From IMG/VR virus record IMGVR_UViG_3300006802_000037, positions 1 to 37,551 of that record: 37,551 bases of DNA. The stretch is one strand, 5' to 3'. Shown here in pieces: positions 1 through 37,551 of this stretch; position 1 is the first letter of the stretch; each line of letters begins with the position of its first letter. Source of the DNA: a virus. The notes beneath the pieces were generated by a model. That model searched no databases. It had not been told where the DNA came from and saw nothing but the letters and a program-made list of their open reading frames with translations. The position numbers were made by a program, and so were the translations under genes.

Positions 1-123
1 GACTTCTATTTTTTCAGGCTGGGCGTCGGGGGACGTAGCCCAAACTGTCCGGGGTTCTCGCAAGCCTTATCAATAATCGCTCTAATTAGAAAGCTCATGT
101 TTCCCTCTGTATTGACTGCAGCC
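1..123. repeat. Terminal direct repeat, left copy (circle joint)
   Basis: These 123 bases are identical to 37429-37551. Exact identity at the two ends of an assembled sequence is the usual sign of a closed circle or a terminally redundant genome. The repeat lies inside a gene (the ribbon-helix-helix protein), so it is most simply an assembly overlap and not a biological terminal repeat. Unique length is then 37,428 bp. Confidence 0.95.
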
Positions 124-194
124 AAGGCGATCAATTTTTCTCGCTCGGCGTCCGTCATAGAAATTTGAATCTTTGCCGACTTTAGTTTTCTCAT
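6..194 (-). CDS. Ribbon-helix-helix (CopG/Arc-like) small DNA-binding protein
   Basis: A 62-residue protein. Residues 7-12 (AKIQIS) fit the short beta strand of the ribbon-helix-helix fold. Helix 1 (TDAEREKLIALAA) and helix 2 (MSFLIRAIIDKA) follow with the usual spacing. Such proteins bind DNA as dimers and usually repress their own promoter. A GGGAG ribosome site lies 7 bases before the ATG. The gene points away from the integrase, and the shared 200-bp region carries repeated ACATTGT/ACAATGT boxes, one of them in the -35 zone of this gene's likely promoter, so autorepression and control of integrase are plausible. It heads the long leftward gene series across the circle joint. Its last part is duplicated by the terminal repeat. 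Fold assignment is by eye; an excisionase-like role is possible. Confidence 0.8.
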   Translation of the reverse strand: MRKLKSAKIQISMTDAEREKLIALAAVNTEGNMSFLIRAIIDKACENPGQFGLRPPTPSLKK

Positions 195-238
195 TTGTGA
201 CTCCCACTCTCTTGCTGTTTCTTAACGTATGCAACATT

Positions 239-318
239 ATTATAGCGGGGTGGCGGACATTGTTATGTAATCGTACGTACAATGTGTATAAATTATCATT
301 CTAATATACATACATTGT
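239..318. promoter_or_regulatory. Divergent control region with ACATTGT operator-like boxes
   Basis: ACATTGT occurs at 257-263 and 312-318, and its complement ACAATGT at 279-285; the first and third boxes form an inverted repeat about two helical turns apart, centred on GTACGTAC. On the minus strand a perfect TATAAT lies at 244-239, which puts the 257-263 box over the -35 zone. The boxes are good candidates for binding by the adjacent ribbon-helix-helix protein. No convincing rightward -35/-10 pair for the integrase was found. Confidence 0.5.
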
Positions 319-393
319 AATGACTTGTACATACGTCTTGCTAGATCAGTGTTACCATATAGCTATAAATAATCCACATTTACAGGAGGTTAC

Positions 394-1428
394 ATGATGA
401 ACGAACTAATGAGTACACGAGAAAACAATAGCCTGACAGTTGGCGGCGATCTGGCGGCGGCGGGCGCGGTCGCGTCGCATGTGGCAACGGGTCATGTGTT
501 TGACGACTATCTATCACGCAAGGCAGGCAACACACTGATTGCCCAGCAGCGCGACCTACGGGTGTTCTGTGAATTCCTGGGACATGTCGGCGTGGCGCGG
601 GATGCTGGCAACCTGCAGACTGATGCATCAGGATGGACGGGGATCACCTGGGGGCTAGTCGAATCGTTTGTCAAATGGATGTTACAGGGTGGCTATAGTG
701 TATCCAGCGTCAACAGGGGATTGGCTACGATAAAGATGTATGCCGGGCTGGCGCGGCGAGCCGGGGCCGTTAGTTATGACGAGTATCTACGGATCAAGGA
801 TGTGTCGGGCTACGGTAGCAGCGAAGCGAAGCGCGTCGATGCGAAGCGACCGACCACGCGACGCAGTAATAAGAAAGTAGAGCCGGTTCACATCACGGAA
901 GATCAGGCAGAACAACTCAGGGATCAGCCTGATACGCCACAGGGGCGGCGGGATCGTCTGCTGATGTGTCTACTGCTAGATCACGGGCTGCGCGCGGGCG
1001 AGGTATCCGCATTAACGGTAGGATGTATGGACGTGGCATCTGGGATCATGCGGTTCAATCGTCCGAAGGTAGACAAAATTCAGAATCACGAGCTATCGGC
1101 GGCTACACTGCGGGCGCTGCGCAGCTACATAGACAACGGTGATTGCCCTACCGATAGCAACGCTCCGCTGTTGCGGGGAAGCCGCAAGGGTGGGCAACTG
1201 GATCAGCCGGGCATGAATGAGATCGCCGTAACCGTTCGGGTCGGTGTGCTGGCTAGACAGATCGGGATCGATGGAATGTCTGCTCACGACTGTCGTCACT
1301 ACTGGGCAACGCGCTGGGCGGGACGGGTGGATGTGTTTCGCCTACGCGACGCGGGTGGATGGGCGAGCCTGGCAATGCCTAACAAATATGTGGCACGCGG
1401 TGAGATCGCAAACCGGGGGATGGTGTGA
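394..1428 (+). CDS. int: Tyrosine recombinase / integrase
   Basis: A 344-residue site-specific recombinase expected to insert the circular phage into the host chromosome, or to resolve multimers. The N-terminal half (about 35-130) fits a SAM-like core-binding domain. The catalytic domain has the expected residues: Arg200 in HGLRAGEV, His298-x-x-Arg301 in AHDCRHYW, Trp323 (GGWAS) at the position often held by a second His, and the nucleophile Tyr332 in NKYV. AGGAGG at 384-389 precedes two consecutive ATGs (394 and 397); either could be used. The gene converges on the leftward gene ending at 1438, leaving only 9 bp, so an attachment site is unlikely there and none was recognised. About 600 residues would be expected for a telomere resolvase, which argues against that role. 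Confidence 0.95.
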   Translation: MMNELMSTRENNSLTVGGDLAAAGAVASHVATGHVFDDYLSRKAGNTLIAQQRDLRVFCEFLGHVGVARDAGNLQTDASGWTGITWGLVESFVKWMLQGGYSVSSVNRGLATIKMYAGLARRAGAVSYDEYLRIKDVSGYGSSEAKRVDAKRPTTRRSNKKVEPVHITEDQAEQLRDQPDTPQGRRDRLLMCLLLDHGLRAGEVSALTVGCMDVASGIMRFNRPKVDKIQNHELSAATLRALRSYIDNGDCPTDSNAPLLRGSRKGGQLDQPGMNEIAVTVRVGVLARQIGIDGMSAHDCRHYWATRWAGRVDVFRLRDAGGWASLAMPNKYVARGEIANRGMV

Positions 1429-1437
1429 CGGACTATA

Positions 1438-1782
1438 CTAGAACGGGCCCGCGTCGGCTGATTCTGTCTCCATCTCTGTAGGCAAGATGGCTATGGTCTT
1501 CTTACCTTGCGGTGTTGGTTGGGCGATCAGGTTGATTTCGAATCCGGGCCAATGGTCTGTCTCTGATCCGGCTATCCCTGCCAGTGCGACACCCTGGGTC
1601 TTGTTCAAGATGAGCCGTTTCTTCTTCCCGGTTAGGGTCAGGACGATTCGATCCTGAGATGATCCATCTGCCTGGCGGATCTCCTCCAGGTCTGCAGACT
1701 CGATCACTACTCGAACCATACGCCCTTGTAGATCATCGGGGCGTAGCCAAGGGGAGCTGTAAACGTTATTTATGTTTGCCAT
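1438..1782 (-). CDS. Conserved phage protein, OB-fold-like, possibly ssDNA-associated
   Basis: 114 residues. The pattern (SSPWLRPDDLQGRMVRVVIESADLE near residues 9-33, then a GKKKRLILNKTQ motif, then HWPGFEINLI and GKKTIAIL) matches what I remember of a small family found near phage replication genes, with alternating strands typical of an OB fold. Binding of single-stranded DNA or assistance to replication is an inference from this and from the neighbouring primase. An AAGGA site lies 9 bases before the ATG, and an extended -10 promoter is visible upstream on the same strand. It stands alone as a leftward gene between two rightward ones, so it has its own transcription unit. Function remains uncertain; that it is a real gene is well supported. 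Confidence 0.75.
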   Translation of the reverse strand: MANINNVYSSPWLRPDDLQGRMVRVVIESADLEEIRQADGSSQDRIVLTLTGKKKRLILNKTQGVALAGIAGSETDHWPGFEINLIAQPTPQGKKTIAILPTEMETESADAGPF

Positions 1783-1837
1783 GTGAATGTATCCTTACGA
1801 TATGAGTTGAACATAGGCTATATAAAGGTTGTGCATA

Positions 1838-1867
1838 ATTATACCATAACCGATAGGGTAAGATCAA
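1838..1867 (-). promoter_or_regulatory. Promoter for the OB-fold-like gene
   Basis: On the minus strand TTGATC (1867-1862), an 18-bp spacer and a perfect TATAAT (1843-1838) preceded by TGG (extended -10). The start point would fall some 50 bases before the ATG at 1782. Confidence 0.5.
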
Positions 1868-1926
1868 TGGCTACAGGGGGGGATAGCATGGGAAAAGAAT
1901 TGTTCGCAGTGACAAAATGTCGTTAC

Positions 1927-1955
1927 TTGCGAGCACGTCCCACCCATGATAGACT
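1927..1955 (+). promoter_or_regulatory. Weak promoter candidate upstream of the replication gene
   Basis: TTGCGA (1927-1932), 17-bp spacer, TAGACT (1950-1955); each box matches the consensus at 4 of 6 positions. It lies about 190 bp before the replication gene and is the best rightward candidate I could find in 1783-2143. The rest of that gap holds an inverted repeat at 2049-2090 and a small one at 2107-2120 (GTTAG/CTAAC). Confidence 0.3.
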
Positions 1956-2027
1956 AGCAAACAGACAGGAAAGGTAAGGAAAAAATAGGGGAGGGGTGCA
2001 GGATGATAACGTAACAGGTAGGACATC

Positions 2028-2096
2028 ATGAAAAAACAGTATCGGCGTGGTGTGAGCGTGTGGATTGCAGAGTCTGACAACGCTCACACCGGTTGA
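2028..2096 (+). CDS. Possible 22-residue leader peptide over a hairpin
   Basis: ATG at 2028 opens MKKQYRRGVSVWIAESDN and four more residues, ending in TGA. An AGGTAGGA stretch lies just upstream as a ribosome site. The peptide's codons span the perfect inverted repeat GGTGTGAGCG (2049-2058) / CGCTCACACC (2081-2090), so translation would unfold that hairpin just before the replication gene. This arrangement is typical of translational attenuation. The reading frame may be chance; no sequence similarity is claimed. Confidence 0.3.
   Translation: MKKQYRRGVSVWIAESDNAHTG
2049..2090. repeat. 10-bp perfect inverted repeat upstream of replication gene
   Basis: GGTGTGAGCG at 2049-2058 pairs exactly with CGCTCACACC at 2081-2090, with 22 nt between. 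It ends 54 bp before the replication start codon. It could be an mRNA hairpin controlling replication protein synthesis or a protein-binding site. No T-run follows, so it is not a terminator. Confidence 0.6.
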
Positions 2097-2143
2097 TACT
2101 CCGATTGTTAGCCGACTAACATGAGCCGGTGAGGGACTGGCAC

Positions 2144-4687
2144 ATGGCTAGGCAGCTAACATATGAAGGAACAATTGATATGATAGCAACAAACACACAC
2201 GGTGTCAAACGTCATTTGGCGGGCGACGATCCCAGCAATACAACACAACTGATCGATCTATTGCGACGCGGCGGCGGGTGGATGTTTACCCAGGGGATCA
2301 ACCCTGGGCGCGGCGGCGGCGTGTCAAACTGGATAGCGCCAGGCAAGCGCCTCTTCTATCCTCCGAGCTGGGACGGCGCAAAAAATGTATACTTTGGCGT
2401 CAACCCTGCAGTGTCCCCAGTAACAGACGCAGACCGGGCTAGGCATCCCGGCAAAACAGACTACTCTATAATGCCATTTGTAGCCAGCAAAAATAAATCA
2501 ATTTGCGCAGTCAACACCTTGATCGCAGATGTTGACGGAAAGGATCTGACTGATCCAACCAAGGCAGAGATCGATCGCGCGTTCGATATAGTCCGGGCTG
2601 ATATGCTAGATCGTGTGGCATCGGGGGAACTGACCAGGGAGACGCCAGAGCGTGGGCTGTGGAATCAGGCCGTTAACTACGCGCAGGATGAAAAATACCA
2701 GGCAGATCCGGGGGCATACTTGGCGGCGGCGCTGGCTGCCATAGACGGTTTACCCTGTGCACCTAGCGCGCTGGTCTATTCCGGGGGCGGCTATCAAGCT
2801 TACTGGATCCTGGATCAGCCGTATGCGATCACAAACGATGACAGTCGCAGCTACATACAGGGCGTCTACAGGCGTTGGAATCAATTCATTGGCGGCGATC
2901 CCGCGTGCAAGGATTTGCGGCGGATCTTTCGTCTGCCTGGCACGTTGAATATAAAACCGAAGTATGCGCCCAACTATCCGGTTGCTACTATCGAGCGGCT
3001 AGATACATCACGGCTATACAGTATCGATCAGCTGGTGGCCATGTTGCCAGACGAGACCAGGGACACGGCATCACGCACCGATCAGGAACGTAGAACAGAC
3101 CGTAAAACGTACGCGCGGGAAGATGGGCGATCGCATGGGCAGCAGTACAGCAATTCTGTAATGCGGGTCATGGGTGTATACAACTCATCACACAGGATCG
3201 TAGATGAGTTGTTATCAGTTGGATACACTAGAACAGCGGATGACAGAATGAGCAGACCGGGGGAGGAAAATTCCAACGGGGTGCAGATAAACCTAACGAG
3301 CAACGGATCGTTTCATCACAGCAGCAACGATCCGCTGTATAGCGATCGACTCCGTCGACCGTTTGATGTTCGCGTGGTCTACGACTATGGCGGCAACGCG
3401 GAGATCGCAGCACGTCAAATAGGCTGGGACATGGGGATCGTATCTAGGGAGCGGCTGGCCGATTTCCTAGCAGTAGGGCGCGGCATGGTGGCTACGGCGC
3501 TGTGGCGTGACGTTGTCTCACACGACATGGATGGTCGGTGTGGCGACACAAACCGCAAACTATATTCGAATCTTCTCGACCATGCGGAGCGAATAGGGAA
3601 AGTAAAATTTATCCTATCCTGCAGACAGCTAGCCAGATCGGTTAACAGTGATGGGCATATGGTGTCCACGTGTAGCCCACAAACGGCGCTGAATTTTACC
3701 GAGCGATTGAACGGGATCCTATTCACCGCAAAGAATGACGATAACAAAACAATAACGTTTCACCTTGCCGATGTTGTTAGTAAATTGGACAGATCATATA
3801 TTAACAATGATGTATTAGATCTGTCCAAATTACTAACGACATCACTATACGCAACACACAAAGGGGATGATGCTTTTGCACGGGGTACGTCAACGGTTAT
3901 CAAAAAAACTGCCTGGTCTCAGGTTGATGGCGGCGATTTCAGGGAGGTGTTGTCCGGCTTTCTTCCGTCTATCGGATCCCTGGGGCTGGTTGTTTTGTGC
4001 AGTGTAATAGAGAACCCGGGTGCGGTCGTGTCTGACATCACAGAAAACACCGGACTAAAATCGTATACGGTGCGCAACGCGCTGCGCAAGCTAGAATTGT
4101 GGGCGCTGGTGGATAGTGAACAAGAGCACAAGAAAGCGCCCAAAGAATATACTGCCACCGGTTCTGTCTGGTCACATGTCCGGGCGCTGACGCCGTCATG
4201 TCGTAGCCACATGATCGGGGTAGGTCGTCTGGAGAAACAATTACAGGTTACTCAAGCATGGGCAGAGCGGCGCGCAGCTACATCCGATGATGAGATTATA
4301 TTAAGATCCAGCTACAAGCGCGCCACTGTCGCAGCGTCGCAGCGTATGGAACTGCTATCAATTATGTATCCAGACATGTCACAGGATGAAATTAAAAAAT
4401 TCGTTCTGACACCTGGGTCTAGGCATCGCCCGTGGATCGACCGTCGTGCAGAATTAAACCATGCTGCCGATGCGTATGCAGAAAAGCAAGCCGCGCTGCG
4501 CCCAGTAATAGCAGAGTTCTACGATCAGGGGGTTCGGACTGTGGCAGATGCGTACCGCATGGCCCAGTATCTGGGCTACGATGAGGTAGAATCCAAGCGG
4601 ATCGCCTATGGTGTCAAGGATTATCGTCCATCTGCGACTGTCGATTTTGAACTATCGGACGAAAATGTTACTGAGGTGGAACTATGA
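2144..4687 (+). CDS. Replication protein: AEP/RepB-type primase with C-terminal winged helix
   Basis: 847 residues from the ATG at 2144, which has GAGGG 8 bases upstream; an in-frame GTG at 2129 is an alternative. The first third fits an archaeo-eukaryotic (Prim-Pol-like) primase. It has a metal-binding D-x-D (Asp129, Asp131 in ADVDG), S-G-G-G-Y-Q-A-Y-W at 213-221 where the family usually has a His at the Gln218 position, and DLRRIFRLPGTLN at 257-269, the characteristic basic motif. A winged helix (about 615-665, SDITENTGLKSYTVRNALRK) follows, then a helical tail. I see no Walker A motif, so any helicase must come from the host. It is the likely replication initiator, with the iteron region 900 bp downstream as its target. 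Bases 3770-3843 carry a large palindrome that recurs in that region. Confidence 0.8.
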   Translation: MARQLTYEGTIDMIATNTHGVKRHLAGDDPSNTTQLIDLLRRGGGWMFTQGINPGRGGGVSNWIAPGKRLFYPPSWDGAKNVYFGVNPAVSPVTDADRARHPGKTDYSIMPFVASKNKSICAVNTLIADVDGKDLTDPTKAEIDRAFDIVRADMLDRVASGELTRETPERGLWNQAVNYAQDEKYQADPGAYLAAALAAIDGLPCAPSALVYSGGGYQAYWILDQPYAITNDDSRSYIQGVYRRWNQFIGGDPACKDLRRIFRLPGTLNIKPKYAPNYPVATIERLDTSRLYSIDQLVAMLPDETRDTASRTDQERRTDRKTYAREDGRSHGQQYSNSVMRVMGVYNSSHRIVDELLSVGYTRTADDRMSRPGEENSNGVQINLTSNGSFHHSSNDPLYSDRLRRPFDVRVVYDYGGNAEIAARQIGWDMGIVSRERLADFLAVGRGMVATALWRDVVSHDMDGRCGDTNRKLYSNLLDHAERIGKVKFILSCRQLARSVNSDGHMVSTCSPQTALNFTERLNGILFTAKNDDNKTITFHLADVVSKLDRSYINNDVLDLSKLLTTSLYATHKGDDAFARGTSTVIKKTAWSQVDGGDFREVLSGFLPSIGSLGLVVLCSVIENPGAVVSDITENTGLKSYTVRNALRKLELWALVDSEQEHKKAPKEYTATGSVWSHVRALTPSCRSHMIGVGRLEKQLQVTQAWAERRAATSDDEIILRSSYKRATVAASQRMELLSIMYPDMSQDEIKKFVLTPGSRHRPWIDRRAELNHAADAYAEKQAALRPVIAEFYDQGVRTVADAYRMAQYLGYDEVESKRIAYGVKDYRPSATVDFELSDENVTEVEL
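3770..3843. repeat. 74-bp palindrome, copy A, inside the replication gene
   Basis: Arms 3770-3795 and 3818-3843 (26 nt each) pair at 24 of 26 positions around a 22-nt AT-rich loop. The arms contain GGTAAATTGGACAG-like sequence, here GTAAATTGGACAG. A second version lies at 5446-5519. The site is translated as part of the replication protein (around residues 543-567), so it is held in a coding context. Confidence 0.85.
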
Positions 4688-4899
4688 GATGTAAGGCTGT
4701 CTGTCCCGCAAAGCGCCCGTGTTGTTGTAACGGCGAAATAGGACACACGTTGCACATTTGTTCTATCGCTGACTGTTACTGTCATTCAGTTATGCGGTAC
4801 TCTGCAGAGAACGGTAGCGCGGAGCGTGCCATGACGAACGATCGTATGTCAGACATGGCCGGGCTGCATGATAGGTGGCTGACGAACGAACTGCAGTGA
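4684..4899 (+). CDS. Small Cys/His-rich, probably zinc-binding protein
   Basis: 71 residues. The start codon overlaps the stop of the replication gene (ATGA), implying coupled translation. The N-terminal half holds eight Cys residues plus His in the pattern C-x3-C...C-C-C...G-H-x2-H-x-C...C-x-C-H, typical of small phage zinc-binding proteins. The C-terminal half is Met- and Arg-rich without recognisable motif. Being coupled to the replication protein, it may assist replication or regulate it. No specific function is claimed. The noncoding origin block starts within 200 bp of its end. Confidence 0.65.
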   Translation: MRCKAVCPAKRPCCCNGEIGHTLHICSIADCYCHSVMRYSAENGSAERAMTNDRMSDMAGLHDRWLTNELQ

Positions 4900-4928
4900 A
4901 TCACAATTAGCATAGATTTGAGCATGAA

Positions 4929-5249
4929 TTGACCGGACATAAGGACACTGCCCGCGACCTGGCCAAGATGCGCATTGACGTACTGAATATGCTTGAGCCA
5001 CTGGGCAAGCCTGGCGCGCCAGAAGGTAACAACCGTAATCCCCAGGGGCTTAATCAACATAGCGGTGAGGACAAACGTTATAATTATAACGTTTGTCCTC
5101 CTGAGACACCGCGTATACAGTCTATTGGTGGTGGTGGTGGTGAAATTCAAATATTTTTTGGATATAGGCGGCTGGTCAAGGAAAGAAGATACAATTCAGT
5201 AGTTCATCCTTCTCACCAGCAGACAGACTGCAATTTGCTATGCGCTTGA
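4929..5249 (+). CDS. Doubtful small ORF interrupted by a palindrome
   Basis: A TTG-started frame of 106 codons; an ATG at 4968 is also available. Residues 1-45 (including LAKMRIDVLNMLEPLGKPGA and NNRNPQG) read like real protein with the Gly-Pro-Asn-rich pattern often seen in phage DNA-packaging or DNA-binding proteins. From codon 47 the frame runs through a perfect 34-bp palindrome (5067-5100) and then a GGTGGTGGT tract, where coding character is lost. It may be the remnant of a gene whose 3' part was replaced by origin sequence, or chance. No good ribosome site precedes the TTG. Confidence 0.3.
   Translation: MTGHKDTARDLAKMRIDVLNMLEPLGKPGAPEGNNRNPQGLNQHSGEDKRYNYNVCPPETPRIQSIGGGGGEIQIFFGYRRLVKERRYNSVVHPSHQQTDCNLLCA
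5067..5100. repeat. 34-bp perfect palindrome
   Basis: GAGGACAAACGTTATAA followed directly by its exact complement: 17-bp arms with no loop, centred between 5083 and 5084. No T-run follows, so it is not a terminator. It could extrude as a cruciform or bind a dimeric protein. It opens the noncoding origin-like block. Confidence 0.9.
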
Positions 5250-5269
5250 CATAGAATGATGCAACAATG

Positions 5270-5291
5270 TTTTTACTGCCGGCAGTAAAAA
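5270..5291. repeat. 22-bp perfect palindrome
   Basis: TTTTTACTGCCGGCAGTAAAAA is fully self-complementary. The T-run precedes and the A-run follows the GC core, the reverse of what an intrinsic terminator needs, so a protein site or cruciform is more likely. A smaller repeat, GCCACTG-GTA-CAGTGGC, sits at 5310-5326, and GATTTTCTG/CAGAAAATC at 5377-5385/5401-5409. Confidence 0.8.
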
Positions 5292-5445
5292 AACAGGGAA
5301 AACATCATAGCCACTGGTACAGTGGCAGATTGCTACGGTATTTATCTGGGATTCTATTACCTGGTAATAAACTACAGATTTTCTGTGCATGATGCCCATT
5401 CAGAAAATCGTTGGTAATAAAATTTCAGGCTGATGGTACTGCATT

Positions 5446-5519
5446 ATGTCGTTGGTAAATTGGACAGATCTATATATAACATAGATAGGTATTAGATCTG
5501 TCCATTTTACTAACGACAT
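5446..5519. repeat. 74-bp palindrome, copy B, in the origin region
   Basis: Arms 5446-5472 and 5493-5519 (27 nt) pair at 25 of 27 positions around a 20-nt AT-rich loop. Both arms and parts of the loop match copy A at 3770-3843 closely, in the same orientation 1676 bp apart. The arm word TGGTAAATTGGACAG agrees at 12 of 15 positions with TGGTCAAATGGACAC of the nearby iterons, suggesting one protein recognises both. Confidence 0.85.
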
Positions 5520-5548
5520 CGGAGTCTGGTGGCATCTGGCTATTCGAT

Positions 5549-5576
5549 AAAGGGTGACAATATGTCACCCTTTCTT
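5549..5576 (+). terminator. Hairpin with terminator-like tail
   Basis: AAAGGGTGACA (5549-5559), loop ATA, TGTCACCCTTT (5563-5573) then CTT. Perfect 11-bp stem with A-run before and TTTCTT after. The stem is only moderately GC-rich. It may stop transcription leaving the replication gene before the iterons, or be a protein-binding dyad. Confidence 0.5.
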
Positions 5577-5580
5577 GGCA

Positions 5581-5753
5581 ACTGGTGGTCAAATGGACAC
5601 TAGTCCGGCACAACTGGTGGTCAAATGGACACTAGTTGGATGCGACTGGTGGTCAAATGGACACTGCATCTTTGATTGTACAACCGTTGTACAATCAACT
5701 TGTACACAGAATGATACTAGTAGCGGCTATCTGGTACACAAAATGATACTAGT
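5581..5753 (+). repeat. Five iterons with 32-bp period (probable replication origin core)
   Basis: Three near-identical units begin at 5581, 5613 and 5645, each with the core GGTCAAATGGACAC flanked by ACTG and ending ACTAG in the first two (ACTGC in the third), separated by unrelated 9-bp spacers. Two diverged units at 5698 and 5730 end in AATGATACTAGT and agree with the first type at about 17 of 24 positions. Starts are exactly 32 bp apart within each group, about three helical turns, so bound proteins would line up on one face. This is the classical design of an iteron origin, and the probable initiator gene lies upstream. Confidence 0.8.
5673..5697. repeat. Perfect 11-bp inverted repeat between iteron groups
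   Basis: TGATTGTACAA, loop CCG, TTGTACAATCA. It separates the three upstream iterons from the two downstream ones. The GTACAA word is also present in the integrase control region (GTACAATGT), hinting at a shared regulator. Confidence 0.75.
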
Positions 5754-5775
5754 TGGTTGGTCAATCCTAGTCATA

Positions 5776-5804
5776 TTGACATCTATCGATGAATATGGTA
5801 CACT
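5776..5804 (+). promoter_or_regulatory. Strong sigma-70-type promoter beside the iterons
   Basis: TTGACA (5776-5781), exactly 17 bp, TACACT (5799-5804) with an extended -10 TGG. Expected start about 5811. A terminator follows within 80 bp, so the main product would be a short RNA. Confidence 0.75.
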
Positions 5805-5810
5805 GGTCAT

Positions 5811-5890
5811 GTGTGTTTGTGTTAGGCTTTTGACCATGTTCCCTCTGAAATCGCCACCTGCCATTGTGCCTAGCAGGTGGCGCTTTTCGT
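5811..5890 (+). ncRNA. Candidate 80-nt small RNA from the origin
   Basis: Bounded by the promoter at 5776-5804 and the terminator at 5852-5890. It contains no convincing reading frame. TGACCA at 5831-5836 can pair with TGGTCA at 5804-5809 only if transcription starts slightly earlier. Short RNAs at iteron origins commonly control replication or prime it, but no complementary target was identified. The other possibility is that this is an attenuated leader of the downstream genes. Confidence 0.45.
5852..5890 (+). terminator. Intrinsic terminator
   Basis: CGCCACCTGC (5852-5861) / GCAGGTGGCG (5873-5882), 10-bp GC-rich stem, 11-nt loop, then CTTTTCGTT. The stem words CCACCTGC and GCAGGTG recur in the hairpin at 36213-36242. 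Confidence 0.75.
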
Positions 5891-5905
5891 TATAGCGACG
5901 GTGTT

Positions 5906-6007
5906 ATGTTTAATCGTGTCTGTCTCGTAGTGGCGTCATTTGTGTCAATTCTCATAGGGATACTTGCTGGCGCTGAGTTGACTAGCATTATCTATAGCTG
6001 CCGATAA
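5906..6007 (+). CDS. Possible 33-residue single-TM peptide
   Basis: ATG at 5906 opens MFNRVCLVVASFVSILIGI and continues for 14 residues to TAA. A hydrophobic stretch at residues 5-22 would span a membrane, with a short polar tail. It lies 16 bp past the terminator, and its ribosome site is weak, so expression is doubtful. Small single-TM peptides occur as holin or toxin components in phages, but nothing here identifies it as either. Confidence 0.3.
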   Translation: MFNRVCLVVASFVSILIGILAGAELTSIIYSCR

Positions 6008-6054
6008 TTGATACAAGAGCAATTTGCATTAAGTTATATTTATCTCTAATGTAT

Positions 6055-6108
6055 CTTAACCTTAATCTTAATCTTAACCATAATCATAACCATGATCTTA
6101 ATCTTATC
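6055..6108. repeat. Nine in-phase degenerate hexamers (CTTAAT type), AT-rich
   Basis: Units CTTAAC, CTTAAT, CTTAAT, CTTAAC, CATAAT, CATAAC, CATGAT, CTTAAT, CTTATC run without interruption. The wider region 6010-6190 is strongly AT-rich. About 300 bp from the iterons, this fits a DNA-unwinding element of an origin. It also precedes the small-terminase candidate, so a packaging-site role is an alternative. Confidence 0.75.
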
Positions 6109-6203
6109 TTTCCTACCATTAAGAACATGTGGACATTAATTCCTATTATTTACAATTCAATTATCTTCGTTATTGTATTTATGTTTAATCTTATGGTGCA
6201 GAC

Positions 6204-6773
6204 ATGACACAAAAAGAAACATCGGATCGCGGCGTCGATATGCGTGAGGAAAGTGTGCAAGAGGAACTGATCCGGCTGTGGAACGAACAACGCGCGGGCA
6301 ACGATCGCGTAACGGAGATTCCGATTGATGCCACGAAAAGCGAGAAGAGTGTGGGAATTATCGGTGATTTGGGGGCTGGGAACGTGGATCTACACACGGC
6401 ACCAGCCAAGCGGACTGATGGACGTGACGAACGTGGCCGTTTGCTGCCGGGACACAGGGCAACCCCCAGTGCTGGACGACGAAAGAAGAGTGAAGATGCC
6501 GATTACATCCGGGCAATTGACAATGCCCTGCCTGCCTATGTATTGCAACGGGCGTTAGCCGATGCGCTAGAATGGGCATATGAGAAGCAATCGCCCAAAC
6601 AGGTGTTGGAAATAGCCAAGTTTGTCTTCAGCTACAAGTTGGGTAAACCTGTGCAACGTAGTGTTAGCGCCAGAATGAAGCTAGAAGATCTGCTCGGTAT
6701 GGTGACTAATGTAGATGAAGATGTGATCGAAGTCGCGGCGGAACATCTATACCAGGGTGACAGCAATAAATAA
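6204..6773 (+). CDS. Probable small terminase subunit (TerS-like)
   Basis: 189 residues. The first 70 are charged and probably flexible. GRDERGRLLPGHRATPSAGR at about 73-92 matches the Gly/Arg-rich opening motif of many phage DNA-packaging proteins. A helical region (about 98-145, YIRAIDNALPAYVLQRALAD, then KQVLEIAKFVFSYKLGKPVQ) resembles the conserved block of TerS-like or DUF5681-type proteins. It is the first gene of the late operon, upstream of TerL, the usual TerS position. In that role it would recognise the packaging site, and the 11-bp tandem repeats 80 bp downstream are a possible target. The ribosome site is poor. Assignment rests on motif and position, not on a clear family match. 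Confidence 0.55.
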   Translation: MTQKETSDRGVDMREESVQEELIRLWNEQRAGNDRVTEIPIDATKSEKSVGIIGDLGAGNVDLHTAPAKRTDGRDERGRLLPGHRATPSAGRRKKSEDADYIRAIDNALPAYVLQRALADALEWAYEKQSPKQVLEIAKFVFSYKLGKPVQRSVSARMKLEDLLGMVTNVDEDVIEVAAEHLYQGDSNK

Positions 6774-6855
6774 CCTTAACTTATTTATAGCTATTTATTG
6801 CGTATAGCAAGCGATGCATGCAGCGGTGGCGCGGTGTTGATGGGGCTGCGACAAT

Positions 6856-6895
6856 GTTCCGGCAAAGTTCCGGCAAAGTTCCGGCAAAGTTCCGG
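6856..6895. repeat. 11-bp tandem repeat, 3.6 copies
   Basis: GTTCCGGCAAA at 6856, 6867 and 6878, plus a partial GTTCCGG at 6889-6895, all identical. The period is close to one helical turn, which would place protein contacts on one face. Its position between the TerS candidate and TerL suggests a packaging (pac/cos) recognition site. Confidence 0.85.
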
Positions 6896-7190
6896 AAGCC
6901 TACCGAGCGGATAGTTACAAGGCATCGGCGTCTGTTCTGTTGTTGCGGTGGCATGGCGGCAAGGTGGCATGGGTCGGGTGTAGCAGTGTAGCAGTAAAAA
7001 ATAGATGTGGGTAAGACTAACAGAATAGGAACAGAGTAGAATAACAGCACAATACACAGTAACAGAATAGACTAAAACACAGGGGACTACATCAGACAAC
7101 AAAACATCACATAACAGCGAACCTACCCCCGTAGAAATTTTTGAAAATACCTTCGGGGGTAAGGAAAAGCTAATTATCTTTCGTGTCATG

Positions 7191-7231
7191 GGCAATTGAA
7201 TTTCGTTGGCTTTGGAATGGCAATTGAATTT
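7191..7231. repeat. 13-bp direct repeat GGCAATTGAATTT
   Basis: Copies at 7191-7203 and 7219-7231, 28 bp apart, just before the gene at 7256. AATT-rich direct repeats here could be regulator sites. No promoter of good quality overlaps them. Confidence 0.6.
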
Positions 7232-7255
7232 AGGTAAATTCTGAATGGGGACATC

Positions 7256-7627
7256 ATGGGCATAAGATTCGGGGATAACTGCATAGGACGGGCTAGATTT
7301 GATTTATCGATGAATCGGGCGACGCCGTTGTCTATCGTTCAATCTGGGGCGTCTGGTGCAGTTGAGAGCGATTCTGTGAGCAATGCTGCCTACACCAACT
7401 GTGTGATTAGTGGCGGTGTGGTCTACTTCGCAGATGAGCCGGTGACCATTTTGTACGATGATTTGATGAAGCGCTTTGGCGTGGTGGTGGATAGCGTAAT
7501 TTCGTCGTCTTCGGGTTCATGTGCTGTGGGGTTGATAGATGGAAGTCAGAAGCGGGCCGGATCCAGAAAAAGAAAAGATACTTCGTCTGTTATGGGCAAA
7601 GTCCGGGTATCGTCCATCGGTCGGTGA
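7256..7627 (+). CDS. Unrecognised small protein overlapping TerL
   Basis: 123 residues, unrecognised. GGGGA lies 4 bases before the ATG. The first 95 residues look like normal protein: short hydrophobic strands such as CVISGGVVYFADEPVTILYD and RFGVVVDSVI, and a Ser-rich stretch. The last 29 codons overlap the TerL start in another frame and read as basic, low-quality sequence (QKRAGSRKRK). The 89-bp overlap is unusual for this compact genome, so the annotated end may result from loss of an earlier stop. Position next to TerL suggests a packaging or early virion role, without direct evidence. Confidence 0.5.
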   Translation: MGIRFGDNCIGRARFDLSMNRATPLSIVQSGASGAVESDSVSNAAYTNCVISGGVVYFADEPVTILYDDLMKRFGVVVDSVISSSSGSCAVGLIDGSQKRAGSRKRKDTSSVMGKVRVSSIGR

Positions 7628-9005
7628 TTTCCCGATTTACGAGCCGGACGGTACGCTGCGCATAGTAAGCCGCGGACAGAGCGAGATTCACGACTGTGGC
7701 AATCGTTTGGTTCTGGTGACTGGCGGCGTTCGTGGTGGCAAGTCGCAGTTTGTTGCAATGGAGATGTTGCGCGACATCTTTGTACAGGACGGTCTTATAT
7801 GGATTGTTGGCCCAGATTACGAACAATGTAAGGCTGAATTTAATTACATGTATGAGCCATTGCACTCGATGGGGTTCATTGCTGATGATTCGGTTCCTGA
7901 TAAGGGAACGCGCCACTTTACTACTAAGTGGGGCTGCAAGGTGCAGACTAAGTCGGCGGACGATCTCAAGACGTTGGCGAGTTTTGCACCCCATGCGCTG
8001 GCCGGTGTGGAGATGGGACAGCAGACATACACCAGCTATGAGAAGCTTCTAGAGCGAGCGTTAGAGCACAATGCGCGGGTGTTGATGAGCGGTACGCTAG
8101 AGGGTGCACTTTCTTGGTACGGTGATTTGTGGGAGCGATGGCAAGCGCCCAACCCGGAAGGGGGCCGATCTTTTTCTTTGCCGTCATGGTCGAATCTGGC
8201 GAAGTTCCCAGGGGGCCGGGATAATCAGAACATTAGGGATCTAGAGAATGCACTAACGCCAGAGTTGTTTTTGGAGCGCGTGGCGGCTGTTCCGTTCAAG
8301 CCCAGCGGGCTGGTGCACAAGCTGTTTGATCCCAGGCTACATGTAAAGAAGCTGGAGTTTGACCCAAACTTGCCTATCGAGTTGGCAATAGATCCGGCTA
8401 GGCATACATATGCTGTGCTTGCTGTTCAATGGGCACCCGTGCCAGGAGTGTTCACACAGAATACGCGGGGCGAACGTGTTCCGCTGACAGAAGTCCGGGT
8501 AGTCGATCAGGTGTATGAGCATGATACAGACGCGTATGAGATTATCGAGATTGCCCAGGATCGCAGGTGGTTTTCGTATGTACGTGGCGGTGTGATCGAT
8601 ATAGCTGGAACGCAGCGCAACGCCAACAAATCACAGGTGCAGATCTGGGGCGAAGAGACGGGGATCCGGTTACGTAGTCGTCCGGTGAGCATCCCTGACG
8701 GTATTGACGTAGTCAACCTACGGTTACGTGTCAACAAAGAAGCGAATCAACCGCTACTCTTTTTTAGTCACTACATGAGATCCGACAAAGATCACGCTGG
8801 GCGTGCTAACGGTGTTCTAGCCGAATTTGGTTTATACCGTTGGCCGGACTGGCGCGAGGGACAGTCTAGCAGCAATAGACCCATAGATGCTAACAATGAT
8901 GGCTGCAAGGCGTTGGGTTACTGGTTGTACGATAGATTTGGGCCGGTGACAGAACGCAGTGTTAGACGTAAATCTACCGTACGTAGCTACTATGGGGTTG
9001 GATAA
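7539..9005 (+). CDS. terL: Terminase large subunit
   Basis: 488-residue DNA-packaging motor. The N-terminal ATPase has a Walker A motif GGVRGGKS at 62-69 (Lys68), then LIWIVGPDYEQ, the usual strand after it. Further on come GVEMGQ as the probable Walker B/catalytic Glu region and MSGTLEG as the coupling motif. The C-terminal nuclease of RNase H fold shows acidic residues in AIDPARHTYAV (Asp285), VIDIAGTQR (Asp354) and DANNDG (Asp450/454). These cut concatemeric DNA during packaging. The start is preceded by GGGGT, and the length is normal for the family. It overlaps the previous gene by 89 bp and is followed without gap by a small coiled-coil gene. It would dock on the portal encoded 270 bp downstream. 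Confidence 0.95.
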   Translation: MEVRSGPDPEKEKILRLLWAKSGYRPSVGDFPIYEPDGTLRIVSRGQSEIHDCGNRLVLVTGGVRGGKSQFVAMEMLRDIFVQDGLIWIVGPDYEQCKAEFNYMYEPLHSMGFIADDSVPDKGTRHFTTKWGCKVQTKSADDLKTLASFAPHALAGVEMGQQTYTSYEKLLERALEHNARVLMSGTLEGALSWYGDLWERWQAPNPEGGRSFSLPSWSNLAKFPGGRDNQNIRDLENALTPELFLERVAAVPFKPSGLVHKLFDPRLHVKKLEFDPNLPIELAIDPARHTYAVLAVQWAPVPGVFTQNTRGERVPLTEVRVVDQVYEHDTDAYEIIEIAQDRRWFSYVRGGVIDIAGTQRNANKSQVQIWGEETGIRLRSRPVSIPDGIDVVNLRLRVNKEANQPLLFFSHYMRSDKDHAGRANGVLAEFGLYRWPDWREGQSSSNRPIDANNDGCKALGYWLYDRFGPVTERSVRRKSTVRSYYGVG

Positions 9006-9191
9006 ATGGACAAAGAAATTGTCGAATTGCGGATAGTTGTTGAGAGATTGTCCGCTAAGGTTAGTTTGCTGGAAGAGATCCTGTTGACATTTCGCCAAGC
9101 GAACCTTATAATGGTGGGCAAGGTCGAAGACAGTTTTGGTATGGAGAGAAGCAAGAAGCCAAAGCGACCGGGTTGTAAGACAATCGCATAA
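9006..9191 (+). CDS. Small coiled-coil protein
   Basis: 61 residues starting at the base after the TerL stop. Residues 2-30 show a heptad pattern (VELRIVVERLSAKVSLLEEIL), followed by a basic tail with SKKPKRPG. It could be a small accessory of packaging or of the portal. A perfect consensus promoter (9084-9112) lies inside the frame, so the same bases serve two functions, or the frame is less real than it looks. No family recognised. Confidence 0.55.
   Translation: MDKEIVELRIVVERLSAKVSLLEEILLTFRQANLIMVGKVEDSFGMERSKKPKRPGCKTIA
9084..9112 (+). promoter_or_regulatory. Perfect consensus promoter for the virion operon
   Basis: TTGACA (9084-9089), 17 bp, TATAAT (9107-9112): full match to the sigma-70 consensus. 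Transcription would start near 9119 and run into the hairpin at 9211 before reaching the portal gene. Confidence 0.8.
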
Positions 9192-9210
9192 GTCCTACTG
9201 ATATTTTTGG

Positions 9211-9262
9211 CGGGAACGATTCACCTACTGTAATGGCGGGTGATCGGTTCCCGTTTTGTTTT
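9211..9262 (+). terminator. Leader hairpin/terminator before portal (loop type TACTGTRATGGCG)
   Basis: Arms 9211-9225 and 9239-9253 form about 14 pairs with a one-base bulge on each side, a 13-nt loop TACTGTAATGGCG, then TTTTGTTTT. It ends 11 bases before the portal start. The same loop tops a different stem at 20897-20941, where a promoter also lies upstream. Read as attenuator rather than simple terminator, since essential genes follow with no later promoter visible. Confidence 0.75.
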
Positions 9263-9273
9263 GAGGGTTGCCC

Positions 9274-11166
9274 ATGAAATTAGAGATAGATGATATTTTA
9301 GAGCGGGTTCGTAACAAAGAAGTGGAGCGCGCCGACTACGTAAACATGGCTGCGCGCTGGGAAAAGATGTGGCTTCTTGATGCCGGTTTTAATCAATCAT
9401 TGGAGGATTCGATTTCCAAGGAGGGGCGTGAGCAGGTCATTACAGCGGATCCGTTTAATGTGGTCAATCTGGCGCAGCGCTTGATCGCTAGCCAGCCGCG
9501 AATAGACATTCCGCCGATGGAAAACACGGACGAGGCAAACAAAGCTGCCCAGCGAAAAGAGCAGTTCTTTACGGCCATGTGGCAACGGATCGCCCAGCTA
9601 CAGGGGCGCAATATTCTGCAGGATGCCGCTTGGATGGCGCTGGTGCGCGGGCGCGCTGCTTTTGAAGTCAAGTGGGTGAGAGATGTATTACCCCCTGCTA
9701 TGAGCAAGCGACGATTTCCGATACTGATCCGCACACTGGATCCGATTAACATCGGCGTGCACCGTGGGCCACTGTATACAGAATATGCTTTTCACAAGTA
9801 CAAAGATAGCGTGGTCAACGTGCGCCAGCGATACCCAAAGCTGTCCATTTGGAAAGCCGATGACAAGATCGTACAAGGTGAGACAAAAGAAGTTGTTGTT
9901 GTAGACTTCTGGTGGACTGACCAGAATAGCGGTGACATCTGGAACGCAGTCATTGTCGAGGATGAATTTGCAAAGAAGCCAAAAAAGACGGCTTACCCTT
10001 TCATCCCGATTATTGAGATCTACGGGGATAGCGCGCCAACTAAGAGCGAAGCTTATCGCGGTTTGTCGATTCTCTATTCTATGGATGGCCCCTGGCAATA
10101 CAAATGTAGACTCCTGTCTAACATGGGGACGGGTGCACTGTGGGCGACGTGGCCATTTTTCCTAGTCAGTCACCCTATGGGTATGGAGATCGGCGACATT
10201 AAGGTAAGACCGGGTGCAACTGAAGTTGTGCCAGAGGGGACGCGCGTCGATCAGGTTATGCCGCAGGTAAACCTTGGCGTAATCAACAATATGTTGGATA
10301 AGGTTGACGAGGGTCTACAGCAATCTGCTTTCCCACGTGTTCTGTATGGCGAGGCCGGATCCATGCAGGCCGGTTACGGTGTTAGCCTGTTGTCAGATGC
10401 TGCGAAGGGGCGCGTAAAGTCTCCTCTTGAATATTTGGAGATGGGCGTAATGGCCGTTAACGAATCGGTTATGGCGTTAGTCGAGGCGTTTGACGATGAT
10501 GACGACGGCGTTGAGCTGTGGGGCAAAGACGAGGGGAGCGGGAAGCTTTACAAGTTGTGTCTGTATAAGGATGACATCGGCGGCTACTATGAGAACCTGT
10601 GCACGTTAAGACCGAATTTGCCACAGGATGATATGGGCCGGATGGCGTTCGGCTTGCAGATGGCTCAGTCTGGTCTACTGTCTCGACAAACTTTCTGGGA
10701 CAAATGGGTGAACGTGGCGATGCCTACCGACGAACAAGATCGGATCTGGGCGGAGCGAGCGTTAGAATCTCAAGAGCTACAACAGAACATGATGCTAGTG
10801 AAGCTGATCGAATTGTATCCAAAGACGTGGGATAAAATCATCGTAGGATCGCCTTTGGAACAAGTGGCAGAGCGGATCATGGGTGTGCGCAAGCCGCAAC
10901 AGCCAGCGCTACCAGGCATGGGCGAGCCGATGCCGATGCCGATGCCATCTATGGGCGGGCCGATGCCTATGCAACCACCTGCTGTTACACCGCCGATGGG
11001 CGGCGGGATTCCGCCTATTATGCAGGGACAGATCGAGCCTGAACAGCTAGGGCTACCACCGGACGCCGATCCCGCGTTGTTTGCACAGATTATGGGGCGG
11101 CCATTGCCGCAAAACGAGCAGTTAAATTTATTGGCGGGTCTTCCGCAGGAGGGGATTAATAGATAA
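9274..11166 (+). CDS. Portal protein
   Basis: 630 residues from the ATG at 9274 (GAGGG 6 bases upstream; an in-frame TTG at 9268 is less likely). It forms the ring at the capsid vertex through which DNA passes. The N-terminal helices (RVRNKEVERADYVNMAARWE), the wing region with FNVVNLAQRLIASQPRID and the stem/crown part (PRVLYGEAGSMQAGYGVSLL) are typical of large podovirus-type portals. The C-terminal 90 residues form a Met-Pro-Gly-rich tail with repeats such as MPMPMPSMGGPMPM, probably flexible and inside the head. The stop overlaps the next start (TAATG), implying coupled translation. Confidence 0.9.
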   Translation: MKLEIDDILERVRNKEVERADYVNMAARWEKMWLLDAGFNQSLEDSISKEGREQVITADPFNVVNLAQRLIASQPRIDIPPMENTDEANKAAQRKEQFFTAMWQRIAQLQGRNILQDAAWMALVRGRAAFEVKWVRDVLPPAMSKRRFPILIRTLDPINIGVHRGPLYTEYAFHKYKDSVVNVRQRYPKLSIWKADDKIVQGETKEVVVVDFWWTDQNSGDIWNAVIVEDEFAKKPKKTAYPFIPIIEIYGDSAPTKSEAYRGLSILYSMDGPWQYKCRLLSNMGTGALWATWPFFLVSHPMGMEIGDIKVRPGATEVVPEGTRVDQVMPQVNLGVINNMLDKVDEGLQQSAFPRVLYGEAGSMQAGYGVSLLSDAAKGRVKSPLEYLEMGVMAVNESVMALVEAFDDDDDGVELWGKDEGSGKLYKLCLYKDDIGGYYENLCTLRPNLPQDDMGRMAFGLQMAQSGLLSRQTFWDKWVNVAMPTDEQDRIWAERALESQELQQNMMLVKLIELYPKTWDKIIVGSPLEQVAERIMGVRKPQQPALPGMGEPMPMPMPSMGGPMPMQPPAVTPPMGGGIPPIMQGQIEPEQLGLPPDADPALFAQIMGRPLPQNEQLNLLAGLPQEGINR

Positions 11167-12119
11167 TGGCAATAACATATAACGGTTACCCAACGGTTAC
11201 CCAGCCGTCATTGTATAACGGTACGGTTAACTATGGGCCAGCTAGCACAAGCCAACCAAGCTACAACACTAGAATGATTAACTATCAGTCTAGTTACCCT
11301 ATTGACACTAGCCGCAACACGCGCCAGACGTACACCCCTGCACCCCTGCCGGGCAGCACGCTGGGCACCAAAGACGGATCGCAACCGAACTATTGGAGCG
11401 CCACGATCCCGCAGTACCAGCCACAAACTACAAGCCAGGCATACACGCCTAGCAGCGGGTGGTCTAGTGCGCCAGGTATGAGCCTGACTGATTTTGAGCG
11501 CGACGATTTTAGAGAACAAGGGCTGCAATACATGCAGGCAAACTTGCCCTATAATCAATTCCTGCAGAACCAACAGCAATACAATGCGGATTTTGGCGAG
11601 GGGCAGCGGCGATGGGATCAGCAGTTTCAGTACCAACAGGGGCTAGATCAATATAATATGGGGTTGACGCAACGTCAACAACAAATGGCCGAGTGGCAAG
11701 CGAATCAAGCCGCGAATCAATGGTCGGCTGATTTCAACCGACAAACAGCGAATGATGCATGGAATCAACAGTTTACCCAACAACAGCTAGGACTGCAGCG
11801 CCAGGCCCAAGACGTTGATGAGATGTATAAGCGCGGACAGATCGACCTTGGGCAACGCAACGCGGCGCTGTCCGAACTGCAGAACCAACAACAGTATGGT
11901 ATGGCCCAACAGCAGTTTGCGCAACAGAAGCTAGAACAGCAGAGACGTTACGGTCTCGACGTGCAGACTCAGGCGCAATTGGATGCGTATCGTAATGCGC
12001 AGATGGCCCAAGAAGCGCAGCTTGCCCGCGAACAACTGGCGGCGCAACAGCAGGCGTCTATATTGAGTCAGTTTGGCCGAAACCAAGCGCCGAACGCGCG
12101 ATGGGTTAGAGCAATCTAG
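11166..12119 (+). CDS. Gln/Asn-rich coiled-coil virion protein
   Basis: 317 residues translationally coupled to portal. Residues 1-110 are Tyr/Ser/Thr/Pro/Gln-rich and low in charge, with no predicted order. Residues 120-300 are helical and extremely Gln-rich (YQQGLDQYNMGLTQRQQQ, QQFTQQQLGLQRQAQ, QQQFAQQKLEQQRR), with heptad spacing fitting a long coiled coil. Its place between portal and the giant virion protein suggests an internal head or ejection protein. The composition is prion-like. No family could be named. Single-frame coding is secure from length, start overlap and absence of stops. Confidence 0.75.
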   Translation: MAITYNGYPTVTQPSLYNGTVNYGPASTSQPSYNTRMINYQSSYPIDTSRNTRQTYTPAPLPGSTLGTKDGSQPNYWSATIPQYQPQTTSQAYTPSSGWSSAPGMSLTDFERDDFREQGLQYMQANLPYNQFLQNQQQYNADFGEGQRRWDQQFQYQQGLDQYNMGLTQRQQQMAEWQANQAANQWSADFNRQTANDAWNQQFTQQQLGLQRQAQDVDEMYKRGQIDLGQRNAALSELQNQQQYGMAQQQFAQQKLEQQRRYGLDVQTQAQLDAYRNAQMAQEAQLAREQLAAQQQASILSQFGRNQAPNARWVRAI

Positions 12120-12130
12120 GATAACAACAA

Positions 12131-15100
12131 ATGGCTAATTGGTGGGACAGTGTCAGGGACTGGTGGATAGGCGACGAAGATGAGCCGAAACCAGACAGTA
12201 ACGCAGTTGCGGATCTGGCCAAAGTTCAACAAGAGCATTTATTGAACGAGTGGAGACAGGCGATCTCCCCGTCTATATCTCCTGTACAACAGCGTAGTGA
12301 TCCGTTTGAATCGGCGTTGGCGCAATGGCAGGGGACGCGCGCCGTACAGGGGCCACAACCGAGACCTATGCAGGGACCAGAGCCGAAACCCGAAACCGCG
12401 CCGACCGTCGATCCGTGGTCGGCGGCGGTTAATGCCTGGCGCGATGGGCCTCCGGTATACAATCCGTTGTCGAGCGCCAACGCTGGTAGCATAAAGCCAC
12501 AAGCGCCGTCGCTCAATCCGTTCACGTATGATGTTGCACCTCCCCAGCAATCTCAGGTTGGCTACAGTTTTGATCGCCCAGATACGGGGGTGACTGGTCT
12601 ACAACAGACTGCCTATGGCGGCGATACGCTTTCGTCTGCCCTAGCTCAGCCTAGTCAGTGGAAACCGCTGTTAGTTGATGATCTAGGGATACAGAGCGGG
12701 TATAACGCTCCACAGCGCCCAGGCGGTTTCCTGCAGAACGTAATGGACGTTGGCCCGGTTGATGCTACGATAGCCGCGGTGTTTGGCAATACTCCGGGCT
12801 ACGATTATCTTGTAGACACCTACAACCAACAAAAAGAAGAGGGAACAAATAGAGGATGGGACGCCTTTAAGGATGACTTTTGGACTAGCCTGACGGCGCT
12901 GAACGTGCCAGGCAAGGCGATAGAGTCGACGGCGATCCCAGGTACAGCGGCCATTGCAGACTTCCTGACCAACAATGATACAGGACAGCAGGCAAAAGGA
13001 AACGTATCGCTTGGTCAGCTCGCATCGGCGTTTGGCGAGGCCGTAAACAAAACACTGAACCCGTTCAACCCAAACCAGGTTGACATGTCCTACTGGCAAC
13101 TGTGGCAGGATAAAGGCAAAACGATGTGGGACATTTTCTCTAATAACCTAAACAGTTCTAGGCTAGTCAGGGAAACGATCGAGAGTCTGCCAGAGGATCA
13201 ACGAACTGCCGCAAACGTGGCGCTAGTCAATATTATTTCCGGGCCGAATGCCGTCGAGGCTGCCGCTAATTCTATTCTGAACCAAGCTCAGAACGTACAG
13301 GTTTTGTACAGTAAAGCGGATGATGCGCAGAAAGCTGGCGACTTTGCGGCGGCGGCGGAGTATGGTAGACAAGCCGACGAACTCAAACGGAAAAACAAAA
13401 CGGATCTGGTTGATGAGCCTGCTAACGTGTGGGCTGAATTGATGGGGGGTATATTCCTAGATCCAACAAACTGGTTGCCTGCCGGGTGGACAAAAGAAGC
13501 TGCCGAGGCCACTAGGGCGGCTCGTCTGGCGGCTATGGGCGAAGATGAGGCGGTGGGTGTCCTGTCTAAGGCGGTGGGCGGATCCGCGAACAATCCGCTT
13601 ACATGGGCTGAATGGTTGTCACATCCCCTGGAATCTGGATCCACTTTGTATAAGGAAATGATCGGCGATGCTCCTGCCTGGCTTTCCTACATAAACCCCG
13701 CGAATCTATTGAAGCGTACGCCAGAGACAAACGCCAGGCTATCAACAGACGTGTTGTTTCGTGTGGCTTCTCAGCTAACATCGGGGGTTGGCGATAGGGC
13801 AGCAGCGCGGGCATTGTTAGATACATGGGCGACAACTCCCCAGGATTTGGTTAGGGGCGTTGTGATCCCAGGTCTGGAAAAGATTGCCGATACTGATGGC
13901 ATCGTTAAGTTTGGCCCTGGATTTTTAGCCAACCCGGAACTGATCGAGCATTACCCTGTTCTTGCGAGCGCTAGGGATTCGATAGCCCAAATGGCTAGCC
14001 TGGCGGGCGATGCACCACTAAACCCTATAGAGTTCCTGTCAGAGTTTAATGACGTTGTATTTAAGGTGGCGCGATCTGCAAACGGTCTCGATGCTCTTGC
14101 CGAACTACCGGGGGGAGCGGCTAGTTTTCGCCTGGCGCGTACAGAGCTAGGGTTATCGATTGTTGAGTATCTGGACAAGGCGGGGAAGGTCGTCAGTAAA
14201 AGCAACGAGATGTTGCCCTATGATGCGCAACTGTTTGTCAAGAAACTAGACAACACCACAAAAGCAGCGGGTGAGACAAACCCGATCATGAGAGCATGGG
14301 GTACGCAGAAAGCGATCCTATCTGACATGTACTTAGGCATGTCCCCAGGATACTGGATTAAGAATGCCCTGAGTGCAACGGCTACATTGCTGACGGACAA
14401 TACCTATACATTACTGCCCACCAGGGGCATACTGAACGATCTGGGGATAAAGTTTGGCGTAGCCCCAACATCTAGATCGCTTGATGCGGCCATGTCTGCT
14501 GCAGGGTCGGCTGCGATAGAAGCTATGGGCGGTGCGTCGCACTGGTCTGAACGTGTGTTAGGTGCAAATAATCTGTATGCCAGGCTGATGAATCGGTTAT
14601 ACAGTGTGCCGTTTGGCGCTACAGATATAGCCGGATCTGTTCCGTTTGGAGAACAGAACTTTGCATTACGCGCCACCTACGTTCCGTTCAAGCGGTATCT
14701 CTCAGAGAACTGGAAGTGGGCTACGTCTGGTTTTGGCGATGCGCTAAGGGGCATGGGCATCGATGATAATCTAGTCAGGAGTCTAACGGGGATAGTCTAT
14801 GAGGCCGGGGTAAATGGGAACAAGCAGCAGGTTGCGGAGTCAATGAGACAGGTGGTTGCTCGCTCGACTGTTCCATACACGCTGAATGAGCTTGGAATAC
14901 CTGATGAGCTAATCAGCGCAGAGGGCTGGAAAAAGCTTAACGACGTTTTTACATCTGCCCTGCCTGGACAGATCGATGACGCTATTGCAGAGATTAAATC
15001 TGTGTTCGGTGAGGAAATCCGGCGCGCAGGTGAGATACTAAACAGCGCACCACCCCAGCCATCACGGGGCATGTGGACAGATTTTGAGTCTGTGCAGGAT

Positions 15101-18100
15101 GGTGCAGACGTTATAGACTCGATGGTTGACGCAGCTAAGCGGGCCGGTATGGACGCAGGGCAAGCTACGCAACGGGCCGAACAACTCATGCAACAGACTA
15201 TGCAGGCAGAGCGCCATCTTTGGTCAACGTTCCGCGGTGAGGTGGCCCAGAGTACAGATCCGAACGCTCTAAACGTAGCTATGGATCTGCTTGCAAGGTG
15301 GTACGACTGGCGCAAAATGGCGCGTGCGCAGGTTGACGATCTGGGCAAAGCTGCCGCTCAAGTCAATACGCCAGAGGCATGGGCCAAAAAGTGGGAGGGG
15401 ACTGGTAGAATCTATGGCGAGTTTACTGACTGGTTTGGATCTGTTGTAGATGAGGCTAGACAGGATCTACTAAAGATTTCTTCAGGGACGCCTGTAGAAC
15501 AACGCTACAATTGGATGGACGTGATCCAGCGGTATGTAGACTACGATGAGCCATACATTCGACGTACGCGGACAATGGGACTAGGGAGCGTGCAGGATGC
15601 TGGCAGCGCGTATGACGAGGTCATACAGGCAAACCGTCAATATGTAGACAAATCTTTTGTCGAGTTGTTTAGCTCATTTCGCCGGTATCCTACCCAAGAT
15701 TCGTTAGATCTGATAGCTGATGGTGTGCGCAAGGTGGAAACGATGGGGGCACAAGCCGCGGCGTTTCTGGCGAGCAAGCGCGCCGAACTGCTTCCCGGTC
15801 AAGCGTCTGTCTACCACCAACTAAGAAATAAGGTGTGGTCGGAATTCTTTGATAACTCCGTTGTTATGAACAAGATCACGCAGCGGCAAGTAGTTTTTAA
15901 CGGTCTGGCGCAGCAGTCTACGAACGGTCTACGGTGGGTGGATGAGTTTGCGGGCGGTGAGTTCCGTTTGGTCGGCAAGGATGACAAGGGGTTTTGGCAA
16001 GCAGTCAATACAGCCACAGGGGCAACCGAACGGTTTGTCGATCCGGTGGATCTGTCTAAGATGAAAAAAGAAAAGGTGGTAACATCTTCGTTGCCATCTG
16101 TTCCACCTAACATTATACAGGAGTTTTACCGGCTGACGGGATCATCAACAGAAGCGGTAGACGATCTGATAAAGCAGATCGATGCGGACGCTGCCGCTAG
16201 ATATGCGCGCCAAGAGGCTGAAATGATGGCGTTGCTAGATCAGCCGGTGCGCGTTCCTACGATGCATTTGGCGGGCGAGTCTGTAGAGACAGCAGCTAAG
16301 CGCGAGGCTGATAAGATCGTTCAAGAGATCGATGCGGCAAAAGAAGCGTTGTCTACGTTGCGGACAGAATGGGACAAGGTCGCTCGTGCCGGGCGTGGCT
16401 ATTTGAAATTAGAAAATGCCGTAGGGTCTTACGTTAAGAACGGTGTAGCCAACGTCCCGGAAAACAAATTTGAAGATCTCTATGGGCTGACGGTTGCCGG
16501 TCGTCAAATTGATAACCAGGATGATGTAAACGCCCTGTTACAGGAGTATTACGAATTACGACAGCTGGTCAGGGGTGGGCGATCTCCGGTAGACCAGGCT
16601 ATAGAATATGCGTTCGATCCGCTCGATCTGATGGATGATGCGATCTCCGGTGTAGATGATGTTGCTTCCGTCTCTCCTGCTACTCTTTCGGATGTAGTAG
16701 AATCCGGTGTCTACAACAAGATGAGCGCAAGGGAAATAGTGCAGCACGTTGCAGACAATGAATTACTGCCTGATATTTCCCAGGTAAAGGGAATGGGTCG
16801 GACAAAGTTGCTAGATTTCCTTCGCAACTATGTAGCGCCCATGACGAAAGATCGTCATAAGCTAGCAAGCACGATAGAGGGTTTAAACTGGTTTGGGCTA
16901 GTAAATGCGGAGTCCGATCTGTTTGAGGTTATTCAGGGCATGAATAATAACCTATATAGCCTAGCAGGAAATAAAGCGCCAGAGATGGGGGACGTAGCGC
17001 TACACCAGATTAGAACACTACAGGACGCATATGGCCGCGTGATCGCAAAACTACCGGAGATCCTAGAAGGTAAACCAAACAGGATGACGCCAGCGCAGCA
17101 GGTTAGGGTTCTGGATGAACTAAACAGGATACTCCCTCAGTACGATGACATCTTAGCGGGTGCTGTCCAGGTCGGGGAAAAGATGGGCAACTTTGCTATG
17201 TTGAACTATGGCGATAAGCGAAACCTAGATCTACTGTTAGGTGCTGTTTTCCCGTATCATTACTTCTGGTCTCGATCTGCGAAAAACTGGCTTCGTCGCG
17301 TTGCGTCTAAGCCGGGCGTTGTTAACTTCTGGTATGAATCGGAGCGGGCTATAGATCTAGAAAACGAGCAGAACGATCTGCCGCAACACCTCCGCGGTAC
17401 ACTGCCCAACCCATTGCCGTTCGGCCCTGACAGGATAGGCAACCCTCTCACCTACGCATTGCCGTTTGCTATGTATATGATGGGTAACGAGTTTGTAAAT
17501 CCAGATGACGCGAAAAGTGAAGCGGAGCGCTGGATTATGAATGTGCAGAAGTTTACGCCTGGTCTTTACCCATTAGCTGATTACGCGTTAAAGGCTACGC
17601 TGGATCAACAGGCCCCGTTACCGGGTGGTCGGCGTCGGACAGATGCGATCCAGTTGGGTGATTTCCTGCCGTTATATCGTCTAGGTGGATATGCCCGCCA
17701 AGCGGCCACAGGGGAGATGGGGCCACAGGGGCCACTTGCCTACGGCGACGAATATGATCTAGGGCGAGCAGGGAAACAGGTGGGACTGTCTGCTATGCGT
17801 GGGGATACGGATCCAGACGCGGCCATGTGGGGTACGGATGTTGGTTACCAGCTACAGACAGGATCGTCGGCATTGCCGGAACAGGATCCGGGGGCGGTAG
17901 ACGCCTGGCAACAGGGCGCTCAGCAGGCTGGCGCAGAGCGACTCACTAGTCGCGCCATGTCGTTTTTGCTGGGGGTTCCTGGCTACTATCTAAGCGAAGA
18001 AGAAAAGAGGGTTCGCCAGATGAAAGGCGAGCGCGTAGGGTTAGGCTATGGATCGAGCAATCCATATGGTAGTAGGGCAGCGGTAGACGAGTACACCGGC

Positions 18101-20545
18101 ATGGGCGGCGATCGATTCGAGTCAACGTTTAATTACTCGCAGCTTTATCCAGCGGGCGACAATCGCAAGCGAGCGAGGCCGGGGGAGCGCGCCGCGCAGT
18201 CACAGTATTATGACGAGTTTGGCGGCATTATGGACAATATGAACATGTCCGTCACTAAGTTTCTATTAGAGAACCCTGAAGCTACAAGCAAGGAGTTGAA
18301 CGATCTCAAGTCCCCCTATTGGGATGAGGTTGAAGAACTCAAATCCCGTTACCCATCCCTGCCAGAGATTGACAGGAACAGGGGTCTTAATACTCGATAT
18401 ATGAATCCCGCAGAGCAGGCGCAACAGTGGGTAGAAAAGACGGTAGGTTATAAGCCACCGGGGAAACCGATCTATCCTGGGGTAGACGCTAGTGTCGAAG
18501 ATAAGAAAGCCTATTATCTAGCAAAGGCGGAGTGGGACTATAAGAGACTTGATCATATCGATCGAACCTTCTCGCAATTTCTCGCGTATAACGATGAGTA
18601 TCCAGACGCATGGAAAGAACAGGCGCGGGGCATGGTCGAAAAAATGTACGCATCTGAACTATTACGCGGCTATGATAACCGATTTGCGGGGGCAGTAGAA
18701 AAGGCATGGGATGATCGACAAAGCTTTGTGGAAGAAGTAGAGGACGCCGAATGGCAGTATAAAGAAAAGGCGGTTGTTGACAGACTCGGCAAAAGAGCAT
18801 ACAGATTGATACAGGAGTATTACGCCCTACCTAAGGATAGTGACGAGCGTCGACAATTCAAGGATGCTCACCCCCTACTAGATCGGGCGTTTATGGCTAG
18901 CTATCATCCAGAAGAGTACGACAAATTTGTCGATCTCTTTGGCGCAAGCGCTTTTGATATGGTTGCGCAGAAGCCTGCCCACCCTGGGGACGGGGCCACA
19001 GAGGATCAGCTACAGTCGTACTATGAACAAATGAACGCCTACACCAAAGCCAACCCAAACGCCGAGGCGGCTAGGCTCTGGCTAAACGGTCGGCGATTTG
19101 GCGCGGCAGAGGGGAGCGATAGCTATGGGAAGGCCTATGATGAGGCGGTCTCTATTTTTGGCCCAAACATCTTTGATATTCTCAATAGCTTCCCCAGTGG
19201 CGGCACAAAAGAACAGCGGGCAGCGTGGTACAGGTCGCACCCAAAAGAGAACATGCTACGCTCTGGGTATATGGAATGGAAAAAGGAGTTCCAGGACAAA
19301 GACAAGGCTAGCGTTGAAAATGATCGGACGGGCACAAAAGACGGATCTGTTAGCAATGCTGACGCAGGCGAGGGATACACAGGGCCGCGTCCCGTTGGTA
19401 GCAATAGGCAGCCGATAGGCAGTTTTGATCCTTTGATCCCAAGTCAACCGAGCAAATGGGCTAGCTACAATTGGGATACACTACTGGATCAGCAGGCCGT
19501 CAATCCCTGGACACAGCGCGCAAATGAACTAAATGCCGGTATCCTGGGCGGAGCGTCCGTGCCTGGTGAGATGAGCGCGGCCACAGATCGGGCGACGTAC
19601 AACCCGTTATCATCTGCTGATTACCGATACCAAAGGTCGGGAAGCAAGCCAGCGTCCAGCGGTGTAGCTGGTGAGCCTAGTATGGACGTGGCGCAAAAGT
19701 ACGCCATGATGGATGAGAATTACGTCAAGGGCGAGATGTCTCGACAGGAATGGGCGGCGCGTCGCGGTTCACTGGTGGAGCGTTTCGGATCCGATGCCGG
19801 CAGTATATGGGATGCATATTATAATCTGCCTAAGGGAGAGAAGCGCAAGGAGTACATTGCCGATCACCCTGAAATGAGAGTGTATAACCTAGCAGCATAC
19901 AACCCTGACGATTTCGCTACAGCGTCCGATCTTTTCGGTCAAGATGCCATTATGGCATGGGCGAGATCACCGCGTTATGAGGATACGCCAGTTGCCAAGG
20001 CGGCGCGATCCAGGTACTGGGACGACAATCCAAAGGCGTTCCTTTTTCATTCCTGGTTGAATGGACGCCCAGCAAACAACAGCGAGGGCGATCAGGGTGG
20101 CGATTTTAAGTATAACCTTGGTGCAGACTACTCTGCAGCCAAAGATCTCTTTGGTGATAACATATGGAACATTGTTGAGTCCTATAAGCGCGGATGGGAT
20201 AAGGTTGCCAAACGATCTTTCTTCGAAAAGTATCCGCAACTGTCTAAGTTTTTTGACTGGTGGTATGGCGATACTGAGTCCGCGTCTACGACAGGGGGCG
20301 GGCGAGCAAGCGGCGGCGGCGGTGGTGGGCGTGGATATAGCCCGTCACGTTCTGGCAGTCGGACAGTCGTAAATATCCAACCCGTCTACGCCCAACCGAT
20401 GGCCAGAGGACTGGCAGAGCCACCGCGGATTACGGGTTATCAATCGGCGGGGATCAATGATCGTTGGCTGGAAGCCGGGCGAAACCTATCACCCGGTAAG
20501 CCTAAGGAATGGAGCCCGACGTGGATCAGGGGGTTGCGAGTATGA
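12131..20545 (+). CDS. Giant 2804-residue virion-associated protein
   Basis: One uninterrupted frame covers 22% of the genome. Residues 1-170 are Pro/Gln-rich. The centre is mostly helical with Trp-rich patches; two motifs recall large phage multidomain proteins: YLGMSPGYWIKNALSATATL (near 737) and LLLGAVFPYHYFWSRSAKNW (near 1700). The C-terminal part holds a duplicated module of about 160 residues, 2222-2386 and 2556-2714. Shared words are YYALP/YYNLP, HPLL/HPEM, DLFG and F/W-LNGR. YNPLSSA occurs near both ends (about 114 and 2495). QPVYAQPMARGL near the end recurs in the next gene. There is no P-loop, polymerase or lytic-enzyme motif that I can see. Lying between portal and scaffold, it is probably packed in the virion and ejected. 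Confidence 0.8.
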   Translation: MANWWDSVRDWWIGDEDEPKPDSNAVADLAKVQQEHLLNEWRQAISPSISPVQQRSDPFESALAQWQGTRAVQGPQPRPMQGPEPKPETAPTVDPWSAAVNAWRDGPPVYNPLSSANAGSIKPQAPSLNPFTYDVAPPQQSQVGYSFDRPDTGVTGLQQTAYGGDTLSSALAQPSQWKPLLVDDLGIQSGYNAPQRPGGFLQNVMDVGPVDATIAAVFGNTPGYDYLVDTYNQQKEEGTNRGWDAFKDDFWTSLTALNVPGKAIESTAIPGTAAIADFLTNNDTGQQAKGNVSLGQLASAFGEAVNKTLNPFNPNQVDMSYWQLWQDKGKTMWDIFSNNLNSSRLVRETIESLPEDQRTAANVALVNIISGPNAVEAAANSILNQAQNVQVLYSKADDAQKAGDFAAAAEYGRQADELKRKNKTDLVDEPANVWAELMGGIFLDPTNWLPAGWTKEAAEATRAARLAAMGEDEAVGVLSKAVGGSANNPLTWAEWLSHPLESGSTLYKEMIGDAPAWLSYINPANLLKRTPETNARLSTDVLFRVASQLTSGVGDRAAARALLDTWATTPQDLVRGVVIPGLEKIADTDGIVKFGPGFLANPELIEHYPVLASARDSIAQMASLAGDAPLNPIEFLSEFNDVVFKVARSANGLDALAELPGGAASFRLARTELGLSIVEYLDKAGKVVSKSNEMLPYDAQLFVKKLDNTTKAAGETNPIMRAWGTQKAILSDMYLGMSPGYWIKNALSATATLLTDNTYTLLPTRGILNDLGIKFGVAPTSRSLDAAMSAAGSAAIEAMGGASHWSERVLGANNLYARLMNRLYSVPFGATDIAGSVPFGEQNFALRATYVPFKRYLSENWKWATSGFGDALRGMGIDDNLVRSLTGIVYEAGVNGNKQQVAESMRQVVARSTVPYTLNELGIPDELISAEGWKKLNDVFTSALPGQIDDAIAEIKSVFGEEIRRAGEILNSAPPQPSRGMWTDFESVQDGADVIDSMVDAAKRAGMDAGQATQRAEQLMQQTMQAERHLWSTFRGEVAQSTDPNALNVAMDLLARWYDWRKMARAQVDDLGKAAAQVNTPEAWAKKWEGTGRIYGEFTDWFGSVVDEARQDLLKISSGTPVEQRYNWMDVIQRYVDYDEPYIRRTRTMGLGSVQDAGSAYDEVIQANRQYVDKSFVELFSSFRRYPTQDSLDLIADGVRKVETMGAQAAAFLASKRAELLPGQASVYHQLRNKVWSEFFDNSVVMNKITQRQVVFNGLAQQSTNGLRWVDEFAGGEFRLVGKDDKGFWQAVNTATGATERFVDPVDLSKMKKEKVVTSSLPSVPPNIIQEFYRLTGSSTEAVDDLIKQIDADAAARYARQEAEMMALLDQPVRVPTMHLAGESVETAAKREADKIVQEIDAAKEALSTLRTEWDKVARAGRGYLKLENAVGSYVKNGVANVPENKFEDLYGLTVAGRQIDNQDDVNALLQEYYELRQLVRGGRSPVDQAIEYAFDPLDLMDDAISGVDDVASVSPATLSDVVESGVYNKMSAREIVQHVADNELLPDISQVKGMGRTKLLDFLRNYVAPMTKDRHKLASTIEGLNWFGLVNAESDLFEVIQGMNNNLYSLAGNKAPEMGDVALHQIRTLQDAYGRVIAKLPEILEGKPNRMTPAQQVRVLDELNRILPQYDDILAGAVQVGEKMGNFAMLNYGDKRNLDLLLGAVFPYHYFWSRSAKNWLRRVASKPGVVNFWYESERAIDLENEQNDLPQHLRGTLPNPLPFGPDRIGNPLTYALPFAMYMMGNEFVNPDDAKSEAERWIMNVQKFTPGLYPLADYALKATLDQQAPLPGGRRRTDAIQLGDFLPLYRLGGYARQAATGEMGPQGPLAYGDEYDLGRAGKQVGLSAMRGDTDPDAAMWGTDVGYQLQTGSSALPEQDPGAVDAWQQGAQQAGAERLTSRAMSFLLGVPGYYLSEEEKRVRQMKGERVGLGYGSSNPYGSRAAVDEYTGMGGDRFESTFNYSQLYPAGDNRKRARPGERAAQSQYYDEFGGIMDNMNMSVTKFLLENPEATSKELNDLKSPYWDEVEELKSRYPSLPEIDRNRGLNTRYMNPAEQAQQWVEKTVGYKPPGKPIYPGVDASVEDKKAYYLAKAEWDYKRLDHIDRTFSQFLAYNDEYPDAWKEQARGMVEKMYASELLRGYDNRFAGAVEKAWDDRQSFVEEVEDAEWQYKEKAVVDRLGKRAYRLIQEYYALPKDSDERRQFKDAHPLLDRAFMASYHPEEYDKFVDLFGASAFDMVAQKPAHPGDGATEDQLQSYYEQMNAYTKANPNAEAARLWLNGRRFGAAEGSDSYGKAYDEAVSIFGPNIFDILNSFPSGGTKEQRAAWYRSHPKENMLRSGYMEWKKEFQDKDKASVENDRTGTKDGSVSNADAGEGYTGPRPVGSNRQPIGSFDPLIPSQPSKWASYNWDTLLDQQAVNPWTQRANELNAGILGGASVPGEMSAATDRATYNPLSSADYRYQRSGSKPASSGVAGEPSMDVAQKYAMMDENYVKGEMSRQEWAARRGSLVERFGSDAGSIWDAYYNLPKGEKRKEYIADHPEMRVYNLAAYNPDDFATASDLFGQDAIMAWARSPRYEDTPVAKAARSRYWDDNPKAFLFHSWLNGRPANNSEGDQGGDFKYNLGADYSAAKDLFGDNIWNIVESYKRGWDKVAKRSFFEKYPQLSKFFDWWYGDTESASTTGGGRASGGGGGGRGYSPSRSGSRTVVNIQPVYAQPMARGLAEPPRITGYQSAGINDRWLEAGRNLSPGKPKEWSPTWIRGLRV

Positions 20546-20802
20546 CAAACAATGAGTACTGGCAAGGGTACGAAGGGGCAACAGGCAAGAAGCGCCCACC
20601 GTGGATTGATGGCGTAGGCAACATAAACTGGGACTACAATAAGCCAGATCCGCCAAAGCCACCAAAGCCGACCGCTACACAAACGGCTGGCATGATCCCG
20701 CAGGTATACGCCCAGCCGATAGCCCAGGGTCTATTACCCCAGCCTGGTGACATACGTCCCTGGCAACCTGGGCTGCGCGGGTGGCGTCCAGGTTGGGGAT
20801 AA
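20542..20802 (+). CDS. Small Pro-rich protein sharing a motif with the giant protein
   Basis: 86 residues from the ATG at 20542, which overlaps the giant gene's stop (ATGA) and has GGGGG upstream; a frame start at 20509 is less likely. The N-terminus is polar (NNEYWQGYEGATGKKRPPW), followed by KPDPPKPPKP. The C-terminal half contains IPQVYAQPIAQGLLPQP, close to QPVYAQPMARGLAEPP near the end of the giant protein, then a Trp/Gly/Pro tail. The shared segment suggests both bind the same partner, perhaps portal or capsid. Otherwise unrecognised. Confidence 0.65.
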   Translation: MTNNEYWQGYEGATGKKRPPWIDGVGNINWDYNKPDPPKPPKPTATQTAGMIPQVYAQPIAQGLLPQPGDIRPWQPGLRGWRPGWG

Positions 20803-20819
20803 GATAGACAATAAATCTA

Positions 20820-20848
20820 TTGACAAATATCGATAGATTTGGTATTCT
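20820..20848 (+). promoter_or_regulatory. Promoter for the scaffold-capsid genes
   Basis: TTGACA (20820-20825), 17 bp, TATTCT (20843-20848). Expected start about 20855, which places the leader hairpin at 20897 some 40 nt into the transcript. Confidence 0.8.
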
Positions 20849-20896
20849 AACAGGTAATTGAATAAGTCCCACCGGGATTTTTCATAATTGTCTCAG

Positions 20897-20949
20897 CGGG
20901 GATCTATACATCTACTGTGATGGCGGATGTCTAGATCCCCGTTTTGTTT
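20897..20949 (+). terminator. Leader hairpin/terminator before scaffold (loop type TACTGTRATGGCG)
   Basis: Arms 20897-20912 and 20926-20941 pair at 15 of 16 positions, loop TACTGTGATGGCG, then TTTTGTTT. The stem sequence differs from that at 9211 but the loop differs at only one base. A TAAGTCC-x-AC-x-G word precedes both elements (9189, 20863). It ends 27 bases before the scaffold start and its AGGAG site. Confidence 0.8.
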
Positions 20950-20976
20950 CTTAAAAACTGAATAGGAGTAATTACA

Positions 20977-21714
20977 ATGGCAATAGATCAGGAGTTGTTT
21001 GGGGCCGTTTCTGGGGTTGATGATGGAACTGGAGAGAACCCGGTAAACCAGGATGCGACAACCGAGACGGGCGACGAACGACAGCCAGCGGATCTCCCCA
21101 AACAGGGGATGCCTACAGAAAAGCCCAAAGTCAACCTTGACGAGTTGGACGAGTTTCGGGCGTGGAAGTCGCAGACAGATAAGAAGATCGCCCAGTACGA
21201 ATCCAACGCCCAGCGTCTAGATCGCGAGCGCCAAGAGGCTCTTCAACGGCTACAGCAGTACGAAGGGCAACTAGAGCAATTACAGACAAAAGATCTGGAC
21301 GATTACGGCAAGGCCCAGTATGAGAATCAAAAGCTGCGCCGACAAATGGAACTGCTACAACAGCAGATGCAGCAGCAGCAGATCGACATGGGTAGACAAC
21401 GTTTGATGAGCTACATTCAGGAACAAACGGGTGTACCTGTATCGGTTTATGCCGAGGCGCAGAACGCCGATCAGGCATGGGCGATGGCGGCCAAACATTT
21501 GCGCGATGCGTTACCACAGCAGGCAAAGCAGATCGCCCAGCAGCGAGTTGAGAAACAAGAGGCGAACGCGGTTGACATCGGCGGCGGTGCTTCCTCCGGG
21601 ATAGCTGCCGAATTACAACAGCGATACGAGAATGCTAGCAAGAGCTTCAACACTTCAGCCGTTTTGGACATTATGAACGAAGCGGATGCGAAGGGGGTGC
21701 GGCTCAAGCTCTAA
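20977..21714 (+). CDS. Capsid scaffolding protein
   Basis: 245 residues with the hallmarks of a phage scaffold: acidic disordered N-terminus, central coiled coil at about 55-145 (DKKIAQYESNAQRLDRERQE, LLQQQMQQQQID) and a helical C-terminus ending in basic VRLKL, which usually contacts the capsid protein. It lies directly before the capsid gene, with AGGAG 8 bases before the ATG. Scaffolds guide procapsid assembly and then leave. Identification rests on composition and position, since these proteins diverge quickly. Confidence 0.85.
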   Translation: MAIDQELFGAVSGVDDGTGENPVNQDATTETGDERQPADLPKQGMPTEKPKVNLDELDEFRAWKSQTDKKIAQYESNAQRLDRERQEALQRLQQYEGQLEQLQTKDLDDYGKAQYENQKLRRQMELLQQQMQQQQIDMGRQRLMSYIQEQTGVPVSVYAEAQNADQAWAMAAKHLRDALPQQAKQIAQQRVEKQEANAVDIGGGASSGIAAELQQRYENASKSFNTSAVLDIMNEADAKGVRLKL

Positions 21715-21732
21715 CTATGGGAGTAACTAATT

Positions 21733-22887
21733 ATGGCTCAAGGTATGTTAAGTTCGTTTAGCGATACTATTTCAACGCAACGGACTGTCAGTAATATTAT
21801 AAAGTTGATCGATCCGCAGGATACCCCCTGTCTGTCCTACTTCGGTACGGATGCCCACAAGCGGATCCGCATGGAAAATTTTCCCAACCATAAGGTTGAA
21901 TGGTTGGAAGATACGCTCCGCGTACGTAGCGACCAGCTGGCCGAGGCGCTAGACAACAGCGAAACCGGGGTCGATATTGATGACGGAACTAAGTTCAAGC
22001 CCGGCGATGTGATTTTGTGCGAAGATGAAAAGATGTATATTTCCTCGATCGCTACAAACACATTGACCGTTATTCGTGGGTGGGGTGATTCATCCGCTGT
22101 TACTCACGCCGATGATACAGCAATCACCTACCTGTACAGCGCACGCGAAGAGGGCGACGATAGTGACGCCCAACCCTATACCGTTCCTACGTCACCTTAC
22201 AATCATAGCCAGATCTTTCATCACGAGATTAAGATCTCCGGTAGCGAGATGAATGCAACAAGCCGCTATGGGATTCCTGATCGGTATAAATATGAACTGA
22301 TGAAAGCGCTTGGCGGCCTGGGTGGTGGCAACGGGAAAAAGGGCAACGCTGGCGATCTGATGATCGACCTAGAACGAACGTTTGCCTATGGTGAACGCGT
22401 TGCGAGATCTAGCGGTGTGGCTGGCGGTATGGGCGGCTTTGAAACCTATGTGACTACAAACGTCACCGATCTGTCTGGGTCGTCTCTCGATCCGAAGACG
22501 TTCGAAGATGCGGTGGAAGATGCATGGTCGTACGGCGGCAAACCAAACGTGATCGTAACGAATGCATTTGGACATCGGAAGCTGACCAGTTTCTACGCGG
22601 GCAGCGTGCGCACAGAACGCAGCGAGCTCACGGGCGGCGTGGTGATTACCAAGGTAGTTACTCACTTCGGCGAACTGGACATTCTGCTGAATCGCTGGGT
22701 TCCGAATGATAACCTGTATATCTGCCAGCGGGATCTAATCGGCTGGTGCACACTGCGCGACTGGAAAGAAGAGCCGCTCGCTAAGACCGGCGATTTTGTT
22801 CGCGGTCAGGTGGTCGGCGAGTTTAGCTTTGTCGTCGCAAATCAGAAAGCCCACGCGTTGATTAAGAATATGTCTACCACAAGCTAG
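21733..22887 (+). CDS. Major capsid protein, SU10-like (DUF5309-type) HK97 fold
   Basis: 384 residues. The N-terminal QDTPCLSYFG and HKVEWLEDTL, the mid-region GRE-like ITYLYSAREEG and YNHSQIFHHEIKISGSE, and the C-terminal series PNVIVTNAFGHRKLTSFY, FGELDILLNRWVPNDN, and AKTGDFVRGQVVGEFSF, VVANQKAHA are the conserved blocks of the SU10 major capsid family. This family is known from short-tailed phages and has the HK97 fold. GGGAG precedes the ATG by 9 bases. The next gene follows after 8 bp and probably encodes a capsid-associated protein. One of the most secure calls in the window. Confidence 0.92.
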   Translation: MAQGMLSSFSDTISTQRTVSNIIKLIDPQDTPCLSYFGTDAHKRIRMENFPNHKVEWLEDTLRVRSDQLAEALDNSETGVDIDDGTKFKPGDVILCEDEKMYISSIATNTLTVIRGWGDSSAVTHADDTAITYLYSAREEGDDSDAQPYTVPTSPYNHSQIFHHEIKISGSEMNATSRYGIPDRYKYELMKALGGLGGGNGKKGNAGDLMIDLERTFAYGERVARSSGVAGGMGGFETYVTTNVTDLSGSSLDPKTFEDAVEDAWSYGGKPNVIVTNAFGHRKLTSFYAGSVRTERSELTGGVVITKVVTHFGELDILLNRWVPNDNLYICQRDLIGWCTLRDWKEEPLAKTGDFVRGQVVGEFSFVVANQKAHALIKNMSTTS

Positions 22888-22895
22888 GGGGCGCT

Positions 22896-23480
22896 ATGAG
22901 TGTAATAAGTAATTTTGTGGATCAACCCTTTGATTTTATCTTGGGGGAAAATCCACAGCTACGATGGGGAACTAGTGCGCCTGATGGAGACGCAGAACCG
23001 TTCAAGAGCTTGCCGGTCGGCAGCATGTACATGTATGCGCAGTCGGCGACGATTCGCAAGTGGTATACGAAGCGAGCCAACGGGCAGCGTGATGACGATT
23101 GGGCTATGGGGATGCATTGTGTCCAACAGCGAGTTGCTTATAGCGATTTTACTGACGGTGGATCCACCAGTGGCACTCTGGCCCTAACGGAGACGATCCC
23201 CGTGGGTGCGTGGGTGCAGCGCGTTATTCTGCAGAACGTCACCGGGTTTACTGGTGACACTACTGCGGTGATTACGGTGGGCGACGGTAGTGACGTTGAT
23301 CGATACAATGCGGGTACGCCTAGTGTGTACACTACAGCCAACGCTATAGATCTGGGAGCGCCGAGCGGTACGCAGATCCATACAGCGGCGGCCACTGTGA
23401 CGTTGACTATTACGGGAACGGCTGACTTTACCAGTATTAGCGCGGGCAACGCAACCGTACGGATTTACTATCTGCTATAG
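22896..23480 (+). CDS. Virion protein, probable capsid decoration/stabilising
   Basis: 194 residues, ribosome site AGGGGG. Residues 1-75 carry PVGSMYMYAQSATIRKWYTK, a pattern common in phage proteins following the capsid gene. Residues 80-194 are a beta-sandwich with alternating Thr/Val strands (GTLALTETIPVGAWVQRVIL, ATVTLTITGTADFTSI). High Thr/Gly/Ala and near absence of Cys are typical of surface proteins. The order capsid then beta-rich protein suggests a decoration or head-stabilising role. Exact family not recalled. Confidence 0.7.
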   Translation: MSVISNFVDQPFDFILGENPQLRWGTSAPDGDAEPFKSLPVGSMYMYAQSATIRKWYTKRANGQRDDDWAMGMHCVQQRVAYSDFTDGGSTSGTLALTETIPVGAWVQRVILQNVTGFTGDTTAVITVGDGSDVDRYNAGTPSVYTTANAIDLGAPSGTQIHTAAATVTLTITGTADFTSISAGNATVRIYYLL

Positions 23481-23537
23481 CATGGCGGGCGGTGCAGGTG
23501 GGATCGTACTGTGCTGCCCTCTATGAAAGGAGACGCC

Positions 23538-23888
23538 ATGTTAGAGCAAGGTAGTATCTACATCCAAAAGGTTTTGCAGTCTGCTGCGACGGGTACGGGA
23601 AACGGTACGGCAGTAAACTGCACGGATCTGTCTAAAGGTGCATTTAAGATCATCACTCTGCAGGTGGCGGGGATCAGTGGAGACACGATCACCTGGGAGG
23701 CAACAATCGACGGCACGAATTGGGCAGCATTCAGTGTAACAAACCTGGGGACGGCAGCGGCGGCCACTACGGCCACTGCTAACGGGATCTATAGTGCTGA
23801 CGTTACGGGGATTGTACAGTTTCGCGCCCGGATCAGTACGTACAGCGCAGGGACAATTACAGTAACAGGTATTCTCACGTCTCGGTGA
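23538..23888 (+). CDS. Small beta-rich virion protein
   Basis: 116 residues. The start at 23538 is fixed by AAAGGAG 5 bases upstream; earlier in-frame starts would cover that site. The sequence is a run of short strands (AFKIITLQVAGISGDTITWE, TDGTNWAAFSV-like, GIVQFRARISTYSAGTITVT) matching the small beta-sandwich phage proteins that accompany capsid decoration or fibre genes. Followed by an intrinsic terminator at 23909-23948. Structural role inferred from composition and location. Confidence 0.7.
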   Translation: MLEQGSIYIQKVLQSAATGTGNGTAVNCTDLSKGAFKIITLQVAGISGDTITWEATIDGTNWAAFSVTNLGTAAAATTATANGIYSADVTGIVQFRARISTYSAGTITVTGILTSR

Positions 23889-23908
23889 TTGTCCAACGAA
23901 AAACGATT

Positions 23909-23948
23909 CATGGCGGCCCTAGTGTAACACTGGTCGCCATGTTTTTTT
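23909..23948 (+). terminator. Intrinsic terminator between capsid and fibre genes
   Basis: CATGGCGGCC (23909-23918) / GGTCGCCATG (23932-23941) with one G-T pair, inner AGTGT/ACACT pairing, then seven T. It sits 14 bases before the next start codon; no promoter was found between, so partial read-through is expected. Confidence 0.8.
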
Positions 23949-23961
23949 GTAGGGGTAGTTT

Positions 23962-25800
23962 GTGGCTGCACCGTCGATAGTCACCGGTCATACAACAAAA
24001 TACGATACATCAAATGTAACGAGTAGAGACATTAACGCGCCTACCCATAGCGCGGGCGATGTTATCTATATCGTGGCGTCATATGATGCAAACAGCGGGA
24101 CGTTCACGACGCCCAGCGGCTTTACCGTGTTGTTTGATAATCTACCGTTTCTGACTAGTGGTAGTTCTAAGGTCGGCGTGTTTGGCGCATGGTACAAAAC
24201 CGCTGGGGGTAGCGAGCCGTCTGCCTATACGATAGAGACATCACCCAGTGAGCGGGCGGCCATTATCGCATTTGCTGTTACTGGCGACGGTGGGATCGAT
24301 GCATCTGCAGACACAAACGGCGATAGCAGCACGGCCACGATCCCAGATGTAACAGCCAGTGCGTCAAACGGTTTGCGGATCGGCGTGATCGGGTGCGATG
24401 CCACTAGCAACACGTCACCGCATGGGACGCCTGCCACGTTTGACGCCACGTTGGCGGAGTTTTTCGCTACGTCTGCCGGCGCGATCAGTGTTCACTACAA
24501 AGCGCTGGCGAGCAGTGGATCGGATGGCGATAGGACTGCATCTCTCAACGCTACAGAACAGTGGGTCGGTGTTAGCTGGATCATCAAAGAGGTGGTGGGC
24601 GGCGGCGTGTCTGTTACGCCAGCGTCGGCAAACAGCACTTCTTCATCCGTAGCGCCAACGGTGGTGTTGGGAAGTATATCGGTATCGCCCAGTATAGCCA
24701 GTGAAACATCTTCCGCTATAGCGCCAACGGTGGTGTTGGGAAGCTTGTCACTGTCTCCGAGTGCTGCCAGTTCTGCAACGGCGTCTACTGCACCAACGGT
24801 GATCCTGGGCGGTATGTCGGTATCTCCGAGTGCTGCCAGTTCTGTATCTAGCAGTATAGCGCCGACAGTCGTACAGGGTAGTCTGTCACTATCGCCCAGC
24901 ATAGCCAGCGCGGCGGCTAGTGGTGTAGATCCAACGGTGTCTATAACGGGCGGCGCAATTATCCCCAGCGCTGCCAGCGCTACAGCGAGCGCCGTAACGC
25001 CATCGGTTATACATGGTAGCCTGGCGATAACTCCAGGATCTGCAGATGCCACGTCGAGCGCCATAGCGCCGTCTATTGTGCTAGGCAGCGTGGCTGTGTC
25101 TGCTTCGTCTGCAGACGCCACAGCAAGCAGTATAGCGCCAACGGTGGTATTGGGAAGCCTATCATTATCACCCGGCATTGCCAGCGCGGCGGCTAGTTCT
25201 ATAGCGCCAACGGTTATACAGGGGAGTCTGTCACTAACGCCCAGCGTAGCCAGCGCGACGGCTGGCGCTACCGATCCGGGGGTTCTGGCTCCGATAGCTG
25301 CTGACGCAGCGAGCGCTATAGCTGGCGCGACTGATCCAACGGTGATACTAGGGAGCCTGACGATAGCTGCTGACCCTGCTGGGGCCACTGGGAGCGCCAC
25401 AGGGCCATCTGTTGTGCTAGGCAGTGTGATCCTATCGCCAGCGTCTGCAGACGCCGTGGCGGGCGTTGTAGCGCCCCAGGCGATAATGGGGAGTCTGGCG
25501 CTATCGCCTGATGCTGCCAGCGTAGTGGCTAGTAGTATCGCGCCAACGGTGGTGTTGGGCAGCACGGTGGCCACGCCTGGCGCGGCTAGTGCGGTGGCGG
25601 GTGCAACGGATCCGGGGTATCTGGTTCTGTTTATAGCGGTGTCGTTAACACTGCGCAGTCGTGCGCTAGGGTTGACGTTGAATAGTAGATCGCTGGATCT
25701 GACGGTAAACGATCGTGATTTGGTTTTGACATTAAACAGTAGAGACCTTGGGCTATCGCTCAAGGATCGTGACTTGAGCTTGACGCTCAGAAGTAGGTGA
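23962..25800 (+). CDS. Repeat-containing surface/fibre protein with two tandem repeat types
   Basis: 612 residues with a GTG start behind AGGGG. Residues 1-212 form a jelly-roll-like beta domain (SAGDVIYIVASYDANSGTF, GFTVLFDN). Residues 213-555 are about 15 tandem units of 21-24 residues with consensus SLSLSPSAASATASSIAP then TVVLG, entirely small and hydrophobic residues, no aromatic and few charges. The last 52 residues switch to six 9-residue repeats (LTLRSRALG, LTLNSRSLD, LTVNDRDLV ...), alternating hydrophobic and charged, fitting a beta-roll or stacked sheet. Probably a fibre or spike shaft. Repeat number is likely to vary between relatives by recombination of the 69-bp units. A long antisense frame here is a by-product of the repeats. 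Confidence 0.75.
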   Translation: MAAPSIVTGHTTKYDTSNVTSRDINAPTHSAGDVIYIVASYDANSGTFTTPSGFTVLFDNLPFLTSGSSKVGVFGAWYKTAGGSEPSAYTIETSPSERAAIIAFAVTGDGGIDASADTNGDSSTATIPDVTASASNGLRIGVIGCDATSNTSPHGTPATFDATLAEFFATSAGAISVHYKALASSGSDGDRTASLNATEQWVGVSWIIKEVVGGGVSVTPASANSTSSSVAPTVVLGSISVSPSIASETSSAIAPTVVLGSLSLSPSAASSATASTAPTVILGGMSVSPSAASSVSSSIAPTVVQGSLSLSPSIASAAASGVDPTVSITGGAIIPSAASATASAVTPSVIHGSLAITPGSADATSSAIAPSIVLGSVAVSASSADATASSIAPTVVLGSLSLSPGIASAAASSIAPTVIQGSLSLTPSVASATAGATDPGVLAPIAADAASAIAGATDPTVILGSLTIAADPAGATGSATGPSVVLGSVILSPASADAVAGVVAPQAIMGSLALSPDAASVVASSIAPTVVLGSTVATPGAASAVAGATDPGYLVLFIAVSLTLRSRALGLTLNSRSLDLTVNDRDLVLTLNSRDLGLSLKDRDLSLTLRSR

Positions 25801-25804
25801 CAAT

Positions 25805-26260
25805 ATGGCTAGTGGATGGACAAATAAAGGCAAGTATCATGTGCTGAACATTACGTTTCGCAACGCAACCGAAAAGACAAACTACTATGTTGCGCTGGTG
25901 ACGAGTGCGACAGCGCCGACAGCAGATACTAACACACTGTCTGAAATGACAGAGATCGCGGCGGGTAATGGATACACAAGCGGCGGTTATTCGCTGACGC
26001 CTGGTGGCACGGACTTTGACGTAATCACGGAAGATGACACAAACGATAAAGGACTGGTGCAGATTAAGGACATTGTGTGGACTGCGAGCGGCGGGGCAAT
26101 CCCCAGTAGCGGCGGCGGGGCGCGGTATGCTGTACTGATAGATGATAATGTGACAGTCGGTAGCCGCGAGGTTTATGCCTGGTGGGATCTATCATCTGAT
26201 CGCAGCGTTAGCGACGGGCAAACCCTGACACTACAAAACTGCGAATTGGACATAACGTAA
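25805..26260 (+). CDS. Conserved phage structural protein
   Basis: 151 residues, AGGTGA before the ATG. KGKYHVLNITFRNATEKTNY, YYVALVTSATAPTADTNTLS, GARYAVLIDDN and REVYAWWDLSSDRSVSDGQ then LTLQNCELDIT make a recognisable all-beta pattern common in phage tail and fibre regions. It is translationally coupled to the next gene (TAATG). Likely a tail-attached or fibre-base protein; precise site unknown. Confidence 0.7.
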   Translation: MASGWTNKGKYHVLNITFRNATEKTNYYVALVTSATAPTADTNTLSEMTEIAAGNGYTSGGYSLTPGGTDFDVITEDDTNDKGLVQIKDIVWTASGGAIPSSGGGARYAVLIDDNVTVGSREVYAWWDLSSDRSVSDGQTLTLQNCELDIT

Positions 26261-26580
26261 TGAGCAACGTACGCAAGGTGCTGGAGGGCGTGCAGGAACA
26301 AGGTGTAGATGAGAGCCTGTCATACGGCATCACCACTACACCCTGGGGTAGCACGCCCACATCTATTTCGGTGGTAGTCAAGGATGTAACGGATCCATAC
26401 AATGTTACAGTTGTAACGGATGATGTCACAAGCGGATCGCCCAGCGCGGCGGGGGATGTGATAACGTTGCCAAAGTTATTGTCGCTGACGGTAAACCACA
26501 AGTATCGTGTTGAGACAAAATTTACCGACAGCGATAGCAACATTTGGGAAGCGTGGTTCGAGGTATTGGCGGTGCTATGA
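26260..26580 (+). CDS. Conserved small phage structural protein
   Basis: 106 residues. The pattern VRKVLEGVQEQGVDESLSY, TTTPWGSTPTSISVVVKD, GDVITLPKL and VNHKYRVETKFTDSDSNIWE matches a small beta-sandwich family that travels with the previous gene in other phages, as I remember it. Both ends overlap neighbours by a single codon (TAATG at its start, ATGA at its end), a tight translational chain with the adaptor. Probably part of neck or tail. Confidence 0.7.
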   Translation: MSNVRKVLEGVQEQGVDESLSYGITTTPWGSTPTSISVVVKDVTDPYNVTVVTDDVTSGSPSAAGDVITLPKLLSLTVNHKYRVETKFTDSDSNIWEAWFEVLAVL

Positions 26581-27503
26581 TAATTCCATATTTAAGAACT
26601 CAGTCTGAATTACTCGAAGGTGTTCGCCGACGAATGCGGGATCCAAGCGGAGCGCGCTGGCCTGATACTGAAGTGTACACAGCGATCAATGAATGTATGC
26701 TAGACTGGCACGGGCGCGTCTCTATTCCTCATGTATATACGATCTCCGGTGGGTGGGTGTCTGGCCAAACAGAATACGCCCTACCGAGCTACATCCGGGG
26801 GGCGGTAGATCCACAGCAGCGCAGATACGCAAGCACGTGGCTACATGTGTCTGGGGTGGCATCGGATGCTGACACGTGGCTAGATATGCAGGGGTTCGAT
26901 ATAGAGCCCGATGGAGACGGGGGGCAGGTGATCCGGTTTTCATACTCGCCATCTAGTGACGAGGGGCGGGTTATCTGGTGGAACCCTAACGGGGCTGTTC
27001 CTCTGTCCATTCCTACGCTCAACGCCAGTATCGTGGCGGGCGATACTAGTCTAGTGATTGCATCCGTCGTCACCGATATAGAGCCAGCGGGATACGCAAA
27101 GATAGAAACTGAGTGGATCCACTATGCTGGGGTGACAGAAGGGGCAAGCACAACAACGCTGGCGGGACTAACGCGCGGAGTAAACGGAACTACAGCAGCT
27201 AGTCATAATAGTTCTACAAACGTCGAGTGGGGGGTAGGCGCGCATCGCGACGATCTGTTTGGTCAAATGTACAACTATGTACGCAGCCATCTTCACGGAT
27301 TGTATCTGACTGACGCAGCGGAGAGCGAGCGAGCACAGCACGAGCGGTTATCCCTGTACTACAAACAACTGGCTGATGAGTACTGGCGGCGCTACATGCC
27401 AGCGCGCAAACCGAAGATACGCTTGGATAGTCGAGGAACTGGCCCGCTGATGGCTGATGCACAGTACCATCACTACACTAGATCCTGGGGTTCGCAACTA
27501 TGA
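26577..27503 (+). CDS. Head-tail adaptor (neck) protein
   Basis: 308 residues from the ATG at 26577, which overlaps the preceding stop; an upstream TTG at 26544 is unlikely. The N-terminal YLRTQSELLEGVRRRMRDPS, PDTEVYTAINECMLDW is the usual beginning of podovirus-type adaptor (gp4/gp6-like) proteins that bind beneath the portal. The centre holds a beta insertion (IETEWIHYAGVTEGASTTTL, AGLTRGVNGT). The C-terminus (ERAQHERLSLYYKQLADEYW) is helical, as expected for the part that contacts portal. It joins portal to the tail protein encoded two genes on. Confidence 0.75.
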   Translation: MIIPYLRTQSELLEGVRRRMRDPSGARWPDTEVYTAINECMLDWHGRVSIPHVYTISGGWVSGQTEYALPSYIRGAVDPQQRRYASTWLHVSGVASDADTWLDMQGFDIEPDGDGGQVIRFSYSPSSDEGRVIWWNPNGAVPLSIPTLNASIVAGDTSLVIASVVTDIEPAGYAKIETEWIHYAGVTEGASTTTLAGLTRGVNGTTAASHNSSTNVEWGVGAHRDDLFGQMYNYVRSHLHGLYLTDAAESERAQHERLSLYYKQLADEYWRRYMPARKPKIRLDSRGTGPLMADAQYHHYTRSWGSQL

Positions 27504-28432
27504 TCGATCAGGTCTACAAGTGGGTGCATAATAACTTCTTCACTAAGAGGGAACTTTGGAACGGTGTCTTAAACCTAAAGTATCTTGTGTTGTCTGGTAT
27601 GAGCGGCGGGCAAACCGTTTACGGTGGTACTGATGCGAACGACGATCTTACGCTAGACTCTACCAGTGATTCTACCAAAGGCTACGTAATGCTACAGTCT
27701 GGTGGGGGCAACGTCGGGATCAATACGACGAACGTTACGCACGCCTTGACCATTGGGACGCCTGAAACCCCAGTCGTGTCGTCGGCAAAAATGGCGGTGT
27801 ATGTTGCAACGGGGGCCTATGCGATATTTCGATCAACAGACAATGACATAGAAGCGTTGGTGGGTGCAGACTCAAACGGGGCAATCGTTGGGGCCATGAC
27901 ATCTAGCGCGCTACAACTGAGAACAAACAACAGTACTAGAATACACGTCACAAGCGGGGGATCCGTTGGCGTCGGCCATACGTCACCGTCGTACGGTCTA
28001 GATGTCCTGTCTGGCGCAGGGTCTCAGAACATAGCGCGCTTTGGACAGTCGGGGGTTAGCAACGGTTTAACCGTAACTAGTAACGGATCGTCTCTAACTA
28101 TATCCATATCTGGCGTCATCGGTGAAGCGTGGAATAACCTGACCTATAACACGGGGTGGGAGACGTTTAGCGGAAGCTTTAACCCGGCACAGTACAAGAA
28201 AGTCGGCGATCTTGTTTTCGTTCGTGGGCTAGTAAAGAGAACATCTGGGACTGAAACGATCATTGGTACTTTACCGAGCGGGTATAGGCCGAATCTCACG
28301 AATATATTTTCCTGCACAACCTACGATAATGTATGGGGAGAGGCGCGGGTAGACTCTAGCGGCAACATCGTTTTTATCACTGGTGACGTTACATGGTTTA
28401 GCCTAGACGGCATTATGCTGTCTACAGTTTAA
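27500..28432 (+). CDS. Tail fibre / receptor-binding protein
   Basis: 310 residues, start overlapping the preceding stop (ATGA). A short helical N-terminus is followed by fibre-type repeats, GGNVGINTTNVTHALTIG and GSVGVGHTSPSYGLDVLSG, the well-known pattern of phage and bacterial fibre shafts (GxVGIGTTxP). The C-terminal 100 residues (WETFSGSFNPAQYKKVGDLV, TIIGTLPSGYRPN) match the globular tip domain seen on many fibres, which binds the host surface. No chaperone or peptidase domain seen. Confidence 0.85.
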   Translation: MIDQVYKWVHNNFFTKRELWNGVLNLKYLVLSGMSGGQTVYGGTDANDDLTLDSTSDSTKGYVMLQSGGGNVGINTTNVTHALTIGTPETPVVSSAKMAVYVATGAYAIFRSTDNDIEALVGADSNGAIVGAMTSSALQLRTNNSTRIHVTSGGSVGVGHTSPSYGLDVLSGAGSQNIARFGQSGVSNGLTVTSNGSSLTISISGVIGEAWNNLTYNTGWETFSGSFNPAQYKKVGDLVFVRGLVKRTSGTETIIGTLPSGYRPNLTNIFSCTTYDNVWGEARVDSSGNIVFITGDVTWFSLDGIMLSTV

Positions 28433-28442
28433 TGAGGCAACA

Positions 28443-30698
28443 ATGACAGGACATATAAAACTAGGGGACGTTGGGGATCTACGCGACTACATGATCGCCG
28501 ATATGCGCAGCTATGTAAAATCACCGGCAAACCAGTTTGCGGCAAAGCTGGCGACGGGGGCGGGGAACTATGACGATCTGCAGAATTGGTCATACTGGGT
28601 TATGGATAATTGGCAAGCGGGCGTTAGTCAGAAGGACGCGGACGCGGGCGGATCCCTGTATAGTGAGCTAGAATCGCGCTACCCTAACGAACTACGATTA
28701 CCCAGGCCGCTAACGTTCGCATATCATCTATCCGGCACATACGAAAATGGTTTTGCCGGATCCACTGCAGTTCCAACGGATGAAATCACGATCGGTACTA
28801 CACAAGCCGTTCACCGACTGGCGCGTCGCATCTATTGTACTGCAGCGGCACCGCGGATCTACGTCAAACTGTGGCTGCCACATGATAACAATTGCACAAC
28901 GGTAAAGGTTGCAATTTATTCGGACAGTGCTGGATCGCCAAACGCCCAGGTGTTTTCTAATACGTTTGACCTAGATCCAAAAATTGGATACGGTGATTAC
29001 ATTGTGCCGATGGTTTACAGTACTAGCGCAACAACCTACTATCATATCGTCATACTCCCCTATAATGATGGCGAGACGCTGCGCGTACCTATATCCACAA
29101 CCGGCACTAGTAATTTGTTTTTCACCTACAATGGATCGACGTGGGCGTCCACTACAACAAGCGCATTTATTCATGAGGTGCGCGGTTATTTTTCCGCCGA
29201 TAATCAGACGCATGCAATCAAATTTTTTACGGCTTACGATAAGCTGATCGGCGGGATGGAGAACGCGATCCGCGCAGAGAACACCGACCTAAACGGATGG
29301 ACAACATTATCAACCCTGGCTTCTGGAGACATCACCGATTTGCTAGAGCTAGGCGATACGATGGTCGTAGGGCAAGGCAACGTCCGTGCCCTGTCTACGA
29401 TCGATTCCGTTGGGACAGTCACGGGTGGTAGTGTGTCCGCCAATCGGCTAGCCTATTGGAATGGCTATGTGTGGCGGAGTGACGCCAATGAGGTGTATTA
29501 CTCAGCGGACATGGTCACCTGGACGGGGCCGATCGAGGTATGCGCCAGCGGGTTTCAGGTGCGCGGTATGGCTGGGCTAGGCGATCATCTCTATGTGTCC
29601 TGTGATGACGGTCTATACTATATTGGCTATGGTGATTTTGTATTTCGTGTTACGTCATGGGGCGGAGTCGATAGCACAAATGGCGAGCATATGATTAACT
29701 ATCATGGGAATTTAATCATCGGCGTGGGTGAGTCCATCTTCCAGTTTGATGGCCAAACCATGTTGCCCATAGGACTGGATCTCAAAGAGGGGATCCCAGC
29801 TAATTACTCCGGCACGGTGGCGGCGCTGGTCGCGAATAATAACTGGTTATACTGCGCGATCACATCTAGCAGCACACAGGGACAGGATACGATTTGGGCA
29901 TATAACGATCAGGGATGGCATTTCATCGCAGCGCTTCCGCCGAAACCGTATGGCCCTACCATCCTATCGATGTGCTACCAGCGCGACGCAAAACAGCTAC
30001 ACATTGGGACAAACTTCGGCCACGTGTATTCTGTCTATGCGCCAGACGTGGCGCGCGAATCCACATTGGCTAGTGTCTATGGCAGATACAAACACTACGG
30101 ATGGCTGGAAACCGATTGGTTCTATGGTGGGCTGAAAGAAGTACAGAAGGATTTCGAATCGGTGTATGTTTCTGGCGAGAATTTTAGCGCAACACAGTAC
30201 GCTGAAATCTACTGGCAAGATGATGATTCGACTGACTGGGAACTATTGGGGACTGTCACCAGTGACAGACAGGAGCTCCGTTGGTCTAACTACACCACGC
30301 GCCCAAACAGCAGACAGATAAAGATTGGCATCGCCATGTATGGCGAGTCGCTAACTGCATCGCCGATGATCCATGCGGTCCGGGTAAAATACCATCCGAT
30401 GGTGTCTGACTGGTTCCGCTGGTCGTTCCCTATCCTGGTCAGTGATCGACAACAGGAGATCGATCACACCATATCAAGCTATAGCGCGTACGAAAAGCGG
30501 CTACACCTGGATAGTCTCATCACACAGGTTCCGCCATTCATTCTTCAGGACATCGACGGTGAAACGCAGTATGAGGTAAAGGTTATGGGCTGCCAGATCC
30601 AGGCGTCCAACTACGAATGGATCAACGGATCGCCAGAGTTTGACTCTATCTATAACATAACCGTAGAACAGGTTCGTAATGGCACGTACGAAGCTTAA
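28443..30698 (+). CDS. Large beta-propeller-like tail protein (nozzle/hub)
   Basis: 751 residues. The middle (about 280-540) has repeated four-stranded blades: GDTMVVGQGNVRALSTID, GYVWRSDANEVYYSADMVTW, GDHLYVSCDDGLYYIGYGDF, GNLIIGVGESIFQFDG, NNWLYCAITSS, KQLHIGTNFGHVYSV. Such spacing is that of a beta-propeller, as in the nozzle of T7-type tails. The C-terminal third (ESVYVSGENFSATQYAEIYW, IHAVRVKYHPM, ILQDIDGETQYEVKVMG) is the beta-rich platform common in tail proteins. GAGG lies 5 bases before the ATG. Together with the adaptor it supports a short tail; a tail-hub role in another morphology is the alternative. Confidence 0.7.
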   Translation: MTGHIKLGDVGDLRDYMIADMRSYVKSPANQFAAKLATGAGNYDDLQNWSYWVMDNWQAGVSQKDADAGGSLYSELESRYPNELRLPRPLTFAYHLSGTYENGFAGSTAVPTDEITIGTTQAVHRLARRIYCTAAAPRIYVKLWLPHDNNCTTVKVAIYSDSAGSPNAQVFSNTFDLDPKIGYGDYIVPMVYSTSATTYYHIVILPYNDGETLRVPISTTGTSNLFFTYNGSTWASTTTSAFIHEVRGYFSADNQTHAIKFFTAYDKLIGGMENAIRAENTDLNGWTTLSTLASGDITDLLELGDTMVVGQGNVRALSTIDSVGTVTGGSVSANRLAYWNGYVWRSDANEVYYSADMVTWTGPIEVCASGFQVRGMAGLGDHLYVSCDDGLYYIGYGDFVFRVTSWGGVDSTNGEHMINYHGNLIIGVGESIFQFDGQTMLPIGLDLKEGIPANYSGTVAALVANNNWLYCAITSSSTQGQDTIWAYNDQGWHFIAALPPKPYGPTILSMCYQRDAKQLHIGTNFGHVYSVYAPDVARESTLASVYGRYKHYGWLETDWFYGGLKEVQKDFESVYVSGENFSATQYAEIYWQDDDSTDWELLGTVTSDRQELRWSNYTTRPNSRQIKIGIAMYGESLTASPMIHAVRVKYHPMVSDWFRWSFPILVSDRQQEIDHTISSYSAYEKRLHLDSLITQVPPFILQDIDGETQYEVKVMGCQIQASNYEWINGSPEFDSIYNITVEQVRNGTYEA

Positions 30699-31227
30699 GC
30701 GGATGAAGCGGATCCCTGGCGGCAAACGTCGTCGATTACCGACGTTGACCGGCGCGGATCCGAAAATTAGCGAGCGAGCGCCCGACGCGTTGCAGAGTTT
30801 GATCGCCGATCTTGGTGGATCAACGGACGATATAAAGCTAGCCAAGCAGGTGCTGAAGCTGAAGACGGATTTTCCTGCTGCCAGTATCCCGGAGCTAGTC
30901 GTTTACGTCTGGTTACAAGCGCATGGCATCCCGTTCGAATTTCAGGCCATGCTATACGGTGGGCGGCGGTCAAAAGGTGGGCTTGTGCCTGACTTTGTCC
31001 TACAGTATGGTAGCAAGGGGATGGCGTGGCAGGTAGAAGGGGAGTACTGGCATAGGCAGGACAGCTCACACGGGCAAAAGGATGCCACTGTCAGATTACG
31101 CCTACTGGGCGCTACGTATAAGGGCATCAGAATTGACACGGTGGTTTCTCTATGGGAGAGGGACATTTACAGGAAAAGGCCCACCGTGTTTTTACAAGCT
31201 CTTCTTGGGATAGGATTGCGCGGATGA
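30679..31227 (+). CDS. PD-(D/E)XK nuclease-like protein
   Basis: 182 residues, start 20 bp inside the previous gene. After a very basic N-terminus (KLKRMKRIPGGKRRRLP), residues 60-165 fit the restriction-endonuclease fold: SIPELVVYVWLQAHGIPFEF, GLVPDFVLQ (Asp), QVEGEYWH (Glu) and a helix KDATVRLRLLGATYKG then VVSLWERDI. The PDF...VEGEYWH series is the D...E-x-x metal-binding signature of Vsr/DUF559-type nucleases. A role in DNA processing or resolving packaged DNA is possible. It is coupled by ATGA to the CHAT protease, so the two may act together. Confidence 0.65.
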   Translation: MARTKLKRMKRIPGGKRRRLPTLTGADPKISERAPDALQSLIADLGGSTDDIKLAKQVLKLKTDFPAASIPELVVYVWLQAHGIPFEFQAMLYGGRRSKGGLVPDFVLQYGSKGMAWQVEGEYWHRQDSSHGQKDATVRLRLLGATYKGIRIDTVVSLWERDIYRKRPTVFLQALLGIGLRG

Positions 31228-31946
31228 GAGTATTGTTAGTCGCGCCAAGGAGTGACCTAGAGAATCTAGATACAGAAGTATCTGCTATTCTGCGCAGCGG
31301 TCTGGATGTAGTTCCGCTACTAGGGAACATTACCCACGCCGATCTAGTCAGAGAAACAGAACAAAGTAGCTACGATATTCTATGGGTGTTAGCTCATGGA
31401 AGCAAAGGGGGGATCGTTTTATCAGACGGCATTTTACCATCTTCACTGCTGACAAGTCTGATCCGTAATGCCGGTTTTCGTCTCGTGGTACTGAACACCT
31501 GTGACAGTATTAACACTGCGCAGATGTTACAGAATGAGACAGGGGCCGAGGTGATTGCCACGATCGGGGATGTAGATGACAGTACAGCATATCAGACCGG
31601 GGCGCTATTCGCCAGGGCGCTGGCCACAACCCGGTCGATACACAGGGCGTATAGGCAGGCTAGGCCCGGTGGGAATGATAGCTATGTCAGATTGTCTCCC
31701 GATGGCGGCGCTATTGTTAGGGTAGGTGGTAAATTGACTGACGAGATACATGAGTTGGTCAAGGCGATCTATGAGCTAAAACAGGAGATCGCCTTGCTAA
31801 AACTGAGATTGGAAGCGATAGAAAAATTCGAAGCGCCAGCGTCGCAGCTTAGCCGCTATTTTGCAGCGATTGTCACCATGCTGATCGTTATCTCGGTTTT
31901 GGCTGGGATGGGGCTGTATCTGCTAGCCACAGGGGGGATAGCATGA
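31224..31946 (+). CDS. CHAT-type (caspase-like) protease with C-terminal membrane anchor
   Basis: 240 residues from the ATG at 31224 (ATGA overlap); a frame start at 31152 lies inside the previous gene. Residues 1-150 fit a CHAT/caspase-like fold: MRVLLVAP, then SYDILWVLAHGSKGGIVLSD with catalytic His58, then FRLVVLNTCDS with catalytic Cys93, then EVIATIGDVDDSTAYQTGAL, typical of the family's last strand and helix. A coiled coil (about 172-200, HELVKAIYELKQEIALLKLR) and one TM helix (about 212-232) follow, leaving a short exposed end. In bacteria, CHAT proteases act in death and defence pathways by cutting a partner. It overlaps a 3-TM gene, its natural partner. Catalytic activity is inferred from the His-Cys pair. 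Confidence 0.75.
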   Translation: MRVLLVAPRSDLENLDTEVSAILRSGLDVVPLLGNITHADLVRETEQSSYDILWVLAHGSKGGIVLSDGILPSSLLTSLIRNAGFRLVVLNTCDSINTAQMLQNETGAEVIATIGDVDDSTAYQTGALFARALATTRSIHRAYRQARPGGNDSYVRLSPDGGAIVRVGGKLTDEIHELVKAIYELKQEIALLKLRLEAIEKFEAPASQLSRYFAAIVTMLIVISVLAGMGLYLLATGGIA

Positions 31947-32290
31947 CGCTACGTGATTTTACGGCCATACTCTATCCTGTGCTAGCTGCGACGGCGCTAC
32001 TACAGTCTGGAATGACGTTTTTGTTTTGGCGTATACGCCGACCAACGGACGTAGTGATCGCCCTGGGCATATACTTCTTTACTGTGTTTATTACGTTTAG
32101 CATATTGGCGTTCCAGGTTGGTGGCAATCGCGTCGGGCATAGTGAATGGTTTCCCTACATGATCGTGTCGTCGCGTGTGTTGATGTTGATGTCGATGTGG
32201 TTCCACATGTGGCAATACTGGCGCAGGATGCGGGAAGACAATGCGATAGAAAAAAGAGATCGGGGATCTCCATCGGATCCCCGATCGTAG
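31943..32290 (+). CDS. Three-TM membrane protein, partner of the CHAT protease
   Basis: 115 residues, ATGA overlap with the protease gene, GGGG upstream. Hydrophobic helices at about 9-28, 36-57 and 73-92 with basic loops (WRIRRPT; QYWRRMRE), then a charged tail EDNAIEKRDRGSPSDPRS. Size and topology suit a holin, a pore former or a membrane partner cleaved by the protease, but no family is recognised. It is the last gene of the late operon. Its final codons also encode the terminator of the converging leftward operon (32250-32286). Confidence 0.7.
   Translation: MTLRDFTAILYPVLAATALLQSGMTFLFWRIRRPTDVVIALGIYFFTVFITFSILAFQVGGNRVGHSEWFPYMIVSSRVLMLMSMWFHMWQYWRRMREDNAIEKRDRGSPSDPRS
32250..32286 (-). 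terminator. Terminator of the leftward operon, inside the end of a rightward gene
   Basis: GATCGGGGATC (32258-32268) / GATCCCCGATC (32276-32286), perfect 11-bp stem, 7-nt loop. Read on the minus strand it is followed by TCTTTTTTCT, so it works leftward. The bases also encode the C-terminus of the 3-TM protein. Confidence 0.8.
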
Positions 32291-33172
32291 CTATCTGCCG
32301 TGACCGTTCGTTGTCGGTGCTGACAACTCCGGTAGCCTGGTAGAAATGGCAGACCAGCGGCGACCATCCCGAAAAACTCTTCCCTGTTCTAGCATCTCGT
32401 CCAGGTCGCGCCGAATCGTTTTGTCAGACACGGCACTACCCAACAGGCGGGAAATTTCCGTGATCGTAGTCGGGCCATTTTCGGACAAAATATTGGACAT
32501 TTCCAATTGTCTTTTCTGAATTTTGTCCAAAATTTTGTCCACTTTTTTGTCCAGTTTCCCGGACGCACCAGTGGTTATGTCCAAAATTTTGTCCACTTTT
32601 TTGTCCAAAGAACTGGACATTTTTGTCCCAGCTGTCCTTCGTTTTGTCCAGTTTTTCCCGGACATTTCAGGCTGCCGATCGTGCCAACGTTTCAGCCCGA
32701 TGGACAGAAAAGCGCACAATGATATAACTGGCAACCATGCCATGATCGGGTGTCCATTGCTGGCCGTCTCGATGCTGTATACCAGGCCGATGATAATACT
32801 AACGCCCACCAATAGAGACAGAACAGTGAGCGAGAATGGCAACAACCACTTACGCCCATTGTTCAACCATCCGTCAAACAGGTATAGGGATAACTCCACC
32901 AACTCAAACACCGCAATTTCTACCACAACCGCGAACGCGAACGCGGCCACGGGGCTGAATCCTAACTGCACCTGACTGATTTTGTACACGCTGATCGCAT
33001 TGGGCAGCGGGGCTGCAATTGCGATTGCCCGCGCTGCGATCTCCACCGTGTAATCTGCCGTGGATGTAACTATAAAATAGACCAGATGCAAAACGGATTC
33101 CCAAAAGCGTTTTAGGATCTTTACCCAGTCGTAGACATTATCCCCTGCTAGATCGATCGATCTGATTTCCAT
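32291..33172 (-). CDS. Membrane-anchored winged-helix protein
   Basis: 293 residues, AGAGGGA before the ATG. Four hydrophobic helices lie in residues 25-160 (for example AAFAFAVVVEIAVFELVELS, LLPFSLTVLSLLVGVSIIIG). A polar linker holds two copies of LDKKVDKILD 18 residues apart. Residues 228-282 (ILSENGPTTITEISRLLG, SDKTIRRDLDEMLEQGRVF) form a DeoR-like winged helix. This arrangement puts a DNA-binding domain at the inner membrane face. The N-terminal part recalls the membrane proteins (DUF2637-like) that accompany FtsK-type transfer ATPases in actinobacterial elements. It could tether phage DNA to the membrane or regulate genes from there. Last gene of the operon; its stop abuts the converging gene. 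Confidence 0.7.
   Translation of the reverse strand: MEIRSIDLAGDNVYDWVKILKRFWESVLHLVYFIVTSTADYTVEIAARAIAIAAPLPNAISVYKISQVQLGFSPVAAFAFAVVVEIAVFELVELSLYLFDGWLNNGRKWLLPFSLTVLSLLVGVSIIIGLVYSIETASNGHPIMAWLPVISLCAFLSIGLKRWHDRQPEMSGKNWTKRRTAGTKMSSSLDKKVDKILDITTGASGKLDKKVDKILDKIQKRQLEMSNILSENGPTTITEISRLLGSAVSDKTIRRDLDEMLEQGRVFRDGRRWSAISTRLPELSAPTTNGHGR
32525..32607. repeat. Tandem GTCC-rich repeat within the winged-helix gene
   Basis: A 29-base block is identical at 32525-32553 and 32579-32607 (period 54 bp, 18 codons), encoding the LDKKVDKILD duplication. TTTTGTCC or its complement occurs about ten times between 32480 and 32670. Identity at silent positions suggests recent duplication or selection on the DNA. 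Confidence 0.85.
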
Positions 33173-33196
33173 TGTGTGTTCCCTCTATCTATATCA

Positions 33197-33298
33197 CTAA
33201 CGCCGACTGTCAAGCCAACGCATAAACCGTAACCCGGCATATGCACCTAGTCCAACTGATGCCAACATAACCACTGTTGTTGTGATCGCCTCTAGCAT
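33197..33298 (-). CDS. 33-residue single-TM protein
   Basis: Starts at 33298 behind an excellent GGGAGG site 7 bases upstream; the longer frame back to 33493 is not needed. MLEAITTTVVMLASVGLGAY continues to AGLRFMRWLDSRR: one TM helix and a basic C-terminus. It overlaps the end of the preceding gene by 7 bp. Small single-TM proteins next to FtsK-like ATPases recall the Spd proteins of actinobacterial conjugative elements, but this is analogy, not sequence match. Confidence 0.65.
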   Translation of the reverse strand: MLEAITTTVVMLASVGLGAYAGLRFMRWLDSRR

Positions 33299-33645
33299 GT
33301 TATAACCTCCCATGCAAAAAACATTCTGTAGTTGCCAAATTGCCACGTCGTTAGCCAACGCCGATCCGTCGATAATCGGCGACGATCCGTCGCGCATCGG
33401 CGACGATCCGATAATAGCCGATGATAGAACAATGTTGCACCTATCCATAGAACACCGATAGCCAGCCACCCGGCAGCATCTGTTAGCAGACAATGGGCCA
33501 TGTCATTTCCTAGCACACAAAACAGAACTGTCAGGAGTGTAACAGCAGACGTTCCTGTCCAACTATCTAGCAGACCTGTCTGCCTGGCAGATAGCAGTAG
33601 GATCACCGATAGGGATATAGTAGCGATCATGATTGTCATGTTCAT
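33292..33645 (-). CDS. Small membrane protein with basic tandem repeat
   Basis: 117 residues, GAGGA 9 bases before the ATG, 2 bp after the ATPase stop. Hydrophobic helices at about 4-19, 33-50 and 57-75. Then comes LLSDRRRCATDRRRLSTDRR, three repeats of an (S/T)DRR unit, the DNA of which repeats the word CGACGATCCG. A third short hydrophobic stretch closes it. Function unknown; it belongs to the membrane-protein cluster following the ATPase. Confidence 0.65.
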   Translation of the reverse strand: MNMTIMIATISLSVILLLSARQTGLLDSWTGTSAVTLLTVLFCVLGNDMAHCLLTDAAGWLAIGVLWIGATLFYHRLLSDRRRCATDRRRLSTDRRWLTTWQFGNYRMFFAWEVITC

Positions 33646-33647
33646 GT

Positions 33648-35216
33648 TTAGTTGTCCTCACCTGCTATCTGTGACACAATCTCCCGGTATTCCGTCAGCG
33701 CCTTTTGGTATCGTCTGCCACCAGTAGCGCCCCATATGTCGCGCAGTATGGCATTTTGTGAACAGCCATCCTCCATCATTTGCCGTACACGCGCAGCCGT
33801 GGCGCTGTCTGGAAGTACTTCCGCGGGTACTTCCAGAGTACTTCCAGAGCACTTCCCGATCCGTGTGGAAGTGCTTCCCGGAAGTGGTGCGGAAGTACTT
33901 CCCGGAAGTGGTGCGGAAGTACTTCCCATAGGTGGTGCAGGCAAGATGGAAGTACTTCCGGTATGCCAAACATTTTTGCCGTTTAGCGACGTGCAGATCG
34001 CCTCTAGATCCTGTTGGGTGCAGTTGGGTACAGCCAGACGTTTCATCTCTCCCGATGGCGGTAGCCATACACACTGCCCGATCTGTAGTTTCTCCGCCGC
34101 TTTTCCAAACTCCGCGTTGCCACTCTGCACCCTTGCCACGTCGCGACGGCTACGCATGGCGATCATGCTAACGAAACTGTTGCGCACGGTTGTATCCATC
34201 ACGCTCCCGTTAAAGCTTTGCCCGATACACATCGCGTAAACGCCAACCTTTCGCGTTTCCTGGCTGATCTTTCCTAGTACCATAGCCAACAATGGCGCAA
34301 TGTTGGATCGCTGTAACAGCGCGGTGGTTTCGTCCACCACTAGAATCATCGGCGATCTATCCTGATCCCTACCGGCTAGTCTCCTGGCTCCGACCGAATC
34401 TACATAGAACAAAGCGTCCGTCATTCCTTTATCGTCGTGTGCTACGTCAAACAACAGACGATTGCCCAGCGGGTAGAGCGACGCGCCCAGGCTCTCATCG
34501 CCGCTATCGTAGTGCGGATCCAGCACAATGAATTTTCCGCCCTGCATTGCGGATTGCGCCAGGATTGATCGGATCAGCGTGGATTTTCCTGTACCAGACA
34601 TCCCACCGATTAGCGCGCTGTATAGGTGTCTCCAGTTGGCGTCAACCGGCTCATTGTCGTCTAGGTTGTATCCCATGAGGAAACCATCGCGGGGCAACCG
34701 GTTTGTTCTCCATAGTTCCGATAGACTATCCACAGATACAGATTGCAGTAAACCGGCCACGTCTGCACCAGGCAATAGGGATCCGTCCTGCTTCACCTGG
34801 ATCCGCGGCGAGTATGATAGGCTATGCGGTACAGTAGCGGGTTCGTTTCGGTTAGACCAGTGGAACGCCATATGGGATTTTATGGCCGCGTCGGATCCGC
34901 TGGCAGATAGTAAATAACGTCCATCAACCGGTAGTAGCCCGTTAGGGTCTGGCGCAACTAACTGCACGCGCAGTTCTAGATCCCGACGTTCCAACGCGTG
35001 TTGGCTGTGTTTGTGCTGCACCCATCCGAGCAAAAAGTACGCGCCGATGAACACGGGGAGAGACACGAAACCTATAATGATATTCATCACCAGGTCAACA
35101 CCAAAAACGTCCAGTGACATATTAAACAGGTAAACAACGCCCATAGCAACCATCGCCAGGGCAACCAACCCGATAACTATACATCCAACCATGAGTTGAT
35201 TTTTTGTGTCATTCAT
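33648..35216 (-). CDS. FtsK/SpoIIIE-type membrane DNA translocase
   Basis: 522 residues from the ATG at 35216 (GAGGAG 8 bases upstream). Two TM helices at about 8-30 and 38-60 anchor it. The motor domain shows Walker A GGMSGTGKST (Lys211) and Walker B MILVVDE (Asp295, Glu296), then GVYAMCIGQSFNGSVMDTTV and RNSFVSMIAMRS, the usual FtsK/HerA blocks. A GSTSAPLP repeat linker (from about 415) leads to a C-terminal HTH-like domain (DGCSQNAILRDIWGATGGRR, YQKALTEYREI), which would recognise DNA. Such proteins pump double-stranded DNA through membranes in conjugation of actinobacterial elements, or in chromosome segregation. It is unusual in a small tailed phage. Small membrane-protein genes flank it. 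Confidence 0.85.
   Translation of the reverse strand: MNDTKNQLMVGCIVIGLVALAMVAMGVVYLFNMSLDVFGVDLVMNIIIGFVSLPVFIGAYFLLGWVQHKHSQHALERRDLELRVQLVAPDPNGLLPVDGRYLLSASGSDAAIKSHMAFHWSNRNEPATVPHSLSYSPRIQVKQDGSLLPGADVAGLLQSVSVDSLSELWRTNRLPRDGFLMGYNLDDNEPVDANWRHLYSALIGGMSGTGKSTLIRSILAQSAMQGGKFIVLDPHYDSGDESLGASLYPLGNRLLFDVAHDDKGMTDALFYVDSVGARRLAGRDQDRSPMILVVDETTALLQRSNIAPLLAMVLGKISQETRKVGVYAMCIGQSFNGSVMDTTVRNSFVSMIAMRSRRDVARVQSGNAEFGKAAEKLQIGQCVWLPPSGEMKRLAVPNCTQQDLEAICTSLNGKNVWHTGSTSILPAPPMGSTSAPLPGSTSAPLPGSTSTRIGKCSGSTLEVPAEVLPDSATAARVRQMMEDGCSQNAILRDIWGATGGRRYQKALTEYREIVSQIAGEDN
33811..33959. repeat. Cluster of GGAAGTACTTCC palindromes in the ATPase gene
   Basis: Perfect 12-bp palindromes at 33811-33822, 33891-33902, 33915-33926 and 33948-33959, with several half or altered sites between (such as GAGTACTTCCAGAGCACTTCC). 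The palindrome encodes Gly-Ser-Thr-Ser on the minus strand, and two 24-bp units give the GSTSAPLP repeat. Either a repeat-driven protein linker or a binding array within the gene. Confidence 0.85.
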
Positions 35217-35239
35217 ATTAGTGTCTCCTCTGTCCCAAG

Positions 35240-35392
35240 TCATTCGCGCATGTCCTCTATTAACCTGCATTCGCCGTCGATTACGATCCACTCCTGCCGA
35301 TCCATGTCCTTAGCCGCTGATGCCAGTAACAACAGATGCACGGGGATGGACGCCACCATCCCGATGATAATCCCGATCACTAGCATTTCCAT
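35240..35392 (-). CDS. 50-residue single-TM protein
   Basis: Starts at 35392 behind AGGAGG 4 bases upstream. MEMLVIGIIIGMVASIPVHL then LLLASAAKDMDRQEW and an acidic tail: one TM helix, with the remainder probably in the cytoplasm. It lies 23 bp upstream of the ATPase start and 27 bp after a terminator-like hairpin. Likely a subunit or regulator of the ATPase. No family recognised. The strong ribosome site makes this small gene credible. Confidence 0.65.
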   Translation of the reverse strand: MEMLVIGIIIGMVASIPVHLLLLASAAKDMDRQEWIVIDGECRLIEDMRE

Positions 35393-35419
35393 GATCCCTC
35401 CTGGTAGTGTGCGGCGGGT

Positions 35420-35468
35420 AAAAAAATAGTGCCCACCAACGAAAATAGTTTCTCGCTGGTGGGCACTA
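35420..35468 (-). terminator. Strong leftward terminator/attenuator before the ATPase genes
   Basis: TAGTGCCCACCA (35427-35438) / TGGTGGGCACTA (35457-35468), perfect 12-bp stem, 18-nt loop; on the minus strand seven T follow. Only about 28 bases separate it from the next start, leaving no room for a promoter, so it probably attenuates the operon. Confidence 0.85.
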
Positions 35469-35527
35469 TGGTAAAATCAGAGTCACTGTGCCCGCTGTGC
35501 TGCTCAGCATACCAGCGGTGTATGGGA

Positions 35528-35562
35528 GTTATGGGTGTACGCTGGAATCGTGCACCCATAAC
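35528..35562. repeat. Inverted repeat GTTATGGGTG / CACCCATAAC
   Basis: Arms 35528-35537 and 35553-35562; with the neighbouring TAC/GTG they form 12 of 13 pairs around a 9-nt loop. No T-run. It stands between the 107-residue gene and the terminator and may be a processing or protein-binding site. Confidence 0.7.
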
Positions 35563-35573
35563 GTTACTGTTAT

Positions 35574-35897
35574 CTATACATCAGAATCGCCGATTGTGTC
35601 AAACGTCTGAATCTCATCCCCTCTTTCCGTGTATCCCCACCTAGCCAACTGTCCCATGATGACAGACAGACGCTCATCATGTCCATCGATCATACCTGAC
35701 AGCCTGATGATTGATTCTGCATATGCATCGGGGTGACTGTTAGGGAATGACGATCCGCCAGATCCCACCATGCGAGAAAAGCGCGACTCATCTCCGTTAT
35801 GGTACTCTGTCAGGTCGGAAAATTTATTCTCCACCACCCACATACGGATTGCATGTGTCATATGAATTATGCGCGGGCTAACGATTGATTCATTCAT
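35574..35897 (-). CDS. Unrecognised acidic protein
   Basis: 107 residues from the ATG at 35897 (GGAG 9 bases upstream), 1 bp after the stop of the zinc-ribbon gene. Residues 7-30 (SPRIIHMTHAIRMWVVENKF) and 66-90 (AESIIRLSGMIDGHDERLSV, IMGQLARWGY) are probably helical. The tail (TERGDEIQTFDTIGDSDV) is acidic. No domain recognised. Its place in a set of short leftward genes suggests an early, host-directed or regulatory role, which is inference only. Confidence 0.6.
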   Translation of the reverse strand: MNESIVSPRIIHMTHAIRMWVVENKFSDLTEYHNGDESRFSRMVGSGGSSFPNSHPDAYAESIIRLSGMIDGHDERLSVIMGQLARWGYTERGDEIQTFDTIGDSDV

Positions 35898-35898
35898 C

Positions 35899-36096
35899 TT
35901 ATGCACTCCACGTCTTTCCACAATCGCGGCATTCGTTCCATCCGCGCTGCCGGTCTACGTCATTAGATTCGCAGTACGGGCAAGCGCCGTTGCGCGTGCG
36001 GTGATTCCGGTCTTTCGTAATCATCGCCGTTGATCCGGTCGTTACTACTCTGCCGTGGTCAATCGCCACCCAACCATCGCCGTTACGGTACACCAT
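35899..36096 (-). CDS. Zinc-ribbon protein
   Basis: 65 residues behind a very good GGAGG site. The C-terminal half has C-P-Y-C (ACPYCESNDVDRQRGWNE) and C-R-D-C-G, a complete four-Cys zinc ribbon like those in topoisomerases and transposase-related phage proteins. The N-terminus (GDGWVAIDHGRVVTTGS) is a small beta strand pair. It could bind DNA or RNA. Immediately before its start is a 300-bp noncoding stretch with a probable leftward promoter. Confidence 0.7.
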   Translation of the reverse strand: MVYRNGDGWVAIDHGRVVTTGSTAMITKDRNHRTRNGACPYCESNDVDRQRGWNECRDCGKTWSA

Positions 36097-36398
36097 AATA
36101 AAACCTCCGTCTTCTATTGCTAAACATTAGATTATGTTTGTCCGTTTCGCTGGCGACTGTGTTAGAATTTACACAGCCCGCTAGCTGGGGTGTCAGCAAA
36201 ACGGGCTAGATTCATAGCAGGTGTTTTATGCCACCTGCTATGAACCCTCATTCCTGGCTGTGGGAGTTGCACCCACTATAACCTACTGCGGGCCAGGGTC
36301 GGGGCCGATGGGATTGACTGATCTAGTTTGCCACCGTCTAGGCTTTCCGGTTTCACTCCGGTATGCGCCCCGTATTCTGTTGCTAATGCCCTGTTACA
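36097..36398. promoter_or_regulatory. Noncoding stretch with hairpins and leftward promoter
   Basis: A leftward promoter candidate is CTGACA (36196-36191), 17 bp, TGTAAA (36173-36168), in front of the zinc-ribbon gene. Upstream of it stands a perfect hairpin CATAGCAGGTG (36213-36223) / CACCTGCTATG (36232-36242), whose core also forms the terminator stem at 5852. AGCCCG/CGGGCT (36175-36180/36202-36207) flanks the -35 box. From 36250 to 36398 I see only weak dyads. A rightward 118-codon frame here lacks coding character. Confidence 0.5.
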
Positions 36399-36602
36399 TC
36401 ACGCTGCCAGGGGCAGCACATCCCGATCAAACAACTGTTGGCATATGTCCGGGGCGCATACCTGTAACCACTCTCGCGCATCCGGATCACCCTGCCGCGC
36501 GTCTTCGATTGTTAGCCGAACAACCGCGGCGAGTAGGTCGTACTCTGCTACGCCCGTCGATTGCGTTGAACCCCTGAGAATGGCGCTATTTGATTTTTTC
36601 AT
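36399..36602 (-). CDS. Small conserved-type phage protein
   Basis: 67 residues with ATGA overlap to the methyltransferase stop. Residues 22-50 (LLAAVVRLTIEDARQGDPDA then REWLQ) follow a pattern (A-x-x-DA-x-x-G-D-x-x-A-x-x-WL) that recurs in short phage and prophage proteins of unknown function. No catalytic motif. Translational coupling implies it is made with the methyltransferase and may be its accessory. Confidence 0.65.
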   Translation of the reverse strand: MKKSNSAILRGSTQSTGVAEYDLLAAVVRLTIEDARQGDPDAREWLQVCAPDICQQLFDRDVLPLAA

Positions 36603-37180
36603 GCTACACCACGCCGATCATGCTCATGGCACGTTACAGCCTGCCCTGTGGCCCTGAGAGACATTCTAGCAGGCAACATCACGGCACCGATTTTGCCAAA
36701 CACATCTATGAATCGCTCAACGTTTGATCCCAGGTATGCCACCGACGATCCTTTGGTTACACCTCGGACCGGTCTGCCATCTGCTCCCAGGTAGTTCACA
36801 CGGGGAGAGACAAAACAGACTGGGTATTGTAGTAGCGGCTGAAACCATCGTTCTGATGTCGATGCGAACGTAATACAGCACGCCTGTTCTATGCTGCCAT
36901 GACGATACTCCGTCACTAGCCTGTTGATCCACGATTCGTTATGAGATCGTCCGAACGGATGATTCATCCAAACGTTGCCAAACCAGGGGAGAAATAGGCC
37001 GTTGTCATCTGCTGTGTAGTATCGGACGGCGTTAACTGTCCGGTTGGCTAGTTCACATGATGCCGGATCTAGATCGATGCTGCCCATCACATCACGGGCG
37101 CGGTCTACGATGTTCCGGGGTGTGTACCATTCAACCGATCCACTAGTCTGGTTGATTAACTGGGCAGCATCGATCCTCAT
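36599..37180 (-). CDS. Dam-like DNA N6-adenine methyltransferase with variant NHPF motif
   Basis: 193 residues from the ATG at 37180 (GAGGGG upstream). SVEWYTPRNIVDRARDVMGS then IDLDPASCELANRTVNAVRYY is the clear opening of the phage DNA_N6_adenine_MTase family. The catalytic motif IV, normally N-P-P-Y/F/W, reads N73-H74-P75-F76 in VWMNHPFGR, so one proline is replaced by His; similar variants occur in phages as far as I recall. CITFASTSERWFQPLLQYPV and the following FVSPRVNYLG complete the family pattern. It would methylate adenine, plausibly in GATC, protecting phage DNA or timing replication. GATC is enriched in this genome. Confidence 0.85.
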   Translation of the reverse strand: MRIDAAQLINQTSGSVEWYTPRNIVDRARDVMGSIDLDPASCELANRTVNAVRYYTADDNGLFLPWFGNVWMNHPFGRSHNESWINRLVTEYRHGSIEQACCITFASTSERWFQPLLQYPVCFVSPRVNYLGADGRPVRGVTKGSSVAYLGSNVERFIDVFGKIGAVMLPARMSLRATGQAVTCHEHDRRGVA

Positions 37181-37184
37181 GTTG

Positions 37185-37391
37185 TTACCCCTCTGTGTTG
37201 TAACGATTAACCAGACGATTCGCACGATCCAACTCTGCGCGCATGGCTGCCGCTAATGCATCGGACTGCGCTGCATCGCTGTCTATATCGACGCTCAGCA
37301 GAGCCAGATCTATGGCTATGCCTGTATAGTCCGTGTGCAGACTATCCAACTGTTGCCGCAACTCCGCCAAACTACTGTTGATTTTGGACAT
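37185..37391 (-). CDS. Small helical coiled-coil protein
   Basis: 68 residues, AGGAGG 5 bases before the ATG. Nearly all helix-favouring: SSLAELRQQLDSLHTDYTGI, then ALLSVDIDSDAAQSDALAAA and a basic end (MRAELDRANRLVNRYNTEG), with heptad-like Leu spacing. It lies 4 bp before the methyltransferase start and follows the ribbon-helix-helix gene across the circle joint. It could be a dimerising regulator. Not recognised. Confidence 0.65.
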   Translation of the reverse strand: MSKINSSLAELRQQLDSLHTDYTGIAIDLALLSVDIDSDAAQSDALAAAMRAELDRANRLVNRYNTEG

Positions 37392-37428
37392 TGTGCCCTC
37401 CTAGAAACTGTGTGTGTGTGTACGTTAC

Positions 37429-37551
37429 GACTTCTATTTTTTCAGGCTGGGCGTCGGGGGACGTAGCCCAAACTGTCCGGGGTTCTCGCAAGCCTTATCA
37501 ATAATCGCTCTAATTAGAAAGCTCATGTTTCCCTCTGTATTGACTGCAGCC
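37429..37551. repeat. Terminal direct repeat, right copy (circle joint)
   Basis: Identical to 1-123. It carries the C-terminal 39 codons of the ribbon-helix-helix gene, which is complete only in the left copy. A TG dinucleotide run (37411-37420) stands just before it. Confidence 0.95.

Follow-up and report, generated by a model that had tools for sequence, protein, structure and literature searches.

A late-gene pair of a putative CHAT protease and a small membrane protein as a possible lysis-control module in dissimilar phages

What does a caspase-like protease do at the end of a phage late operon, next to a small membrane protein and in a genome with no recognisable lysis gene? The question is raised by the IMG/VR record IMGVR_UViG_3300006802_000037, of which positions 1 to 37,551 (37,551 nt, one strand) were analysed and are referred to here as the window. 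A preliminary description of this DNA had placed the two genes "in place of a lysis cassette" and had suggested a role in lysis or, alternatively, in the exclusion of other phages. The features at issue are the following.

1..123 and 37429..37551, no strand: copies 1 and 2 of a perfect direct terminal repeat of 123 bp, read from the sequence
30679..31227, plus strand: upstream gene for a Vsr/PD-(D/E)XK-like nuclease of 182 aa (weak Vsr match, E=0.087), overlapping the protease gene by 4 bp
31224..31946, plus strand: CHAT (caspase-like) putative protease of 240 aa with ATG start, C-terminal helical linker and membrane anchor (Pfam, AlphaFold/Foldseek, five homologs)
31224..31697, plus strand: CHAT catalytic domain, residues 1-158 (His and Cys invariant in 6/6 sequences and aligned with 8tl0)
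31395-31397, plus strand: codon CAT of His58, read from the sequence
31500-31502, plus strand: codon TGT of Cys93, read from the sequence
31737..31826, plus strand: helical linker, predicted coiled coil, residues 172-201 (AlphaFold helix of moderate confidence)
31848..31928, plus strand: predicted membrane anchor helix, residues 209-235 (AlphaFold helix; hydrophobic segment score 2.48)
31943..31946, plus strand: ATGA stop/start overlap of 4 bp coupling the protease and partner genes, read from the sequence
31943..32290, plus strand: predicted three-helix membrane protein of 115 aa with a short basic loop after helix 1 and a charged C-terminal tail (AlphaFold; no family match)
32258..32286, minus strand: hairpin with an 11-bp stem followed by a T-run, which terminates the minus-strand gene converging on the late operon and marks where this operon ends, read from the sequence

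The genome and the end of its late operon

Because the same 123 bases stand at both ends of the window, the window is very probably a complete genome of ~37.4 kb, with an integrase, a RepB-like primase, a terminase, an SU10-like capsid and tail genes identified by Pfam and PHROGs. The integrase matched only two plasmid records, from Leptolinea (44%) and Herpetosiphon, both Chloroflexota, and for this reason the host is probably a member of the Chloroflexota; bacterial genomes scanned with the CHAT proteins yielded no relative, so hosts are not readable from prophages. Two proteins are encoded on the minus strand at 32291-35291: a HerA/FtsK-like ATPase and a membrane protein whose C-terminus carries a DeoR-like HTH. 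Since these two proteins, together with the RepB-like primase and the integrase, look plasmid-like, the genome is possibly that of a phage-plasmid. The linker of the membrane/HTH gene contains tandem 12-nt repeats (TTTTGTCCA...; LDKKVDKILD repeats) at 32509-32631, and the 612-aa tail protein of the window has 69-nt tandem repeats at 24581-25589.

The gene for the three-helix protein is the last rightward gene of the window, and the protease/partner pair is co-oriented with the structural genes; no sigma-70-like promoter was found on the plus strand between 30000 and 33000. The upstream 182-aa nuclease has a homolog (34% identity) at the same place, the end of the structural operon, in a related contig, G003, where no protease follows it.

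Pfam gave no match to an endolysin or other muralytic enzyme, a spanin or a holin among the main ORFs of the window and ten smaller ones, an absence that is not by itself proof, and PHROGs gave no lysis match among the twenty window proteins scanned. Attention had been drawn beforehand to a 2804-aa protein, encoded at 12131-20545 between the portal-like and capsid genes, as a possible site of a concealed endolysin; one was sought there with Pfam, PHROGs and the PDB and was not found. This protein has no match in PHROGs, NCBIfam or the PDB and none above the cut-off in Pfam. The corresponding place is taken by a 3306-aa protein in G003 and by a 2288-aa protein in L003.

A CHAT-fold protein coupled to a predicted three-helix membrane protein

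The window gene at 31224-31946 encodes a CHAT-fold protein with conserved catalytic His and Cys residues, a putative protease. Pfam CHAT scored 28.1 bits against a curated cut-off of 24 (E=1.8e-6), and the AlphaFold model, with a pLDDT of ~90 across residues 1-140, places the catalytic His and Cys at the ends of core strands (E52-60 and E87-93). With this model as query, Foldseek returned SAVED-CHAT (8tl0) as the best PDB match by orders of magnitude (E=5.4e-9), caspase-6 also falling below 0.001, and a further whole-fold match to A0A1P8DJ94 (E=1e-13). A profile built from five family members retrieved a single PDB sequence, again SAVED-CHAT (E=3.4e-5), with the His and Cys motifs aligned, while the CHAT part of PADLOC BovA matched the protease with E=5e-7. 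Among the six sequences His58 and Cys93 never vary, although identity to the catalytic domain of the window drops as low as 45%; the residue following His58 is not always glycine (HA in L016, HM in L028).

The phage protein thus shares its fold and motifs with the SAVED-CHAT protein of type III CRISPR systems, but it lacks the SAVED sensor domain and instead possesses a helical linker, a predicted membrane anchor and a membrane partner. It likewise resembles the Craspase TPR-CHAT of type III-E CRISPR systems, a CHAT protease with a His-Cys dyad (PMC9729208), from which it differs in being membrane anchored and in lacking the TPR part and CRISPR genes. Identity as a type III CRISPR protease effector was rejected, the 240-aa protein having neither a SAVED nor a TPR sensor part; no Cas family was among the Pfam matches of the window proteins.

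The partner was modelled as three long helices with a mean pLDDT of only 70, and at this low model confidence it has the size and topology of a class I holin. As in holins of the lambda S type, a length of ~100-120 aa is combined with three membrane helices, a charged C-terminal tail and an N-out/C-in orientation expected from the charges; the window protein nevertheless has no detectable sequence relation to these holins, and its immediate gene partner is a protease rather than an endolysin. Pfam, PHROGs and NCBIfam contained no holin family that matched it, the protein alone as query found no relatives, and its model as a fold query gave no meaningful match. A Pfam match to a succinate dehydrogenase membrane subunit (E=7e-4, below the cut-off) was dismissed as membrane-helix similarity. 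No other small protein with several membrane helices is encoded by the rightward late genes of the window. Genes for bacterial gasdermins frequently neighbour those for caspase-like proteases, in some cases with a lysozyme or amidase close by (PMC9612521). The phage pair shares with them the juxtaposition of a protease gene and a membrane-acting partner. The phage partner, however, is a small protein modelled as three helices, not as a gasdermin fold, has no gasdermin family match in Pfam, and is encoded among phage late genes.

Much of the preliminary description is borne out by these results. It had reported a CHAT protease with His58, Cys93, a coiled coil and an anchor, for which the Pfam score, the 8tl0 match and the AlphaFold helices now speak, the structure prediction it had proposed having returned the CHAT fold. 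The ATGA overlap with a three-helix protein, the position of the pair at the end of the late operon, and the lack of a recognisable endolysin, spanin or standard holin elsewhere in the window were also correctly described.

Relatives of the module and an A run within it

Scans of IMG/VR identified five further viral contigs with the protease (G001/L002, G003/L004, G004/L016, G005/L018 and G006/L028); at the protein level, the CHAT proteins matched nothing in annotated collections of phages and plasmids. The catalytic domains of the relatives are 45-53% identical to that of the window; the G003, G004 and G005 homologs exceed the Pfam CHAT cut-off, and that of G001 falls below it at 18.8 bits. 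A small membrane protein is encoded directly downstream of the CHAT gene in all six phages, window included. It is a three-helix counterpart of the 115-aa protein in L002, L016, L018 and L028, and a 44-aa protein with a single membrane helix in G003/L004. The module lies at the end of the tail operon in the window and in G005/L018, and upstream of the terminase in the other four, both of which are classic places for a lysis cassette. It is always among the late genes, on the same strand as the structural genes, and never in a lysogeny or early region.

Judged by their sequences, the carriers are different and otherwise dissimilar phages. The capsid type of the window is shared by G003 (35%) and not by G001, and long tape-measure-like proteins are present in G001 and G005; despite its window-type capsid, G003 has the protease at another place and with the single-helix partner. 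An FtsK gene lies near membrane-protein genes in G001. Among distant members the protease domain is conserved while the anchor/tail and the three-helix protein have diverged, the latter to only 13-24% identity with the window's, as is expected if anchor and partner coevolve. Between G004/L016 and G006/L028, dN is 0.16 for the protease, 0.18 for the tail and 0.14 for the three-helix protein, with synonymous sites near saturation; dN/dS is ~0.12 for CHAT and 0.10 for the tail, dS of the three-helix protein being saturated. By these estimates all three parts are kept under purifying selection.

Four relatives carry a run of 10, 10, 10 and 9 A (L002:10478-10487; L016:2408-2417; L018:8467-8476, approximate; L028:6285-6293) exactly at the junction between the CHAT domain and the coiled-coil/membrane tail; it is absent from the window and G003. 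The run has exactly ten A in G001, G004 and G005, in three different codon phases, and nine in G006, where only a slip would bring the tail into frame. It is the only A/T run of at least eight in the G004 and G005 records, the latter 64% GC, and the longest A/T run in those of G001 and G006. Given the amino acids and the codon usage of each record, the chance of a ten-A run is 0.15 in G001, 0.005 in G004 and 0.04 in G005. A one-base slip from the full-length frame would, as read from the sequence, lead to a stop within ~20 codons and so to a soluble protease. Slippage on nine consecutive A is known, for example, from Thermus dnaX (PMC1088944). The run in these phages is probably a programmed slippage site through which both a soluble and an anchored protease are made. 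The G006 tail is under purifying selection although out of frame, so it is expressed by slippage or from a start of its own, barring an assembly error in the A9.

In L028 the gene order is a GH-M23 endolysin-like gene, CHAT, the three-helix gene and then a gene for a 77-aa holin-like protein with two membrane helices. The 559-aa M23 protein matches Pfam M23 (E=4.9e-26) and several PHROGs endolysin families, and its gene ends in a TAATG overlap where the protease gene begins, an arrangement of translational coupling. G001 has a counterpart of the 77-aa gene with 54% identity, located a few genes downstream of that phage's own CHAT/three-helix pair. G001, closed by a 127-bp terminal repeat, has an alginate lyase after the pair and no endolysin detected by Pfam. 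The L028 pair is thus found in what reads as a lysis-like neighbourhood, added to an endolysin-like gene and not replacing it, although the proximity of tail-fibre genes means that both the L028 M23 protein and the G001 alginate lyase could belong to the virion.

Lysis control weighed against exclusion and other roles

We give an even chance to the reading that a late, membrane-tethered caspase-like protease controls a holin-like partner, the two forming a lysis-control module. It is suggested by the small membrane protein downstream of every CHAT gene, the lysis-cassette positions, the L028 gene order and the purifying selection, by the partner being the sole small multi-helix membrane protein of the rightward late genes where no other lysis gene was found, and by the frequent neighbourhood of bacterial gasdermins and caspase-like proteases. 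Against it stand the low identity of the three-helix proteins and their lack of a holin family match, the possible virion origin of the M23 protein and alginate lyase, the different place and partner of the G003 protease, the chance that an endolysin escaped Pfam, and the 2804-aa protein without a family match. The protease domain would project into the cytoplasm, an environment that permits thiol protease activity, and the partner would lie N-out/C-in, as does a class I holin. The tethered protease would, late in infection, cut the partner or a nearby lysis protein, and cleavage would release or time membrane permeabilisation, much as caspase-like proteases activate gasdermins; a separate wall enzyme, as in L028, would complete lysis in hosts needing one.

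The wording "in place of a lysis cassette" is too strong: no lysis gene was found in the window, but L028 has the pair plus an M23 gene. The proposed role in lysis gains from the recurrence of the pair in unrelated phages at lysis-cassette positions and from its coupling to the GH-M23 gene in L028, but not as a general replacement of the endolysin. A survey of the pair in related phages lacking an endolysin had been suggested as a check; G001 has the pair and no endolysin by Pfam, and L028 has it directly beside the M23 gene. Solitary proteases in unrelated positions had been named as evidence to the contrary; in none of the relatives does the protease lie away from the late genes or lack a small membrane protein behind it.

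The main rival is superinfection exclusion or abortive suicide, since it is chiefly in defence that CHAT proteases have been described. Here a tethered protease would sense a second phage, either in a lysogen or at a late stage of infection, activate the membrane partner and kill or close the cell, functionally like RexA/RexB or a caspase-gasdermin defence. The BovA match, the SAVED-CHAT protein as nearest structure and the gasdermin partners of such proteases all fit this reading, as do the integrase, which means that the window phage may be temperate, and the movement of the module between unrelated phages with a fast-diverging membrane partner. We nonetheless consider exclusion unlikely, because the pair overlaps and is co-oriented with late genes without a detected promoter of its own, never lies in a lysogeny or early region, has no sensor domain fused or adjacent, and in L028 is coupled directly to a lytic enzyme gene. 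The RexA/RexB pair of phage lambda is likewise a two-gene cytoplasmic and membrane module in a phage, but RexA is no protease, and Rex expression comes from the prophage instead of a late operon.

Two further readings do without control of a holin. The anchored CHAT protein might cut a host membrane or division protein, with the three-helix protein as membrane cofactor or immunity partner and an unrecognised enzyme performing lysis; a conserved protease domain beside a diverging anchor and partner that matches no holin family would suit this, yet the strict gene coupling and the lysis-type positions are left unexplained, and we judge it quite improbable. More improbable still is a catalytically dead CHAT fold serving as a scaffold or regulator, such as an antiholin-like brake: the variable residue after His58 is in its favour, whereas the invariant His and Cys and the strong purifying selection speak against it.

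Returning to lysis control, the proposal in its widest form, that phages, probably of Chloroflexota, trigger or time lysis by a caspase-like protease acting through a small membrane protein, and that several of them adjust the balance between soluble and membrane-anchored protease by slippage on a dedicated run of 9-10 A where the two domains join, is tentative and somewhat doubtful as a whole. No paper linking CHAT proteases to phage holins was found among those searched. Bacteria are known to use pairs of a caspase-like protease and a membrane-acting protein for suicide and defence. That phage late operons contain a pair of this kind, in one case flanked by endolysin-like and holin-like genes, suggests that viruses may use the same logic for exit; the converse, gasdermin operons mimicking holin-endolysin pairs, has been noted in reviews (PMC9612521). 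The module offers a small, directly testable two-gene system.
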